Source of the DNA: a virus
Direction: 5' to 3' (one strand)
DNA length: 29,985 nucleotides
IMG/VR virus record: IMGVR_UViG_3300042564_001036
Coordinates: 1 to 29,985 of that record
How positions within the stretch are numbered: position 1 is the first letter of the stretch; each line of letters starts with the position of its first letter. The position numbers and the translations under genes were made by a program. Shown piece by piece: positions 1 to 29,985 of this stretch. The notes under the pieces are model-generated. The model was not told the origin of the DNA. It worked only from the letters and a program-made list of their open reading frames with translations, and ran no database searches.

Positions 1-318
1 TTGGAAACCCCAGGATGGGAGTTCACCGAAGAGCATATTTTGAACGATGTTTTGTACGTACACGGAGAAGGTGGAGGAGCAATTGCAAGAGCCAAGGCTG
101 ATTTAATTAGCACTGTACAAGGTCACCGACATACTGAAGCGTACACCCATTTTGTTGTTGGCAAAAACTTTAAAATCTTTGGTAAGCAAGTAGGTTGCGG
201 AATAGATAGAGAAAGCTATGCTATGGCATACGCTAAGGCTGGAAAAAAGCCTGCGATTGGTGTTGGTGTAACTTTAGACTGGGGGAGATTGCCGTTTAAT
301 GTAATGATGGATTTATGA
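1..318 (+). CDS. Metallophosphoesterase, C-terminal part (5' truncated)
   Basis: This is the last 105 residues of a calcineurin-like metallophosphoesterase. The visible GHRH motif (about residues 42-45) is the family's final metal-binding GH-x-H motif, and the following YTHFVVGKNFKIFGKQVGCG and CGIDRESYAMAYAK stretches look like phage members of the family. The upstream metal-binding motifs (D-x-H, GD, GNHD) are absent, so the gene starts before the window; the TTG at position 1 is only an in-frame codon. The stop overlaps the next start (ATGA), so it is cotranscribed rightward with the two following genes. The substrate (nucleic acid or phosphoprotein) cannot be deduced. Confidence 0.75.
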   Translation: METPGWEFTEEHILNDVLYVHGEGGGAIARAKADLISTVQGHRHTEAYTHFVVGKNFKIFGKQVGCGIDRESYAMAYAKAGKKPAIGVGVTLDWGRLPFNVMMDL

Positions 319-536
319 AAGCAGTATTAGAATTTGATTTGCCTGAAGATAATTATGATTTTCAAGCGGCTATAAACGGGAATAACTATAAAAGTGCGAT
401 TAAGGACTTTGACGAACTGATACGCTCCGAAATGAAGTACAAAGAATTATCTAAAGATACTTATAAAGCTTATGATTTTTGCCGTAAGGAATTAAGAAAG
501 ATACTAGCCGAAGACAACTTATTTATCGAACAATAA
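315..536 (+). CDS. Small conserved phage protein, unknown function
   Basis: A 73-residue acidic, helical protein opening with MKAVLEFDLPED and ending in a Lys/Glu-rich helix (residues 45-70). The pattern of a short leading strand, a central DELIRSEMKYKELS helix and a C-terminal RKELRKILAE helix resembles a small protein common in Gram-positive and Bacteroidota phages, but no role is known to me. It overlaps the phosphoesterase stop by four bases, and its own stop overlaps the next start, so the three genes form a tight cluster. Confidence 0.65.
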   Translation: MKAVLEFDLPEDNYDFQAAINGNNYKSAIKDFDELIRSEMKYKELSKDTYKAYDFCRKELRKILAEDNLFIEQ

Positions 537-1072
537 TGATTGACCAAAGAATCCAAATTGCAATTTTATCTTTTCTTGCAGGAGTAATTTTAACTTTTGT
601 GGTTTACCCTAGACACGAGCAAGAGACTGTCTACAAGTTTGAAACCGTGACAAAAACGGACACTTTGTTTGTCGACAAATTGGAGACGGTTTACATCCCT
701 AAAACTAAGATTAAAACCGAGGTTGTAAGGGACACAATCCTAATTGATTTTAAGCCACAAATTAGCCTATTTGAGACCACCTTTCCATTTGAGTATGGAA
801 GTACTAAGGTTAGCGGAGAAGTCCTCGGAGAGGTGCTTAAAATGACCGCTACGAACGATTATAAATTGCCAGTCGTAACCAACACAATTACCAACACAGA
901 AACAAAGACAATTATTGAGAAACCAAAGGGAATTTACTTGGGTGGTGGCGTTAATTCATTGCTCCAGCCTAGCGCATCGGTTTCCTACTTGGACAACAAA
1001 TATTTATTTAGCTACCAATTCCAGCCTCTGCAAAAGGTCCACCAAATAGGACTAGCAAAAAAGTTGTTTTAA
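536..1072 (+). CDS. Membrane-anchored protein with periplasmic domain; spanin-like candidate
   Basis: A 178-residue protein with one N-terminal transmembrane segment (about residues 6-24, AILSFLAGVILTFVVY) and then a long Thr/Lys/Glu-rich region, predicted outside the inner membrane. The last 45 residues (from GIYLGGG) look beta-rich. A signal anchor plus extended periplasmic region at the end of a rightward late cluster would suit an inner-membrane spanin or a superinfection/adsorption accessory protein, but there is no lipobox and no nested o-spanin gene, so this is only a suggestion from topology and position. It is the last gene before a terminator, facing convergent genes. Confidence 0.55.
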   Translation: MIDQRIQIAILSFLAGVILTFVVYPRHEQETVYKFETVTKTDTLFVDKLETVYIPKTKIKTEVVRDTILIDFKPQISLFETTFPFEYGSTKVSGEVLGEVLKMTATNDYKLPVVTNTITNTETKTIIEKPKGIYLGGGVNSLLQPSASVSYLDNKYLFSYQFQPLQKVHQIGLAKKLF

Positions 1073-1109
1073 ACGTTAACAAAAGTTCCCAATTTGTGAA
1101 CTTATAAGT

Positions 1110-1150
1110 ACCCAAGTAGCATACCTTAGGATCTGCTCTTGGGTCATTTT
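1110..1150 (+). terminator. Intrinsic terminator of the rightward cluster
   Basis: An 11-bp interrupted hairpin: ACCCAAG (1110-1116) plus AGCA (1118-1121) pair with TGCT (1134-1137) plus CTTGGGT (1138-1144). The loop is 12 nt and a T-rich run (CATTTTTATT) follows. It sits exactly between convergent genes. A second small inverted repeat (AAGTTC 1083-1088 / GAACTT 1098-1103) precedes it. Confidence 0.6.
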
Positions 1151-1350
1151 TATTCCTTTCCCTTGACAATATCCTTGAGCTGATTAAAAATAGCCTCTGC
1201 ATTATCTCCCCAATACATATCACATTTGCCATCCTTAATTGGCGGCTCTGTAAAATAGCTTTGCCAATCGCTAGGCTTTGATGTGTAGCGGTAACACGTC
1301 TCTTTGTAGGGACAATTTGTCCCTATGCATTTTGCGATATCAGGACTCAT
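1150..1350 (-). CDS. Small cysteine-rich phage protein (C-x4-C-x5-C type)
   Basis: A 66-residue protein with cysteines at 8, 13, 19 and 43 in the frame C-x4-C-x5-C-YRYTSK...QSYF...C-DMYWG, probably a small metal-binding or disulphide-rich fold. It has a clear paralogue in this window (18337-18513, plus strand) with the same spacing of the first three cysteines and the same C-x-RYT-x-K follow-up. Its function is unknown; similar Cys-rich proteins occur in Bacteroidota phages. The start overlaps the stop of the upstream gene (ATGA), so it is the last gene of the leftward early operon and faces the terminator. Confidence 0.65.
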   Translation of the reverse strand: MSPDIAKCIGTNCPYKETCYRYTSKPSDWQSYFTEPPIKDGKCDMYWGDNAEAIFNQLKDIVKGKE

Positions 1351-1607
1351 TTATCGATAATCTTTAGCAAGACAAGGTAACCAATCAAATCGTTTATAAC
1401 ATCCTCATCATCTTTCTCTAAACTGCCGTTTTTTATTCGCTTTAGCTTGTCATCTATCCGTACAAGTAGTCCTTCCTTAGCGGACAACTGACTGAATACT
1501 CCAAGGGGTTCCAGCGCTGAGTTGCCGTACTTTTGATTCTTCTCGATAAGCATTTTCTCTATGCTATCAAGAACTTGTTCTACCTCAATTGCAAATGGTT
1601 GTGTCAT
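1347..1607 (-). CDS. Nmad1/DUF1599-like protein (possible nucleotide metabolism)
   Basis: An all-helical 86-residue protein with KNQKYGNSALEPLGVFSQ (residues 23-40), LLVRIDDKLKRIKNG (about 47-61) and EDVINDLIGYLVLLKI (68-83). This order matches the phage family named nucleotide modification associated domain 1 (DUF1599) and is also reminiscent of short MazG-like NTP pyrophosphatases. If so, it would act on cytoplasmic (d)NTPs or help modified-base metabolism. The protein is short but contains the whole conserved core. It lies just downstream of the tRNA-like locus, with an A-rich leader before the ATG. Confidence 0.6.
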   Translation of the reverse strand: MTQPFAIEVEQVLDSIEKMLIEKNQKYGNSALEPLGVFSQLSAKEGLLVRIDDKLKRIKNGSLEKDDEDVINDLIGYLVLLKIIDK

Positions 1608-1621
1608 ATTTATAATGTTTG

Positions 1622-1796
1622 TAGTCAGGACAGGATTCGAACCTGTATGGTAGGCTTATCTAGAAAGCCGTTTGAAGTACCTATTACAAAGGTATTACGG
1701 AGCTTTACACCGACTGATTACGGACACCAACCTTTGATTTTAGCGTTTTCCTATGTACTTCCCGTAAAAACAGGGTACACTTTCCGCCACCTGACT
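1622..1796 (-). tRNA. tRNA-Tyr(GUA)-like locus interrupted by extra sequence
   Basis: Read on the minus strand, a perfect 7-bp acceptor stem (AGTCAGG 1796-1790 with CCTGACT 1629-1623) encloses the following elements: a D-stem candidate (GCGGA 1787-1783 with TCCGT 1701-1697), a canonical anticodon arm (TACCT, loop TTGTAAT 1689-1683, AGGTA) with anticodon GTA, a long variable arm (GGCTT/AAGCC, 1669-1653) and a perfect T-arm (ACAGG, TTCGAAT, CCTGT; 1646-1630). Discriminator A is followed by CAA, so CCA is not encoded. The locus is 175 nt instead of about 85: the D-loop would be 81 nt and the variable region is 31 nt. It may be an interrupted, spliced, decaying or non-canonical tRNA. Confidence 0.5.
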
Positions 1797-1828
1797 ATGC
1801 GTGTATCTTTAAAAACTCAATCCACCAT

Positions 1829-2137
1829 TTAACTAAACAGATCGTGAGCAACAGAGACAAAATTATAATTAATGTCTTCTTTAAGTAGTTTTTCTTTATC
1901 ATAGTATTGCTTGAACGAGATAAAACTATCTCCTTTTAGATATTGGCTAGTCCTGAACTTAGACCTTCCTTTCTTAATTAGTAAGCCATCTACAAACAGA
2001 ACATAGAACTCGTTTTCAGCAACTATTTCGTTAAACTCTAGGTACTCAATCCACCACTCACTTGGTTTGCGGTTTTCATCGAGTACCTTGGTAGCAGATA
2101 GATATCCAAAGGGATTGAGTACTTGAGCTTCTTCCAT
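1829..2137 (-). CDS. Hypothetical early protein, 102 aa
   Basis: I do not recognise this protein. It is soluble and mixed alpha/beta, with several aromatic pairs (SEWWIEYLEF, ENEFYVLFVDGLLIKKG) and a Lys-rich middle (KKGRSKFRTSQYLKG). It belongs to the leftward string of small early genes; its start lies one base after the stop of the gene upstream. Phage genes in this position often act on host processes, but nothing in the sequence identifies a target. Confidence 0.55.
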   Translation of the reverse strand: MEEAQVLNPFGYLSATKVLDENRKPSEWWIEYLEFNEIVAENEFYVLFVDGLLIKKGRSKFRTSQYLKGDSFISFKQYYDKEKLLKEDINYNFVSVAHDLFS

Positions 2138-2138
2138 G

Positions 2139-2330
2139 TTATTTAAAGAATCGTTTGATTACACTTTCTTTCTGTTCTCTATGTAAATGTAGCTTTTGCC
2201 TTAATATTTCAATAAGTTCAATAGCAATATGGTTTTCTATTTCGGCTATATTTTCTTTATAGTCAATAACCAAATTCCCTGTTTCTGAATCGACATAAAA
2301 GTCCAACTCTTCGTATTTGTATTTAATCAT
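2139..2330 (-). CDS. Hypothetical early protein, 63 aa
   Basis: Unrecognised. The N-terminal half (MIKYKYEELDFYVDSETGNL) looks like a short beta hairpin, and the C-terminal half is one amphipathic helix (EIENHIAIELIEILRQKLHLHR) ending in a basic tail. The start codon shares its last base with the stop of the upstream gene, consistent with translational coupling. Confidence 0.5.
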   Translation of the reverse strand: MIKYKYEELDFYVDSETGNLVIDYKENIAEIENHIAIELIEILRQKLHLHREQKESVIKRFFK

Positions 2331-2560
2331 TATCTGTAATTGTGTTGTAAGTGTCTAGTAATCAGTTGTAATTTAATAACATATCTAGGATTCTCTAGTA
2401 ATTCTGTTATCCTTGGCTCCTCTATTCCGCTAAAGTGATTAAATAAAATCTCTCCTGCTTCTGGATGGTCTTCCATATCTGGGTCAGCCTTTATTCCTTT
2501 TCGCTCACAGAAAACGCAGGATCGTACCGCTCGTTTAATCTGTTCCGTTGAGTATTTCAT
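2330..2560 (-). CDS. Hypothetical early protein with CxxC, 76 aa
   Basis: Unrecognised. It carries CVFCERKG (a single C-x2-C near residue 15) and several acidic/His stretches (DPDMEDHPEAGE). One C-x2-C pair is not enough to call a zinc finger. I place the start at the ATG at 2560 (MKYSTEQIK); a TTG one codon upstream also extends the frame. Its beginning overlaps the end of the small membrane-protein gene upstream by 26 bases. Confidence 0.5.
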   Translation of the reverse strand: MKYSTEQIKRAVRSCVFCERKGIKADPDMEDHPEAGEILFNHFSGIEEPRITELLENPRYVIKLQLITRHLQHNYR

Positions 2561-2702
2561 CAATATTCATATTTAAGAATGTTATTAAAATTGCAAAAAC
2601 TATTGCAAACATACCCAACCCTACAGATACGAGCCAAAGTCCAATAGTTAAGCCTACAAACAGATTCATAAACTTAACTAACTTCCATTTGTTCTTTTTC
2701 AT
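2535..2702 (-). CDS. Small membrane protein, 55 aa
   Basis: A short frame beginning MKKNKWKLVK and then almost entirely hydrophobic from residue 11 to 43 (FMNLFVGLTIGLWLVSVGLG and IVFAILITFL), ending DEILNGTD. It can form one long or two tightly turned transmembrane helices, with the basic N-terminus inside. Its ATG overlaps the TGA of the upstream gene (ATGA), which is the main evidence that it is real. Without it there would be a 135-base hole in an otherwise tightly packed operon. Function unknown. Confidence 0.5.
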   Translation of the reverse strand: MKKNKWKLVKFMNLFVGLTIGLWLVSVGLGMFAIVFAILITFLNMNIDEILNGTD

Positions 2703-2959
2703 TTAGGTGTAAATTTAATAGGATGTGATATTTCATTTCCATTAAAGTCTAATAGTTTGCCGTTCATTTCAAAGTGAACCTCCATGTGTTTATTCTTATA
2801 GTTCTGAATCATTAGCTTTATTTTGTCTTGAACATCTTCAATGGAGAGAAACTCTCCATATCCGATGTCTTGCCACTCTGTGAATTCGTTGAACTTATTG
2901 ATAAACCTACGCTTGAGTATAAACTTAGAATGGGAGGTCGTTGCTTTCTTTCTCGGCAT
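2699..2959 (-). CDS. Hypothetical basic early protein, 86 aa
   Basis: A basic protein starting MPRKKATTSHSKFILKRR and containing EWQDIGYGEFLSIEDVQDKI, which reads like a short beta segment followed by a helix. The Arg/Lys-rich start could bind nucleic acid, but no family is recognised. It overlaps the C-terminal end of the upstream SSB-like gene by 35 bases in another frame, and its stop overlaps the start of the small membrane gene. Confidence 0.45.
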   Translation of the reverse strand: MPRKKATTSHSKFILKRRFINKFNEFTEWQDIGYGEFLSIEDVQDKIKLMIQNYKNKHMEVHFEMNGKLLDFNGNEISHPIKFTPK

Positions 2960-3239
2960 ACTGAGGTTTAGATTGATGTGCTTGCTTTTTATCTACTACC
3001 ATTGCTGGTTTACCATCAGACCAAAATACTTTTCCTGATCCTGTCCAGAACTTCTGTTTTTTAGCCTCTCTGTCCTCTTTTGTTTGTGAGACATAGGACT
3101 GAACATTCTGACCATAATCGTTTGCCTCATCGTTCATGGAGATAGTCAAAGACACTCCCTTAAGGCCCTTTGCCTTAACTGTGTTTAATAGGGTTTCTAG
3201 TGTTTCCTGCTTTAGGAAGATTTCTGATAAATTTGCCAT
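2925..3239 (-). CDS. Putative ssDNA-binding-like phage protein
   Basis: A 104-residue protein with a helical start (MANLSEIFLKQETLETLLNT), a beta-rich middle (GVSLTISMNDEANDYGQNV, then SGKVFWSDGKP) and a charged, probably disordered tail ending ESNDLPF. The acidic-hydrophobic tip resembles the DDIPF tip by which bacterial SSB recruits partner proteins. The beta-rich middle could be an OB-like fold, but that is inference. It sits in the replication operon next to a nuclease gene. A second protein here (3777-3998) also ends DLPF. Confidence 0.45.
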   Translation of the reverse strand: MANLSEIFLKQETLETLLNTVKAKGLKGVSLTISMNDEANDYGQNVQSYVSQTKEDREAKKQKFWTGSGKVFWSDGKPAMVVDKKQAHQSKPQYAEKESNDLPF

Positions 3240-3269
3240 TTTTTTTTGTTTTTGTTTTGTCTTGTAATA

Positions 3270-3752
3270 TTAACTCATTGATTTATTGGATTCAAGAAAA
3301 ATTTGATATTTTTCATAGAAGTCAGCAAAGTTTTTTACTATCCAGTACTGACCTCCAGACTTTTCAATTGCCTCTTGGTAAACTTTTTGATGCTCTGACT
3401 GCCTGTCTTTACCTATCTTAACCTCTATTTTTACAGACCTTCCAAGAATTGTAGCTGAAATATCTGCTGATCCTTTAGTTGCCGTTGACTTTCCCCAAGT
3501 CATTGAGCCGATGGTCTTGGTTCTGCCTATTACATCTGTCACTTGCTTTCTGTTGTCTATAGGTCTACCCATCGTATTGATTCGCTCTGCTTGGTATCCA
3601 CTAAGCTCTAGGAACTCCTTGACGCATTTGGTTAGTCCATTGGCTGTCTTATCCTCGTACTTTGGAGCTGAAATAGCGTACTTAGGAACATTCGGATAGC
3701 TTTCTAGCATAGAATCTTGCTTTAGCTGTTTTAGAATGTCAATTGGTTTCAT
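3270..3752 (-). CDS. VRR-NUC-type endonuclease (PD-(D/E)xK)
   Basis: A 160-residue nuclease. Residues 94-112 contain the active-site pattern KGSADISATILGRSVKIEVK: D97, then E110-x-K112. It is followed by the helix RQSEHQKVYQEAIEKSGG with conserved Gln122 and a final strand QYWIVKNFADF. This matches VRR-NUC/Holliday-junction-resolvase-like phage nucleases that cut branched DNA during replication and recombination. The first 90 residues are a helical extension with unknown role. It is placed between the primase-helicase and the SSB-like gene, and a G9 tract lies directly upstream of its start. Confidence 0.7.
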   Translation of the reverse strand: MKPIDILKQLKQDSMLESYPNVPKYAISAPKYEDKTANGLTKCVKEFLELSGYQAERINTMGRPIDNRKQVTDVIGRTKTIGSMTWGKSTATKGSADISATILGRSVKIEVKIGKDRQSEHQKVYQEAIEKSGGQYWIVKNFADFYEKYQIFLESNKSMS

Positions 3753-3759
3753 ATTAAAT

Positions 3760-3773
3760 GGGGGGGGGTAGGG
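3760..3773. repeat. G9-TA-GGG tract, copy 1
   Basis: Nine Gs, then TA and GGG on the plus strand (C9 on the sense strand of the leftward operon). It lies between the stop of the 73-aa gene and the ATG of the nuclease gene, eight bases from that ATG. Near-identical tracts occur at 6233 and 8692. Confidence 0.7.
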
Positions 3774-3776
3774 TAT

Positions 3777-3998
3777 TTAAAAAGGAAGATCAAAAGCCTC
3801 TAAATGCAACACAGGAGTCTTGTAGTCTGTACCAAACCTAGATAAGTAACCAAATGCAAGTATTCTATTTGCTTCTCTTGTCTTTAGCCAAATTCCTTGC
3901 GTGTAGGTTTTATCATAGTCACCAGGATTTACCTCCATGTACTTATCCCAAAATACCTCAAATGGGATTTCTGATACTTCGTCTAGTGCTTCAATCAT
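3777..3998 (-). CDS. Small replication-module protein ending DLPF, 73 aa
   Basis: The core EIPFEVFWDKYMEVNPGDY, then W-LKTREANRILAFGYLSRF, follows the pattern F-W-x2-Y ... W-x-L-x5-R-x2-A-x3-Y seen at the ends of many phage replication accessory proteins in Bacteroidota and Gram-positive phages; exact function unknown. The last residues, LEAFDLPF, resemble an SSB-type tip. It overlaps the primase-helicase stop by four bases (ATGA), which supports a role beside that enzyme. Confidence 0.5.
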   Translation of the reverse strand: MIEALDEVSEIPFEVFWDKYMEVNPGDYDKTYTQGIWLKTREANRILAFGYLSRFGTDYKTPVLHLEAFDLPF

Positions 3999-6202
3999 TT
4001 CTTTAAGTGTTTATAAATAGTGGTTCTACTTACATTTAGTAATTCTGCTAATTCAGAGCGGTTAAAATCAGGGATGGTTTTATTAATCATCTCGATTTTC
4101 TTTTCTATTGACTCATTTTTCATCGACCTAATTATTTCACTAAGCTCATTAGATTCCAAGCTACTTACCTTAATCTTCTTAGACATAGCAATGAAGTAGT
4201 TGCTTAACTTCTCTGCCTTCAGCAATGATTCCTTAGTAACAAAGTCAAAGTCCTTTCCTGTCTCAAATGACCAAAGCGTATTAATTAACAGAGCAAATCT
4301 AGGTACATAAGCCTTTTGCTTACTCAACATCGATTTCACATATTCCGAGATGTCATCAGAGTTCTGCAAGTCTGTGATATTGTTAAATATCCTCTCCCAC
4401 TCAATATCTGATTGGCTATCAAATCTAATGATTCGACTCTCAATCTCACCAAACTTATTGTACTGCAAAACCTGATTTCTAACAAGGTTATAGAATTGAC
4501 TTATGTAAGCCTCGTACCAATCTAATATTTCTTGGTCAATCGAGTTCTTGTTATAATGCTCAATTTCCTTGTCTGGATAACTTACAAGCAATCGATCTAA
4601 GAATCCATTGTCTTTGTTTTCCATAGTGGATATCTGCGAGAATATTCCAGGCTGAATTCCTCCTAGTACAGGAATCAATGGACTTGCTACAAAGCTACTT
4701 TTCGCTGACTTTCTAGTAAGAATCGCTGCTTGGTTTGACCAGCAAGACAGCCAAAACTCGAGATCAGAACCAGGCTTGTACTTATTCATGTCCTTGATCC
4801 ACCCGTTCAACTCATCCTTAAATACTGCAATCCCTACTTGATTTTCCTCGTGCAAATCCGCCAAGGCTTCTACGGTAATATCATTTACAATCAACTGCTT
4901 TCTCACTGGCTCCCTAACTTCCTCAACATCCTTTTTTTCCTTTGCAGTCAATCGCTCGTATTCCTTGTACTTTTTATACTCGTTCTGAAAGTGCTTAATC
5001 TCAAAGCTATTCTTCTTAGCAATCGGGAATATGATTGCGTTTATACTAGGCGTCTTTCCTAGACCCGCCTTTCCTATCAAGCCAATCCAAATGTTGCAAG
5101 ATTCTCTCCATCCCGTTTTTACCTCTACCTTGCAAGCGTTACCAATGCAAAGAGACAGAAGCCAAAGTAAGGAAGAACCCATATAATCAATAGAATGATT
5201 AAGTGTTTTCTGATTTAACAGAATATAACTCTGTATTGACTCTGGAAACACATCAATTGGAAATATTAAATCCTCCTTTGGAACATCAATTTTTTCTATC
5301 TCTACTTTTCGAATCTTGCGCTCACCATATCCTTCTTTATACAGTTCTTTAGCAGCAATTGAAAAATCACCATTAAAGTATTTGTAGGCATAAATACTGA
5401 AAGGAGTTAAAGGTGTCTCATGAGGGTAAATCGTGGCCGTAGTGAAGAGATAACACAATCCAGTGTCCTTGTATATAAATCCATGCAAGGCGTCCTTAGA
5501 ATTAGTTTTTCTTATTACTATGCGGTCGGTCAAATGCTTTACTGCGGTAAACTCATTTGAAATCAAGTCCAATACTTTGTTTCTCTGATTGTAATCTTCC
5601 CAAGGAGTCAATCCGCTATACTCTGTATTTTCAACCTTGACTTCCACCTTGGCTTCATCGTAGTGAAAATATCGGCATAAGCTAAACAGAATATCTCTTT
5701 CTTCCTCGGTAATCTCTTGGATTTGCTCGTAGGACATTTCAGATACCTGATTATCGTAAATGTAAATGTATCCTCCTGTTCCCCTAGTTTCAATCAAGGC
5801 TTGAGAATGGCCCTTTAGTGTCGCAAGCTTTCTGTTTCCCTCTACCTTAGAGCATCTATAAATAATATGATATCCTGAGTTTATAGTTTTATAAATGACA
5901 AACTTTCTCTCAAAGTCATCTATGTGATCAGAAATAAAAGATACGAACTCACTCCAGAACTTTTTTCCTTCTTGAATTGTAGGAAATACCTTTAAGTCTA
6001 CATCAATACATTCAACGTCATAAAATCCTGTTATAATTCCATAACCTTTGGTCTTGTATTCTAGCTTCTCTAATTCGGATTTTTCTATCTTTTTTGTCTG
6101 GTACTCTTTCCATAAAATCAAAGGCTTCTTACCCTCCGATATTGGCATTACACTGAATCCTGAGTTCAGTAAGTTAATTGCTCTTCCTAGTGTTACGTTC
6201 AT
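3995..6202 (-). CDS. Bifunctional primase-polymerase / DUF3987 helicase
   Basis: A 735-residue replication enzyme. Residues 1-180 form a PrimPol (AEP) domain with the metal-binding DVD at 67-69 (ECIDVDLK), SGYHIIYR (109-116) and ETRGTGGYIY (138-147). Residues about 320-650 form a DUF3987 helicase-like ATPase with Walker A GKAGLGKT (377-384) and a Walker B-like IAVFKDELNGW (458-468). The last 23 residues (NRSELAELLNVSRTTIYKHL) form a helix-turn-helix, so the protein may bind DNA at the origin. It should prime and unwind phage DNA. It begins the promoter-proximal part of a leftward transcription unit: a palindrome, a G9 tract and an iteron-like array lie immediately upstream. Confidence 0.85.
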   Translation of the reverse strand: MNVTLGRAINLLNSGFSVMPISEGKKPLILWKEYQTKKIEKSELEKLEYKTKGYGIITGFYDVECIDVDLKVFPTIQEGKKFWSEFVSFISDHIDDFERKFVIYKTINSGYHIIYRCSKVEGNRKLATLKGHSQALIETRGTGGYIYIYDNQVSEMSYEQIQEITEEERDILFSLCRYFHYDEAKVEVKVENTEYSGLTPWEDYNQRNKVLDLISNEFTAVKHLTDRIVIRKTNSKDALHGFIYKDTGLCYLFTTATIYPHETPLTPFSIYAYKYFNGDFSIAAKELYKEGYGERKIRKVEIEKIDVPKEDLIFPIDVFPESIQSYILLNQKTLNHSIDYMGSSLLWLLSLCIGNACKVEVKTGWRESCNIWIGLIGKAGLGKTPSINAIIFPIAKKNSFEIKHFQNEYKKYKEYERLTAKEKKDVEEVREPVRKQLIVNDITVEALADLHEENQVGIAVFKDELNGWIKDMNKYKPGSDLEFWLSCWSNQAAILTRKSAKSSFVASPLIPVLGGIQPGIFSQISTMENKDNGFLDRLLVSYPDKEIEHYNKNSIDQEILDWYEAYISQFYNLVRNQVLQYNKFGEIESRIIRFDSQSDIEWERIFNNITDLQNSDDISEYVKSMLSKQKAYVPRFALLINTLWSFETGKDFDFVTKESLLKAEKLSNYFIAMSKKIKVSSLESNELSEIIRSMKNESIEKKIEMINKTIPDFNRSELAELLNVSRTTIYKHLKK

Positions 6203-6212
6203 TTTTGTGTTT

Positions 6213-6226
6213 TACAAATGTTTGAA
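6213..6226. promoter_or_regulatory. Palindromic operator-like site (TACAAATGTTTGAA)
   Basis: One mismatch from the palindrome TACAAANNTTTGTA, which occurs three times in the divergent region at 11717-12004. It lies 11 bases upstream of the primase-helicase ATG, within the leader. Confidence 0.5.
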
Positions 6227-6232
6227 AAAAAA

Positions 6233-6246
6233 GGGGGGGGGTAGGG
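6233..6246. repeat. G9-TA-GGG tract, copy 2
   Basis: Eight As, then nine Gs, TA and GGG on the plus strand; identical in core to the tract at 3760. It lies in the leader of the primase-helicase gene, between the iteron array and the ATG. Confidence 0.7.
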
Positions 6247-6262
6247 TCATTTTTAGCAAAAA

Positions 6263-6533
6263 AGTGTACACAAGTTTACACTTAGTTTACACCTAGTGTA
6301 AACCCCCTAAAAGTGCCAATACGTTTAAATTAAGGCGATTTTAGGCTGTTTTTTGACCTAGGTTTACAAGTTTACACTTTTTTTTAGAATGTATTTTTTT
6401 TGACTAGTGAAAATTTATTTTTTTTCATTTTTGTCAAAAAGTGTTCAAAGTGTTCACTTATTGCGATTGGAGCCAGTGGAGGCCGATTTTGGTTTACACT
6501 TTAGTGTACACTTAGTGTAAACTAGTGTACACC
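6263..6533. repeat. Helically phased AGTGTACACT-like site clusters; candidate origin or operator
   Basis: Most of the 319-base gap at 6203-6521 consists of this. Cluster A has four sites starting at 6263 (AGTGTACAC), 6273 (AGTTTACACT), 6284 (AGTTTACACC) and 6295 (AGTGTAAAC). Cluster B has four at 6491 (GGTTTACACT), 6503 (AGTGTACACT), 6514 (AGTGTAAAC) and 6524 (AGTGTACACC). Extra copies lie at 6369 (AGTTTACACT), 6440 and 6449 (AGTGTTCACT). Spacing inside clusters is 10-12 bp, one helical turn, so proteins would line up on one face. The middle is AT-rich with T8-T9 runs. Position between replication genes suggests an origin or a multi-site operator; cluster B runs into the end of the HTH gene. 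Confidence 0.7.
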
Positions 6534-6968
6534 TTCCTTCTTTGCTTTTCTGACCCAATGTGAGACTTTATTGTATTCTAAATTCAATTCGTTGGCAATG
6601 TCGCAAGTCCTTCTTTTTTCCTCTACCATACGCTCTATTTTTTTAACAACATTTATCGTTAAGGGCTTAATTCGTCTTTGTTCTGTGAGTTTTATAATCT
6701 CACATAAATGATGGTATTTTACACCAGTCATTGCCATAATTTCTTTATAAGTAAAACCTTTCTTATAAAAATCAATAACTTGATCCGCATACTTCATGTG
6801 AGAGCAAGTATTTTTAGCTCTTTCATTTGTTAGCAAATATTCCTTGTAGATAAAATTATTTACTAAGTGTTTACTGATATTTAGAAAAGTGGCAATATTC
6901 TTATTCATTACTTTAAGTTTATAAAGCCTAACTATTTCGTCTTTCTGTTCTTGTGTTAATGATGTCAT
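6522..6968 (-). CDS. Three-HTH DNA-binding protein; candidate binder of the adjacent array
   Basis: A 148-residue basic protein built from three successive helix-turn-helix-like units: residues 5-42 (EIVRLYKLKVMNKNIATFLN), 60-95 (VIDFYKKGFTYKEIMAMTGV) and 103-143 (RTCDIANELNLEYNKVSHWV). Tandem HTHs resemble resolvase/Hin-type and sigma-factor-like DNA-binding domains without a catalytic domain. It could bind the repeated AGTGTACACT sites that begin at its own 3' end and extend toward the primase-helicase gene, acting as replication initiator or autoregulator; this is inference from position. Its start overlaps the stop of the upstream gene. Confidence 0.6.
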   Translation of the reverse strand: MTSLTQEQKDEIVRLYKLKVMNKNIATFLNISKHLVNNFIYKEYLLTNERAKNTCSHMKYADQVIDFYKKGFTYKEIMAMTGVKYHHLCEIIKLTEQRRIKPLTINVVKKIERMVEEKRRTCDIANELNLEYNKVSHWVRKAKKEGVH

Positions 6969-7324
6969 AGTTTTTCTTCCTCTGCTTTAATTATTTCCTC
7001 TACCTGGTTAAGACACTTGTGAAATACATCTCCGCCAAGGTCAATTGCATTATGAAGTTTCTCAAACAAAGTTACAAATTCGTGAAACTGCTTAATTGTT
7101 GCTTCTCCTCCATCGTAATTTTCTAAGAATCTAAATGCTTCGGTTGACTTTCGCTTTAGCGCGTTAATCATGTTTTTATGCTTAGTTTTTAAATCATTGT
7201 CAAAAGCCTTTAGCATTTTTACATCCTCGTAATAATCGAGCATGATCTCCTGGAGAGCCAAATAAACCAAATACTTTTGAGTAGCTCTAAAATTAAGTTC
7301 TAAAATTGCTTCTTCTCGTGTCAT
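6965..7324 (-). CDS. Hypothetical helical protein, 119 aa
   Basis: Almost wholly alpha-helical, with probable coiled-coil character (LQEIMLDYYEDVKMLKAF, then TKHKNMINALKRKSTEAFRF) and a Glu/Lys C-terminal helix. No motif or family is recognised. Four-base ATGA overlaps on both sides place it firmly in the recombination/replication operon. Confidence 0.55.
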   Translation of the reverse strand: MTREEAILELNFRATQKYLVYLALQEIMLDYYEDVKMLKAFDNDLKTKHKNMINALKRKSTEAFRFLENYDGGEATIKQFHEFVTLFEKLHNAIDLGGDVFHKCLNQVEEIIKAEEEKL

Positions 7325-7527
7325 TTCTTTCCGTAGGTTTCTTCGTAGTAATTATGTCCGCTCTCATAAGTCTTAACTGCATAGAACCAAGCACCTTCTC
7401 TATGGGCCTCTGCAATCTGATCTCTTTCTTTGTACTTAGCTATTTCTAGTATCTGCCTTAAAGAATTTGCATCTAGCGGCTTCGAGATTATTTCCTCGTA
7501 CAACCATTCTACTGCTGTCTGTTTCAT
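7321..7527 (-). CDS. Small conserved phage protein (MKQTAVEWL family), 68 aa
   Basis: The opening MKQTAVEWLYEEI and the later KERDQIAEAHREGAW are the hallmark of a very common small protein of Bacteroidota phages and prophages. It is helical and its function is unknown. It overlaps both neighbours by four bases, between the recombination nuclease and the 119-aa protein. Confidence 0.65.
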   Translation of the reverse strand: MKQTAVEWLYEEIISKPLDANSLRQILEIAKYKERDQIAEAHREGAWFYAVKTYESGHNYYEETYGKK

Positions 7528-8123
7528 ATAGCCATTCCTTTTAAATATTCTCTACATTCCAAAACTTTAGCTTTTGCTAATTCAATCACTTGCGGATCAT
7601 AATCTATGTCAAATTCCTTGATTCTGTACTTATTTTCCACGTGCGAGTAGCTTACTGGTTCCTCGTAAGTCAAGAATTCTGGAGTGTCCTGAAGCGTGTA
7701 AACCAATTTAGCCTTTTTTAAGCCCGTTAGATACATATAAACCTGAAGTTGGTAGAAGTATCCATTGTCTGGCTGATCGTCGAACAGAGGGAAAGTAAAG
7801 CAGTCCCACGACGTTTTAAAGTCGTAAACTATTCCGTCATGGAAACAATCTGGAGTTCCTGTAAAGAAATCATCTTCAAAATGCTCAAGATTCTTAATCA
7901 TGAAGTCCTTTTCCATAGCTACCGAGTAAAACTCGATAGCCTGATCTTCTAAAGCCAATCCCTTTTGGATATACTTAGATTTAATCTGCTTTTTTAGTCC
8001 GTAAATCTGCTCTTTGTACCAATCTTCCAAGTAGCTTTTTGTCGTCTGTGACAAAGTTTCTGTTTTACTACGTGCGTTAGTCATTAAATGACCTAGTGCG
8101 CTAGCTCTGCATTTAAAATTCAT
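7524..8123 (-). CDS. YqaJ/lambda-exonuclease-type recombination nuclease
   Basis: A 199-residue PD-(D/E)xK nuclease. KGLALEDQAIEFY (residues 54-66, Glu59) is the conserved first helix, GTPD (89-92) supplies the metal-binding Asp92, IVYDFKTS (98-105) gives D101-x-K103, and GYFYQLQVYMYLTG (121-134) carries the family's conserved Gln. These match lambda Exo/YqaJ/RecB-like 5'-3' exonucleases, which resect dsDNA ends so that an annealing protein can act. The next gene in the operon encodes an ERF annealing protein, giving a complete two-component recombination system. Confidence 0.8.
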   Translation of the reverse strand: MNFKCRASALGHLMTNARSKTETLSQTTKSYLEDWYKEQIYGLKKQIKSKYIQKGLALEDQAIEFYSVAMEKDFMIKNLEHFEDDFFTGTPDCFHDGIVYDFKTSWDCFTFPLFDDQPDNGYFYQLQVYMYLTGLKKAKLVYTLQDTPEFLTYEEPVSYSHVENKYRIKEFDIDYDPQVIELAKAKVLECREYLKGMAI

Positions 8124-8653
8124 GATAATAGAAGTTTTTCGTTTTGTGCTGTTAAAATATAAACTGACTTAATTTGCTCCATGGAAACTTTTCCATTGGC
8201 CAAAGAATCTTTTGCGCCGTTCCATTTTACGTGAGAAGGATTTAATTCCTCTTTTTTACCGCCGTGATCGTTTGTAGAATCTGGGTCTTTTGTATCGTCT
8301 ATGAGGAAAAGACCGTTAAGCGCGTACTTTCGAGCATAACTCGATGAGCTTCCGTACGACTGCGCCACATCCATACCCTTGCGGTTGATGTCAATCCCTG
8401 CCTGGGCAGTAACTGCTCTGCCTTCAGTTCTCCCTTCTTTGTCTACCTGTATTGCCGCCGTAGCTTCGATAAACACAAGACCGCCAACCTCTTTTACCTC
8501 GTCTTCAATAGTCAAAGTACATTCGTACTTCAATAGCAATGGCTTTACCGCTTCTAGGATATCCTCTACGGATCGGTACTTATACTTTCCGAACGCGTTA
8601 AACTGGTTCTTTGGAGCTTTTAGCTCCGATTGAATTAAAATTAGTTCTTTCAT
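8120..8653 (-). CDS. erf: ERF-family single-strand annealing protein
   Basis: Residues 10-125 have the ERF layout: NQFNAFGKYKYRSVEDIL, LEAVKPLLLKYECTLTIEDEV, the beta segment GGLVFIEATAAIQV, and the signature GSSSSYARKYALNGLFLIDD followed by TKDPDS. ERF proteins coat ssDNA and anneal complementary strands during phage recombination and genome circularisation or concatemer repair. The 50-residue tail is polar and probably flexible. Its gene overlaps that of the exonuclease by four bases. The leader upstream contains the recurring ACACTAGACACA/AACACAAAAA motif. Confidence 0.9.
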   Translation of the reverse strand: MKELILIQSELKAPKNQFNAFGKYKYRSVEDILEAVKPLLLKYECTLTIEDEVKEVGGLVFIEATAAIQVDKEGRTEGRAVTAQAGIDINRKGMDVAQSYGSSSSYARKYALNGLFLIDDTKDPDSTNDHGGKKEELNPSHVKWNGAKDSLANGKVSMEQIKSVYILTAQNEKLLLS

Positions 8654-8676
8654 TGTGTCTAGTGTTTTTTTGTGTT

Positions 8677-8850
8677 TTACTTAGAAAAAAAGGGGGGGGG
8701 TGGGTATTGTTTTAGCGTCTTAATCTCAGCGTATGGGAAGTTTAATTCGTCCCAGTACAATTCAAATGTTTTCATTATCTCGAATTTTTCACTATCTGGT
8801 AATTTACCGTAGTTTTCAAGAATCCATTGGTCAATTATTTCCTCTACCAT
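8677..8850 (-). CDS. Small hypothetical protein, 57 aa, with a G9-encoded Pro run
   Basis: The frame starts MVEEIIDQWILENYGKLPDS and continues as an acidic helical protein to KQYPPPPFFSK. The four prolines come directly from the G9-T-GGG tract, so any change in tract length would change its C-terminus. It overlaps the upstream HTH gene by 20 bases. I accept it because it fills an otherwise empty gap and has ordinary protein composition; no family recognised. Confidence 0.45.
   Translation of the reverse strand: MVEEIIDQWILENYGKLPDSEKFEIMKTFELYWDELNFPYAEIKTLKQYPPPPFFSK
8692..8704. repeat. G9-T-GGG tract, copy 3
   Basis: Seven As, nine Gs, T and GGG on the plus strand. It overlaps the 3' end of the 57-aa gene and precedes the erf leader. 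It is the third tract of exactly nine Gs upstream of a replication or recombination gene. Confidence 0.7.
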
Positions 8851-9025
8851 TTTTTATCCATTCAGTTGATACAAATACTACCCATTGATTTCCTAGCTTT
8901 CTAGGAGGATGAACCCACTCAGGTGGATTTACTCCAGAGCGAATAATTTGGTGAACTCTGGTTGATTTTTCGCTAAAGCCACGCAATACTCCGTATTCTG
9001 TGGCTGTCATCATTTCGTAAAGCAT
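8831..9025 (-). CDS. Excisionase-like HTH protein, 64 aa
   Basis: After the first residues the sequence MTATEYGVLRGFSEKSTRVH, then QIIRSG...PPEWVHPPRKLGNQWVVFVSTEWI, has the layout of a MerR/Xis-type winged HTH: a recognition helix, a short wing and a closing strand ending in W-I. It is probably a small DNA-binding regulator or directionality factor; no integrase is visible here, so regulator is safer. An alternative start at 9013 would overlap the upstream TGA as ATGA, which matches the style of this operon and may be the real one. Confidence 0.6.
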   Translation of the reverse strand: MLYEMMTATEYGVLRGFSEKSTRVHQIIRSGVNPPEWVHPPRKLGNQWVVFVSTEWIKNGRGNN

Positions 9026-9249
9026 AATCTGATTTCTTTTTCTAATTGTTCAACAATAAATGGTTCAAGGATTGAGCAAAGAACTCGATAATGATCGGTA
9101 AACCGATTATTTAAAGCGTCGTAAAGCTCTAAGTTTAAAGATTTTCCATTACCGAAGTAAAGGTCTAAGACAATTCCTTCGTTTTCGAAGGATTCAAGCT
9201 CAAGGCTAAAGCCTGGCTTTTCAAGAATAAAGTGATAATCTGTTAACAT
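9010..9249 (-). CDS. Hypothetical early protein, 79 aa
   Basis: Unrecognised, with a strongly beta-like first half (DYHFILEKPGFSLELESFEN, then GIVLDLYFGNGKSLNLELYD) and a helical second half (LCSILEPFIVEQLEKEIRL). I place the start at the ATG at 9249, preceded by the A-rich leader typical of this region, rather than at an ATG 36 bases upstream that would lie within the leader and operator-like sequence. It is the first gene of the leftward recombination/replication transcription unit. Confidence 0.5.
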   Translation of the reverse strand: MLTDYHFILEKPGFSLELESFENEGIVLDLYFGNGKSLNLELYDALNNRFTDHYRVLCSILEPFIVEQLEKEIRLCFTK

Positions 9250-9280
9250 TTTTTGTGTGTGTTTTAGTGTGATGTAAATG

Positions 9281-9294
9281 TACAAACTTCTGTA
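9281..9294. promoter_or_regulatory. Operator-like palindrome (TACAAACTTCTGTA)
   Basis: Imperfect match to TACAAANNTTTGTA (one mismatch in the right arm). It lies about 30 bases upstream of the 9249 start codon and marks the beginning of the leftward transcription unit. Confidence 0.4.
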
Positions 9295-9481
9295 TATTAA
9301 TTGCTAGTGAATTGTAAAATTTATTTTTGTTTTCCACTAGCGGTAAGTTTTTTGTTTAAGTGGTTTTAATTTCCACTAGTGGTTTTAATTTCCACTACCG
9401 ATTTTAATTTCCACTACCGATTTTAATTTCCACTACCGATTTTTCCCAGCTGTTTTCCACTAGGTATTTTTCAGGTCGCAA

Positions 9482-9495
9482 TTTGCGGCCGCAAA
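9482..9495. other. Perfect 14-bp GC-rich palindrome inside the 19-bp array
   Basis: TTTGCGGCCGCAAA, a perfect palindrome that interrupts the repeat array between its first and second blocks. It is followed at once by three copies of TTTAGACATT. It may be a separate protein-binding site or a small cruciform-forming element. Confidence 0.45.
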
Positions 9496-9497
9496 AT

Positions 9498-9538
9498 TTT
9501 AGACATTTGGCCAAAGGTTTAGACATTTTTTAGACATT
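9498..9538. repeat. Three copies of TTTAGACATT
   Basis: Exact copies start at 9498, 9518 and 9529, spaced 20 and 11 bp, about two helical turns and one helical turn. They form a second, different repeat family nested within the 19-bp array. Confidence 0.6.
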
Positions 9539-9970
9539 ACTTTTTAATTTCCACTAGGTATTTTGTTTTCCACTAGATCGCAACGCGGGTTCTGTTTTCG
9601 TCTACTCATTTTGTTTTCGTCTACTTGTTTGGGCTTTTACTTTGGTTCTGTTTTCGTCTACCAATTAGGCGCGCTAATTTTTGCGGCGATCTACTCGGTT
9701 TTAAATTTTGTAACTAGTTAGAACTAGTTCTAATTTGGTTTATTCGTTTTGTTTTATACTACGGATTTAGCCCGCTGTTTTTTACTACTGCTTTGGATTT
9801 CGTCCACTGGTTTAGATTTCCACTACCTTTGGATTTCGTCCACTACTTTTGTTTTATACTACGTTCGTGCGCTTGGTTTATCAGGCTATTTTTAGGCCCT
9901 TAGCGCGACGATATTTTTTTACTATAGGTAATGTATGCGAGAAAATTTAAACGTCTTAAAACGCCTAATT

Positions 9971-10159
9971 TTACGCCGTTATTTTTTGTAGGTTGTATGC
10001 AATGCAATCTAAACCGTATTCGATCGAATAGCCGATTTTAAATAAGTCGTTTTCAAGGCGTATTAAATTAGTGTAGTTTTGATCTTTGGCCATATACAGC
10101 GCCAAAGTAGTTCGCAATTCAGCGGGCCAAAGTTCAGGGTATTCGAATAAGTCCTCCAT
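9971..10159 (-). CDS. Small conserved phage/plasmid protein, 62 aa
   Basis: The pattern LFEYPELWPAELRTTL ... LIRLENDLFKIGYSIEYGLD ... YNLQKI is that of a small family common in Bacteroidota mobile elements (PE-L-P-x2-L at the start, IGY-x2-EYGLD-x3-YNL-x-KI at the end). It is helical, with a short closing hairpin; function unknown. It lies just downstream (in the leftward sense) of other small orphan genes and upstream of the 19-bp repeat region. Confidence 0.6.
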   Translation of the reverse strand: MEDLFEYPELWPAELRTTLALYMAKDQNYTNLIRLENDLFKIGYSIEYGLDCIAYNLQKITA

Positions 10160-10162
10160 TTT

Positions 10163-10375
10163 TTAAATATTGTTTTTTGTGCAAAAGTTATCAAAATACG
10201 CGTTCTCATTTGCCATAATATGGGCAAAGGTTTGGCCCGCTTGTTTTCTATCTTTGTAAACGGTTGAATTTTCGCCGTATGCTTTGCCGTCGAAATATAT
10301 GTTTTCGCCTTTCTTAATAATTTTGCCCGTTTCAGCGCACGCGCTTTGAAATCTAGCGGTTATAAATCGTCCCAT
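10163..10375 (-). CDS. Small conserved protein of mobile elements, 70 aa
   Basis: The sequence ITARFQSACAETGKIIKKGE, then IYFDGKAYGENSTVYKD, resembles a family of very small beta-rich proteins from phages and conjugative elements in which C-x-ETGK-x-IKKGE is conserved. It may be a reduced zinc-ribbon or PARP-like finger, but only one such Cys is present, so metal binding is doubtful. It is separated by three bases from the following gene. Confidence 0.55.
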   Translation of the reverse strand: MGRFITARFQSACAETGKIIKKGENIYFDGKAYGENSTVYKDRKQAGQTFAHIMANENAYFDNFCTKNNI

Positions 10376-10388
10376 TTTTGTATATTTT

Positions 10389-10604
10389 TTATTTAATTGG
10401 AAAATAATTTTGAGTACTTCCTAGAAAATTTTGCCAATCGCTCCCACTGTTAAATAAACTATCGTTAAATTCATTTTCTGATAATTTGTAGGTCCTATAT
10501 GTTGCAACGTATGTTTTAATAGTAAAAACCTTTTTGCTAAAATTAGGCCGAACTAAAAGTATACGGCCTGAATTAGTAACTAATTTTTTAAATTTTGATC
10601 TCAT
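10389..10604 (-). CDS. Hypothetical protein, 71 aa
   Basis: A basic beta-rich start (MRSKFKKLVTNSGRILLVRP), a second strand pair (KKVFTIKTYVATYRTYKLSE) and an Asn/Ser-rich end. No family is recognised. It has an A-rich leader with ACTAACAAAATG-type context and lies in a run of four small leftward genes. Confidence 0.5.
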   Translation of the reverse strand: MRSKFKKLVTNSGRILLVRPNFSKKVFTIKTYVATYRTYKLSENEFNDSLFNSGSDWQNFLGSTQNYFPIK

Positions 10605-10608
10605 TTTG

Positions 10609-10803
10609 TTAGTGTTTTAAGTTTTCAAGTAATTTTTTTACTAGTTTTTTTATTTCGTTTATACTATTTGCTTCAAAATATTCATTGAAAAAAAAGCATG
10701 AAAATTTACCGTTATAATCTAAATCTATGTATAATTCGTAGCACATAGAATTGAAACTTACTATATAGTGTAACGGCATTACCTTTTTGAATGTAGTTTT
10801 CAT
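10609..10803 (-). CDS. Hypothetical protein, 64 aa
   Basis: A beta-rich first two-thirds (HYIVSFNSMCYELYIDLDYN, then GKFSCFFFNEYFEA) and a C-terminal Lys-rich helix (SINEIKKLVKKLLENLKH). The strand-strand-helix layout resembles many small phage proteins, none of which I can name. The leader reads ACACTCAACAAAATG, as for its neighbours. Confidence 0.5.
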   Translation of the reverse strand: MKTTFKKVMPLHYIVSFNSMCYELYIDLDYNGKFSCFFFNEYFEANSINEIKKLVKKLLENLKH

Positions 10804-10821
10804 TTTGTTGAGTGTTTTTTA

Positions 10822-11445
10822 TTAGTGAATGATTAGGCCTATTTTGTGGTTTTCCGTGTGCCACTTTGTCGCCAAAATGTCAAGGTAAGACGCGTCCGAA
10901 TATCCGCTTGACTGCATTTCGTCTACAGAATAGAAAATTTTGGAATGCCTTTCGGTTTCTTGGTTAATTAGTTCGTCGTTTTTACTACCAAGGGAAAAAA
11001 TTAAGTCTACATTATCGGGTAAATTTATACCACGGATAAAACTGTGGCTTTTGGTATAAGCGTAAAAACGGACGGACGGATTTAGTCGCGCAATTTCCAA
11101 CCACTTTGCGAAGTATGCAGGGCTGTAAAAATCACCTGAATCATGAATTCGGACGTATACTTGCTTACCTTTTTTAACCTTGGTTAATTCGTTCGTGATC
11201 AATTCAACAAAATTTTCTTCCTTGCTAGCCTCATAACGTCGAGTAAGCGCGCGTTCTACATTGCCAAAACGATACATGCCGCGTTTTGCATAACATAGCT
11301 TTAAACAGCTTCCAGCAAAAGGGCACGTGATTTTTCCGCTTTTTTTATCATTACCTGCAGGGATCGAAAAGTTAAAAATTTTAACGCCGAACTCTTTAGC
11401 TGTTTTCTGTAGTTTGCTGTTGCCGTTACCTAGTAAAGTATCCAT
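10822..11445 (-). CDS. Gp88-family phage protein (Cys-cluster)
   Basis: A 207-residue protein that I match to the 'gene product 88' family of phages and plasmids. It has the cluster C41-x5-C47-x3-C51 in ITCPFAGSCLKLCYAKRG, the conserved block QVYVRIHDSGDFYSPAY (95-111) and the TKWH-type closing segment (about 193-196). The three-Cys motif and the HDSGDF block hint at a metal or Fe-S site on a TIM-barrel-like fold, but the family has no established activity to my knowledge. It is the second multi-gene segment from the switch region and is the largest protein of the small-gene block. Confidence 0.7.
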   Translation of the reverse strand: MDTLLGNGNSKLQKTAKEFGVKIFNFSIPAGNDKKSGKITCPFAGSCLKLCYAKRGMYRFGNVERALTRRYEASKEENFVELITNELTKVKKGKQVYVRIHDSGDFYSPAYFAKWLEIARLNPSVRFYAYTKSHSFIRGINLPDNVDLIFSLGSKNDELINQETERHSKIFYSVDEMQSSGYSDASYLDILATKWHTENHKIGLIIH

Positions 11446-11474
11446 TTTGTTTGTGTGTTTAGTGTTTTGTGTGT

Positions 11475-11576
11475 TTAGATTAATTTTAAGCCTAGCATGT
11501 ATCCCAAAATAAAAATTGGGATTAAAGCTATAATATAGTAAAGTACTAATCCGATTTTTTTAATAGCTTTTTTCAT
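11475..11576 (-). CDS. Tiny membrane protein, 33 aa
   Basis: The frame starts MKKAIKKIGLVLYYIIAL and is a single hydrophobic helix (about residues 8-31) behind a positively charged N-terminus, ending GLKLI. Its ATG lies two bases after the stop of the other tiny membrane gene, so the two are probably translated together. It may be a small regulator of a host membrane protein, a superinfection-exclusion peptide or a toxin-like peptide; none can be chosen from sequence. Confidence 0.4.
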   Translation of the reverse strand: MKKAIKKIGLVLYYIIALIPIFILGYMLGLKLI

Positions 11577-11578
11577 GA

Positions 11579-11716
11579 TTAATATCCGATAGCGTCTAAC
11601 TGCATGCCGTAAATTACGCCTACTACTACAATTACGGCCATAATGCCAAATGCGATAAGGTTTGCTAAAGTGTTCTCATTCATTTTGTTTGCAGTGGTGT
11701 TGTTTGAAGTTGCCAT
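11579..11716 (-). CDS. Tiny membrane protein, 45 aa
   Basis: The frame starts MATSNNTTANKMNENTLANL, a polar N-terminus, followed by one transmembrane helix (about residues 20-37, LIAFGIMAVIVVVGVIYG) and a short tail QLDAIGY. It is the first gene leftward from the divergent control region and has the typical leader (ACACTAAAACACTAAACG before ATG), so it would be an immediate-early product. The function is unknown; it is paired with a 33-aa membrane protein. Confidence 0.45.
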   Translation of the reverse strand: MATSNNTTANKMNENTLANLIAFGIMAVIVVVGVIYGMQLDAIGY

Positions 11717-11762
11717 GTCGTTTAGTGTTTTAGTGTTTGTGTTTCTAATTGTTAAGTAAATT

Positions 11763-11776
11763 TACAAAGGTTTGTA
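11763..11776. promoter_or_regulatory. Operator-like palindrome (TACAAAGGTTTGTA)
   Basis: Perfect 6+6 palindrome with a 2-base centre, extended by T and A to TTACAAAGGTTTGTAA. It lies at the start of the leader of the tiny membrane-protein genes. Confidence 0.55.
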
Positions 11777-11883
11777 ATTAAAAGCAAGTGTTTAAATTTA
11801 TTTCTTTGCTTTTTTTTAATCTTTTTTTACTTTTTTTTCGGTTTGGACTTATTCCGTTCCGTTGTATTGTTATGTAAATATAA

Positions 11884-11897
11884 TACAAGCCTTTGTA
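11884..11897. promoter_or_regulatory. Operator-like palindrome (TACAAGCCTTTGTA)
   Basis: One mismatch from TACAAANNTTTGTA. Like the 11763 copy, it is followed by AT and then GCAAGTGTTT. A further half-site (GTTTGTAATA) follows at about 11908. Confidence 0.5.
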
Positions 11898-11985
11898 ATG
11901 TGCAAGTGTTTGTAATAATATTTTTAATTTTTTTTTATTTATTTTCAATTACCTTTAGGACTGAATAAACAGTTTATTTCAGTTT

Positions 11986-11999
11986 TACAAATATTTGTA
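11986..11999. promoter_or_regulatory. Operator-like palindrome (TACAAATATTTGTA)
   Basis: A perfect palindrome five bases upstream of the terminase small-subunit ATG; its right arm overlaps an AATATTTG word close to the Bacteroidota -7 box. A protein bound here would block the start of the rightward late genes. Confidence 0.6.
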
Positions 12000-12004
12000 G
12001 GAAC

Positions 12005-12355
12005 ATGGGACAAAATGGAGGCGCAAGGATAGGTGCAGGAAGGAAGCCAAAAATTGAAGAAATAAAGATCATTGAACAAATGGACGCTATTTGCATACCC
12101 GATAAAATTTGGGAGGCCTTGTTAATGAAGTGCGCGCAAGGCGATACGGCCGCTTTAAAACTTTGGCTTTCGTATCGGTTTGGATTACCAAAGCAACAAA
12201 TCGACGTAACGAGTAACGGTGAAAAAATAGCGCCTCCGATCCAATGGATTGGCCGTAATGCGGCGATTGAAACGGCAAAGGTACTACAGGACGACGACGA
12301 CGAACAAAGCGAACAGCAGGCTTTAATTCCGCTGGAAGACAAAAAGATATTTTAA
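12005..12355 (+). CDS. terS: Terminase small subunit
   Basis: A 116-residue protein starting MGQNGGARIGAGRKPK, the usual opening of phage small terminases of the GGARxGAGRKPK type. It continues with a helical DNA-binding and oligomerisation part (IWEALLMKCAQGDTAALKLW, a typical amphipathic helix), and ends in an acidic stretch DDDDEQSEQQ that is likely to contact the large subunit. It recognises the packaging site and stimulates the TerL motor. It is the first gene of the rightward late block, five bases after a palindromic operator-like site, and its stop shares a base with the start of TerL. Confidence 0.85.
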   Translation: MGQNGGARIGAGRKPKIEEIKIIEQMDAICIPDKIWEALLMKCAQGDTAALKLWLSYRFGLPKQQIDVTSNGEKIAPPIQWIGRNAAIETAKVLQDDDDEQSEQQALIPLEDKKIF

Positions 12356-13566
12356 TGATCAACCTTTTAGAAGATTACAAGCCGCTTTTTTATGAGAAGC
12401 CCGATACAAGGTATTATCTTATCACAGGCGGCCGCGGATCGGGTAAATCTTGGACTTTGGCTTTATTTCTGTTAAACCTTACATATGATAAAGGACACGT
12501 GATACTTTTCACGCGTTACACCTTGGTATCCGCGTTTATATCGATTATCCCTGAATTTCTCGACAAAATAGAAATAATGGGAAAAGTAAACGACTTTGAA
12601 GTGACCCAATCCGAGATCATCAACAAATTAACGGGATCAAAAATACTTTTCCGTGGAATCAAAACGAGTTCAGGCGTTAACACGGCAAATCTCAAAAGTA
12701 TTGCGGGACTTTCGACTTGGGTAATTGATGAGGCCGAGGAATTAACCGATCCCGACGTATTCGATAAAGTGGACTTATCAATACGCGCGAAGGATAATTA
12801 TAACCGTGTTATTTTGGTAATGAATCCGAGTTACAAAAGTCATTGGATTTATAACGACTTTGTAAAAAAGAAAAGAAATGACACTACCTATATTCATACG
12901 ACCTATATAGATAATAAAGAAAACTTATCCGATTCATTCATACAAGCCGCGGAAAAGACAAAGAGAGAAAACCGCGCAAGATATGAACACCTATTTTTAG
13001 GCACATGGCTAGACGACGCGGACGGCATGCTATGGAATCGCGCGATAATTGGAAAGGCCCGAATAAATGAAGCGCCGAACCTTACTCGAATAATTGTAGC
13101 GATTGATCCCGCGACGACTGCAAATATGAACAGCGACGAAACGGGTTTAATTGTAGTCGGAAAAGACAATGAAGGTTTTGGATATGTCTTGGAAGATTTA
13201 AGCGGTAAATATAGCCCGAATCATTGGGCAAAGGTTGCAACGGATGCGGCGTTACGTTGGAACGCGGATTGCATTGTAGCTGAAAAGAATCAAGGCGGCG
13301 ACATGGTTGAAGCGGTGTTGAAGTCGCAAGGAACGAACTACAGAATAAAGCTAGTTACGGCAACAAAGGGAAAATACGTGAGAGCGGAACCCGTTTATTC
13401 GTTGTATGAACAAGGCTTGATTTATCACGTTGGAAGTTTCCCGCTTCTAGAATCGCAAATGGTAACCTTTGATCCCGACAAAGGAAAATCGCCCGATCGA
13501 GTGGACGCGCTTGTTTGGGGATTAACAGAATTAATGGTAAAAAACAACTTCGAATTCTCAATATGA
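12355..13566 (+). CDS. terL: Terminase large subunit (PBSX/Terminase_3 type)
   Basis: The 403-residue packaging motor. The N-terminal ATPase has Walker A GGRGSGKS (25-32) and Walker B WVIDEAEE (122-129). The C-terminal RNase H-like nuclease has VAIDPATT (Asp251), IVAEKNQGGD (Glu310) and KGKSPDRVDALVWG (Asp381/Asp384) as metal ligands. It translocates DNA into the prohead and cuts the concatemer. Length and motifs are complete. Codons here use CGC, GCG and CCG more than the portal gene just downstream, which suggests that the terminase genes and the head genes have different histories. Its stop overlaps the next start. Confidence 0.93.
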   Translation: MINLLEDYKPLFYEKPDTRYYLITGGRGSGKSWTLALFLLNLTYDKGHVILFTRYTLVSAFISIIPEFLDKIEIMGKVNDFEVTQSEIINKLTGSKILFRGIKTSSGVNTANLKSIAGLSTWVIDEAEELTDPDVFDKVDLSIRAKDNYNRVILVMNPSYKSHWIYNDFVKKKRNDTTYIHTTYIDNKENLSDSFIQAAEKTKRENRARYEHLFLGTWLDDADGMLWNRAIIGKARINEAPNLTRIIVAIDPATTANMNSDETGLIVVGKDNEGFGYVLEDLSGKYSPNHWAKVATDAALRWNADCIVAEKNQGGDMVEAVLKSQGTNYRIKLVTATKGKYVRAEPVYSLYEQGLIYHVGSFPLLESQMVTFDPDKGKSPDRVDALVWGLTELMVKNNFEFSI

Positions 13567-13727
13567 AAAAAGAAACTATTGCCTCACTTATTTTGATGTT
13601 TATCACATACGTTTTAATCGCTTTTGTAGTATTGGATTTTAACGTGATTGCATGGCATTGGAGCGCTCGTGCTGTTATGGTAATAACTTGGTTTTACGGA
13701 CTTACATTTTTAGAAAAGAATAAATAG
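13563..13727 (+). CDS. Small two-helix membrane protein, 54 aa
   Basis: I start it at the ATG that overlaps the TerL stop (ATGA), not at an ATG 48 bases upstream inside terL. Residues 6-25 (IASLILMFITYVLIAFVV) and about 34-50 (ARAVMVITWFYGLTFLEK) are two hydrophobic segments joined by a short HWS-containing loop; the C-terminus is basic. The topology would suit a pinholin, holin or superinfection-exclusion protein, but a location between terminase and portal is unusual for a holin. Function unknown. Confidence 0.55.
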   Translation: MKKETIASLILMFITYVLIAFVVLDFNVIAWHWSARAVMVITWFYGLTFLEKNK

Positions 13728-13728
13728 G

Positions 13729-13752
13729 TATATTTGTTAAAACGAATATGCT
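13729..13752 (+). promoter_or_regulatory. Late promoter -7 box and leader, copy 1
   Basis: TATATTTG (13729-13736) followed by TTAAAACGAATATGCT and the portal ATG. It is nearly the same as the sites before the protease and tail tube genes. A -33 TTG is not clear at the expected distance. Confidence 0.55.
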
Positions 13753-15135
13753 ATGCTCTTAAAGGCTTTACAGAATTACATTAATCCTGCCGTTATTTCA
13801 ACGCCTCAGAGACCCGATGTAAATCTACTCAATCAAATCCTATATGGTCAATTTACGGCCTCAACGCTTGTTGTTTGGTATGACTCAAATCAGCAAACAT
13901 TTATTGACCAAGGTTACAAGGGAAACGCCTTAGTTTATTCGATTATTCGAAAAATAGCCGAAAAGGGCAAGCAGTGTCCGACTTACGTTTACAAGGAAAC
14001 TGAAGCGGCAAAGAAATACAGAGGCGGAAAGTATAGCTCAAAGGAGCTTAACAGAATTCAGAGCATAGCGTTTAGGAAAAAGGAATTAGACGACGTTAAT
14101 TACTCAGACCCCGTAAGCCAATTGATTAAGAATCCAAACCCAATGCAAACTTGGGCGGAGTTTCTTGATTCGATGCTAACGTGGTACAATACTAGCGGTG
14201 AAATCTTTGTTTACGGATTTTCTCCTGCCGATGGGCCAAATAAGGGCAAGATTAAGGAAATGTATGTAATGCCGTCCAACTACGTTGAAATTGTAGCGGG
14301 AAGTTTGTTTGAGCCTGTGAGAGGTTACAAATTGATTATTGGAGACCAAAATATTGAGATTCCAGCCGATCAGGTATTGCACATTAAAACGACCAATCTT
14401 ACTTGGGATTTGAATGGAGCGCAGCTTCGAGGTATGCCTCCGCTTTTGGCTGGTTTAAAGACCTTGCAAGCAAACAACGAAGCTACTGAGGCAAAGCAAA
14501 AGACTTTCCAAAACGGAGGAGCCAAAGGTATTATTTCTCCAAACATCAATAACCCTGAGTTTTGGCCATCTCCTGACCAAAGGGCAAAAATGGACGAAAG
14601 GATTGACGAAAGAATTAATGGAAGTAAAAACCTTAATAAAATCGTTGCATCCTCAATTCCTTTGCGTTACGATGCGATTGGATTGAGTCCTGTGGCAATG
14701 GATATCATTAATTCTCAAAATATGGACTTGCAAACTCTTTGCGGTCTTTGGGGAGTTAATCCTGTGTTGTTTACTTCAAATGCTACGTATGCCAATTTGG
14801 AAGGCGCTCAAAAGGCTTTGGTTACTGATGTGATTATGCCTCAATTGCAAATGATTGAGGAGAAGTTCACGCAATGGATTGGAAAGTCTTACGGGATGGA
14901 TTACGTTCTTGATTTTGATATTTCATCGTTCTCTGAACTTCAACCAGACGTTCAAGTTATTTTGGAGACGTACGGAAAATCTCCGTACTTCACTGGAAAC
15001 GAAGTTAGAAGCTTGTTGAACTGGCACGCTAGCGAAGACCCTGCAATGGACGTGCATTGGATACCTAGCAACGTAATTCCAAGCGACGAGGCTTTGGGGA
15101 ATGCTGCAACTGACTTTGTGGACTTTCCAGCCTAA
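13753..15135 (+). CDS. Portal protein (HK97 family)
   Basis: A 460-residue protein of the HK97 portal type. An N-terminal helical lead is followed by the wing/stem region (NPNPMQTWAEFLDSMLTWYN, GEIFVYGF) and, near residue 350, the diagnostic SNATYANLEGAQKALVTDVI ... MPQLQMIEEKFTQWI helix that precedes the crown. Twelve copies should form the ring at one capsid vertex through which DNA is packaged and to which the connector binds. Length is within the normal 380-480 range. It is preceded by a late promoter-like TATATTTG and separated by three bases from the MuF-like gene. Confidence 0.9.
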   Translation: MLLKALQNYINPAVISTPQRPDVNLLNQILYGQFTASTLVVWYDSNQQTFIDQGYKGNALVYSIIRKIAEKGKQCPTYVYKETEAAKKYRGGKYSSKELNRIQSIAFRKKELDDVNYSDPVSQLIKNPNPMQTWAEFLDSMLTWYNTSGEIFVYGFSPADGPNKGKIKEMYVMPSNYVEIVAGSLFEPVRGYKLIIGDQNIEIPADQVLHIKTTNLTWDLNGAQLRGMPPLLAGLKTLQANNEATEAKQKTFQNGGAKGIISPNINNPEFWPSPDQRAKMDERIDERINGSKNLNKIVASSIPLRYDAIGLSPVAMDIINSQNMDLQTLCGLWGVNPVLFTSNATYANLEGAQKALVTDVIMPQLQMIEEKFTQWIGKSYGMDYVLDFDISSFSELQPDVQVILETYGKSPYFTGNEVRSLLNWHASEDPAMDVHWIPSNVIPSDEALGNAATDFVDFPA

Positions 15136-15138
15136 TAA

Positions 15139-15906
15139 ATGAAGAAACTAAATTACTCCAAGGTAAGAAGGTCAGCGCAAGCTGATTTAAAGAGATACGA
15201 GCGCCTTGGGGTAAAAATATTCACTGAGGCATTAAAGGAGCAGGCAAAGCCAATTGTTCCGTTGTTGCCAATGCAGGAGGCTTACATTAAGTTCTATCAG
15301 ACAGTATTTGTTGATTCTGCAACTAAGGAGTATAATAGGATTCGTCAGGACAATAGAGAGAAGAAGTTTCTGCCAGATAATTTTTTTGTTGCTACTTGGC
15401 TTGAGTTTATTAAGAATTGGGTAATTCAGAATTTAGGTCAGTTAATATTTGATGTAACTGATACTAGTCAGAAGAAGGTAAACGAAATCGTTGCTCAAGG
15501 TCTTAAGGATGGATTAAATCCTAGACAGATTGAGGATTTGTTGATTCAACAGATTCCTGACATTAAAAGAGCTAGAGCAATAGCTAGGACTGAATCAACA
15601 AGGGCCTACAATGAAGGTAAGATGAAATCTGCTATTGATTGGGCAAATCAGACTGGAACTCAGTTATGGAAGATATGGATTCATGGTGGGGCTAAGGAGC
15701 CTAGGATTCAGCATATTTTAGCGCAGAATAAACCAATAAGATTTGATCAGCCGTTTGTCTTTAATAGTAACGGTGTTCAAGTATTAATGGATAAGCCTGG
15801 AGATTTAAATGGGGGGCCATCTCAGACGATAAACTGCTCATGCGTAGTAGTTTATGTATCAGAGTCATATGCGCGTCGAAACTTCCAAAATACCTTTATC
15901 ATTTAA
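15139..15906 (+). CDS. Minor head protein, SPP1 gp7/MuF family
   Basis: A 255-residue protein. The helical part ends with RARAIARTESTRAYNEGKM (144-162), the family's best-known motif, followed by W...KEPRIQHILAQNKPIRFDQPF (conserved His192) and PGDLNGGPSQTINCSCVV, matching the usual G-DP...NC-x-C end of MuF domains. These proteins enter the prohead with the portal and affect DNA ejection or packaging. No toxin domain is fused to it. It lies directly after the portal as usual. Confidence 0.88.
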   Translation: MKKLNYSKVRRSAQADLKRYERLGVKIFTEALKEQAKPIVPLLPMQEAYIKFYQTVFVDSATKEYNRIRQDNREKKFLPDNFFVATWLEFIKNWVIQNLGQLIFDVTDTSQKKVNEIVAQGLKDGLNPRQIEDLLIQQIPDIKRARAIARTESTRAYNEGKMKSAIDWANQTGTQLWKIWIHGGAKEPRIQHILAQNKPIRFDQPFVFNSNGVQVLMDKPGDLNGGPSQTINCSCVVVYVSESYARRNFQNTFII

Positions 15907-15915
15907 AGGTCTTTG

Positions 15916-15960
15916 TTTGTTAATTTTTTTTCTTTGTATATTTGGGTAAACGAATAAGCA
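15916..15960 (+). promoter_or_regulatory. Late promoter and leader, copy 2
   Basis: TTTG (15916-15919), a 17-base spacer, then TATATTTG (15937-15944), followed by GGTAAACGAATAAGCA and the protease ATG. The boxes and spacing agree with the Bacteroidota TTG-N17-TAnnTTTG promoter. Confidence 0.7.
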
Positions 15961-16971
15961 ATGGCTCAAACATATTCAGATTATCCAGAGGCGGTTAGAA
16001 ATAACGCCAAACGAGTTTTGAAATATGTTGAAGAGAATGGCTGGGGGTCTTGCGGAACGCCAGTAGGTAAACAAAGAGCTAACCAGCTTGCAAACGGCGA
16101 GCCAGTTTCGGTGGATACGATTAAAAGGATGTTTTCGTATTTAAGCCGTCACGAGGTTGATTTGGAAAGTTCTACATCTTATGAAGAAGGTTGTGGTCGT
16201 TTAATGTACGATGCTTGGGGAGGAAAGGCTGCTTTGACTTGGAGCAGAAATAAATTAAAGGAATTAGAAAAGACTAGCGATATGGGTTTTGTAAAAAAAG
16301 GATTAAACCAAGGCTTTACAGATAGCGACATGAAACAAGGGATTGTTTCGGGTTACTTTGCCGTTTTTGGCAATAAAGACCTTGACGGCGATGTTATCGA
16401 GCCAGGAGCGTTTACCAAGACAGTAATGGAGCGTGGCCCACAAGGAAAGCAATTAATCAAGTATTTACTAGATCACGACAAAAATAAGGTTGTCGCAAAA
16501 ATTACTAATCTTTACGAAGACAATAAAGGCTTGCGTTACGAGGCAAAGATTGGGTCTCATGCCGCTGGTCAAGACTTTCAGAAGATGATTGAAAGCGAAC
16601 TAATTAACCAGCATTCGTTTGGCTTTAGAACTATTAAAGAGCAGTTCGATCAGCAGGCGAAAGCTAATATGATTAAGGAAGTAATGATGTACGAAGGTAG
16701 TGCGGTTCAGTTCTTGGGGGCTAATCCTGAGACCACCTTTATTGACCTTAAAAGCGAATCGGACGCGTTCGAATACCTTAGCAGACTTGAGAAGTTTGTA
16801 AAGACATCTGACGCAACAGATGAAACCCTTGAAAAACTAGAAAATCAACTTAAATCACTTTTGGAGTTTCTAAAGCCAGCAGAGCCTACTTTGGAAATTA
16901 AAGAAGCCGAAGCGGTCGAAATAATAACAATTAACGAACTTAAAAAACAATTTGAATCATGGAAAATCTAA
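15961..16971 (+). CDS. HK97-type prohead protease with fused N-terminal domain
   Basis: A 336-residue fusion. Residues 1-105 form a compact domain with NGWGSCGTPVGKQRANQLAN (26-45), TIKRMFSYLSRH and GCGRLMYDAWGGKAAL (77-92), found fused to or beside proteases in Bacteroidota phages; its role is unclear. Residues about 125-230 are the serine protease: GIVSGYFAVFGNKDLDGDVI, catalytic His172 in YLLDHDKN and Ser219 in QHSFGF. A charged helical tail (about 275-336) may be a scaffold-like segment. It cleaves the capsid delta domain during maturation. The late promoter lies just upstream and the gene overlaps the capsid gene by 13 bases. Confidence 0.88.
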   Translation: MAQTYSDYPEAVRNNAKRVLKYVEENGWGSCGTPVGKQRANQLANGEPVSVDTIKRMFSYLSRHEVDLESSTSYEEGCGRLMYDAWGGKAALTWSRNKLKELEKTSDMGFVKKGLNQGFTDSDMKQGIVSGYFAVFGNKDLDGDVIEPGAFTKTVMERGPQGKQLIKYLLDHDKNKVVAKITNLYEDNKGLRYEAKIGSHAAGQDFQKMIESELINQHSFGFRTIKEQFDQQAKANMIKEVMMYEGSAVQFLGANPETTFIDLKSESDAFEYLSRLEKFVKTSDATDETLEKLENQLKSLLEFLKPAEPTLEIKEAEAVEIITINELKKQFESWKI

Positions 16972-18230
16972 CAATCGACGCCGTAAAGGCAGTCATTGCA
17001 GAGGCTGGTGAGGCTCTAAAGGCTAAAGCAAGCAATGCAGAAGTAAAAGCCAATGAGGCTTTCGAAAAGGCTGAGAGCCTACTTAAGTCTCTTAGCGGTG
17101 TAGTAACTAAGGAAGAAGCTGCTGAAATGCAAAAGCAACTTGACAAACTTGACATTGCTTTGCAAAAGAGCGCTGTTGAGAAAGAAGTAAGCGCTGAAGA
17201 TTTCAAAGGTGCTTTCATGAAGGCTTACGCTCCAATTAAAGCTGAAATCGAAAGATTGAAGTCTGAGCCTAACGCTCGTCTTAAGGCTCCTTTGGTATTT
17301 GAAATTAGCGAGAAGGCAGTAGGAACAATCACTTTGGCTTCTACAATTGCTAACGAAGCTTCTTCTGGACAAGTAACTATTTCTGAGTTTACTGGTGTTG
17401 TTTCTCCTATCCGTCAGCGTTTGTTGACTTACCTTGCAAATGCAAGCGTTGGAGCAATTGCAACTCAGTATGCAGTATGGGTTGAAGAATACGATCAGGA
17501 GGGAACTCCAGTAATGATTGGCGAAGGTGTTGAGAAGACTCAACTTGACGTTCAATACAAGGAGCAGAGAGCTAAGGTTGAGAAGATTGGTGTACACATG
17601 AAGGTTTCTATGGAAATGTTGGAAGATGCTGCTTACTTGGCTTCTTACATCCAATCCAATGGCGTTAAGCGTGTAGAGACTGTAATCGAAAACCAATTGT
17701 TTACTGGTAACGGTACATCTCCTCAACTTACTGGTTTGCTTTCTAAGTCAACTACTTTCACTGGCGGTACTATGGCTGGTAAAGTTGAGGCTGCTACTAA
17801 CTGGGATGTTATCCACGGAATTATCGCTCAAGTTAGAGCTGCAAACGGTTCTGTAAATGGTGTCTTTGTTGAGACTGGAGCTTACCATGTAATGCTTTCT
17901 GAGAAGGATGGAGATAAGAATTATATCTTGCCAGCTGGCGTTACTTTCAACGCTCAAGGTGGTATTAGCGCTTGGGGAGTAAACATTATCCCAACCAACG
18001 CGTTGACTGGAACTGCTGCTGATTTCGTAGGTGGTGACCTTTCTGTAATCAACGTACGTTTGAGAAGCGGTTTGCAGGTTGCAATTGGAGAGTCTGGCGA
18101 TGACTTCATCGACAACTTGAAGACTGTAAGAATCGAGCAGCGTTTGGTGCAGTTTATCTCTGCTAACGATACTCCAGTATTGGTTAAAGGAACATTTACT
18201 GCTGCTAAGGCTCTTCTTGAGACTACTTAA
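16959..18230 (+). CDS. Major capsid protein (HK97 fold)
   Basis: A 423-residue protein. Residues 1-100 are an Ala/Glu/Lys coiled coil that serves as the scaffolding delta domain. The mature shell part follows (APLVFEISEKAVGTITLAST), with E-loop/P-domain features and the conserved TGNGTSPQLTGLL near residue 245 (cf. FxNGxGxxxPxGLL of HK97-family capsids). The upstream protease should remove the N-terminal part. Preferred codons are those of highly expressed genes in AT-rich hosts (GCT, GGT, CTT). A strong terminator follows. Confidence 0.92.
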   Translation: MENLTIDAVKAVIAEAGEALKAKASNAEVKANEAFEKAESLLKSLSGVVTKEEAAEMQKQLDKLDIALQKSAVEKEVSAEDFKGAFMKAYAPIKAEIERLKSEPNARLKAPLVFEISEKAVGTITLASTIANEASSGQVTISEFTGVVSPIRQRLLTYLANASVGAIATQYAVWVEEYDQEGTPVMIGEGVEKTQLDVQYKEQRAKVEKIGVHMKVSMEMLEDAAYLASYIQSNGVKRVETVIENQLFTGNGTSPQLTGLLSKSTTFTGGTMAGKVEAATNWDVIHGIIAQVRAANGSVNGVFVETGAYHVMLSEKDGDKNYILPAGVTFNAQGGISAWGVNIIPTNALTGTAADFVGGDLSVINVRLRSGLQVAIGESGDDFIDNLKTVRIEQRLVQFISANDTPVLVKGTFTAAKALLETT

Positions 18231-18260
18231 TATTCTGTTTGTGTTTTGTGTTTAGTGTAA

Positions 18261-18291
18261 AAAGGGCGGGGATTTTTCCCGCCTTTTTTTT
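18261..18291 (+). terminator. Strong intrinsic terminator after the capsid gene
   Basis: GGCGGG (18265-18270) pairs with CCCGCC (18278-18283) around a GATTTTT loop; an A-run precedes and eight Ts follow. It probably lowers transcription of the glycan-transfer cassette relative to the capsid gene. Confidence 0.9.
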
Positions 18292-18336
18292 GTTTAAAGC
18301 GTTCAAAATCATTTACTTTAAAATAAATTATAAAAT

Positions 18337-18513
18337 ATGGCAACATTTACAATGTGTAAGCCTCAAAGGTGCAAGCTAAAATTAACTTGTGAGCGATACA
18401 CGGCAAAGGCTATTGAAAATCAAATTTACTTTGAGAATGAACCTAGCAATCCAGACGGAACTGCTTGCCCAATGTATTTTAAAAAGAATTGTAAGCCTTG
18501 TGGCGAAATTTAA
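18337..18513 (+). CDS. Small cysteine-rich protein, paralogue of the 1150-1350 gene
   Basis: A 58-residue protein beginning MATFTMCKPQRCKLKLTCER. Cysteines are at 7, 12, 18, 44, 52 and 55. The frame C-x4-C-x5-C-x-RYT-x-K...Q-x-YF...C-x-MY is the same as in the leftward gene near position 1150, so the two are paralogues from one Cys-rich family, with two further cysteines here (CKPCGEI). A metal-binding or disulphide-stabilised mini-fold is likely, the function unknown. It starts the cassette after the capsid terminator and precedes a methyltransferase. Confidence 0.6.
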   Translation: MATFTMCKPQRCKLKLTCERYTAKAIENQIYFENEPSNPDGTACPMYFKKNCKPCGEI

Positions 18514-18523
18514 ATAACTAAAT

Positions 18524-19057
18524 ATGAATATTAGCGAAGAAGATTTCTTAAAAGCTGAAATCGAAAATTTTAATTTAACCTTTGACAATCCAAACTTTGT
18601 AGCATTGGCTCAACAAGTTGCCGACTATTGCAAAAAGTTTGAGGTAAGTACTGTTTTGGATTTTGGTTGTGGTACTGGTGTTTATTCTGAAGTCATGAGA
18701 CAAAATGGTTTTAGTATTACCGCTCAAGACATTTTTAAGTCTCATCGAGATTATTGCAAAGCGAATTACCCAAAGTTAAGCGTTTTGCAAAAGCCAAAGC
18801 AAGCAGACCTTATGTTATGGATTGAAGTTGCCGAGCATATGACTGACGAGCAAATTGTAAAGGCATTAAACACAGTATTGCCAAATTATATTTTGTTCTC
18901 ATCAACTCCTGAAACGACACATTTTGACGCTGACTGGGGACATATAAACATTAAGCAGGAGAAAGAGTGGGTTGCAATGTTTAAAGAATTGGGATACAAA
19001 TTGATTGAAAAGCCAAAAACACCTACACAATGGGCGCTCACGTTCCAAAAAATCTAA
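18524..19057 (+). CDS. Class I SAM-dependent methyltransferase
   Basis: A 177-residue enzyme with SAM-binding motif I VLDFGCGTGVYSEVM (44-58), the acidic motif II region (ITAQDIF) and motif IV-like LMLWIEVAEHM, where EVAEHM is typical of methyltransferase type 11/UbiE-like small-molecule or sugar methyltransferases. There is no DPPY/NPPY motif, so DNA N6/N4 methylation is unlikely. It overlaps the following glycosyltransferase-like gene by 28 bases, suggesting that it modifies a sugar or a product of that enzyme. It lies in a cassette between the capsid and connector genes. Confidence 0.7.
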   Translation: MNISEEDFLKAEIENFNLTFDNPNFVALAQQVADYCKKFEVSTVLDFGCGTGVYSEVMRQNGFSITAQDIFKSHRDYCKANYPKLSVLQKPKQADLMLWIEVAEHMTDEQIVKALNTVLPNYILFSSTPETTHFDADWGHINIKQEKEWVAMFKELGYKLIEKPKTPTQWALTFQKI

Positions 19058-19671
19058 TTTACTTTATTTACTACGGCGGAAAAATTACGCATTACCACAG
19101 GCTTAATTTAGGTTATTTAAACAAGTACTGGCATTTGTTTGATGGTCAAAAGATTGTCAAGGTTGCTTTGGATTTGGGTTATAATGCTAAACCAATACTT
19201 GAGCTTTTACCAAAGGATTGCAAAGTTGAATTTGTCGAAAACAATAGGACATTTGGAGAGGCGGTACACTTTGTTGATTCTATTAATCGAGTGAGTGGAG
19301 GTATTACGTTTTATAGCCATTGTAAAGGCGTGTCACGGCCTGTATTGGGTGGATTAGACAAATGGATTGCTCATTTATACGAAGGCAATTTAAAGGCTAT
19401 TCCTGATCTCTCAGAGAAGCTATTCTCCAGCGTTTGCGGTAAGCTTTTGCCTTGCCCTCCATACGTTCCACAAGACTTTCACTATTCAGGATCGTTTTAT
19501 TGGTTTAACACAGACAAAGTAAAAGCTAGGTTAAAAGTAATGCCTATGGATAGACATTTAAGCGAAAGGTTTCCAGGTGTTATTGCAAAGCAAAGCGAGT
19601 GCTTGTTTCAGTATCCAAGCTTTAATAAGAATTTAAATTATTACGAAGATAAAACGTGGGCCAACCTTTAA
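19030..19671 (+). CDS. Putative glycosyltransferase-like protein, 213 aa
   Basis: Blocks such as NLIYFIYYGGKITHYHRLNL, ITFYSHCKGVSRP (94-106) and PQDFHYSGSFYWFNTDKV (147-164) follow the order found in a group of bacterial and phage glycosyltransferase-like proteins in which an early Y-x-H-x-KG and a later HYSG-x-F-x-WF are conserved; they are distantly like rhamnan-synthesis-type enzymes. No classic DxD is visible before the Y-x-H-x-KG. The overlapping methyltransferase and second transferase suggest one pathway decorating a virion or host surface glycan. Function is inferred from these motifs and context only. Confidence 0.5.
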   Translation: MGAHVPKNLIYFIYYGGKITHYHRLNLGYLNKYWHLFDGQKIVKVALDLGYNAKPILELLPKDCKVEFVENNRTFGEAVHFVDSINRVSGGITFYSHCKGVSRPVLGGLDKWIAHLYEGNLKAIPDLSEKLFSSVCGKLLPCPPYVPQDFHYSGSFYWFNTDKVKARLKVMPMDRHLSERFPGVIAKQSECLFQYPSFNKNLNYYEDKTWANL

Positions 19672-20210
19672 AGATATTTTATTCAAACCCGTTTGACTTA
19701 GATAAAAATATAGGTAAAGCCTATAACGATTATTTGAGTAGCTTGAATGCAAACGACGAAGATTGGATTGTAATGCAAGATGGTGATATTATTTATCTTA
19801 CGCCTGATTGGGGCAAAAGAATAAATGATGCCTTGGTTTTAGATGGAGATAAATTTGGGTTAATTGGTTGCTATACAAATAGGCTTAGATCAAAGCATCA
19901 ATTGCATAACAAAGAGTTTAGCTATGACTTAAATGTAAAAAACCATTACGAAATAGCTAAAACCTATGAGGGGGGTGGGGTACAAGAAATCAAAGAATAC
20001 ATAGCTGGGTTTTTTATGTGCTTTCAATACAAGACGTGGAAAAAAATTAAGTTTACAGAAAACAGCTTAGCCTTTGATTCTTTATTTTCTATGAGAGTTA
20101 AAGAGATGGGTTTAAAGATAGGCTTAATAAAATCCCTTTATGTTTTTCATTCGTATCGTCTTTGGGCAGATGTAGAGCCTTGGAATCAGAAAAAACATTT
20201 AATGAAATAA
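19656..20210 (+). CDS. GT2/GT-A-type glycosyltransferase
   Basis: A 184-residue protein with the GT-A metal motif DWIVMQDGDIIYLTPDWG (DGD at 42-44) and a later acceptor/catalytic region AGFFMCFQYKTWKKI ... FDSLFSMRVKEMGLKIGLIK ... VFHSYRLW, the arrangement of small family 2-like transferases. The N-terminal nucleotide-binding strand is short, so it could need a partner. The start is the GTG at 19656, overlapping the previous gene by 16 bases. It is likely to transfer a sugar to a virion protein or to a host surface glycan. Confidence 0.65.
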   Translation: MGQPLKIFYSNPFDLDKNIGKAYNDYLSSLNANDEDWIVMQDGDIIYLTPDWGKRINDALVLDGDKFGLIGCYTNRLRSKHQLHNKEFSYDLNVKNHYEIAKTYEGGGVQEIKEYIAGFFMCFQYKTWKKIKFTENSLAFDSLFSMRVKEMGLKIGLIKSLYVFHSYRLWADVEPWNQKKHLMK

Positions 20211-20221
20211 ACACTATCTTT

Positions 20222-20362
20222 ATGATTAAATTATTGGTTGACTTGGCGCCATTTATGAAAGGAGAAGTACTAAGCGTAGGCAAGACTTACGACACATATC
20301 TAGTGGATAAAGGGTTGGCAGTTTGGGTCAAAGTGGACAAAGAAAAATTTAAAACGAAATGA
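20222..20362 (+). CDS. Small protein before the connector genes, 46 aa
   Basis: The frame MIKLLVDLAPFMKGEVLSVG ... KGLAVWVKVDKEK reads as a small beta-barrel-like (SH3-sized) protein, similar to short proteins often found beside head-tail connector genes. I start it at the ATG at 20222 because the longer frame would run into the glycosyltransferase gene. TATCTTTA just before the ATG is one base off the -7 box TAnnTTTG. Its stop overlaps the next start. Confidence 0.5.
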   Translation: MIKLLVDLAPFMKGEVLSVGKTYDTYLVDKGLAVWVKVDKEKFKTK

Positions 20363-20826
20363 GCGCAATTAAACCTTTAAGGATTGATTATAATTATCAA
20401 GTCCATATTGAGCCAATTACTTTGGCTGAGGCTAAGGCATGGCTACAAATTGATTTTGGCGATTGGGATAATCTAATCCAGTTTCAGTTGATTCCTGAAG
20501 CTAGAATTGAAAGTGAAAAGGCAAGCGGTATGCTTTACGTTCAAAGGAATGTAACTGTATCAAACAACAAAAGGTCTGAGCGAATTTACCCAATTGGGCC
20601 TTGGGTTTCTGATGTAACAACTGACGAAACTGAGATTCAGAATTATACTTACCTAGCTGGCTTTAATGATTCCAATCCATTGCCTCAAGACCTAAAAATC
20701 GCGATGCTTAAAAGGATTGCGACTGAGTTTGCATACAGACAAAACATAATTACAGTACAGGAGCAATACGCTCAAAAGTCAAGCATTACAACCGAGTTGA
20801 AATATAGAGCCGACCTATTCGTATGA
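20359..20826 (+). CDS. Head-tail connector adaptor (gp6-like)
   Basis: A 155-residue helical protein with the typical start ITLAEAKAWLQIDFGDWDNL (leader followed by an amphipathic helix in which most members read EAK-x-L-x-ID), then IPEARIESEKASGM and LPQDLKIAMLKRIATEFAYR. It belongs to the gp6/gp15-type adaptor family that forms the ring under the portal and connects it to the head-closure protein. The order small protein-adaptor-closure-HK97 gp10-terminator supports this. Confidence 0.8.
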   Translation: MSAIKPLRIDYNYQVHIEPITLAEAKAWLQIDFGDWDNLIQFQLIPEARIESEKASGMLYVQRNVTVSNNKRSERIYPIGPWVSDVTTDETEIQNYTYLAGFNDSNPLPQDLKIAMLKRIATEFAYRQNIITVQEQYAQKSSITTELKYRADLFV

Positions 20827-21149
20827 TTAATTTTGGCAAGTATGATCAAAAGGTTTCTTTTGTAACCTTTCAATCTGTAAGCGATGGCGCTGGAGGTACA
20901 ACACCAACTCCGTTGACTACTTTAACAACCTTTGCATCTGTTAAGCAGACAAATGGCAGTAATGCAACTGAGGCTGGAGAAATGGTATTGCCAAAAACAT
21001 ATCAGGTCTTAATTCAATACAGAGACTCATTTATGCCGACTGAAGTTTATCAGGTTTTGTACAGAAATGCATATCACAAGATTTTAGCTGTACAACTAAA
21101 TGAGCAAAGACAACATAGAGAGTACAATATTACAATGGTAGCGGTATGA
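20823..21149 (+). CDS. Head closure / head-tail joining protein
   Basis: A 108-residue beta-rich protein of the head-tail joining type: MINFGKYDQKVSFVTFQSVS (the usual opening 'D-x2-v-x-f' strand followed by DGAGGTTPT), a second strand TFASVKQTNG and a closing pair with YQVLYRNAYHKILAVQ. It should close the portal channel and form the interface to the tail. ATGA overlaps connect it with both neighbours. Confidence 0.82.
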   Translation: MINFGKYDQKVSFVTFQSVSDGAGGTTPTPLTTLTTFASVKQTNGSNATEAGEMVLPKTYQVLIQYRDSFMPTEVYQVLYRNAYHKILAVQLNEQRQHREYNITMVAV

Positions 21150-21610
21150 GTGTAACTGTTAAAGGTTTAGATCAAGCTTTAGCTTATATTAAAAAAAAAG
21201 AAACTGCAATGATTGAAGCAGTAAAGGATGTTTTAGCTAACACTGCAACAGATGTTGAGAAAGAAGCAATTGCGTCTGCTCCAACTCAATGGGAGGGATA
21301 TCCGTTAAATATTAAGCAGAAAATTGATAAAAAATCTTCTAACAATGGATTATTATGGCAAGTTGGTATAGATGTTCCAACAACGGGTGAACAATGGGAG
21401 GCTTGGATGGAATTTGGAACAGGTTTAAGTGCTAGAGAAATTTTATCAAATCCACAATATTCTCAAGAGGTTCGAACTCTTGCTAGGACATATTATAGAA
21501 ATGGTCAAGGCCGTATTGTTGGAGAGCCTTACTTAATGCCAGCATTTTACAGAAATACGGCAAATTTAGTAACTGATATGGTAAACGAAATAAATAAAGC
21601 TCTAAAATGA
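21146..21610 (+). CDS. HK97 gp10-family neck/tail completion protein
   Basis: A 154-residue protein with the HK97-gp10 layout: a helical start (GLDQALAYIKKKETAMIEAV), KEAIASAPTQWEGYPLNIKQ (linking region where RAPVDTG is common), a beta core WQVGIDVPTTGEQWEAWMEFGTG and a Pro end RIVGEPYLMPAFYRN (matching the 'QPFLRPA' region). It is thought to form part of the neck or help tail completion in siphoviruses. Confidence 0.82.
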   Translation: MSVTVKGLDQALAYIKKKETAMIEAVKDVLANTATDVEKEAIASAPTQWEGYPLNIKQKIDKKSSNNGLLWQVGIDVPTTGEQWEAWMEFGTGLSAREILSNPQYSQEVRTLARTYYRNGQGRIVGEPYLMPAFYRNTANLVTDMVNEINKALK

Positions 21611-22056
21611 GAGAAATAGCTACCGACATAAGAGTTGCGGTAATTGACGCAATAACTCCTTTGGTTCTTAGTGGTGTAACTATTCCTGTACACGACACAG
21701 AGTTGCCCTCAACTATTAACCCAGCAGTTTATTTAGGCTCTCAAGCTTACGTTCTCATTACTGATCAAAACGAGGCAGAGACAACAAACAACGATTGCTC
21801 GATTAGACAAAACGCAACATTTCAAATTAGCATTGTCACTAAATTTCCAAAAGGTAGCGGAGGAAAAAAGCTTTCTGAAAATATTTCCAATGCTATTCAG
21901 CTAAAAATGAATTTAGATGACATTGATTTGCCAGCTGATTTGCAAGCCATAAACATTAGAAAGAACTTTAGTCGAGTTCAACTTGAGGAAGGAAGTACTC
22001 AAATAGCTTACCAAAAAATCTTGTCTTATACCTTGGATATTTTTCAAGTGTCTTGA
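21607..22056 (+). CDS. Tail terminator / tail completion protein
   Basis: A 149-residue protein with beta strands and DTELPSTINPAVYLGSQAYV, then ATFQISIVTKFPKGSGGKKL and ISNAIQLKMNLDDIDLP, typical for the tail-terminator fold that caps the tail tube and joins it to the neck. Position before the tail-tube gene is standard. It overlaps the gp10-like gene by four bases and is the last gene before a new promoter. Confidence 0.75.
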   Translation: MREIATDIRVAVIDAITPLVLSGVTIPVHDTELPSTINPAVYLGSQAYVLITDQNEAETTNNDCSIRQNATFQISIVTKFPKGSGGKKLSENISNAIQLKMNLDDIDLPADLQAINIRKNFSRVQLEEGSTQIAYQKILSYTLDIFQVS

Positions 22057-22096
22057 TAAATAAAAATTTATGTATATTTGTTAAAACGAATAAGCA
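22053..22096 (+). promoter_or_regulatory. Late promoter and leader, copy 3
   Basis: TTG (22053-22055), 17 bases, TATATTTG (22073-22080), then TTAAAACGAATAAGCA and the tail-tube ATG. The -7 box and leader are almost base-for-base the same as at 13729 and 15937. Confidence 0.7.
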
Positions 22097-22513
22097 ATGG
22101 CAACATATCAATTAGGCAATTTCTTTACTTTCGAGTGGAACTCTCTTCCAGTCGTTTGTAAAACTTCCGCATCGGTATCTATTTCCAATGAGTCCGTAAC
22201 CGTTAGAAACGATTGCACGGGTGATTATGGAGTTAGACTTGAAGGCGGAGATAAATCAGGCTCTTTCTCTTTTAGTGGAGACCTAGATTTTGCATCTACT
22301 GGCGTTTCTAACCTTTCTGCATTTGACTTGATGGAAGACATCGGAAAAGTGTTTGAATTGGTTTTTGGTGGAACTGAGTCAGGTGACAAAATCATCACTG
22401 TTGATGCGCAACTAAATTCTGTTGAAATTACAGCTGAAAGAAACTCTCAAGTTTCATTCTCAGGAACTTTCGACTTTGCTGGCGCTCCAGTAATTAGCGT
22501 AATACCAACCTAA
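22097..22513 (+). CDS. Major tail (tube) protein
   Basis: A 138-residue all-beta protein in the TP901-1/tail-tube style: GNFFTFEWNSLPVVCKTSAS (the first strands), a Ser/Gly-rich DKSGSFSFSGDLDF, and a closing SQVSFSGTFDFAGAP that nearly repeats the internal SFSG-x-LDF. Hexameric rings of this protein make the tail tube. A dedicated promoter directly upstream agrees with high expression. It is followed at once by the assembly-chaperone genes. Confidence 0.82.
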   Translation: MATYQLGNFFTFEWNSLPVVCKTSASVSISNESVTVRNDCTGDYGVRLEGGDKSGSFSFSGDLDFASTGVSNLSAFDLMEDIGKVFELVFGGTESGDKIITVDAQLNSVEITAERNSQVSFSGTFDFAGAPVISVIPT

Positions 22514-22522
22514 AAAAAATAT

Positions 22523-22849
22523 ATGGCTAAGTACCATTCAGCTCCTTTTAAAGAAGGGGAGATTTTCTTTTACCCAAATTTGGGCGCTTTGGCTAACTTT
22601 GAGGATTTTAATGGTTTAGGTATTGCTTCGGCTTTTGATGGTCAGGCAATTCCAAAAATAGACCTTATTTATTCCTTGCTACACGAATGCCACAAAGTAG
22701 CATGCCTAAGAAAGTCAACAAGTCCAGTTTCTTTGGATGAGTTAAAAGTTTGGATTGAAGGAAAAGACGTAATGAAATTGTTTAACGATGTTTTGGCCGA
22801 CCTTCTTTTGGAGTTGGGCATTGGTGAAACCCAAGAAAAAAAAACATAA
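22523..22849 (+). CDS. Tail assembly chaperone, short (gpG-like) form
   Basis: A 108-residue acidic/helical protein located, as in lambda, between the tail-tube gene and the tape measure. It begins MAKYHSAPFKEGEIFFYPNL and ends ELGIGETQEKKT. The final codons run across a stretch of nine As before a TAA. Ribosomes that slip back by one base there would continue into the next frame and make the long form. It would bind the tape measure protein to stop premature assembly. Confidence 0.75.
   Translation: MAKYHSAPFKEGEIFFYPNLGALANFEDFNGLGIASAFDGQAIPKIDLIYSLLHECHKVACLRKSTSPVSLDELKVWIEGKDVMKLFNDVLADLLLELGIGETQEKKT
22835..22849 (+). other. Probable programmed -1 ribosomal frameshift site
   Basis: GAA AAA AAA ACA TAA with an A9 run (22836-22844). 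A one-base backward slip on A-AAA-AAA changes reading to AAC ATA ACT, which is open to 23208. A purine-rich GAGGAGGAAAGCGAGG follows, which could slow the ribosome. Confidence 0.65.
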
Positions 22850-23208
22850 CTGAGGAGGAAAGCGAGGATTATTCTGCTCGTGAAAATTTAATGCTGCTCG
22901 TAGGACGGACAAAAGTCCCTTATGAGCAGCTTTTTTGTTTAAGCCGTAAAGAGTTAAAGGCATTGGTAAAAGGTCATGAGATTGACCAAAAAGACATGGT
23001 TGAGGCAATGAGAAATCATGCAATGATTGGTTTGCAACCACATTTAAAGAAGGGAGCCAATTTAGACCCAACTAAACTTTGGACTTTGCCTTGGGATAAA
23101 GTAGTTAAGCCTTTGGAGTCAACGCCTCAAGACTTTGCTAAAGCAAAGAAATTGTTGGAAATTGCAAGTAAACTAGAAAGAAATGTCAAATCCAAGAATA
23201 GAAGTTGA
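22843..23208 (+). CDS. Tail assembly chaperone extension (gpT-like), read after -1 frameshift
   Basis: This frame is open from 22828 but has no start codon before an ATG at 22891. Reading through the A9 run adds NITEEESEDYSARENLMLL and then RTKVPYEQLFCLSRKELKAL and IDQKDMVEAMRNHAMIG, giving a fusion of 228 residues (107 + 121). The two-frame architecture before a tape measure gene is the well-known conserved tail-assembly frameshift of long-tailed phages. Translation from the internal ATG at 22891 alone is less likely because it would lose the acidic linker. It overlaps the tape measure gene by 26 bases. Confidence 0.7.
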   Translation, partial: NITEEESEDYSARENLMLLVGRTKVPYEQLFCLSRKELKALVKGHEIDQKDMVEAMRNHAMIGLQPHLKKGANLDPTKLWTLPWDKVVKPLESTPQDFAKAKKLLEIASKLERNVKSKNRS

Positions 23209-25042
23209 CTTTGCTGTAAATGTTGCTGGAGTAGCAAACGGGGTTAGCGCGGCAACATCTCAACTTGATCAATTAGGAAAGGCTGCACAATCGACTGCGC
23301 CTAAAGTTGAGCAATTAGGAAAAGCTACTAGCAGATATAATGGTATAGGAATTGATTTCGCTAGAGTAATTCAAGATGCTCCTTTTGGAATTATTGGTGT
23401 TGGTAACAACATTCAACAATTGGCCCAATCATTTTCAGCTTTAGGTAACGCTGGAGATTCATCAATTTCAAAACTAAAAACAGCATTTAGTGCAATATTT
23501 AGTTCTGGAAATCTTTTGATTTTAGGTGTATCAGCTTTAACTTCTGCACTTACTTATCTTACTCAAAAAGGATTTTTTGATGCAGAAAAAGCCGCAAAAA
23601 GCTTAGATGACCAATTAAAAGAATATCAAGATACTTTAGGGTCAATTGATAAAGCAACATTAAAAGGTATTCAAAACTCTGAGAGTGAAATTCAGAAATT
23701 TAAGAATCTAACGTCTCAAGCTCAAAATTTAAATGTTTCTGAAAAAAATAGGATTGCAGCTGTTAATGAATTACAGAAAAAATATCCTGACTATTTAGGT
23801 AATCTTACAAAAGAGCAAATTTTAACTGGAAATGTTGGAGATTCTTATGATGCATTAACTAAGCAAATTATTGCAAATGCAAAAGCAAAAGCTTTTTCAG
23901 ATGAAATTACACAAAACAGCAGTAATCTTCGTGCTTTAGAAAAGCAACAATTAGATACTGCAAATCAAATTTTAGCTAAACGAGTAGAATTAGAAAACGC
24001 TAAGAGAGTAAGTACTCAATCTGCTCAAAAAGTGGCTGGTCAATTGGCAGCTACTGATTTAAATTTAGCTGGTATTCAATCGCAATTGAATGATTTGATT
24101 GAAAATCAAATAAAGTCAATTGATGAGGCAAATAAAATTAAACAAACAAATCTTGAGCTTGATGGATTAATTAATAAAGAATTACAAAACGGAGCGGTAT
24201 TTACTAGCAAGAGTACTGAAGAAAATAAAAAACTAACTAGGAGTTATGAAGATTTATCTAAAATAACTCAATCTTTAACTTTCGCAAGTCTTGAAAGAGG
24301 TGGAAGTTTTTTTGAGGATGTTGAAAAACAACTTGTATCTATTGAATCTGGAGTAGCTACTACAAGAGGTATTTATCAACAAAATATTTCTGCAATAACT
24401 CAATCAAACCAGGCTTTAGTTGATTCTTTAAGTGGAAGTGGTATTGGAATAGAACAATTTTACGCCTCAATTGCTAACGGAGCCGCAGAAGGTTTTAGTT
24501 CTTTAAATACATTTATTACGAGCCTTTCTGAAACTCAAGCCTTTATTAATGAAACCTTTGAAATTTTAGAGCAAGGTGCTGAAAATACACTTGGGGACGT
24601 TGCCTTTGCAATTGGTGACGCTTTAGCAAGTGGTGGCAACGTAATTAAAGCTGCTGGCTCTGCGTTACTTGGCGGATTAGCTGGTATTTTAAATCAATTA
24701 GGACAATTAGCTATTGCAACTGGTCTTGCAGTAGAAGGCATAAAAAAGGCTTTGCAAACCCTTAATCCAGCCGTTGCAATTGCAGCTGGAGTTGCTTTGG
24801 TTGCCTTAGCTGGTTTTGTATCAAACAAAGCTAAAAGTTTGGGGGGTTCAAGAGGAGGTGGTGGCGGAGGTGGTGGCTCCTCAGTTGGAAGCTCAGGAGT
24901 TGGAGGCGGAACATCATTTGCTGGAGGTGGACAAGGTAGTTTGTTTCAGCAAAACAGAGACTTAACAGGAGAGTTAGTGGTTAGAGGTCAGGACTTAGTA
25001 TATGTGTTTTCACAAGCAAACAATAGGATAAATAAAGGCTAA
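23183..25042 (+). CDS. Tail tape measure protein
   Basis: A 619-residue, mainly helical, Gln/Asn/Ala/Lys-rich protein with a start SNPRIEVDFAVNVAGVANGV, coiled-coil segments from about 120 to 330, a hydrophobic stretch near 485-555 (VIKAAGSALLGGLAGILNQL, then LNPAVAIAAGVALVALAGFV) and a Gly-rich tail. The hydrophobic part may enter the host inner membrane on ejection. At about 1.5 angstroms per residue the tail would be roughly 90 nm, on the short side for siphoviruses. The Gly run near residues 557-570 comes from GGN codons and may be variable. Confidence 0.85.
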   Translation: MSNPRIEVDFAVNVAGVANGVSAATSQLDQLGKAAQSTAPKVEQLGKATSRYNGIGIDFARVIQDAPFGIIGVGNNIQQLAQSFSALGNAGDSSISKLKTAFSAIFSSGNLLILGVSALTSALTYLTQKGFFDAEKAAKSLDDQLKEYQDTLGSIDKATLKGIQNSESEIQKFKNLTSQAQNLNVSEKNRIAAVNELQKKYPDYLGNLTKEQILTGNVGDSYDALTKQIIANAKAKAFSDEITQNSSNLRALEKQQLDTANQILAKRVELENAKRVSTQSAQKVAGQLAATDLNLAGIQSQLNDLIENQIKSIDEANKIKQTNLELDGLINKELQNGAVFTSKSTEENKKLTRSYEDLSKITQSLTFASLERGGSFFEDVEKQLVSIESGVATTRGIYQQNISAITQSNQALVDSLSGSGIGIEQFYASIANGAAEGFSSLNTFITSLSETQAFINETFEILEQGAENTLGDVAFAIGDALASGGNVIKAAGSALLGGLAGILNQLGQLAIATGLAVEGIKKALQTLNPAVAIAAGVALVALAGFVSNKAKSLGGSRGGGGGGGGSSVGSSGVGGGTSFAGGGQGSLFQQNRDLTGELVVRGQDLVYVFSQANNRINKG

Positions 25043-28000
25043 TGGCTAACGATTATAGATTACTCCTTTCCGTTCGAGAAGGTCTTGGCACAATAACAGT
25101 TAACGGCGTGGCTCCTTTGGACTTTTATACCGAAGGTGATACATTAACAATTGCGGTTGCCCCTGATTCGGGTTACCATACCGCATTGTGGTATAGCTCT
25201 CCAAACAATACTTTCTTATCCTCTAGCTTGTCATTTAGTTACACAATGCCAAGTGAGGATGTTAAAATATATACGGTTTTAACAGGCCAAAATGTTCCTA
25301 TAAATGACTACGGCTTAAAATATGAGGGGGGGTATGCTACCAACTACGGTGGTTTAGTTTGGAACTTGCAAATACTCAGGACTGGATATTCAGGGGATGT
25401 TACTCCTTTATCAATTAATGACATCACATATAATTGGGGAAATACAGGAGATGATCCGTTAAACACAATAATTGGTTCTTCTGTCGACTTTACAATAGCT
25501 GGACAAACTGGAGACTTTAACGAGTTTCTTGTTGGAGGCAATCGAACTTGGAAGGTGTTATTAAATCAAGTTGGAGAAAACAATGACATTACAAATGTTC
25601 AATCTGTAACAACCTCTGCAAGTTTTAGAGGGATGACTTTTGGTAATGGTGTTTTTGTTGGAGGATTTGGTTCTAGTGTTTATTACTCTTTTGATGGATT
25701 AACCTGGCAATTAGCTTCAGGATTTACAAGCAGTTATTTTGCTTTTGGTAATGGGACTTTTGTAGGTGTTGGTTTTGCAGATGTTGCTGGAATTCCAACT
25801 GGTTTTGCAATTAGTTCAACTGATGGAGTTAACTGGACTAGCAGAACTCCAGCGGCAAATATTTCATGGCAGGATGTATCTTATGGTAATGGATTATTTG
25901 TTGCCGTGGCTAGAACTGGAGCTGGTGACAGAATAATGACTTCCCCAGATGGCATAACTTGGACATTAAGAGATAGCGGAATAAATCCAAATTTTAGTGG
26001 TGTTGCTTACGGAAATGGTATTTGGGTTGCGGTCTCTGATTCTTCTCCTGGAGGGACAACCTTTACGTCTTACGATGGAATTACTTGGGCGGAACAAGCT
26101 ACTGTTTTCAGCGGAAGAAGTGTATTCTTTGCAAATGGAATTTTTGTAACTGGTTCTCAATGGTCAGAAGACGGAATAAATTGGTTTTCAGCAAGTGGTT
26201 CGTTTAATCCATTCCAAATTACTTATGGAAACGGATATTTTGTAGGAGTTGTAAATACTGGAACAAATAGAATTTACTATTCTACTACTGGTAAAAGTTG
26301 GACTGCAATGCCAGCAGCTTCGGATGCATATTTTGAGGCAATTACATTTGGGCAAAATAAATTTATCATTGGGGCAACAAGCGGAACAAATCGAATAAAT
26401 TATATTCTATACGAAGGTCTCCAACCTTTCTTTAGCGGTTACATAGCTCCAGACTTTATTACCTCTCCATTTACTAGTGGGCCAAAGTTATTTTCTTTTA
26501 CTGCAATAGATGGATTAAAAGGTTTTGACTCTATACGCTCAAATTTTACCTCTTGGCCTGATCCGAGAACTCAAGCAATTTCAGCTGTTGTTGGAGCATT
26601 GAACCAATCTTTTGTTGACAAGCGCCAAGTATTTATTGGATGCGAAGTACACGAGACTAGGATGGATTCTGACGTAAGCGTTTTCCGTCAATTTAATGTT
26701 CCTCGAAATGCAATTTATACAGATGGAGAATCGGCTAAATTTACAAATGGAGTAAGGATAGAAAACGAGCAGTTGTATTTAAGTGAAACATTGCAAAGGA
26801 TGGTTAATCCTTTTCTTTGCCGAGTGTTTTTGTGGAAAGATAAGTTTTATGTTATTCGTTTAAATGAGTTTATTAAAACGGATTATAAGGCATATACTTT
26901 TAACCCTGACACGTCAATTGAATCAACGCAAAACATTATTAACGGCGATGATATAAACGCAGACATTAATAGACCTGAAGAGACGGCAAGAAGAGTTTTT
27001 ACCGAGTTTAACTCTTACTTAAATCTTGGAGTATTAGACCCAAATAGTCAGGGCGGAGTATTCGATGCTAAGTTTGCGATTGAGGAGTGGAATTTAAATA
27101 GTGTAGGGTCAACTTATGCTAACATTTATCAATTAAAGCTTTGGGATTATCACATGGCAATCCCAACTAATCAGCCATCAAGCGTTCCAACTGGAAATAC
27201 GGCCTTAGTGCAGTACGTTTCAGGAGGGGGGGAGTATGTTCAAATTTGGACAACAACCACAACTGATGGAATAGATGACCCTAATTTGTCTTGGATTTCT
27301 GCAAGCACAAATACAACTGGAGGAGCAATTACAATTGCTGAGGAAACTGCTAATACTATTTCTTTAACCTTTCAATACATGGTTGAAAGGGTTGGCCAAG
27401 ATGACCCAATAACTCCTGGCGCTCATTCGATTGGCTTAATGATTAGAATTGGCAATCAATATTTGTCAAGAAGTGGGGCCACAACATTTGCTTGGACTGC
27501 AACGAGTACAGTAATGGAGTTTGCGGTTACTGCTGGCTCTGTTTGGAATAGCATTGCTATAAACAATGTTTTAGTGCCAGTGGATGGGGATGTTGAAATA
27601 AGATTGCATCAACTCATTTGCAATGGAGGAACTCCAAACAGATACGTTGTAAGGTATGAAAACCTTTCTTTAAAGATTGAGAAAACCAACGGCTTATCTT
27701 TGTCAAAGCTTGGAGTTAAGGGAGTTACTGGCTCACCTTATGCTAATGTGCATCCCGATTACAACACTTATATAGGTGATGCAATAACAAGTAACTCGGC
27801 TAGTGCAATTCGATTGATTAATTCTGACAATGCAGTTTCAGAGGCTTGGTCACGAGATGGCGTAGAGGAATTGCCTTTATTAGATATTATCGTCCAAGAA
27901 TTAGCTAACTTGAAGGGCCGAACGAATTACAGAATATTGGCAACTGTTGAACGTAGAGCATTAGACCCTTTTAGGTCTTTCTTGTATAATGGAAGATATT

Positions 28001-28086
28001 GGGCGCTTGTGAGTTACGAACTTGATTGCAGAAAAGGAACGGCAAAAATTGAGCTTTACGATTTAGGAATAGAACCGACGACATAA
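25042..28086 (+). CDS. Tail hub/baseplate protein with inserted seven-repeat beta-propeller
   Basis: A 1014-residue protein. Residues 1-80 form a beta-repeat domain (GTITVNGVAPLDFYTEGDTL) and 85-180 a distal-tail-like domain ending GGNRTWKVLLNQV. Residues about 192-458 contain seven repeats of Y/F-GNG-x-F-V-x-V ... S-x-DG-x-x-W-T (starting near 197, 230, 277, 319, 357, 391 and 432), the layout of a seven-bladed propeller. The original fold resumes at FFSGYIAPDFITSPFTSGPK and FTAIDGLKGFDSI (about 463-497), as in siphovirus hub proteins, and continues through a long beta-rich C-terminal half. It should sit at the tail tip. The propeller probably binds a surface glycan or receptor. Confidence 0.75.
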   Translation: MANDYRLLLSVREGLGTITVNGVAPLDFYTEGDTLTIAVAPDSGYHTALWYSSPNNTFLSSSLSFSYTMPSEDVKIYTVLTGQNVPINDYGLKYEGGYATNYGGLVWNLQILRTGYSGDVTPLSINDITYNWGNTGDDPLNTIIGSSVDFTIAGQTGDFNEFLVGGNRTWKVLLNQVGENNDITNVQSVTTSASFRGMTFGNGVFVGGFGSSVYYSFDGLTWQLASGFTSSYFAFGNGTFVGVGFADVAGIPTGFAISSTDGVNWTSRTPAANISWQDVSYGNGLFVAVARTGAGDRIMTSPDGITWTLRDSGINPNFSGVAYGNGIWVAVSDSSPGGTTFTSYDGITWAEQATVFSGRSVFFANGIFVTGSQWSEDGINWFSASGSFNPFQITYGNGYFVGVVNTGTNRIYYSTTGKSWTAMPAASDAYFEAITFGQNKFIIGATSGTNRINYILYEGLQPFFSGYIAPDFITSPFTSGPKLFSFTAIDGLKGFDSIRSNFTSWPDPRTQAISAVVGALNQSFVDKRQVFIGCEVHETRMDSDVSVFRQFNVPRNAIYTDGESAKFTNGVRIENEQLYLSETLQRMVNPFLCRVFLWKDKFYVIRLNEFIKTDYKAYTFNPDTSIESTQNIINGDDINADINRPEETARRVFTEFNSYLNLGVLDPNSQGGVFDAKFAIEEWNLNSVGSTYANIYQLKLWDYHMAIPTNQPSSVPTGNTALVQYVSGGGEYVQIWTTTTTDGIDDPNLSWISASTNTTGGAITIAEETANTISLTFQYMVERVGQDDPITPGAHSIGLMIRIGNQYLSRSGATTFAWTATSTVMEFAVTAGSVWNSIAINNVLVPVDGDVEIRLHQLICNGGTPNRYVVRYENLSLKIEKTNGLSLSKLGVKGVTGSPYANVHPDYNTYIGDAITSNSASAIRLINSDNAVSEAWSRDGVEELPLLDIIVQELANLKGRTNYRILATVERRALDPFRSFLYNGRYWALVSYELDCRKGTAKIELYDLGIEPTT

Positions 28087-29619
28087 ATGGCAGACGTAAA
28101 TATTAGCAAATACAGAGCGCAAGTTGTGAGGGAGGGTTCAACTCCTGCATCACCTGGCTTTGTTGTTTCTGAGGGGCAAGACCCTGTAAATCCATCGGGA
28201 ACATCTAATTACGTTCCTTATTCTGGAGCGATTTCTAATGTTGACCTTGGAGAGTTTGGATTGGATACTGGTTTTGTCACATTAGATACTACGCCAACGA
28301 ATATCCCAACGGAGCAGGGTGGTATTTATTGGGACGATACTAGAAGCACGGCTGTGCTCATAATGAATGGCGTTTTACAACACATTGGGCAAGACACTTT
28401 CTTTTATGTAAAAAACTCAACTGGCGCAAGCATTCCAAAAGGCACCTCTGTAAGATTTGATGGAACAGACGGAGCAAGCGGTCACTTGCTAATTGCTCCC
28501 TTCTTGGCAAACGGAACTTACCCAAGCAACTACTTTATGGGAGTTACTGCGGAAACAATTGCTAATGGGGCATTTGGTCAAGTTATGCACTTTGGCGAAT
28601 TAGATGGTATTAATACGAGCAGTTATACTGCTGGCGCTTTGCTTTACGCAAGTACTACTGTTGCAGGAGGATTTCAGACTACGGCTCCAGTTGCTCCTAA
28701 TAACATCGTTTTGATTGCTGCTGCGATTAACTCTAAGAACAACGGAGAGATACTTGTAAGACCTACTTACGGGTCTAATATTAACCAAGATGAGGGAGTA
28801 AAGATTGTTTCTCCTACTACTGGTCAGCTGCTTCAGTTGCAGTCCAATGGTCTTTGGGAGAACAAGACTAAGGCGCAAGTTTTAGGTGGCACATCTTCGC
28901 AGTTTGTTAAGGGTGATGGTAGCTTGGATTCGACAATCTATGTTAGCGGGTCAGGCACAAGCGGACAAGTTGCTTACTTTAACGGAACAACAACAATAAC
29001 TAGCGAGTCAAATTTATTTTGGGATGCTACAAACGACAGACTTGGAATTGGAAGCGCAACACCAACCGTCAAACTAAGTGTTTCCAACGCTGCAAACGGC
29101 AACATTGCATTGTTTACAAATACCTCTGACGCTGACTTATTCGTAAATCTAACTAGCGGAGTAACATTACTAACACCATCGACAGGAACCCTAGCATTTG
29201 GAACTTTAAACACCGAGCGAGTTAGGCTAAATATTAATGGCAATTTATTAGTTGGCACAACTTTAGACAACGGCTCTAAGCTGCAAGTTAACGGCTCATT
29301 TTCCGCTCCTCATGTTACAAAGTCAGCAAACTACACTTTAGATGCAACCGATTACACGGTTGGATTTGATTGTGCTAGCAACAGAACTGCAACGCTTCCC
29401 GATGCAACAACTTGCCAAGGTCGTATTTATGTAATTTACCAATTCAACACAGGGTCAGGCGCTAGGTCGGTAACCTTGGATGGCAATGGCTCTCAAACAA
29501 TAAACGGAGTTACAACTTATTCCTTATCTCCTTTTTGCGAATACTCCTCTGTAATGATTCAATCAAACGGAGCAAATTGGATTATTATTTCAAGCAACTT
29601 TACAACTGATTGTCTTTAA
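28087..29619 (+). CDS. Tail fibre / receptor-binding protein
   Basis: A 510-residue Gly/Ser/Thr/Asn-rich beta protein. The N-terminal 60 residues (ending NYVPYSGAISNVDLGEFGLD) are a typical tail-attachment segment; in the middle is a VRFDGTDGASGHLLIAPF-like bulb. At about residues 290-330 is GQVAYFNGTTTITSESN followed by NLFWDATNDRLGIGSATP, a fibre-repeat motif shared by many Bacteroidota phages and adhesins. The last 100 residues (SANYTLDATDYTVGFDC) form a C-terminal beta domain with three cysteines, likely the receptor-binding tip. It starts immediately after the hub stop (TAAATG), so the two are cotranslated. Confidence 0.8.
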   Translation: MADVNISKYRAQVVREGSTPASPGFVVSEGQDPVNPSGTSNYVPYSGAISNVDLGEFGLDTGFVTLDTTPTNIPTEQGGIYWDDTRSTAVLIMNGVLQHIGQDTFFYVKNSTGASIPKGTSVRFDGTDGASGHLLIAPFLANGTYPSNYFMGVTAETIANGAFGQVMHFGELDGINTSSYTAGALLYASTTVAGGFQTTAPVAPNNIVLIAAAINSKNNGEILVRPTYGSNINQDEGVKIVSPTTGQLLQLQSNGLWENKTKAQVLGGTSSQFVKGDGSLDSTIYVSGSGTSGQVAYFNGTTTITSESNLFWDATNDRLGIGSATPTVKLSVSNAANGNIALFTNTSDADLFVNLTSGVTLLTPSTGTLAFGTLNTERVRLNINGNLLVGTTLDNGSKLQVNGSFSAPHVTKSANYTLDATDYTVGFDCASNRTATLPDATTCQGRIYVIYQFNTGSGARSVTLDGNGSQTINGVTTYSLSPFCEYSSVMIQSNGANWIIISSNFTTDCL

Positions 29620-29645
29620 AAATTAAACTTTAACAAATAAAAACC

Positions 29646-29930
29646 ATGAAAAAAATCGAATCAGTAACAATTTGGAAAAACGGCGAAAGCCAAGAGGCGA
29701 ATCTATTAAATGCCTACATTACTAACGACAATCTAGAGTCTTCTTGCTCGTTTTACTATTCGCTAAATGCAAGCGGAGAAGGAACTGAAGAGATGCCTTT
29801 AGTTGTAGGTGCTATTTTAGCAGATGGCGGAATAACTATGAGTGGTGAGGATTACCTAGATTGGGATGGGACTAATCAAAGTGCTTATACCTACATCGCT
29901 GAGAAATTGAATCTAATAATCGTAGGTTAA
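29646..29930 (+). CDS. Small hypothetical protein after the tail fibre, 94 aa
   Basis: The opening MKKIESVTIWKNGESQEANL and the middle CSFYYSLNASGEG ... LADGGITMSGEDYLDWDG look like a small beta-sandwich protein commonly placed after tail-fibre genes in Bacteroidota phages, perhaps a fibre accessory or chaperone. It has an A-rich leader (AACAAATAAAAACC) but no Shine-Dalgarno. Function unknown. Confidence 0.6.
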   Translation: MKKIESVTIWKNGESQEANLLNAYITNDNLESSCSFYYSLNASGEGTEEMPLVVGAILADGGITMSGEDYLDWDGTNQSAYTYIAEKLNLIIVG

Positions 29931-29946
29931 TTCTTATCTTTACGCT

Positions 29947-29985
29947 ATGGCAAACATCGGCAATCAATCCATAGGTAACCTTAAC
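29947..29985 (+). CDS. Start of a further late gene (3' truncated)
   Basis: Thirteen codons reading MANIGNQSIGNLN run off the end. Before the ATG is TTATCTTTACGCT, which contains TATCTTTA, one base off the -7 box TAnnTTTG; the same word occurs before the 20222 gene. Too short to assign. Confidence 0.45.
   Translation, partial: MANIGNQSIGNLN

Follow-up and report, generated by a model that had tools for sequence, protein, structure and literature searches.

In SaPI/PICI elements, an AT-rich region has a set of iterons on each side, and these iterons are bound by the C-terminal domain of Rep, apparently as two hexamers (PMC7581432, PMC6092414). This organization of ori has been described as unique among known bacterial replicons (PMC6092414). 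A related combination of functions is found in the alpha protein of P4, which in the description given by PMC4234260 joins a primase, a helicase, and a winged-helix domain binding the ori repeats in one protein. In contrast to these iteron systems, pRN1 has a stem-loop origin without iterons, for which no specific binding was detected (PMC4234260). For PrimPol-PV1 proteins fused to DUF3987, the passages of PMC5862659 dealing with this fusion predict that DUF3987 is a helicase and that the C-terminal winged helix (WH) recognizes origins. No report of a cognate origin or cognate sites for Prim-Pol/DUF3987 proteins was found in a literature search that left out many subscription papers.

Here, we analyzed a 29,985-nucleotide stretch of viral DNA (IMG/VR record IMGVR_UViG_3300042564_001036; referred to as the window), in which a cluster of short repeats lies beside a primase-helicase gene (Table 1). 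The original prediction that region 6263-6533 could be the phage replication origin is supported by our computational results; it is very likely that the region is the origin and that its iterons are bound by the C-terminal helix-turn-helix (HTH) of the phage's own primase-helicase.

Table 1. Features of the proposed origin and initiator in the window
Feature	Position	Strand	Content	Remarks
Proposed initiator gene	3995..6202	-	735 aa: Prim-Pol + DUF3987 (MCM-like predicted fold) + C-terminal HTH
Recognition helix	3998-4030	-	Residues 725-735, SRTTIYKHLKK	Co-varies with iteron sequence
C-terminal HTH of primase-helicase	3998..4108	-	Residues 699-735
DUF3987 domain	4175..5191	-	Residues 338-676	Invariant Walker A (G382 K383 T384) and Walker B (D463 E464)
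Prim-Pol (archaeo-eukaryotic primase) domain	5720..6178	-	Residues 9-161	DxD (D67, D69) invariant in 63 lineages
Cluster D	6263..6304		Four iterons (6263, 6273, 6284, 6295)	Inverted copy of cluster A
Cluster C	6361..6378		Two iterons, 6362-6369 and 6369-6378
Central A+T-rich segment	6379..6439		T7-T8 runs, 85% A+T	Proposed DNA unwinding element
Cluster B	6440..6458		Two diverged iterons, AGTGTTCAAA and AGTGTTCACT	Relatives retain as GTGAACACTTTGAACAC
Cluster A	6491..6533		Four iterons (6491, 6503, 6514, 6524), 10-12 bp apart	Conserved in relatives
148-aa protein	6522..6968	-	Three predicted HTH units	Accessory, clade-specific

Iteron array in the window

The eight sites previously noted in the two outer clusters were recovered at exactly the same positions, in steps of 10-12 bp. 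When up to 2 mismatches were allowed, the palindromic form of the site, AGTGTACACT, matched 18 times in the window (10.6 expected; 18 reached in 0 of 100 shuffles), and 10 of the 18 matches were located inside 6263-6533. As none of 60 order-1 Markov samples contained even a two-site run with 10-12 bp spacing, the two four-site runs cannot be attributed to chance. The copies between the outer clusters had been taken for single ones but are pairs, at 6440/6449 (AGTGTTCAAAGTGTTCACT) and 6362/6369 (GTTTACAAGTTTACAC), and the array layout is therefore 4-2-2-4, with 12 sites in total over approximately 270 bp. In cluster B, the lineage matrix scored the site at 6450 but not the one at 6441; the window matrix counted a weak match at 6476, and the second cluster B site was assigned to 6441 by eye. 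Each outer cluster is an inverted copy of the other (arms 6261-6292 and 6504-6535, 88% complementary), and cluster A overlaps the stop codon and 3' end of the 148-aa gene. The consensus iteron of the window is aaGTGTAAAC. A perfect palindrome does occur as a form of the site but is inessential, as the unit is asymmetric in most relatives (GTGTAAAC and variants).

GC skew had been suggested as a check for the origin. Its minimum is near 9 kb and not at the array; however, the skew tracks gene strand and is thus uninformative. Matches to a Bacteroidota promoter consensus in the window were at chance level and so did not settle the host. The spacer between clusters A and B (6459-6490, GATTGGAGCCAGTGGAGGCCGATTTT) is near-invariant in the clade of the window and GC-richer than its surroundings; it might be a host factor site or a promoter. 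Just 5' of the primase start, at 6224-6250, an A run precedes a G run and TAGGG; this element is present as CCCTACCCCCCC in some close relatives and absent from others.

Distribution and geometry of the arrays

Among IMG/VR loci, about 80 whose primases share 75-98% identity with that of the window retain the entire arrangement, upstream of the primase gene. In these close relatives, the stop codon of the three-HTH gene, where this gene was read, lies inside the first cluster. Distant relatives with primases 42-51% identical were found by scanning for the array pattern. Their arrays mostly lie 3' of the primase gene, and the first site frequently falls on its stop codon. Alignment-based searches yielded a set of 350 complete primases, which fall into 63 lineages with <80% identity between them; many of the contigs are fragments. 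In 54 of these 63 lineages, a de novo repeat search with no assumed motif detected an array next to the gene on one side only; at the threshold used, 1% of 688 same-locus control windows scored as positive. With four further lineages in which the array lies 0.5-0.8 kb upstream, arrays are present at 58 of 63 PrimPol-DUF3987 genes; no convincing array was found in three (L399, L414, and L432).

The iteron itself differs by lineage. Arrays of GTGTAAAC are confined to some lineages, and the iterons of others include GTGTAAAG, GTGTAACC, GTGTAACA, GTGTGAAA, GTGTGCAA, GTGCGAAC, GTTTAAAA, GTTCAAAA, and more. In larger records of relatives, exact copies of AGTGTAMAC occur mostly at the array locus (e.g., 10 of 11 in G008). 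Site spacing is conserved in related phages, as the original prediction implied, with neighbors most often 9-12 bp apart across lineages. Cluster starts are likewise similar, typically near 0, 75, 150, and 210-230 bp; in some lineages with upstream arrays (L318 and L396), extra sites were observed outside the four clusters.

Downstream arrays contain a mean of 12.8 sites (most commonly 12 and 14). At 100-140 bp from the gene end, they have few sites, and the A+T content there is 86-90% versus about 70%. The half-arrays are separated by a gap of ~55 bp with a median A+T content of 89%, compared to 70% for the loci. Across the family, the median number of sites to each side of the AT-richest gap is 6, and the window has the same 6 and 6 division. 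The natural reading is that six sites on either side of a melting site would leave room for two hexamers. A filament on one DNA face had been proposed previously from the one-turn spacing, which is itself supported; this model is a poorer description than two groups of approximately six sites around an AT-rich gap, a layout that fits two hexamers.

Several similar repeats were encountered elsewhere. An array of GTGTACAC with the same 4-cluster type of layout (3-2-2-4) is present at 2317-2645 of L174, a contig without a recognizable Prim-Pol/DUF3987 gene, and L243 has a similar array at 803-970. Searching bacterial genomes for the array pattern gave 19 scattered matches without relatives of the primase or the 148-aa protein; some adjoin tyrosine-recombinase-like genes and others lie within coding repeats, and they were set aside as a different phenomenon. 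In the Bacteroidota genomes L245, L253, and L257, GTTTACAC/GTGTACAC triplets are located at the starts of tyrosine-recombinase-like genes with no primase relative nearby. Chromosomal DUF3987 proteins, which were left out of the analysis as their open frames were not always resolved, had no nearby array of this kind except in L508. There, a chromosomal DUF3987 gene whose product has a different C terminus is closely followed on its 3' side by seven copies of AAGGACCA (2847-3011), which possibly represent another origin of the primase-adjacent array kind. Human fecal phage records and Javan191 encode DUF3987-like proteins with a different C terminus and have no array.

Initiators often repress their own genes, and the array could in principle be bound by the primase HTH as an autoregulatory operator only, with no origin at the site. 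In the 51 lineages analyzed for array side, the window and 22 others have the array upstream (5') of the primase gene, as an operator would be. In the remaining 28, however, it is downstream (3') with the same four-cluster layout, and an operator would need no AT-rich center between equal half-arrays. An operator function alone is therefore unlikely, but upstream arrays could double as an operator, and autoregulation may exist besides the origin role.

The 148-aa protein

The original prediction pointed to the 148-aa three-HTH protein as the initiator, coating the array as a filament. Its gene adjoins the array in the clade of the window, where the gene end overlaps cluster A, and its three predicted HTH units resemble those of paired-type DNA binders. 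However, just 4 of the 63 lineages yielded homologues, compared to 58 of 63 with arrays, and the candidate was rejected on this distribution. Lineages without a homologue keep the same motif and geometry, and an hmmsearch gave no real match at the loci with distant arrays. Between close relatives, the protein varies from 82% down to 52% identity while the sites remain alike. The protein had no match in known phages, and Foldseek with its predicted model returned weak multi-HTH matches only. From these sequence comparisons, the 148-aa protein is probably not the initiator, and a filament formed by it is very unlikely to account for the array.

Primase-helicase

The adjacent gene encodes the proposed initiator. 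DUF3987 was detected by Pfam in the window primase (E value, 2e-52) and in all 63 lineages, and a recognizable C-terminal HTH helix is present in all 350 complete primases. Known phages gave only partial matches to the primase, and a sequence profile search of solved structures gave no relevant match. In the predicted model (mean pLDDT, 87.5), the Prim-Pol domain has a fold like that of pRN1 Orf904 (1rni; Z of about 15 over residues 1-182). The predicted motor domain has an MCM-like AAA+ fold (Z, 15-17 over residues 317-678; root mean square deviation, 3.6-4 Å); this likeness is one of predicted fold, at about 12% identity. The part C-terminal to the motor is modeled as a long helix followed by a three-helix HTH, with residues 726-734 forming the last helix. 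Two small proteins encoded nearby, at 2925-3239 and 3777-3998, both end in DLPF, which is like the C-terminal tip of single-strand binding proteins.

Covariation of iteron and recognition helix

The iteron sequence follows the recognition helix of the primase-helicase. Motifs were found and registered from DNA alone, with helix residues numbered h1-h8 (SRTTIYKH in the window) and motif positions 1-10 (aaGTGTAAAC). Arg at h2 occurred with G5 in 40 of 40 cases and Leu, Val, or Ile with T5 in 9 of 9; at h3, Arg occurred with G7 in 9 of 11 and other residues with A7 in 38 of 40; at h7, Arg occurred with C9 in 11 of 12 and Asn with A9 in 18 of 18. None of 1,000 permutations reproduced any of the three associations (h2-b5, h3-b7, and h7-b9). 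These residue-base rules are based on about 50 lineages with a few exceptions (L388 and L319 lack G despite Arg at h3; b9 was mispredicted in L360, L590, and L535), and the helix of the window is consistent with its own motif. While similarity of the motif was uncorrelated with that of the protein body (r = -0.05), helix and motif remained associated given the protein body (partial Mantel, r = 0.36; 0 of 2,000 permutations). Parsimony on the body tree required 6 changes for h2, 6 for b5, and 7 for both jointly, compared to at least 11 with shuffled labels.

The rules were also used for prediction. For nine lineages without a first-pass array, the motif was predicted from the helix, and the predicted motif was found in L329 (11 copies of GTTCAAAA), L394 (10 copies of GTTTAAAA), and L425 (6 copies of GTGTAAAG). 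In L406, GTGTGACA was found, in agreement with the h3 and h7 rules but not with the specific motif written down; the prediction for L315 was partially correct, and that for L360 was wrong at b9. The other three of the nine were L399, L414, and L432, with no convincing array. In a second set, the rules were noted before analysis of seven new lineages obtained from two further scans. An array was present in 6 of the 7, with b5 correct in 6 of 6, b7 in 6 of 6, and b9 in 4 of 6. Thus, out-of-sample predictions mostly held.

Covariation could also arise without direct contact if neighboring sequences recombine jointly, as the codons of the HTH sit right beside the array in lineages of the downstream type and a single exchange would carry both. 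However, the association was present in upstream-only as well as downstream-only subsets (h3-b7 being weaker downstream, 37 of 2,000 permutations), and it persists in upstream arrays, where the helix codons are about 2.2 kb away. Furthermore, the same helix in separate lineages, also on different sides of the gene, mostly goes with the same motif: all 7 lineages with SLQMIYKY have GTTTAAAA, and all 4 with SRQQIINL have GTGTAAAG. Joint recombination is therefore a highly improbable explanation. Partition and packaging sites can also have clustered short repeats, but a site of this type for another phage protein is barely conceivable here, as the arrays accompany the primase gene, whichever side they lie on, and the motif tracks its helix.

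Proposed mechanism

The array, the constancy of its geometry, its linkage to the primase gene, and its covariation with the helix come directly from the computation; how an origin bound by the primase-helicase might function is suggested by fold and precedent. The twelve short iterons would act as two half-arrays of about six flanking an AT-rich unwinding element. They would be bound by the C-terminal HTH of the primase-helicase encoded alongside, with one DUF3987 helicase hexamer gathered per half-array. The pair of hexamers would then open the AT-rich center and move apart, giving a bidirectional start, with priming carried out by the Prim-Pol domain. A more specific version, which we put forward tentatively as somewhat less than an even chance, is that DUF3987 forms an MCM-like self-loading double hexamer whose twelve C-terminal HTHs occupy the 6 + 6 array around the melting site and whose pairing with the origin is rapidly re-targeted via approximately three residues.

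Comparison with known systems and implications

As in the SaPI/PICI Rep-ori (and SCCmec Cch2-ori), short iterons in two sets with an AT-rich middle lie beside a helicase gene, here that of the proposed initiator. SaPI/PICI Rep is a self-loading helicase that binds through its C-terminal domain, to which the C-terminal HTH co-varying with the sites would correspond here. However, the SaPI/PICI helicases belong to the DUF927 or Primase_Cterm/D5 families rather than DUF3987, and their ori is directly 3' of rep, whereas it is 5' in the window and 3' in 28 of 51 lineages. PICIs are also satellites, while the window encodes its own large terminase subunit and long open reading frames whose order resembles that of head and tail genes. 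The system thus falls outside the SaPI/PICI type by its helicase family, by the side of the gene on which the origin lies in the window, and by gene content unlike that of a satellite, and the PICI ori organization appears to be found also in a PrimPol-DUF3987 phage family.

Similar to P4 alpha, the primase, helicase, and DNA-binding domains are in one protein, with ori binding here suggested by covariation. P4 alpha has a bacterial-type Toprim primase and a winged helix, in contrast to the Prim-Pol, DUF3987, and tri-helical HTH of the window. The closest solved Prim-Pol fold is that of pRN1 Orf904, which likewise combines Prim-Pol, a helicase, and a C-terminal DNA-binding domain (a winged helix) with a gene-adjacent origin but has an SF3 helicase in place of DUF3987 and a stem-loop in place of an iteron array. 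The Prim-Pol/DUF3987 proteins treated in PMC5862659 have the same order of Prim-Pol, DUF3987, and C-terminal HTH/WH as the window primase; the passages on these proteins describe no cognate sites, whereas here sites and a residue-to-base pattern are available. The AAA+ motor fold of MCM-type helicases is shared by the predicted DUF3987 model. Iteron plasmids of the RepA/TrfA type also have clustered repeats by an AT-rich segment; their iterons are 17-22 bp, whereas the unit here measures about 8-10 bp and recurs every 10-12 bp, and, unlike in these plasmids, the proposed initiator is itself a helicase and primase. By analogy, the proposed mechanism belongs to an already known class, comparable to SaPI/PICI Rep-ori and P4 alpha-ori. 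The "new type of initiator" of the original prediction is thus not wholly new (PMC7581432, PMC6092414, PMC4234260).

Overall, a PICI-like origin layout is found in a phage with its own packaging gene, and an MCM-like fold is proposed for DUF3987 from the predicted model. About 60 natural initiator-origin pairs of differing specificity can be read from sequence alone, each amenable to swaps of a few residues or bases. If the helix rules are true, R726L (or SLQM for SRTT) would shift preference from GTGTAAAC to GTTTAAAA, while T727R would favor GTGTGAAC and K731R would favor GTGTAACA. If the double-hexamer reading of DUF3987 is also true, many mutually exclusive origin specificities would exist within one phage family.

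Follow-up and report, generated by a model that had tools for sequence, protein, structure and literature searches.

The early region of the window

The window is the whole of a viral contig of 29,985 bases, IMGVR_UViG_3300042564_001036, and is labelled WIN in comparisons with its relatives. Its early genes occupy the minus strand and are read leftward, encoding an ERF annealing protein, an exonuclease, a triple helix-turn-helix (HTH) protein and a Prim-Pol/DUF3987 primase-helicase, and the structural genes run rightward, starting at 12,005. Two small early genes (9971-10159 and 9010-9249) bound a non-coding gap that holds an array of short repeats. The phage family that carries this array is uncultured, and its hosts are probably Bacteroidota. 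No match to Phage_integrase (PF00589) was found in 12 records of array phages, nor to HTH_3 in 10, several of the records being incomplete. The genes and regions around the array are as follows.

10822-11445: GP88 family gene (PF17338, E 3.5e-45), upstream of the array and kept in many relatives
9010-9249, minus strand: p91, first gene of the operon, 79 amino acids counted from the conserved ATG, no family assigned
8831-9025, minus strand: p64, second gene of the operon, a predicted winged-helix DNA-binding protein of 64 amino acids and candidate binder of the array
8120-8653, minus strand: ERF-type single-strand annealing protein, in the p91-p64 operon
7524-8123, minus strand: exonuclease (YqaJ-like, PHROG 5715), in the p91-p64 operon
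6522-6968, minus strand: HTH148, three tandem HTH domains, weakly Cbp1-like, at the end of the p91-p64 operon; a rival candidate binder
6203-6521, minus strand: region B, a second repeat region, between HTH148 and the primase
3995-6202, minus strand: primase-polymerase/helicase with Prim-Pol, DUF3987 and a C-terminal HTH

Anatomy and conservation of the repeat array

A sequence-only reading of this DNA had claimed a large non-coding array of 19-bp units at the locus, and the array is confirmed as real. The sequence TTTCCACTA has nine copies in the 29,985-base record, all on the plus strand at 9331-9825 and none on the other strand. In 9286-9970 the autocorrelation is highest at a lag of 19 (z 6.3; 300 dinucleotide shuffles), Tandem Repeats Finder reports 4.2 copies of 19 bp at 9364-9443 together with a degenerate period of 36 bp at 9776-9863, and no credible gene or open reading frame lies inside the array. 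The expected enrichment over shuffled sequence was also found: the motif T[AG]GNNNAAA has 19 minus-strand and no plus-strand matches in 9286-9970, whereas 2000 first-order shuffles of that segment average 1.9 and never exceed 8, and the rest of the window has a background of 1.35 per kb per strand. A coding repeat is ruled out by a period that is not a multiple of three and by the want of a credible reading frame, and a CRISPR array by units that are not identical to one another and have no unique spacers of uniform length between them.

On the minus strand, along which early transcription runs, each unit has the form T[AG]G-NNN-AAA(A)-C/T-AAAA and then some four free bases; across 101 dereplicated loci its conserved core measures about 15 bp. 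T[AG]G and AAA on either side are invariant and the central triplet is exchangeable, the main triplets being TGG, TGT, ACG, TAT and AGT in the family and TGG, ACG, TAT and TAA in the window. The variation once described as four sub-families belongs to one motif with a variable central triplet. The elements in and beside the array are listed here, units being placed by the position of their T.

9331-9861, minus strand (the early-gene strand): main array, 17 T[AG]GNNNAAA units
9339, 9378, 9397, 9416, 9435, 9462, 9556, 9575 and 9825, minus strand: TGG-type units
9604, 9623, 9660, 9806 and 9842, minus strand: ACG-type units
9761 and 9861, minus strand: TAT-type units
9787, minus strand: TAA-type unit
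about 9916-9924, minus strand: distal TAGTAAAAA unit, 63 bp past the last TAT unit, a gap of 63 bp being seen in relatives too
9482-9538: TTTGCGGCCGCAAA palindrome (the GC palindrome, about 9482-9495) and three TTTAGACATT copies
9711-9730: paired palindrome TAACTAGTTA/GAACTAGTTC, of which relatives have AACCGGTT-type versions
9275-9306, minus strand: putative early promoter, with a -33-like TAGC at 9303-9306 and a -7-like TACATTTA at 9275-9282

The pitch of 19 bp claimed earlier is present in the window, but not throughout, since spacings of 17, 26, 27, 29, 37, 39, 94 and 101 bp occur as well. Across 484 distinct segments the neighbouring units stand 19 (115 cases), 29 (89), 39 (67), 27 (54) or 17 (16) bp apart, and the spacings form two series with 10-bp steps, 19/29/39 and 17/27/37, a regularity that suggests proteins bound on similar faces of the DNA. 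The pitch falls to a minimum of 12-13 bp in some tandem runs, and the binder's footprint is limited accordingly. The triplets are ordered in window-like phages, with TGG beside the promoter, ACG in the middle and TAT, AGT or TAA at the far end.

The GC palindrome and the three TTTAGACATT copies noticed earlier are indeed present. Modules with AATGTCTAAA or a NotI-like palindrome occur in the arrays of eight to nine of 90 relatives, and paired palindromes in 48 of the 90. Both kinds of module (AATGTCTAAA copies with a TTGCGGCCGCAA palindrome, and paired AACYRGTT palindromes) differ in position from one relative's array to another, as if they had been swapped in as blocks.

In the window, the proximal unit lies 33 bp upstream of the -33-like element. 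Most relatives have TTGC where the window has TAGC. The distance from the T of the nearest unit down to the TTGC could be measured in 71 cases; it is 33 bp in 53 of them and within 30-35 bp in all, with a TAnnTTNG element following about 24 bp after the TTGC. In ten further cases, mostly of a second clade, the promoter elements read by eye are nearer to the unit, at about 27 bp. We take these elements to be the Bacteroidota -33/-7 promoter type (consensus TTG...TAnnTTTG), and a scan for sigma-70 promoters accordingly found none at the start of p91, as expected of a non-sigma-70 consensus. Given the conserved distance between unit and promoter, the array ends directly upstream of the promoter of the early operon.

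An initial scan recovered 80 loci with an ERF relative; the gene order round the array is kept. Ninety dereplicated arrays have 700 bp or more of sequence on their upstream side, and every one lies at the corresponding place, with 5-24 units (median 9), so that absence of the array from close relatives, which would have spoken against the sequence-only reading, was not observed. When 2.9 million viral contigs were searched for three units spaced at 19 bp, 47 stretches came up, and 43 of these have genes of the array phage family; the array was thus found in one phage family only, and the earlier impression that it is unusual was sound. The unit type varies by lineage, phages like L001 having mainly TGT and window-like phages TGG, ACG and TAT. 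Two of the relatives, G003 (34.2 kb) and G004 (35.8 kb), have end repeats of 123 and 127 bp respectively, consistent with complete, circularly assembled genomes. A distant-mode DNA search of 50,697 phage records gave chance-level matches only, p64 was not found in cultured phages, and the primase was not found in bacterial genomes by the patterns used. In one contig (L232) there are two arrays in opposite orientation and early genes on both strands; it is probably a chimaeric assembly.

Candidate binders of the array

The array occurs jointly with p64 and p91. L306, a distant relative whose early region is complete and whose primase is 69% identical to that of the window, lacks the array, p64 and p91 alike; it retains the primase and an HTH148-like gene (hmmsearch E 2.7e-5), with different repeats, GGTAACA/TGTTACC, between the two. 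Another (L303), cut off upstream, has HTH148-like reading frames and GTGTAAAC repeats before its primase. These patterns indicate that repeats of the B type track HTH148 and the primase and that the array tracks p91 and p64, a linkage which, coming from few lineages and neighbouring elements, is support rather than proof.

The fold predicted for p64 is beta-helix-helix-beta-beta-helix (pLDDT 83). Among the structures that VIA-align ranks best for it are BldC-DNA (Z 4.7) and lambda Xis-DNA (Z 4.4, rmsd 2.3 over 46 residues), and Foldseek and VIA-align together group it with BldC, lambda Xis and the DNA-binding proteins of P2 and Mu, and more weakly with RepE. Small winged-helix DNA-binding proteins, of a kind that acts on direct repeats, make up most of the top structural rows, although the Z-scores are low, below 5, and initiators of the RepE type match too. 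The recognition helix, EKSTRVHQIIRSG, is identical across all aligned relatives. The composition of the array correlates with p64 when other early proteins are controlled (partial r 0.44), and the partial r drops to 0.04 once terL and p91 serve as the controls; since terL, the terminase and an implausible binder, correlates equally with the array, covariation is uninformative on the identity of the binder. On the predicted structure and the linkage, p64 is the most likely binder of the array, with about an even chance of being the right one.

Region B enters the argument through a further alternative, that the array consists of replication iterons and forms the phage origin or part of it, or else a site for titrating an initiator, acting with region B in the style of P4 ori plus crr; the binder would then be the primase-helicase or another initiator. 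This is the main rival of the operator reading, though we consider it unlikely. Tandem 19-bp repeats in one orientation fit the 17-22 bp expected of iterons, and Foldseek ties p64, weakly, to the winged helices of RepE. Region B itself (6203-6521) has two arms of about 44 bp, built of 11-bp GTGTACAC/AGTGTAAAC units, flanking an AT-rich core, and one array-like unit lies within it, CTAAAGTGTAAACCAAAATCGG (T-equivalent at 6501). Leaving the array itself aside, the counterpart of CTAAAGTGTAAACCAAAATCGG, beside the primase gene, gives the strongest match to the array matrix in four of five genomes, and in the window it is a lesser match; a binder common to array and region B, as in P4 ori/crr, is possible. 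Furthermore, the GC3 skew of genes with the same direction flips sign across the array in WIN and G004 (9971-11445 against 3995-8653 in the window). Against this, the sign change is slight or missing in G001, G002 and G003, and the skew in G001 and G002 follows the direction of transcription. The array has no DnaA box, the sole TTWTNCACA of the window lying outside it at 10178, although DnaA is not needed by all iteron origins. Region B is strongly conserved in the family, more strictly than the array, and adjoins the primase, and L306 has a primase and B-type repeats without any array. Judged by its sequence and position, region B is likely to be an origin or an operator of the primase, and it is a better candidate for the origin than the array. 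The iteron origins of mini-F and lambda and the P4 ori/crr pair resemble the array in one-orientation repeats of about 17-22 bp, a primase-helicase nearby and a second site with a related unit; they differ from it in that the array lacks a DnaA box, has an early promoter attached and triplets ordered by position, and has a better origin candidate elsewhere. The proposal that the array is a composite origin or a multi-protein regulatory hub therefore holds better in its second part, given the promoter at a conserved distance and the extra modules, than in its first, given the missing DnaA box and the stronger claim of region B. A partition site, also suggested, does not find support: neither a ParA-type (PF13614) nor a ParB_N (PF02195) family occurs in 9 records, in a search confined to the ParABS type of system.

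We think it quite improbable that HTH148, from the end of the same operon, binds the array as an operator or chromatin platform in the manner of Cbp1 on CRISPR repeats. Its structure model has three trihelical domains, Cbp1 (2lvs) stands at Foldseek rank 3 (E 0.45), and the asymmetric 15-bp core could be read by three HTHs; a triple-HTH protein and asymmetric direct repeats are likewise what Cbp1 and its CRISPR arrays offer (PMC10883916). The match to NCBIfam Cbp1 is weak, however (E 1.4e-4), and at 21.8 bits HTH148 stays below the cut-off of 140 for that family; the array is not a CRISPR. A pitch of 12-13 bp is too tight for one triple-HTH footprint per unit, HTH148-like genes and B-type repeats remain in L306, where the array is lacking, and the unit type does not track HTH148 (partial r -0.38).

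A host protein (a nucleoid protein or regulator, or the RNA polymerase alpha subunit on the A-tracts) or a role in packaging or at the RNA level is very improbable: the promoter-adjacent A-tract AAAACAAAA resembles an UP element and the array RNA folds slightly better than shuffles, a weak signal (z -2.2, 20 shuffles), but the array is confined to one phage family in the contig search, the 10-bp spacing steps favour binding at the level of DNA, Rfam gave no match for the array RNA, and terS, for packaging, lies about 2 kb away.

Proposed function of the array and its resemblance to known systems

We read the array, at a shade under an even chance, as an operator with many sites that serves the early recombination/replication operon and carries a nucleoprotein complex built by p64; the identity of the binder, its cooperativity and the direction of regulation are what we infer. 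Each unit would be bound by a p64 monomer: the invariant T[AG]G (C[CT]A on the other strand) would be contacted by the recognition helix and the A-tract by the wing, the three bases between being read loosely. One orientation and steps of 10 bp would bring the protomers onto similar helix faces, and we propose a cooperative nucleoprotein complex for that reason. It would end about 33 bp upstream of the promoter and switch the p91-p64-ERF-exonuclease operon, a case of autoregulation, and it might perhaps block read-through from the early genes upstream. Occupancy would be graded by the position-specific triplets, TGG close to the promoter, ACG midway and TAT/AGT/TAA distally.

The minimum pitch of 12-13 bp suits a small protein such as p64, and the joint absence of array, p64 and p91 from L306 supports this reading, as does the presence of the motif at another early gene: in L201 (10939-11010, minus strand) five units at an exact 13-bp pitch, mostly T[AG]GTATAAATC, stand directly 5' of a second small early gene and thus place the motif at a second promoter. 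Further points weigh against p64 as the binder. At a pitch of 19-39 bp neighbours would touch only through extra protomers on non-specific DNA, the joint absence comes from one lineage with a complete early region and concerns adjacent elements, and the A-tract at +11 to +14 is left unexplained by one small winged helix.

Among known systems, BldC of Streptomyces, a small MerR-like winged-helix regulator, offers a similar layout. It reads AATTxxxxC, with its wing in the AT-rich minor groove, its helix on a C/G pair four bases from the AT-rich element and variation tolerated between (PMC5859096), and the array unit on the other strand is TTT-NNN-C, nearly the same arrangement. Both are winged helices of similar length (64 residues in p64 and 68 in BldC; PMC5859096), and in both cases direct repeats in one orientation and variable number, with an AT-rich element and a fixed C/G, lie at promoters. 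BldC differs in having 2-4 repeats at a pitch of about 9 bp (PMC5859096), against 5-24 units at 19/29/39 bp here; no sequence match with p64 was found, and the binding of p64 is our prediction. The Xis, Cox and Apl proteins, phage recombination directionality factors and regulators, are likewise small phage-encoded winged helices that act on direct repeats at early promoters, and Apl of phage 186 has 7 operators and represses both promoters (PMC7498355). Their pitch is 10-11 bp, against 19/29/39 and 17/27/37 (minimum 12-13) in the array, and they belong to temperate phages with an integrase, unlike the array phages, which gave no Phage_integrase match. The array shares with these systems an element-encoded small winged-helix protein (a model with low Z), a single orientation and a promoter, but membership of the class is ruled out by the pitch, its sites not being 9-11 bp apart. 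We liken the array to a direct-repeat operator with an unusual number of sites, pitch and triplet layout. The operators and stoperators of mycobacteriophage L5 resemble it in being asymmetric monomer sites oriented with transcription, with a consensus that varies among related phages (PMC9283540, PMC6550527). They are scattered over the genome and L5 requires an immunity repressor in a temperate phage, whereas the array is one cluster per genome with few matrix matches outside it, and on this clustering L5-type stoperators are ruled out.

A more ambitious version, which we hold to be distinctly unlikely, is that array, p91 and p64 form a self-contained cassette gained as a unit by one phage lineage, that p64 forms an unusually long, wide-pitched filament on up to 24 sites, and that the interchangeable triplets, ordered by distance from the promoter, encode graded affinities by which early transcription is tuned and related phages are perhaps kept out.

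Read as a p64 operator, the array supplies a concrete regulatory element and a candidate binder for a widespread, uncultured phage family, and would add one of few early-gene control systems for probable Bacteroidota phages. Its natural variants (5-24 sites, five main triplets and quantised spacing) offer a test bed for how cooperative binding to direct repeats depends on number, spacing and sequence, and its promoter is possibly a compact, tunable promoter for Bacteroidota. Elsewhere in the window a TACAAA-NN-TTTGTA palindrome, perhaps a second operator, is repeated at about 11755-11780, 11880-11895, 11985-12000 and 6207-6220, in the leaders or promoter regions of several genes.

Follow-up and report, generated by a model that had tools for sequence, protein, structure and literature searches.

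The window analysed here, an entire IMG/VR record of 29,985 bases, encodes a tail hub protein that carries an inserted domain, confidently predicted to be a closed seven-bladed beta-propeller, and this domain is swapped among relatives as a whole cassette. The propeller is probably an exchangeable accessory adsorption disc, tethered in a hairpin turn of the hub with its variable face free and with a putative role in host-surface binding.

The hub gene and its insert-free relatives

The open reading frame at 25042..28086 (+ strand, like all window features given here) is genuine and encodes 1014 amino acids. Directly before it lies a tape-measure gene (23183..25042; phrog_20660, 8.8e-9 and phrog_30292, 6.2e-49) and after it a gene for a tail fibre-like protein of 510 aa (28087..29619), of which the first ~45 residues are conserved as an anchor, being the only part common to most relatives, and the remainder is highly variable. 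A major tail protein is also encoded near the hub gene, and terminase, portal, protease and capsid genes lie further upstream. This gene order and two distant relatives, PHG11b_43 of Flavobacterium phage 11b and, weakly, gp22 of Cellulophaga phage phi39:1, point to a tail hub or tip (Tal-like) protein. Family searches with the whole hub matched an N-terminal Pfam domain alone, InlB B-repeat-like (PF18998 Flg_new_2, 26.0 bits vs. a cutoff of 23.6; residues 27-76, 25120..25269), with no PHROG and no PDB sequence match. The portal had its best match in Flavobacterium phage 11b, followed by Cellulophaga phages, which makes a Bacteroidota host plausible for the window phage; the best matches of the capsid were Microbacterium phages and that of the terminase an Aeromonas phage.

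The first half of the hub domain covers residues 84-175 (25291..25566) and ends in the hairpin strand TWKVLL, as placed by alignment with 11b and phi39:1 and by a model of its counterpart in the insert-free relative L065 (pLDDT about 40-80). Alignments with insert-free hubs place the resumption of the hub at FFSGYIAPDF, from residue 463 onward (26428..28083). An earlier note on this DNA, made from the sequence alone, had described a hub that is interrupted after WKVLLNQV and then picked up again, and this description holds, as WKVLLNQV starts at residue 170 and insert-free relatives align on both sides. Further downstream, residues ~777-881 (27370-27684) are predicted to form a beta-rich domain, possibly a jelly roll (pLDDT about 50-76).

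Among 78 loci fetched with the hub protein, the segment is present in 71 and absent in seven (L064-L070), which read WKVVLS-EG-x-TIFF in place of residues 176-459 of the window and have flanks that are about 70-72% identical. A hub-only profile added four contigs (L113, L115, L118 and L119), one of them (L113) insert-free, which brings the total to 8 of 82 IMG/VR relatives; since the protein search covered the best 80 of 102 relatives and the profile search the best 80 of 95, this is a count of fetched contigs and not a frequency. The relatives are metagenomic contigs and often fragments, and in L118 the start of the propeller alone is visible. L064-L070 are nested among propeller-bearing hubs, which would suit a loss of the propeller, but in a tree with poorly supported deep nodes (0.19 and 0.51); L113, nearest to L054 (80%), forms an insert-free lineage of its own. 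No propeller was found elsewhere in the eight insert-free records, which are fragments and were searched without a positive control.

More distantly, the insert is absent from all 31 loci of the 11b group (counting 11b itself), whose alignments run across the site with a short turn at that point. PHG11b_43 and phi39:1 gp22 likewise align over the site and are insert-free; gp22 is a virion protein by MS/MS according to its record and is the next gene after the tape measure. Its homology to the window hub is based on tblastn (E 0.3), pairwise BLAST (E 1e-7 with composition adjustment off), gene order and alignment; hhalign with the phi39:1 hub was not significant (probability 1.4%), and a scan with it matched phage phi39:1 itself alone. 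The link to 11b is based on alignments and on the similarity of 11b to phi39:1 gp22. In many members of the 11b group the match begins no earlier than residue ~118-137 of 11b, which makes the hub N-terminus modular too. The propeller is thus a true insert in the hub protein, as the earlier note had proposed, and since 8 of the 82 relatives and every one of the 31 loci in the 11b group lack it, it is dispensable: a hub does not need it. An insert-free hub is about 734 aa long.

In a model of the L065 fragment the insertion site falls where strand 90-96 of a beta-hairpin turns into strand 99-106. This model has a mean pLDDT of 43.8 and improves on the full-length AlphaFold2 model, in which most of the hub scores 21-50, in the first ~130 residues only. 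The domain resembles tail-tube and hub domains (T4 gp27, T5 pb3, the RcGTA hub and lambda tail proteins) with weak Z scores of about 5-6, e.g. 5.8 over 100 residues with 1k28_D (T4 gp27); the best was 6.2 and all were below 8, at a local pLDDT of 40-80.

Predicted fold of the insert

The insert comprises residues 176-459 (~284 residues, 25567..26418), as delimited by its absence in relatives, AlphaFold2, VIA and the breakpoints of exchange (177-188 and 461-462). With an alignment of 38 sequences, AlphaFold2 gave propeller blocks at 181-460 with a pLDDT of 78-94, and the 27 strands within residues 197-456, together with an N-terminal strand, make seven times four strands in a closed ring, in agreement with the ring that the earlier note had expected. 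The N-terminal strand (residues 186-189, 25597..25608; DSSP of the model) would close the ring as the fourth strand of blade 7, an assignment derived from the strand count. Based on the model, the loop map and the motifs, blade 1 spans residues 190-228 (25609..25725), blade 2 residues 229-270 (25726..25851), blade 3 residues 271-313 (25852..25980) and blade 4 residues 314-355 (25981..26106). Blade 5 (residues 356-386, 26107..26199) is the shortest and has ANG instead of GNG, blade 6 (residues 387-426, 26200..26319) has TGKSW instead of DGxxW, and blade 7 (residues 427-459, 26320..26418) lacks DGxxW and is completed by the N-terminal strand. The blade assignment is our own, and the fourth strand of blade 5 (382-384) is short and partly called by DSSP.

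Seven GNGxFV-like motifs were found at residues 201, 236, 282, 324, 364, 396 and 437 (one ANG, one GQN). The DGxxW pattern had seven matches, six in register (five DGxxW and one TGKSW) and one off phase (370, TGSQW), and the in-register motifs span residues 201-443. In 10,000 shuffles of the segment at most two GNGxFV-like and four DGxxW-like motifs arose, and none of either kind occurs in the remaining hub protein, so the seven repeats counted in the earlier note are right; its signatures do not apply in every detail, given ANG, GQN and TGKSW and a blade 7 without DGxxW.

In VIA the closest structure was virginiamycin B lyase 2z2o (Z 26.8, 265 residues, 3.1 A, 11% identity), and a designed seven-bladed propeller, 7bie, scored Z 22.8. 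The best Foldseek match was Ycf48 (5ojr, E 8.6e-9, 17% identity), and a sialidase (4fj6) was also among the Foldseek matches. That enzymes such as the seven-bladed lyase and the sialidase appear here could imply that the propeller itself is an enzyme, for instance a tip depolymerase that cleaves glycans or acts as a lyase, but we regard this as very unlikely: the likeness is one of fold, at 11% identity, variability within the domain is highest in those top-face loops where an active site would lie, and no enzyme family scored above the cutoff. Indeed no Pfam family did so for the propeller, including carbohydrate-binding, sialidase and BNR families. The Asp-boxes of BNR sialidases read S-x-D-x-G-x-x-W, and the propeller repeats S-x-D-G-x-x-W, one residue shorter; with no Pfam BNR match either, the domain was not assigned to this group.

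The best BFVD matches of the propeller are phage or giant-virus proteins (e.g. M1PQ47, 36% identity over 315 residues), and those at ranks 3 and 6 are phage proteins annotated with an intramolecular chaperone auto-processing domain, which we take to mark fibre-type proteins. A scan of genome contigs with the hub protein gave one match, in a Treponema MAG contig (L080, 1543-2415), where a related propeller with 35% identity is encoded and the match is confined to propeller residues. Hypothetical proteins of Limnohabitans phage DC31 and Stenotrophomonas phage RAS14 have the same type of propeller (32-34% identity), and their genes stand within runs of mostly hypothetical genes.

Cassette exchange and variation

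Exchange was analysed in codon alignments of 60 full-length genes (1770 pairs), i.e. the window and 59 of the 71 propeller-bearing loci, 12 partial loci being dropped. Propeller identity hardly followed hub identity (Spearman 0.148), whereas segments of the hub followed the remaining hub closely (0.79-0.86). Where the hub was at least 95% identical (272 pairs), the propeller was below 60% identical in 111 pairs, 60-80% in 107 and at least 95% in 41, with the other 13 in between. DNA identity profiles show a step, and in 138 pairs with hub DNA at least 88% and propeller DNA at most 65% identical the fitted breakpoints had medians of 187 and 462 and 10th-90th percentiles of 177-188 and 461-462, which are the edges of the domain. 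At the protein level L002 and L033 share 98.5% of the hub and 44.5% of the propeller. The reverse was found in 21 mutually non-independent pairs, e.g. L016/L052 with 99.6% identical propeller DNA and 85.2% identical hub DNA; L019/L030 proteins are 82% identical in the hub and 94% in the propeller. The 60 proteins carry 19 propeller alleles at 80% single linkage. The propeller is therefore swapped among relatives as a whole cassette. In an AU test (FastTree topologies; 45 of the 60 sequences after dropping near-duplicates; 2000 replicates, below the iqtree advice) the propeller data rejected the hub tree with a delta lnL of 4231. The hub halves rejected each other's trees by 278 and 726 lnL, so recombination within the hub is real but much milder.

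This mild recombination of the hub halves, and breakpoints that in some cases fall inside the propeller (L037/L038, 262-440), would also be expected if repeated blades in an insert-tolerant loop simply recombine often, with no gain from a new specificity. The dN/dS ratios agree with such neutral exchange in that none exceeds 1 in the propeller, its loops or the hub (54 pairs), so that no positive selection is shown. We nevertheless hold neutral exchange to be quite improbable, as highly divergent alleles that stay intact under purifying selection (dN/dS 0.18 for the propeller), and variability on one face of it, are more easily explained by a role in recognition. By these ratios the propeller is constrained and its top loops are looser, with 0.27 for the BC/DA loops, 0.08 for the AB/CD loops and 0.11 for the hub.

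With strands taken from the model, mean entropy was 1.57 in BC loops, 2.02 in DA loops, 0.53 in AB loops, 0.86 in CD loops and 1.24-1.48 in strands; pooled, BC and DA loops reached 1.82 vs. 0.77 for AB and CD loops (p 1.4e-10). The GNG and DG motifs are located in the AB and CD loops, and conservation there is thus partly structural. In the model the chain begins the ring with the last strand of blade 7 and completes it with the third strand of that blade, so by this topology both tethers would lie on the AB/CD side and the variable BC/DA face would point away from the hub. The strongly conserved AB/CD loops could instead form an interface, with the propeller serving the tip structurally or as a gate and having no receptor role, as in the T7-type nozzle and crAss001 muzzle; seven-bladed propellers with a channel role do exist in phage tails, according to excerpts of PMC10172136. 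This appears unlikely, because 8 of the 82 relatives have hubs that lack the propeller but are otherwise normal, because alleles of 44.5% identity sit in hubs of 98.5% identity, unlike a part that needs to fit its neighbours, and because the variability is found on one face.

Other parts of the tail module vary as well. DNA comparison shows that the tape-measure gene is variable too, over its last ~1.5 kb; in the pairs L002/L033, L039/L042 and L048/L073 DNA identity is 0.46-0.67 over much of the region about 1800-150 bases before the hub start, and at the hub start itself it is 0.87-1.00. Complete fibres of propeller-bearing loci reach up to 1199 aa, and one has at least 1251. Those of insert-free loci have 1618 aa (L068), 1855 aa (L069) and at least 1513 aa (L065), and L067 has one of 671 aa plus an ORF of at least 1094 aa; in L064, L066 and L070 the fibres are cut by contig ends. 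A longer fibre that compensates for the missing propeller was considered and set aside, given the 671 aa of L067; moreover, the insert-free loci with long fibres are one clade and hence one event, which makes the observation anecdotal.

Proposed role and comparison with known systems

The propeller is dispensable, sits in a hairpin turn, is kept intact, is replaced whole and varies on the face that would be free, all of which suits an accessory adsorption domain. The disc would be held near the tail tip, both its ends tethered on the AB/CD side in the hairpin turn of the N-terminal hub domain, and its free BC/DA face may bind a variable feature of the host surface, probably a glycan, alongside the separate fibre. 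Recombination in conserved hub sequence on both sides would replace the whole propeller, and this may change specificity while leaving the injection machinery untouched. Exposure on the virion surface, ligand binding, a glycan as the ligand and an effect on host range are what we infer to be most likely, with exposure of the disc resting on a hub core that is modelled with low confidence. Binding of a receptor or glycan is plausible and favoured by the cassette exchange, the variability of the loop face and the kinship to fibre-type proteins. Against a role in adsorption count the dN/dS ratios that never exceed 1, the lack of a match to carbohydrate-binding or sialidase families and the hubs without propeller in both groups of relatives. 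It could well be that a swap of the disc in the injection hub, independent of the fibre, changes recognition, with one hub lineage carrying many discs or none. Nature has provided an experiment here, as near-identical hubs (up to 98.5%) carry discs of 44.5% identity and other hubs are empty, so that the contribution of the disc to adsorption can be tested directly.

The earlier note had called a receptor-binding disc in the tail tip besides the fibre an unusual design; in view of known systems it is less unusual than that. In Gram-positive siphophages, as described in parts of PMC7291167 and PMC10688798, carbohydrate-binding modules (CBMs) are inserted in evolved Dit proteins or in the gp27-like N-terminal domain of evolved Tals, besides an RBP, and phi11, PRD1 and PhiKZ provide examples of propellers in phage adhesins (excerpts of PMC4901313). 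No description of a hub domain with an inserted propeller turned up in the literature searched, which leaves most subscription journals outside its scope.

Several of these systems share individual features with the window. PhiKZ gp131C likewise has a seven-bladed propeller at the tail tip, at the baseplate periphery, for which receptor binding was proposed, but there it is the C-terminal domain of a peripheral protein (PMC4901313, in part), whereas in the window it is a hub insert with no PDB sequence match. In the RBP Gp45 of siphophage phi11 a propeller also serves as a recognition module of the tip, which is its putative role here, but as a five-bladed platform in a separate trimeric protein (same excerpts); having seven blades within a hub, the window protein was not counted among the phi11-type RBPs with their trimer, stem, platform and tower. 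In crAss001 gp44 and the T7 nozzle the seven-bladed propeller of a tail protein belongs to the core of a short tail's muzzle or nozzle, a hexamer that forms the channel (PMC10172136, in part), unlike the insert in the window hub. T5-type hubs have extra domains inserted in hub domains as well, but with different folds and at a different site, and the T5 plug closes the tube.

The best reading of the window propeller is by analogy with the decorations of evolved Tal and Dit proteins. As in the window, a module, ligand-binding there and putatively so here, is built into a loop of a conserved hub protein that some members have without it, an RBP is present in addition, and the flanks align with insert-free relatives. 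According to the available parts of PMC10688798, Dit inserts of skunaviruses correlate with the exopolysaccharide (EPS) type of the host, and phages given an evolved Dit fully infected EPS+ hosts. The modules of evolved Tal and Dit are BppA-type or other CBMs; the insert here is a 284-residue seven-bladed propeller, so it was not identified as a BppA-type CBM, and the window hub may work like an evolved Tal but is not classed as one. If this reading is true, decorated-hub adsorption modules would include propellers besides CBMs and would occur beyond Gram-positive phages, in a group with distant relatives that infect Bacteroidota.
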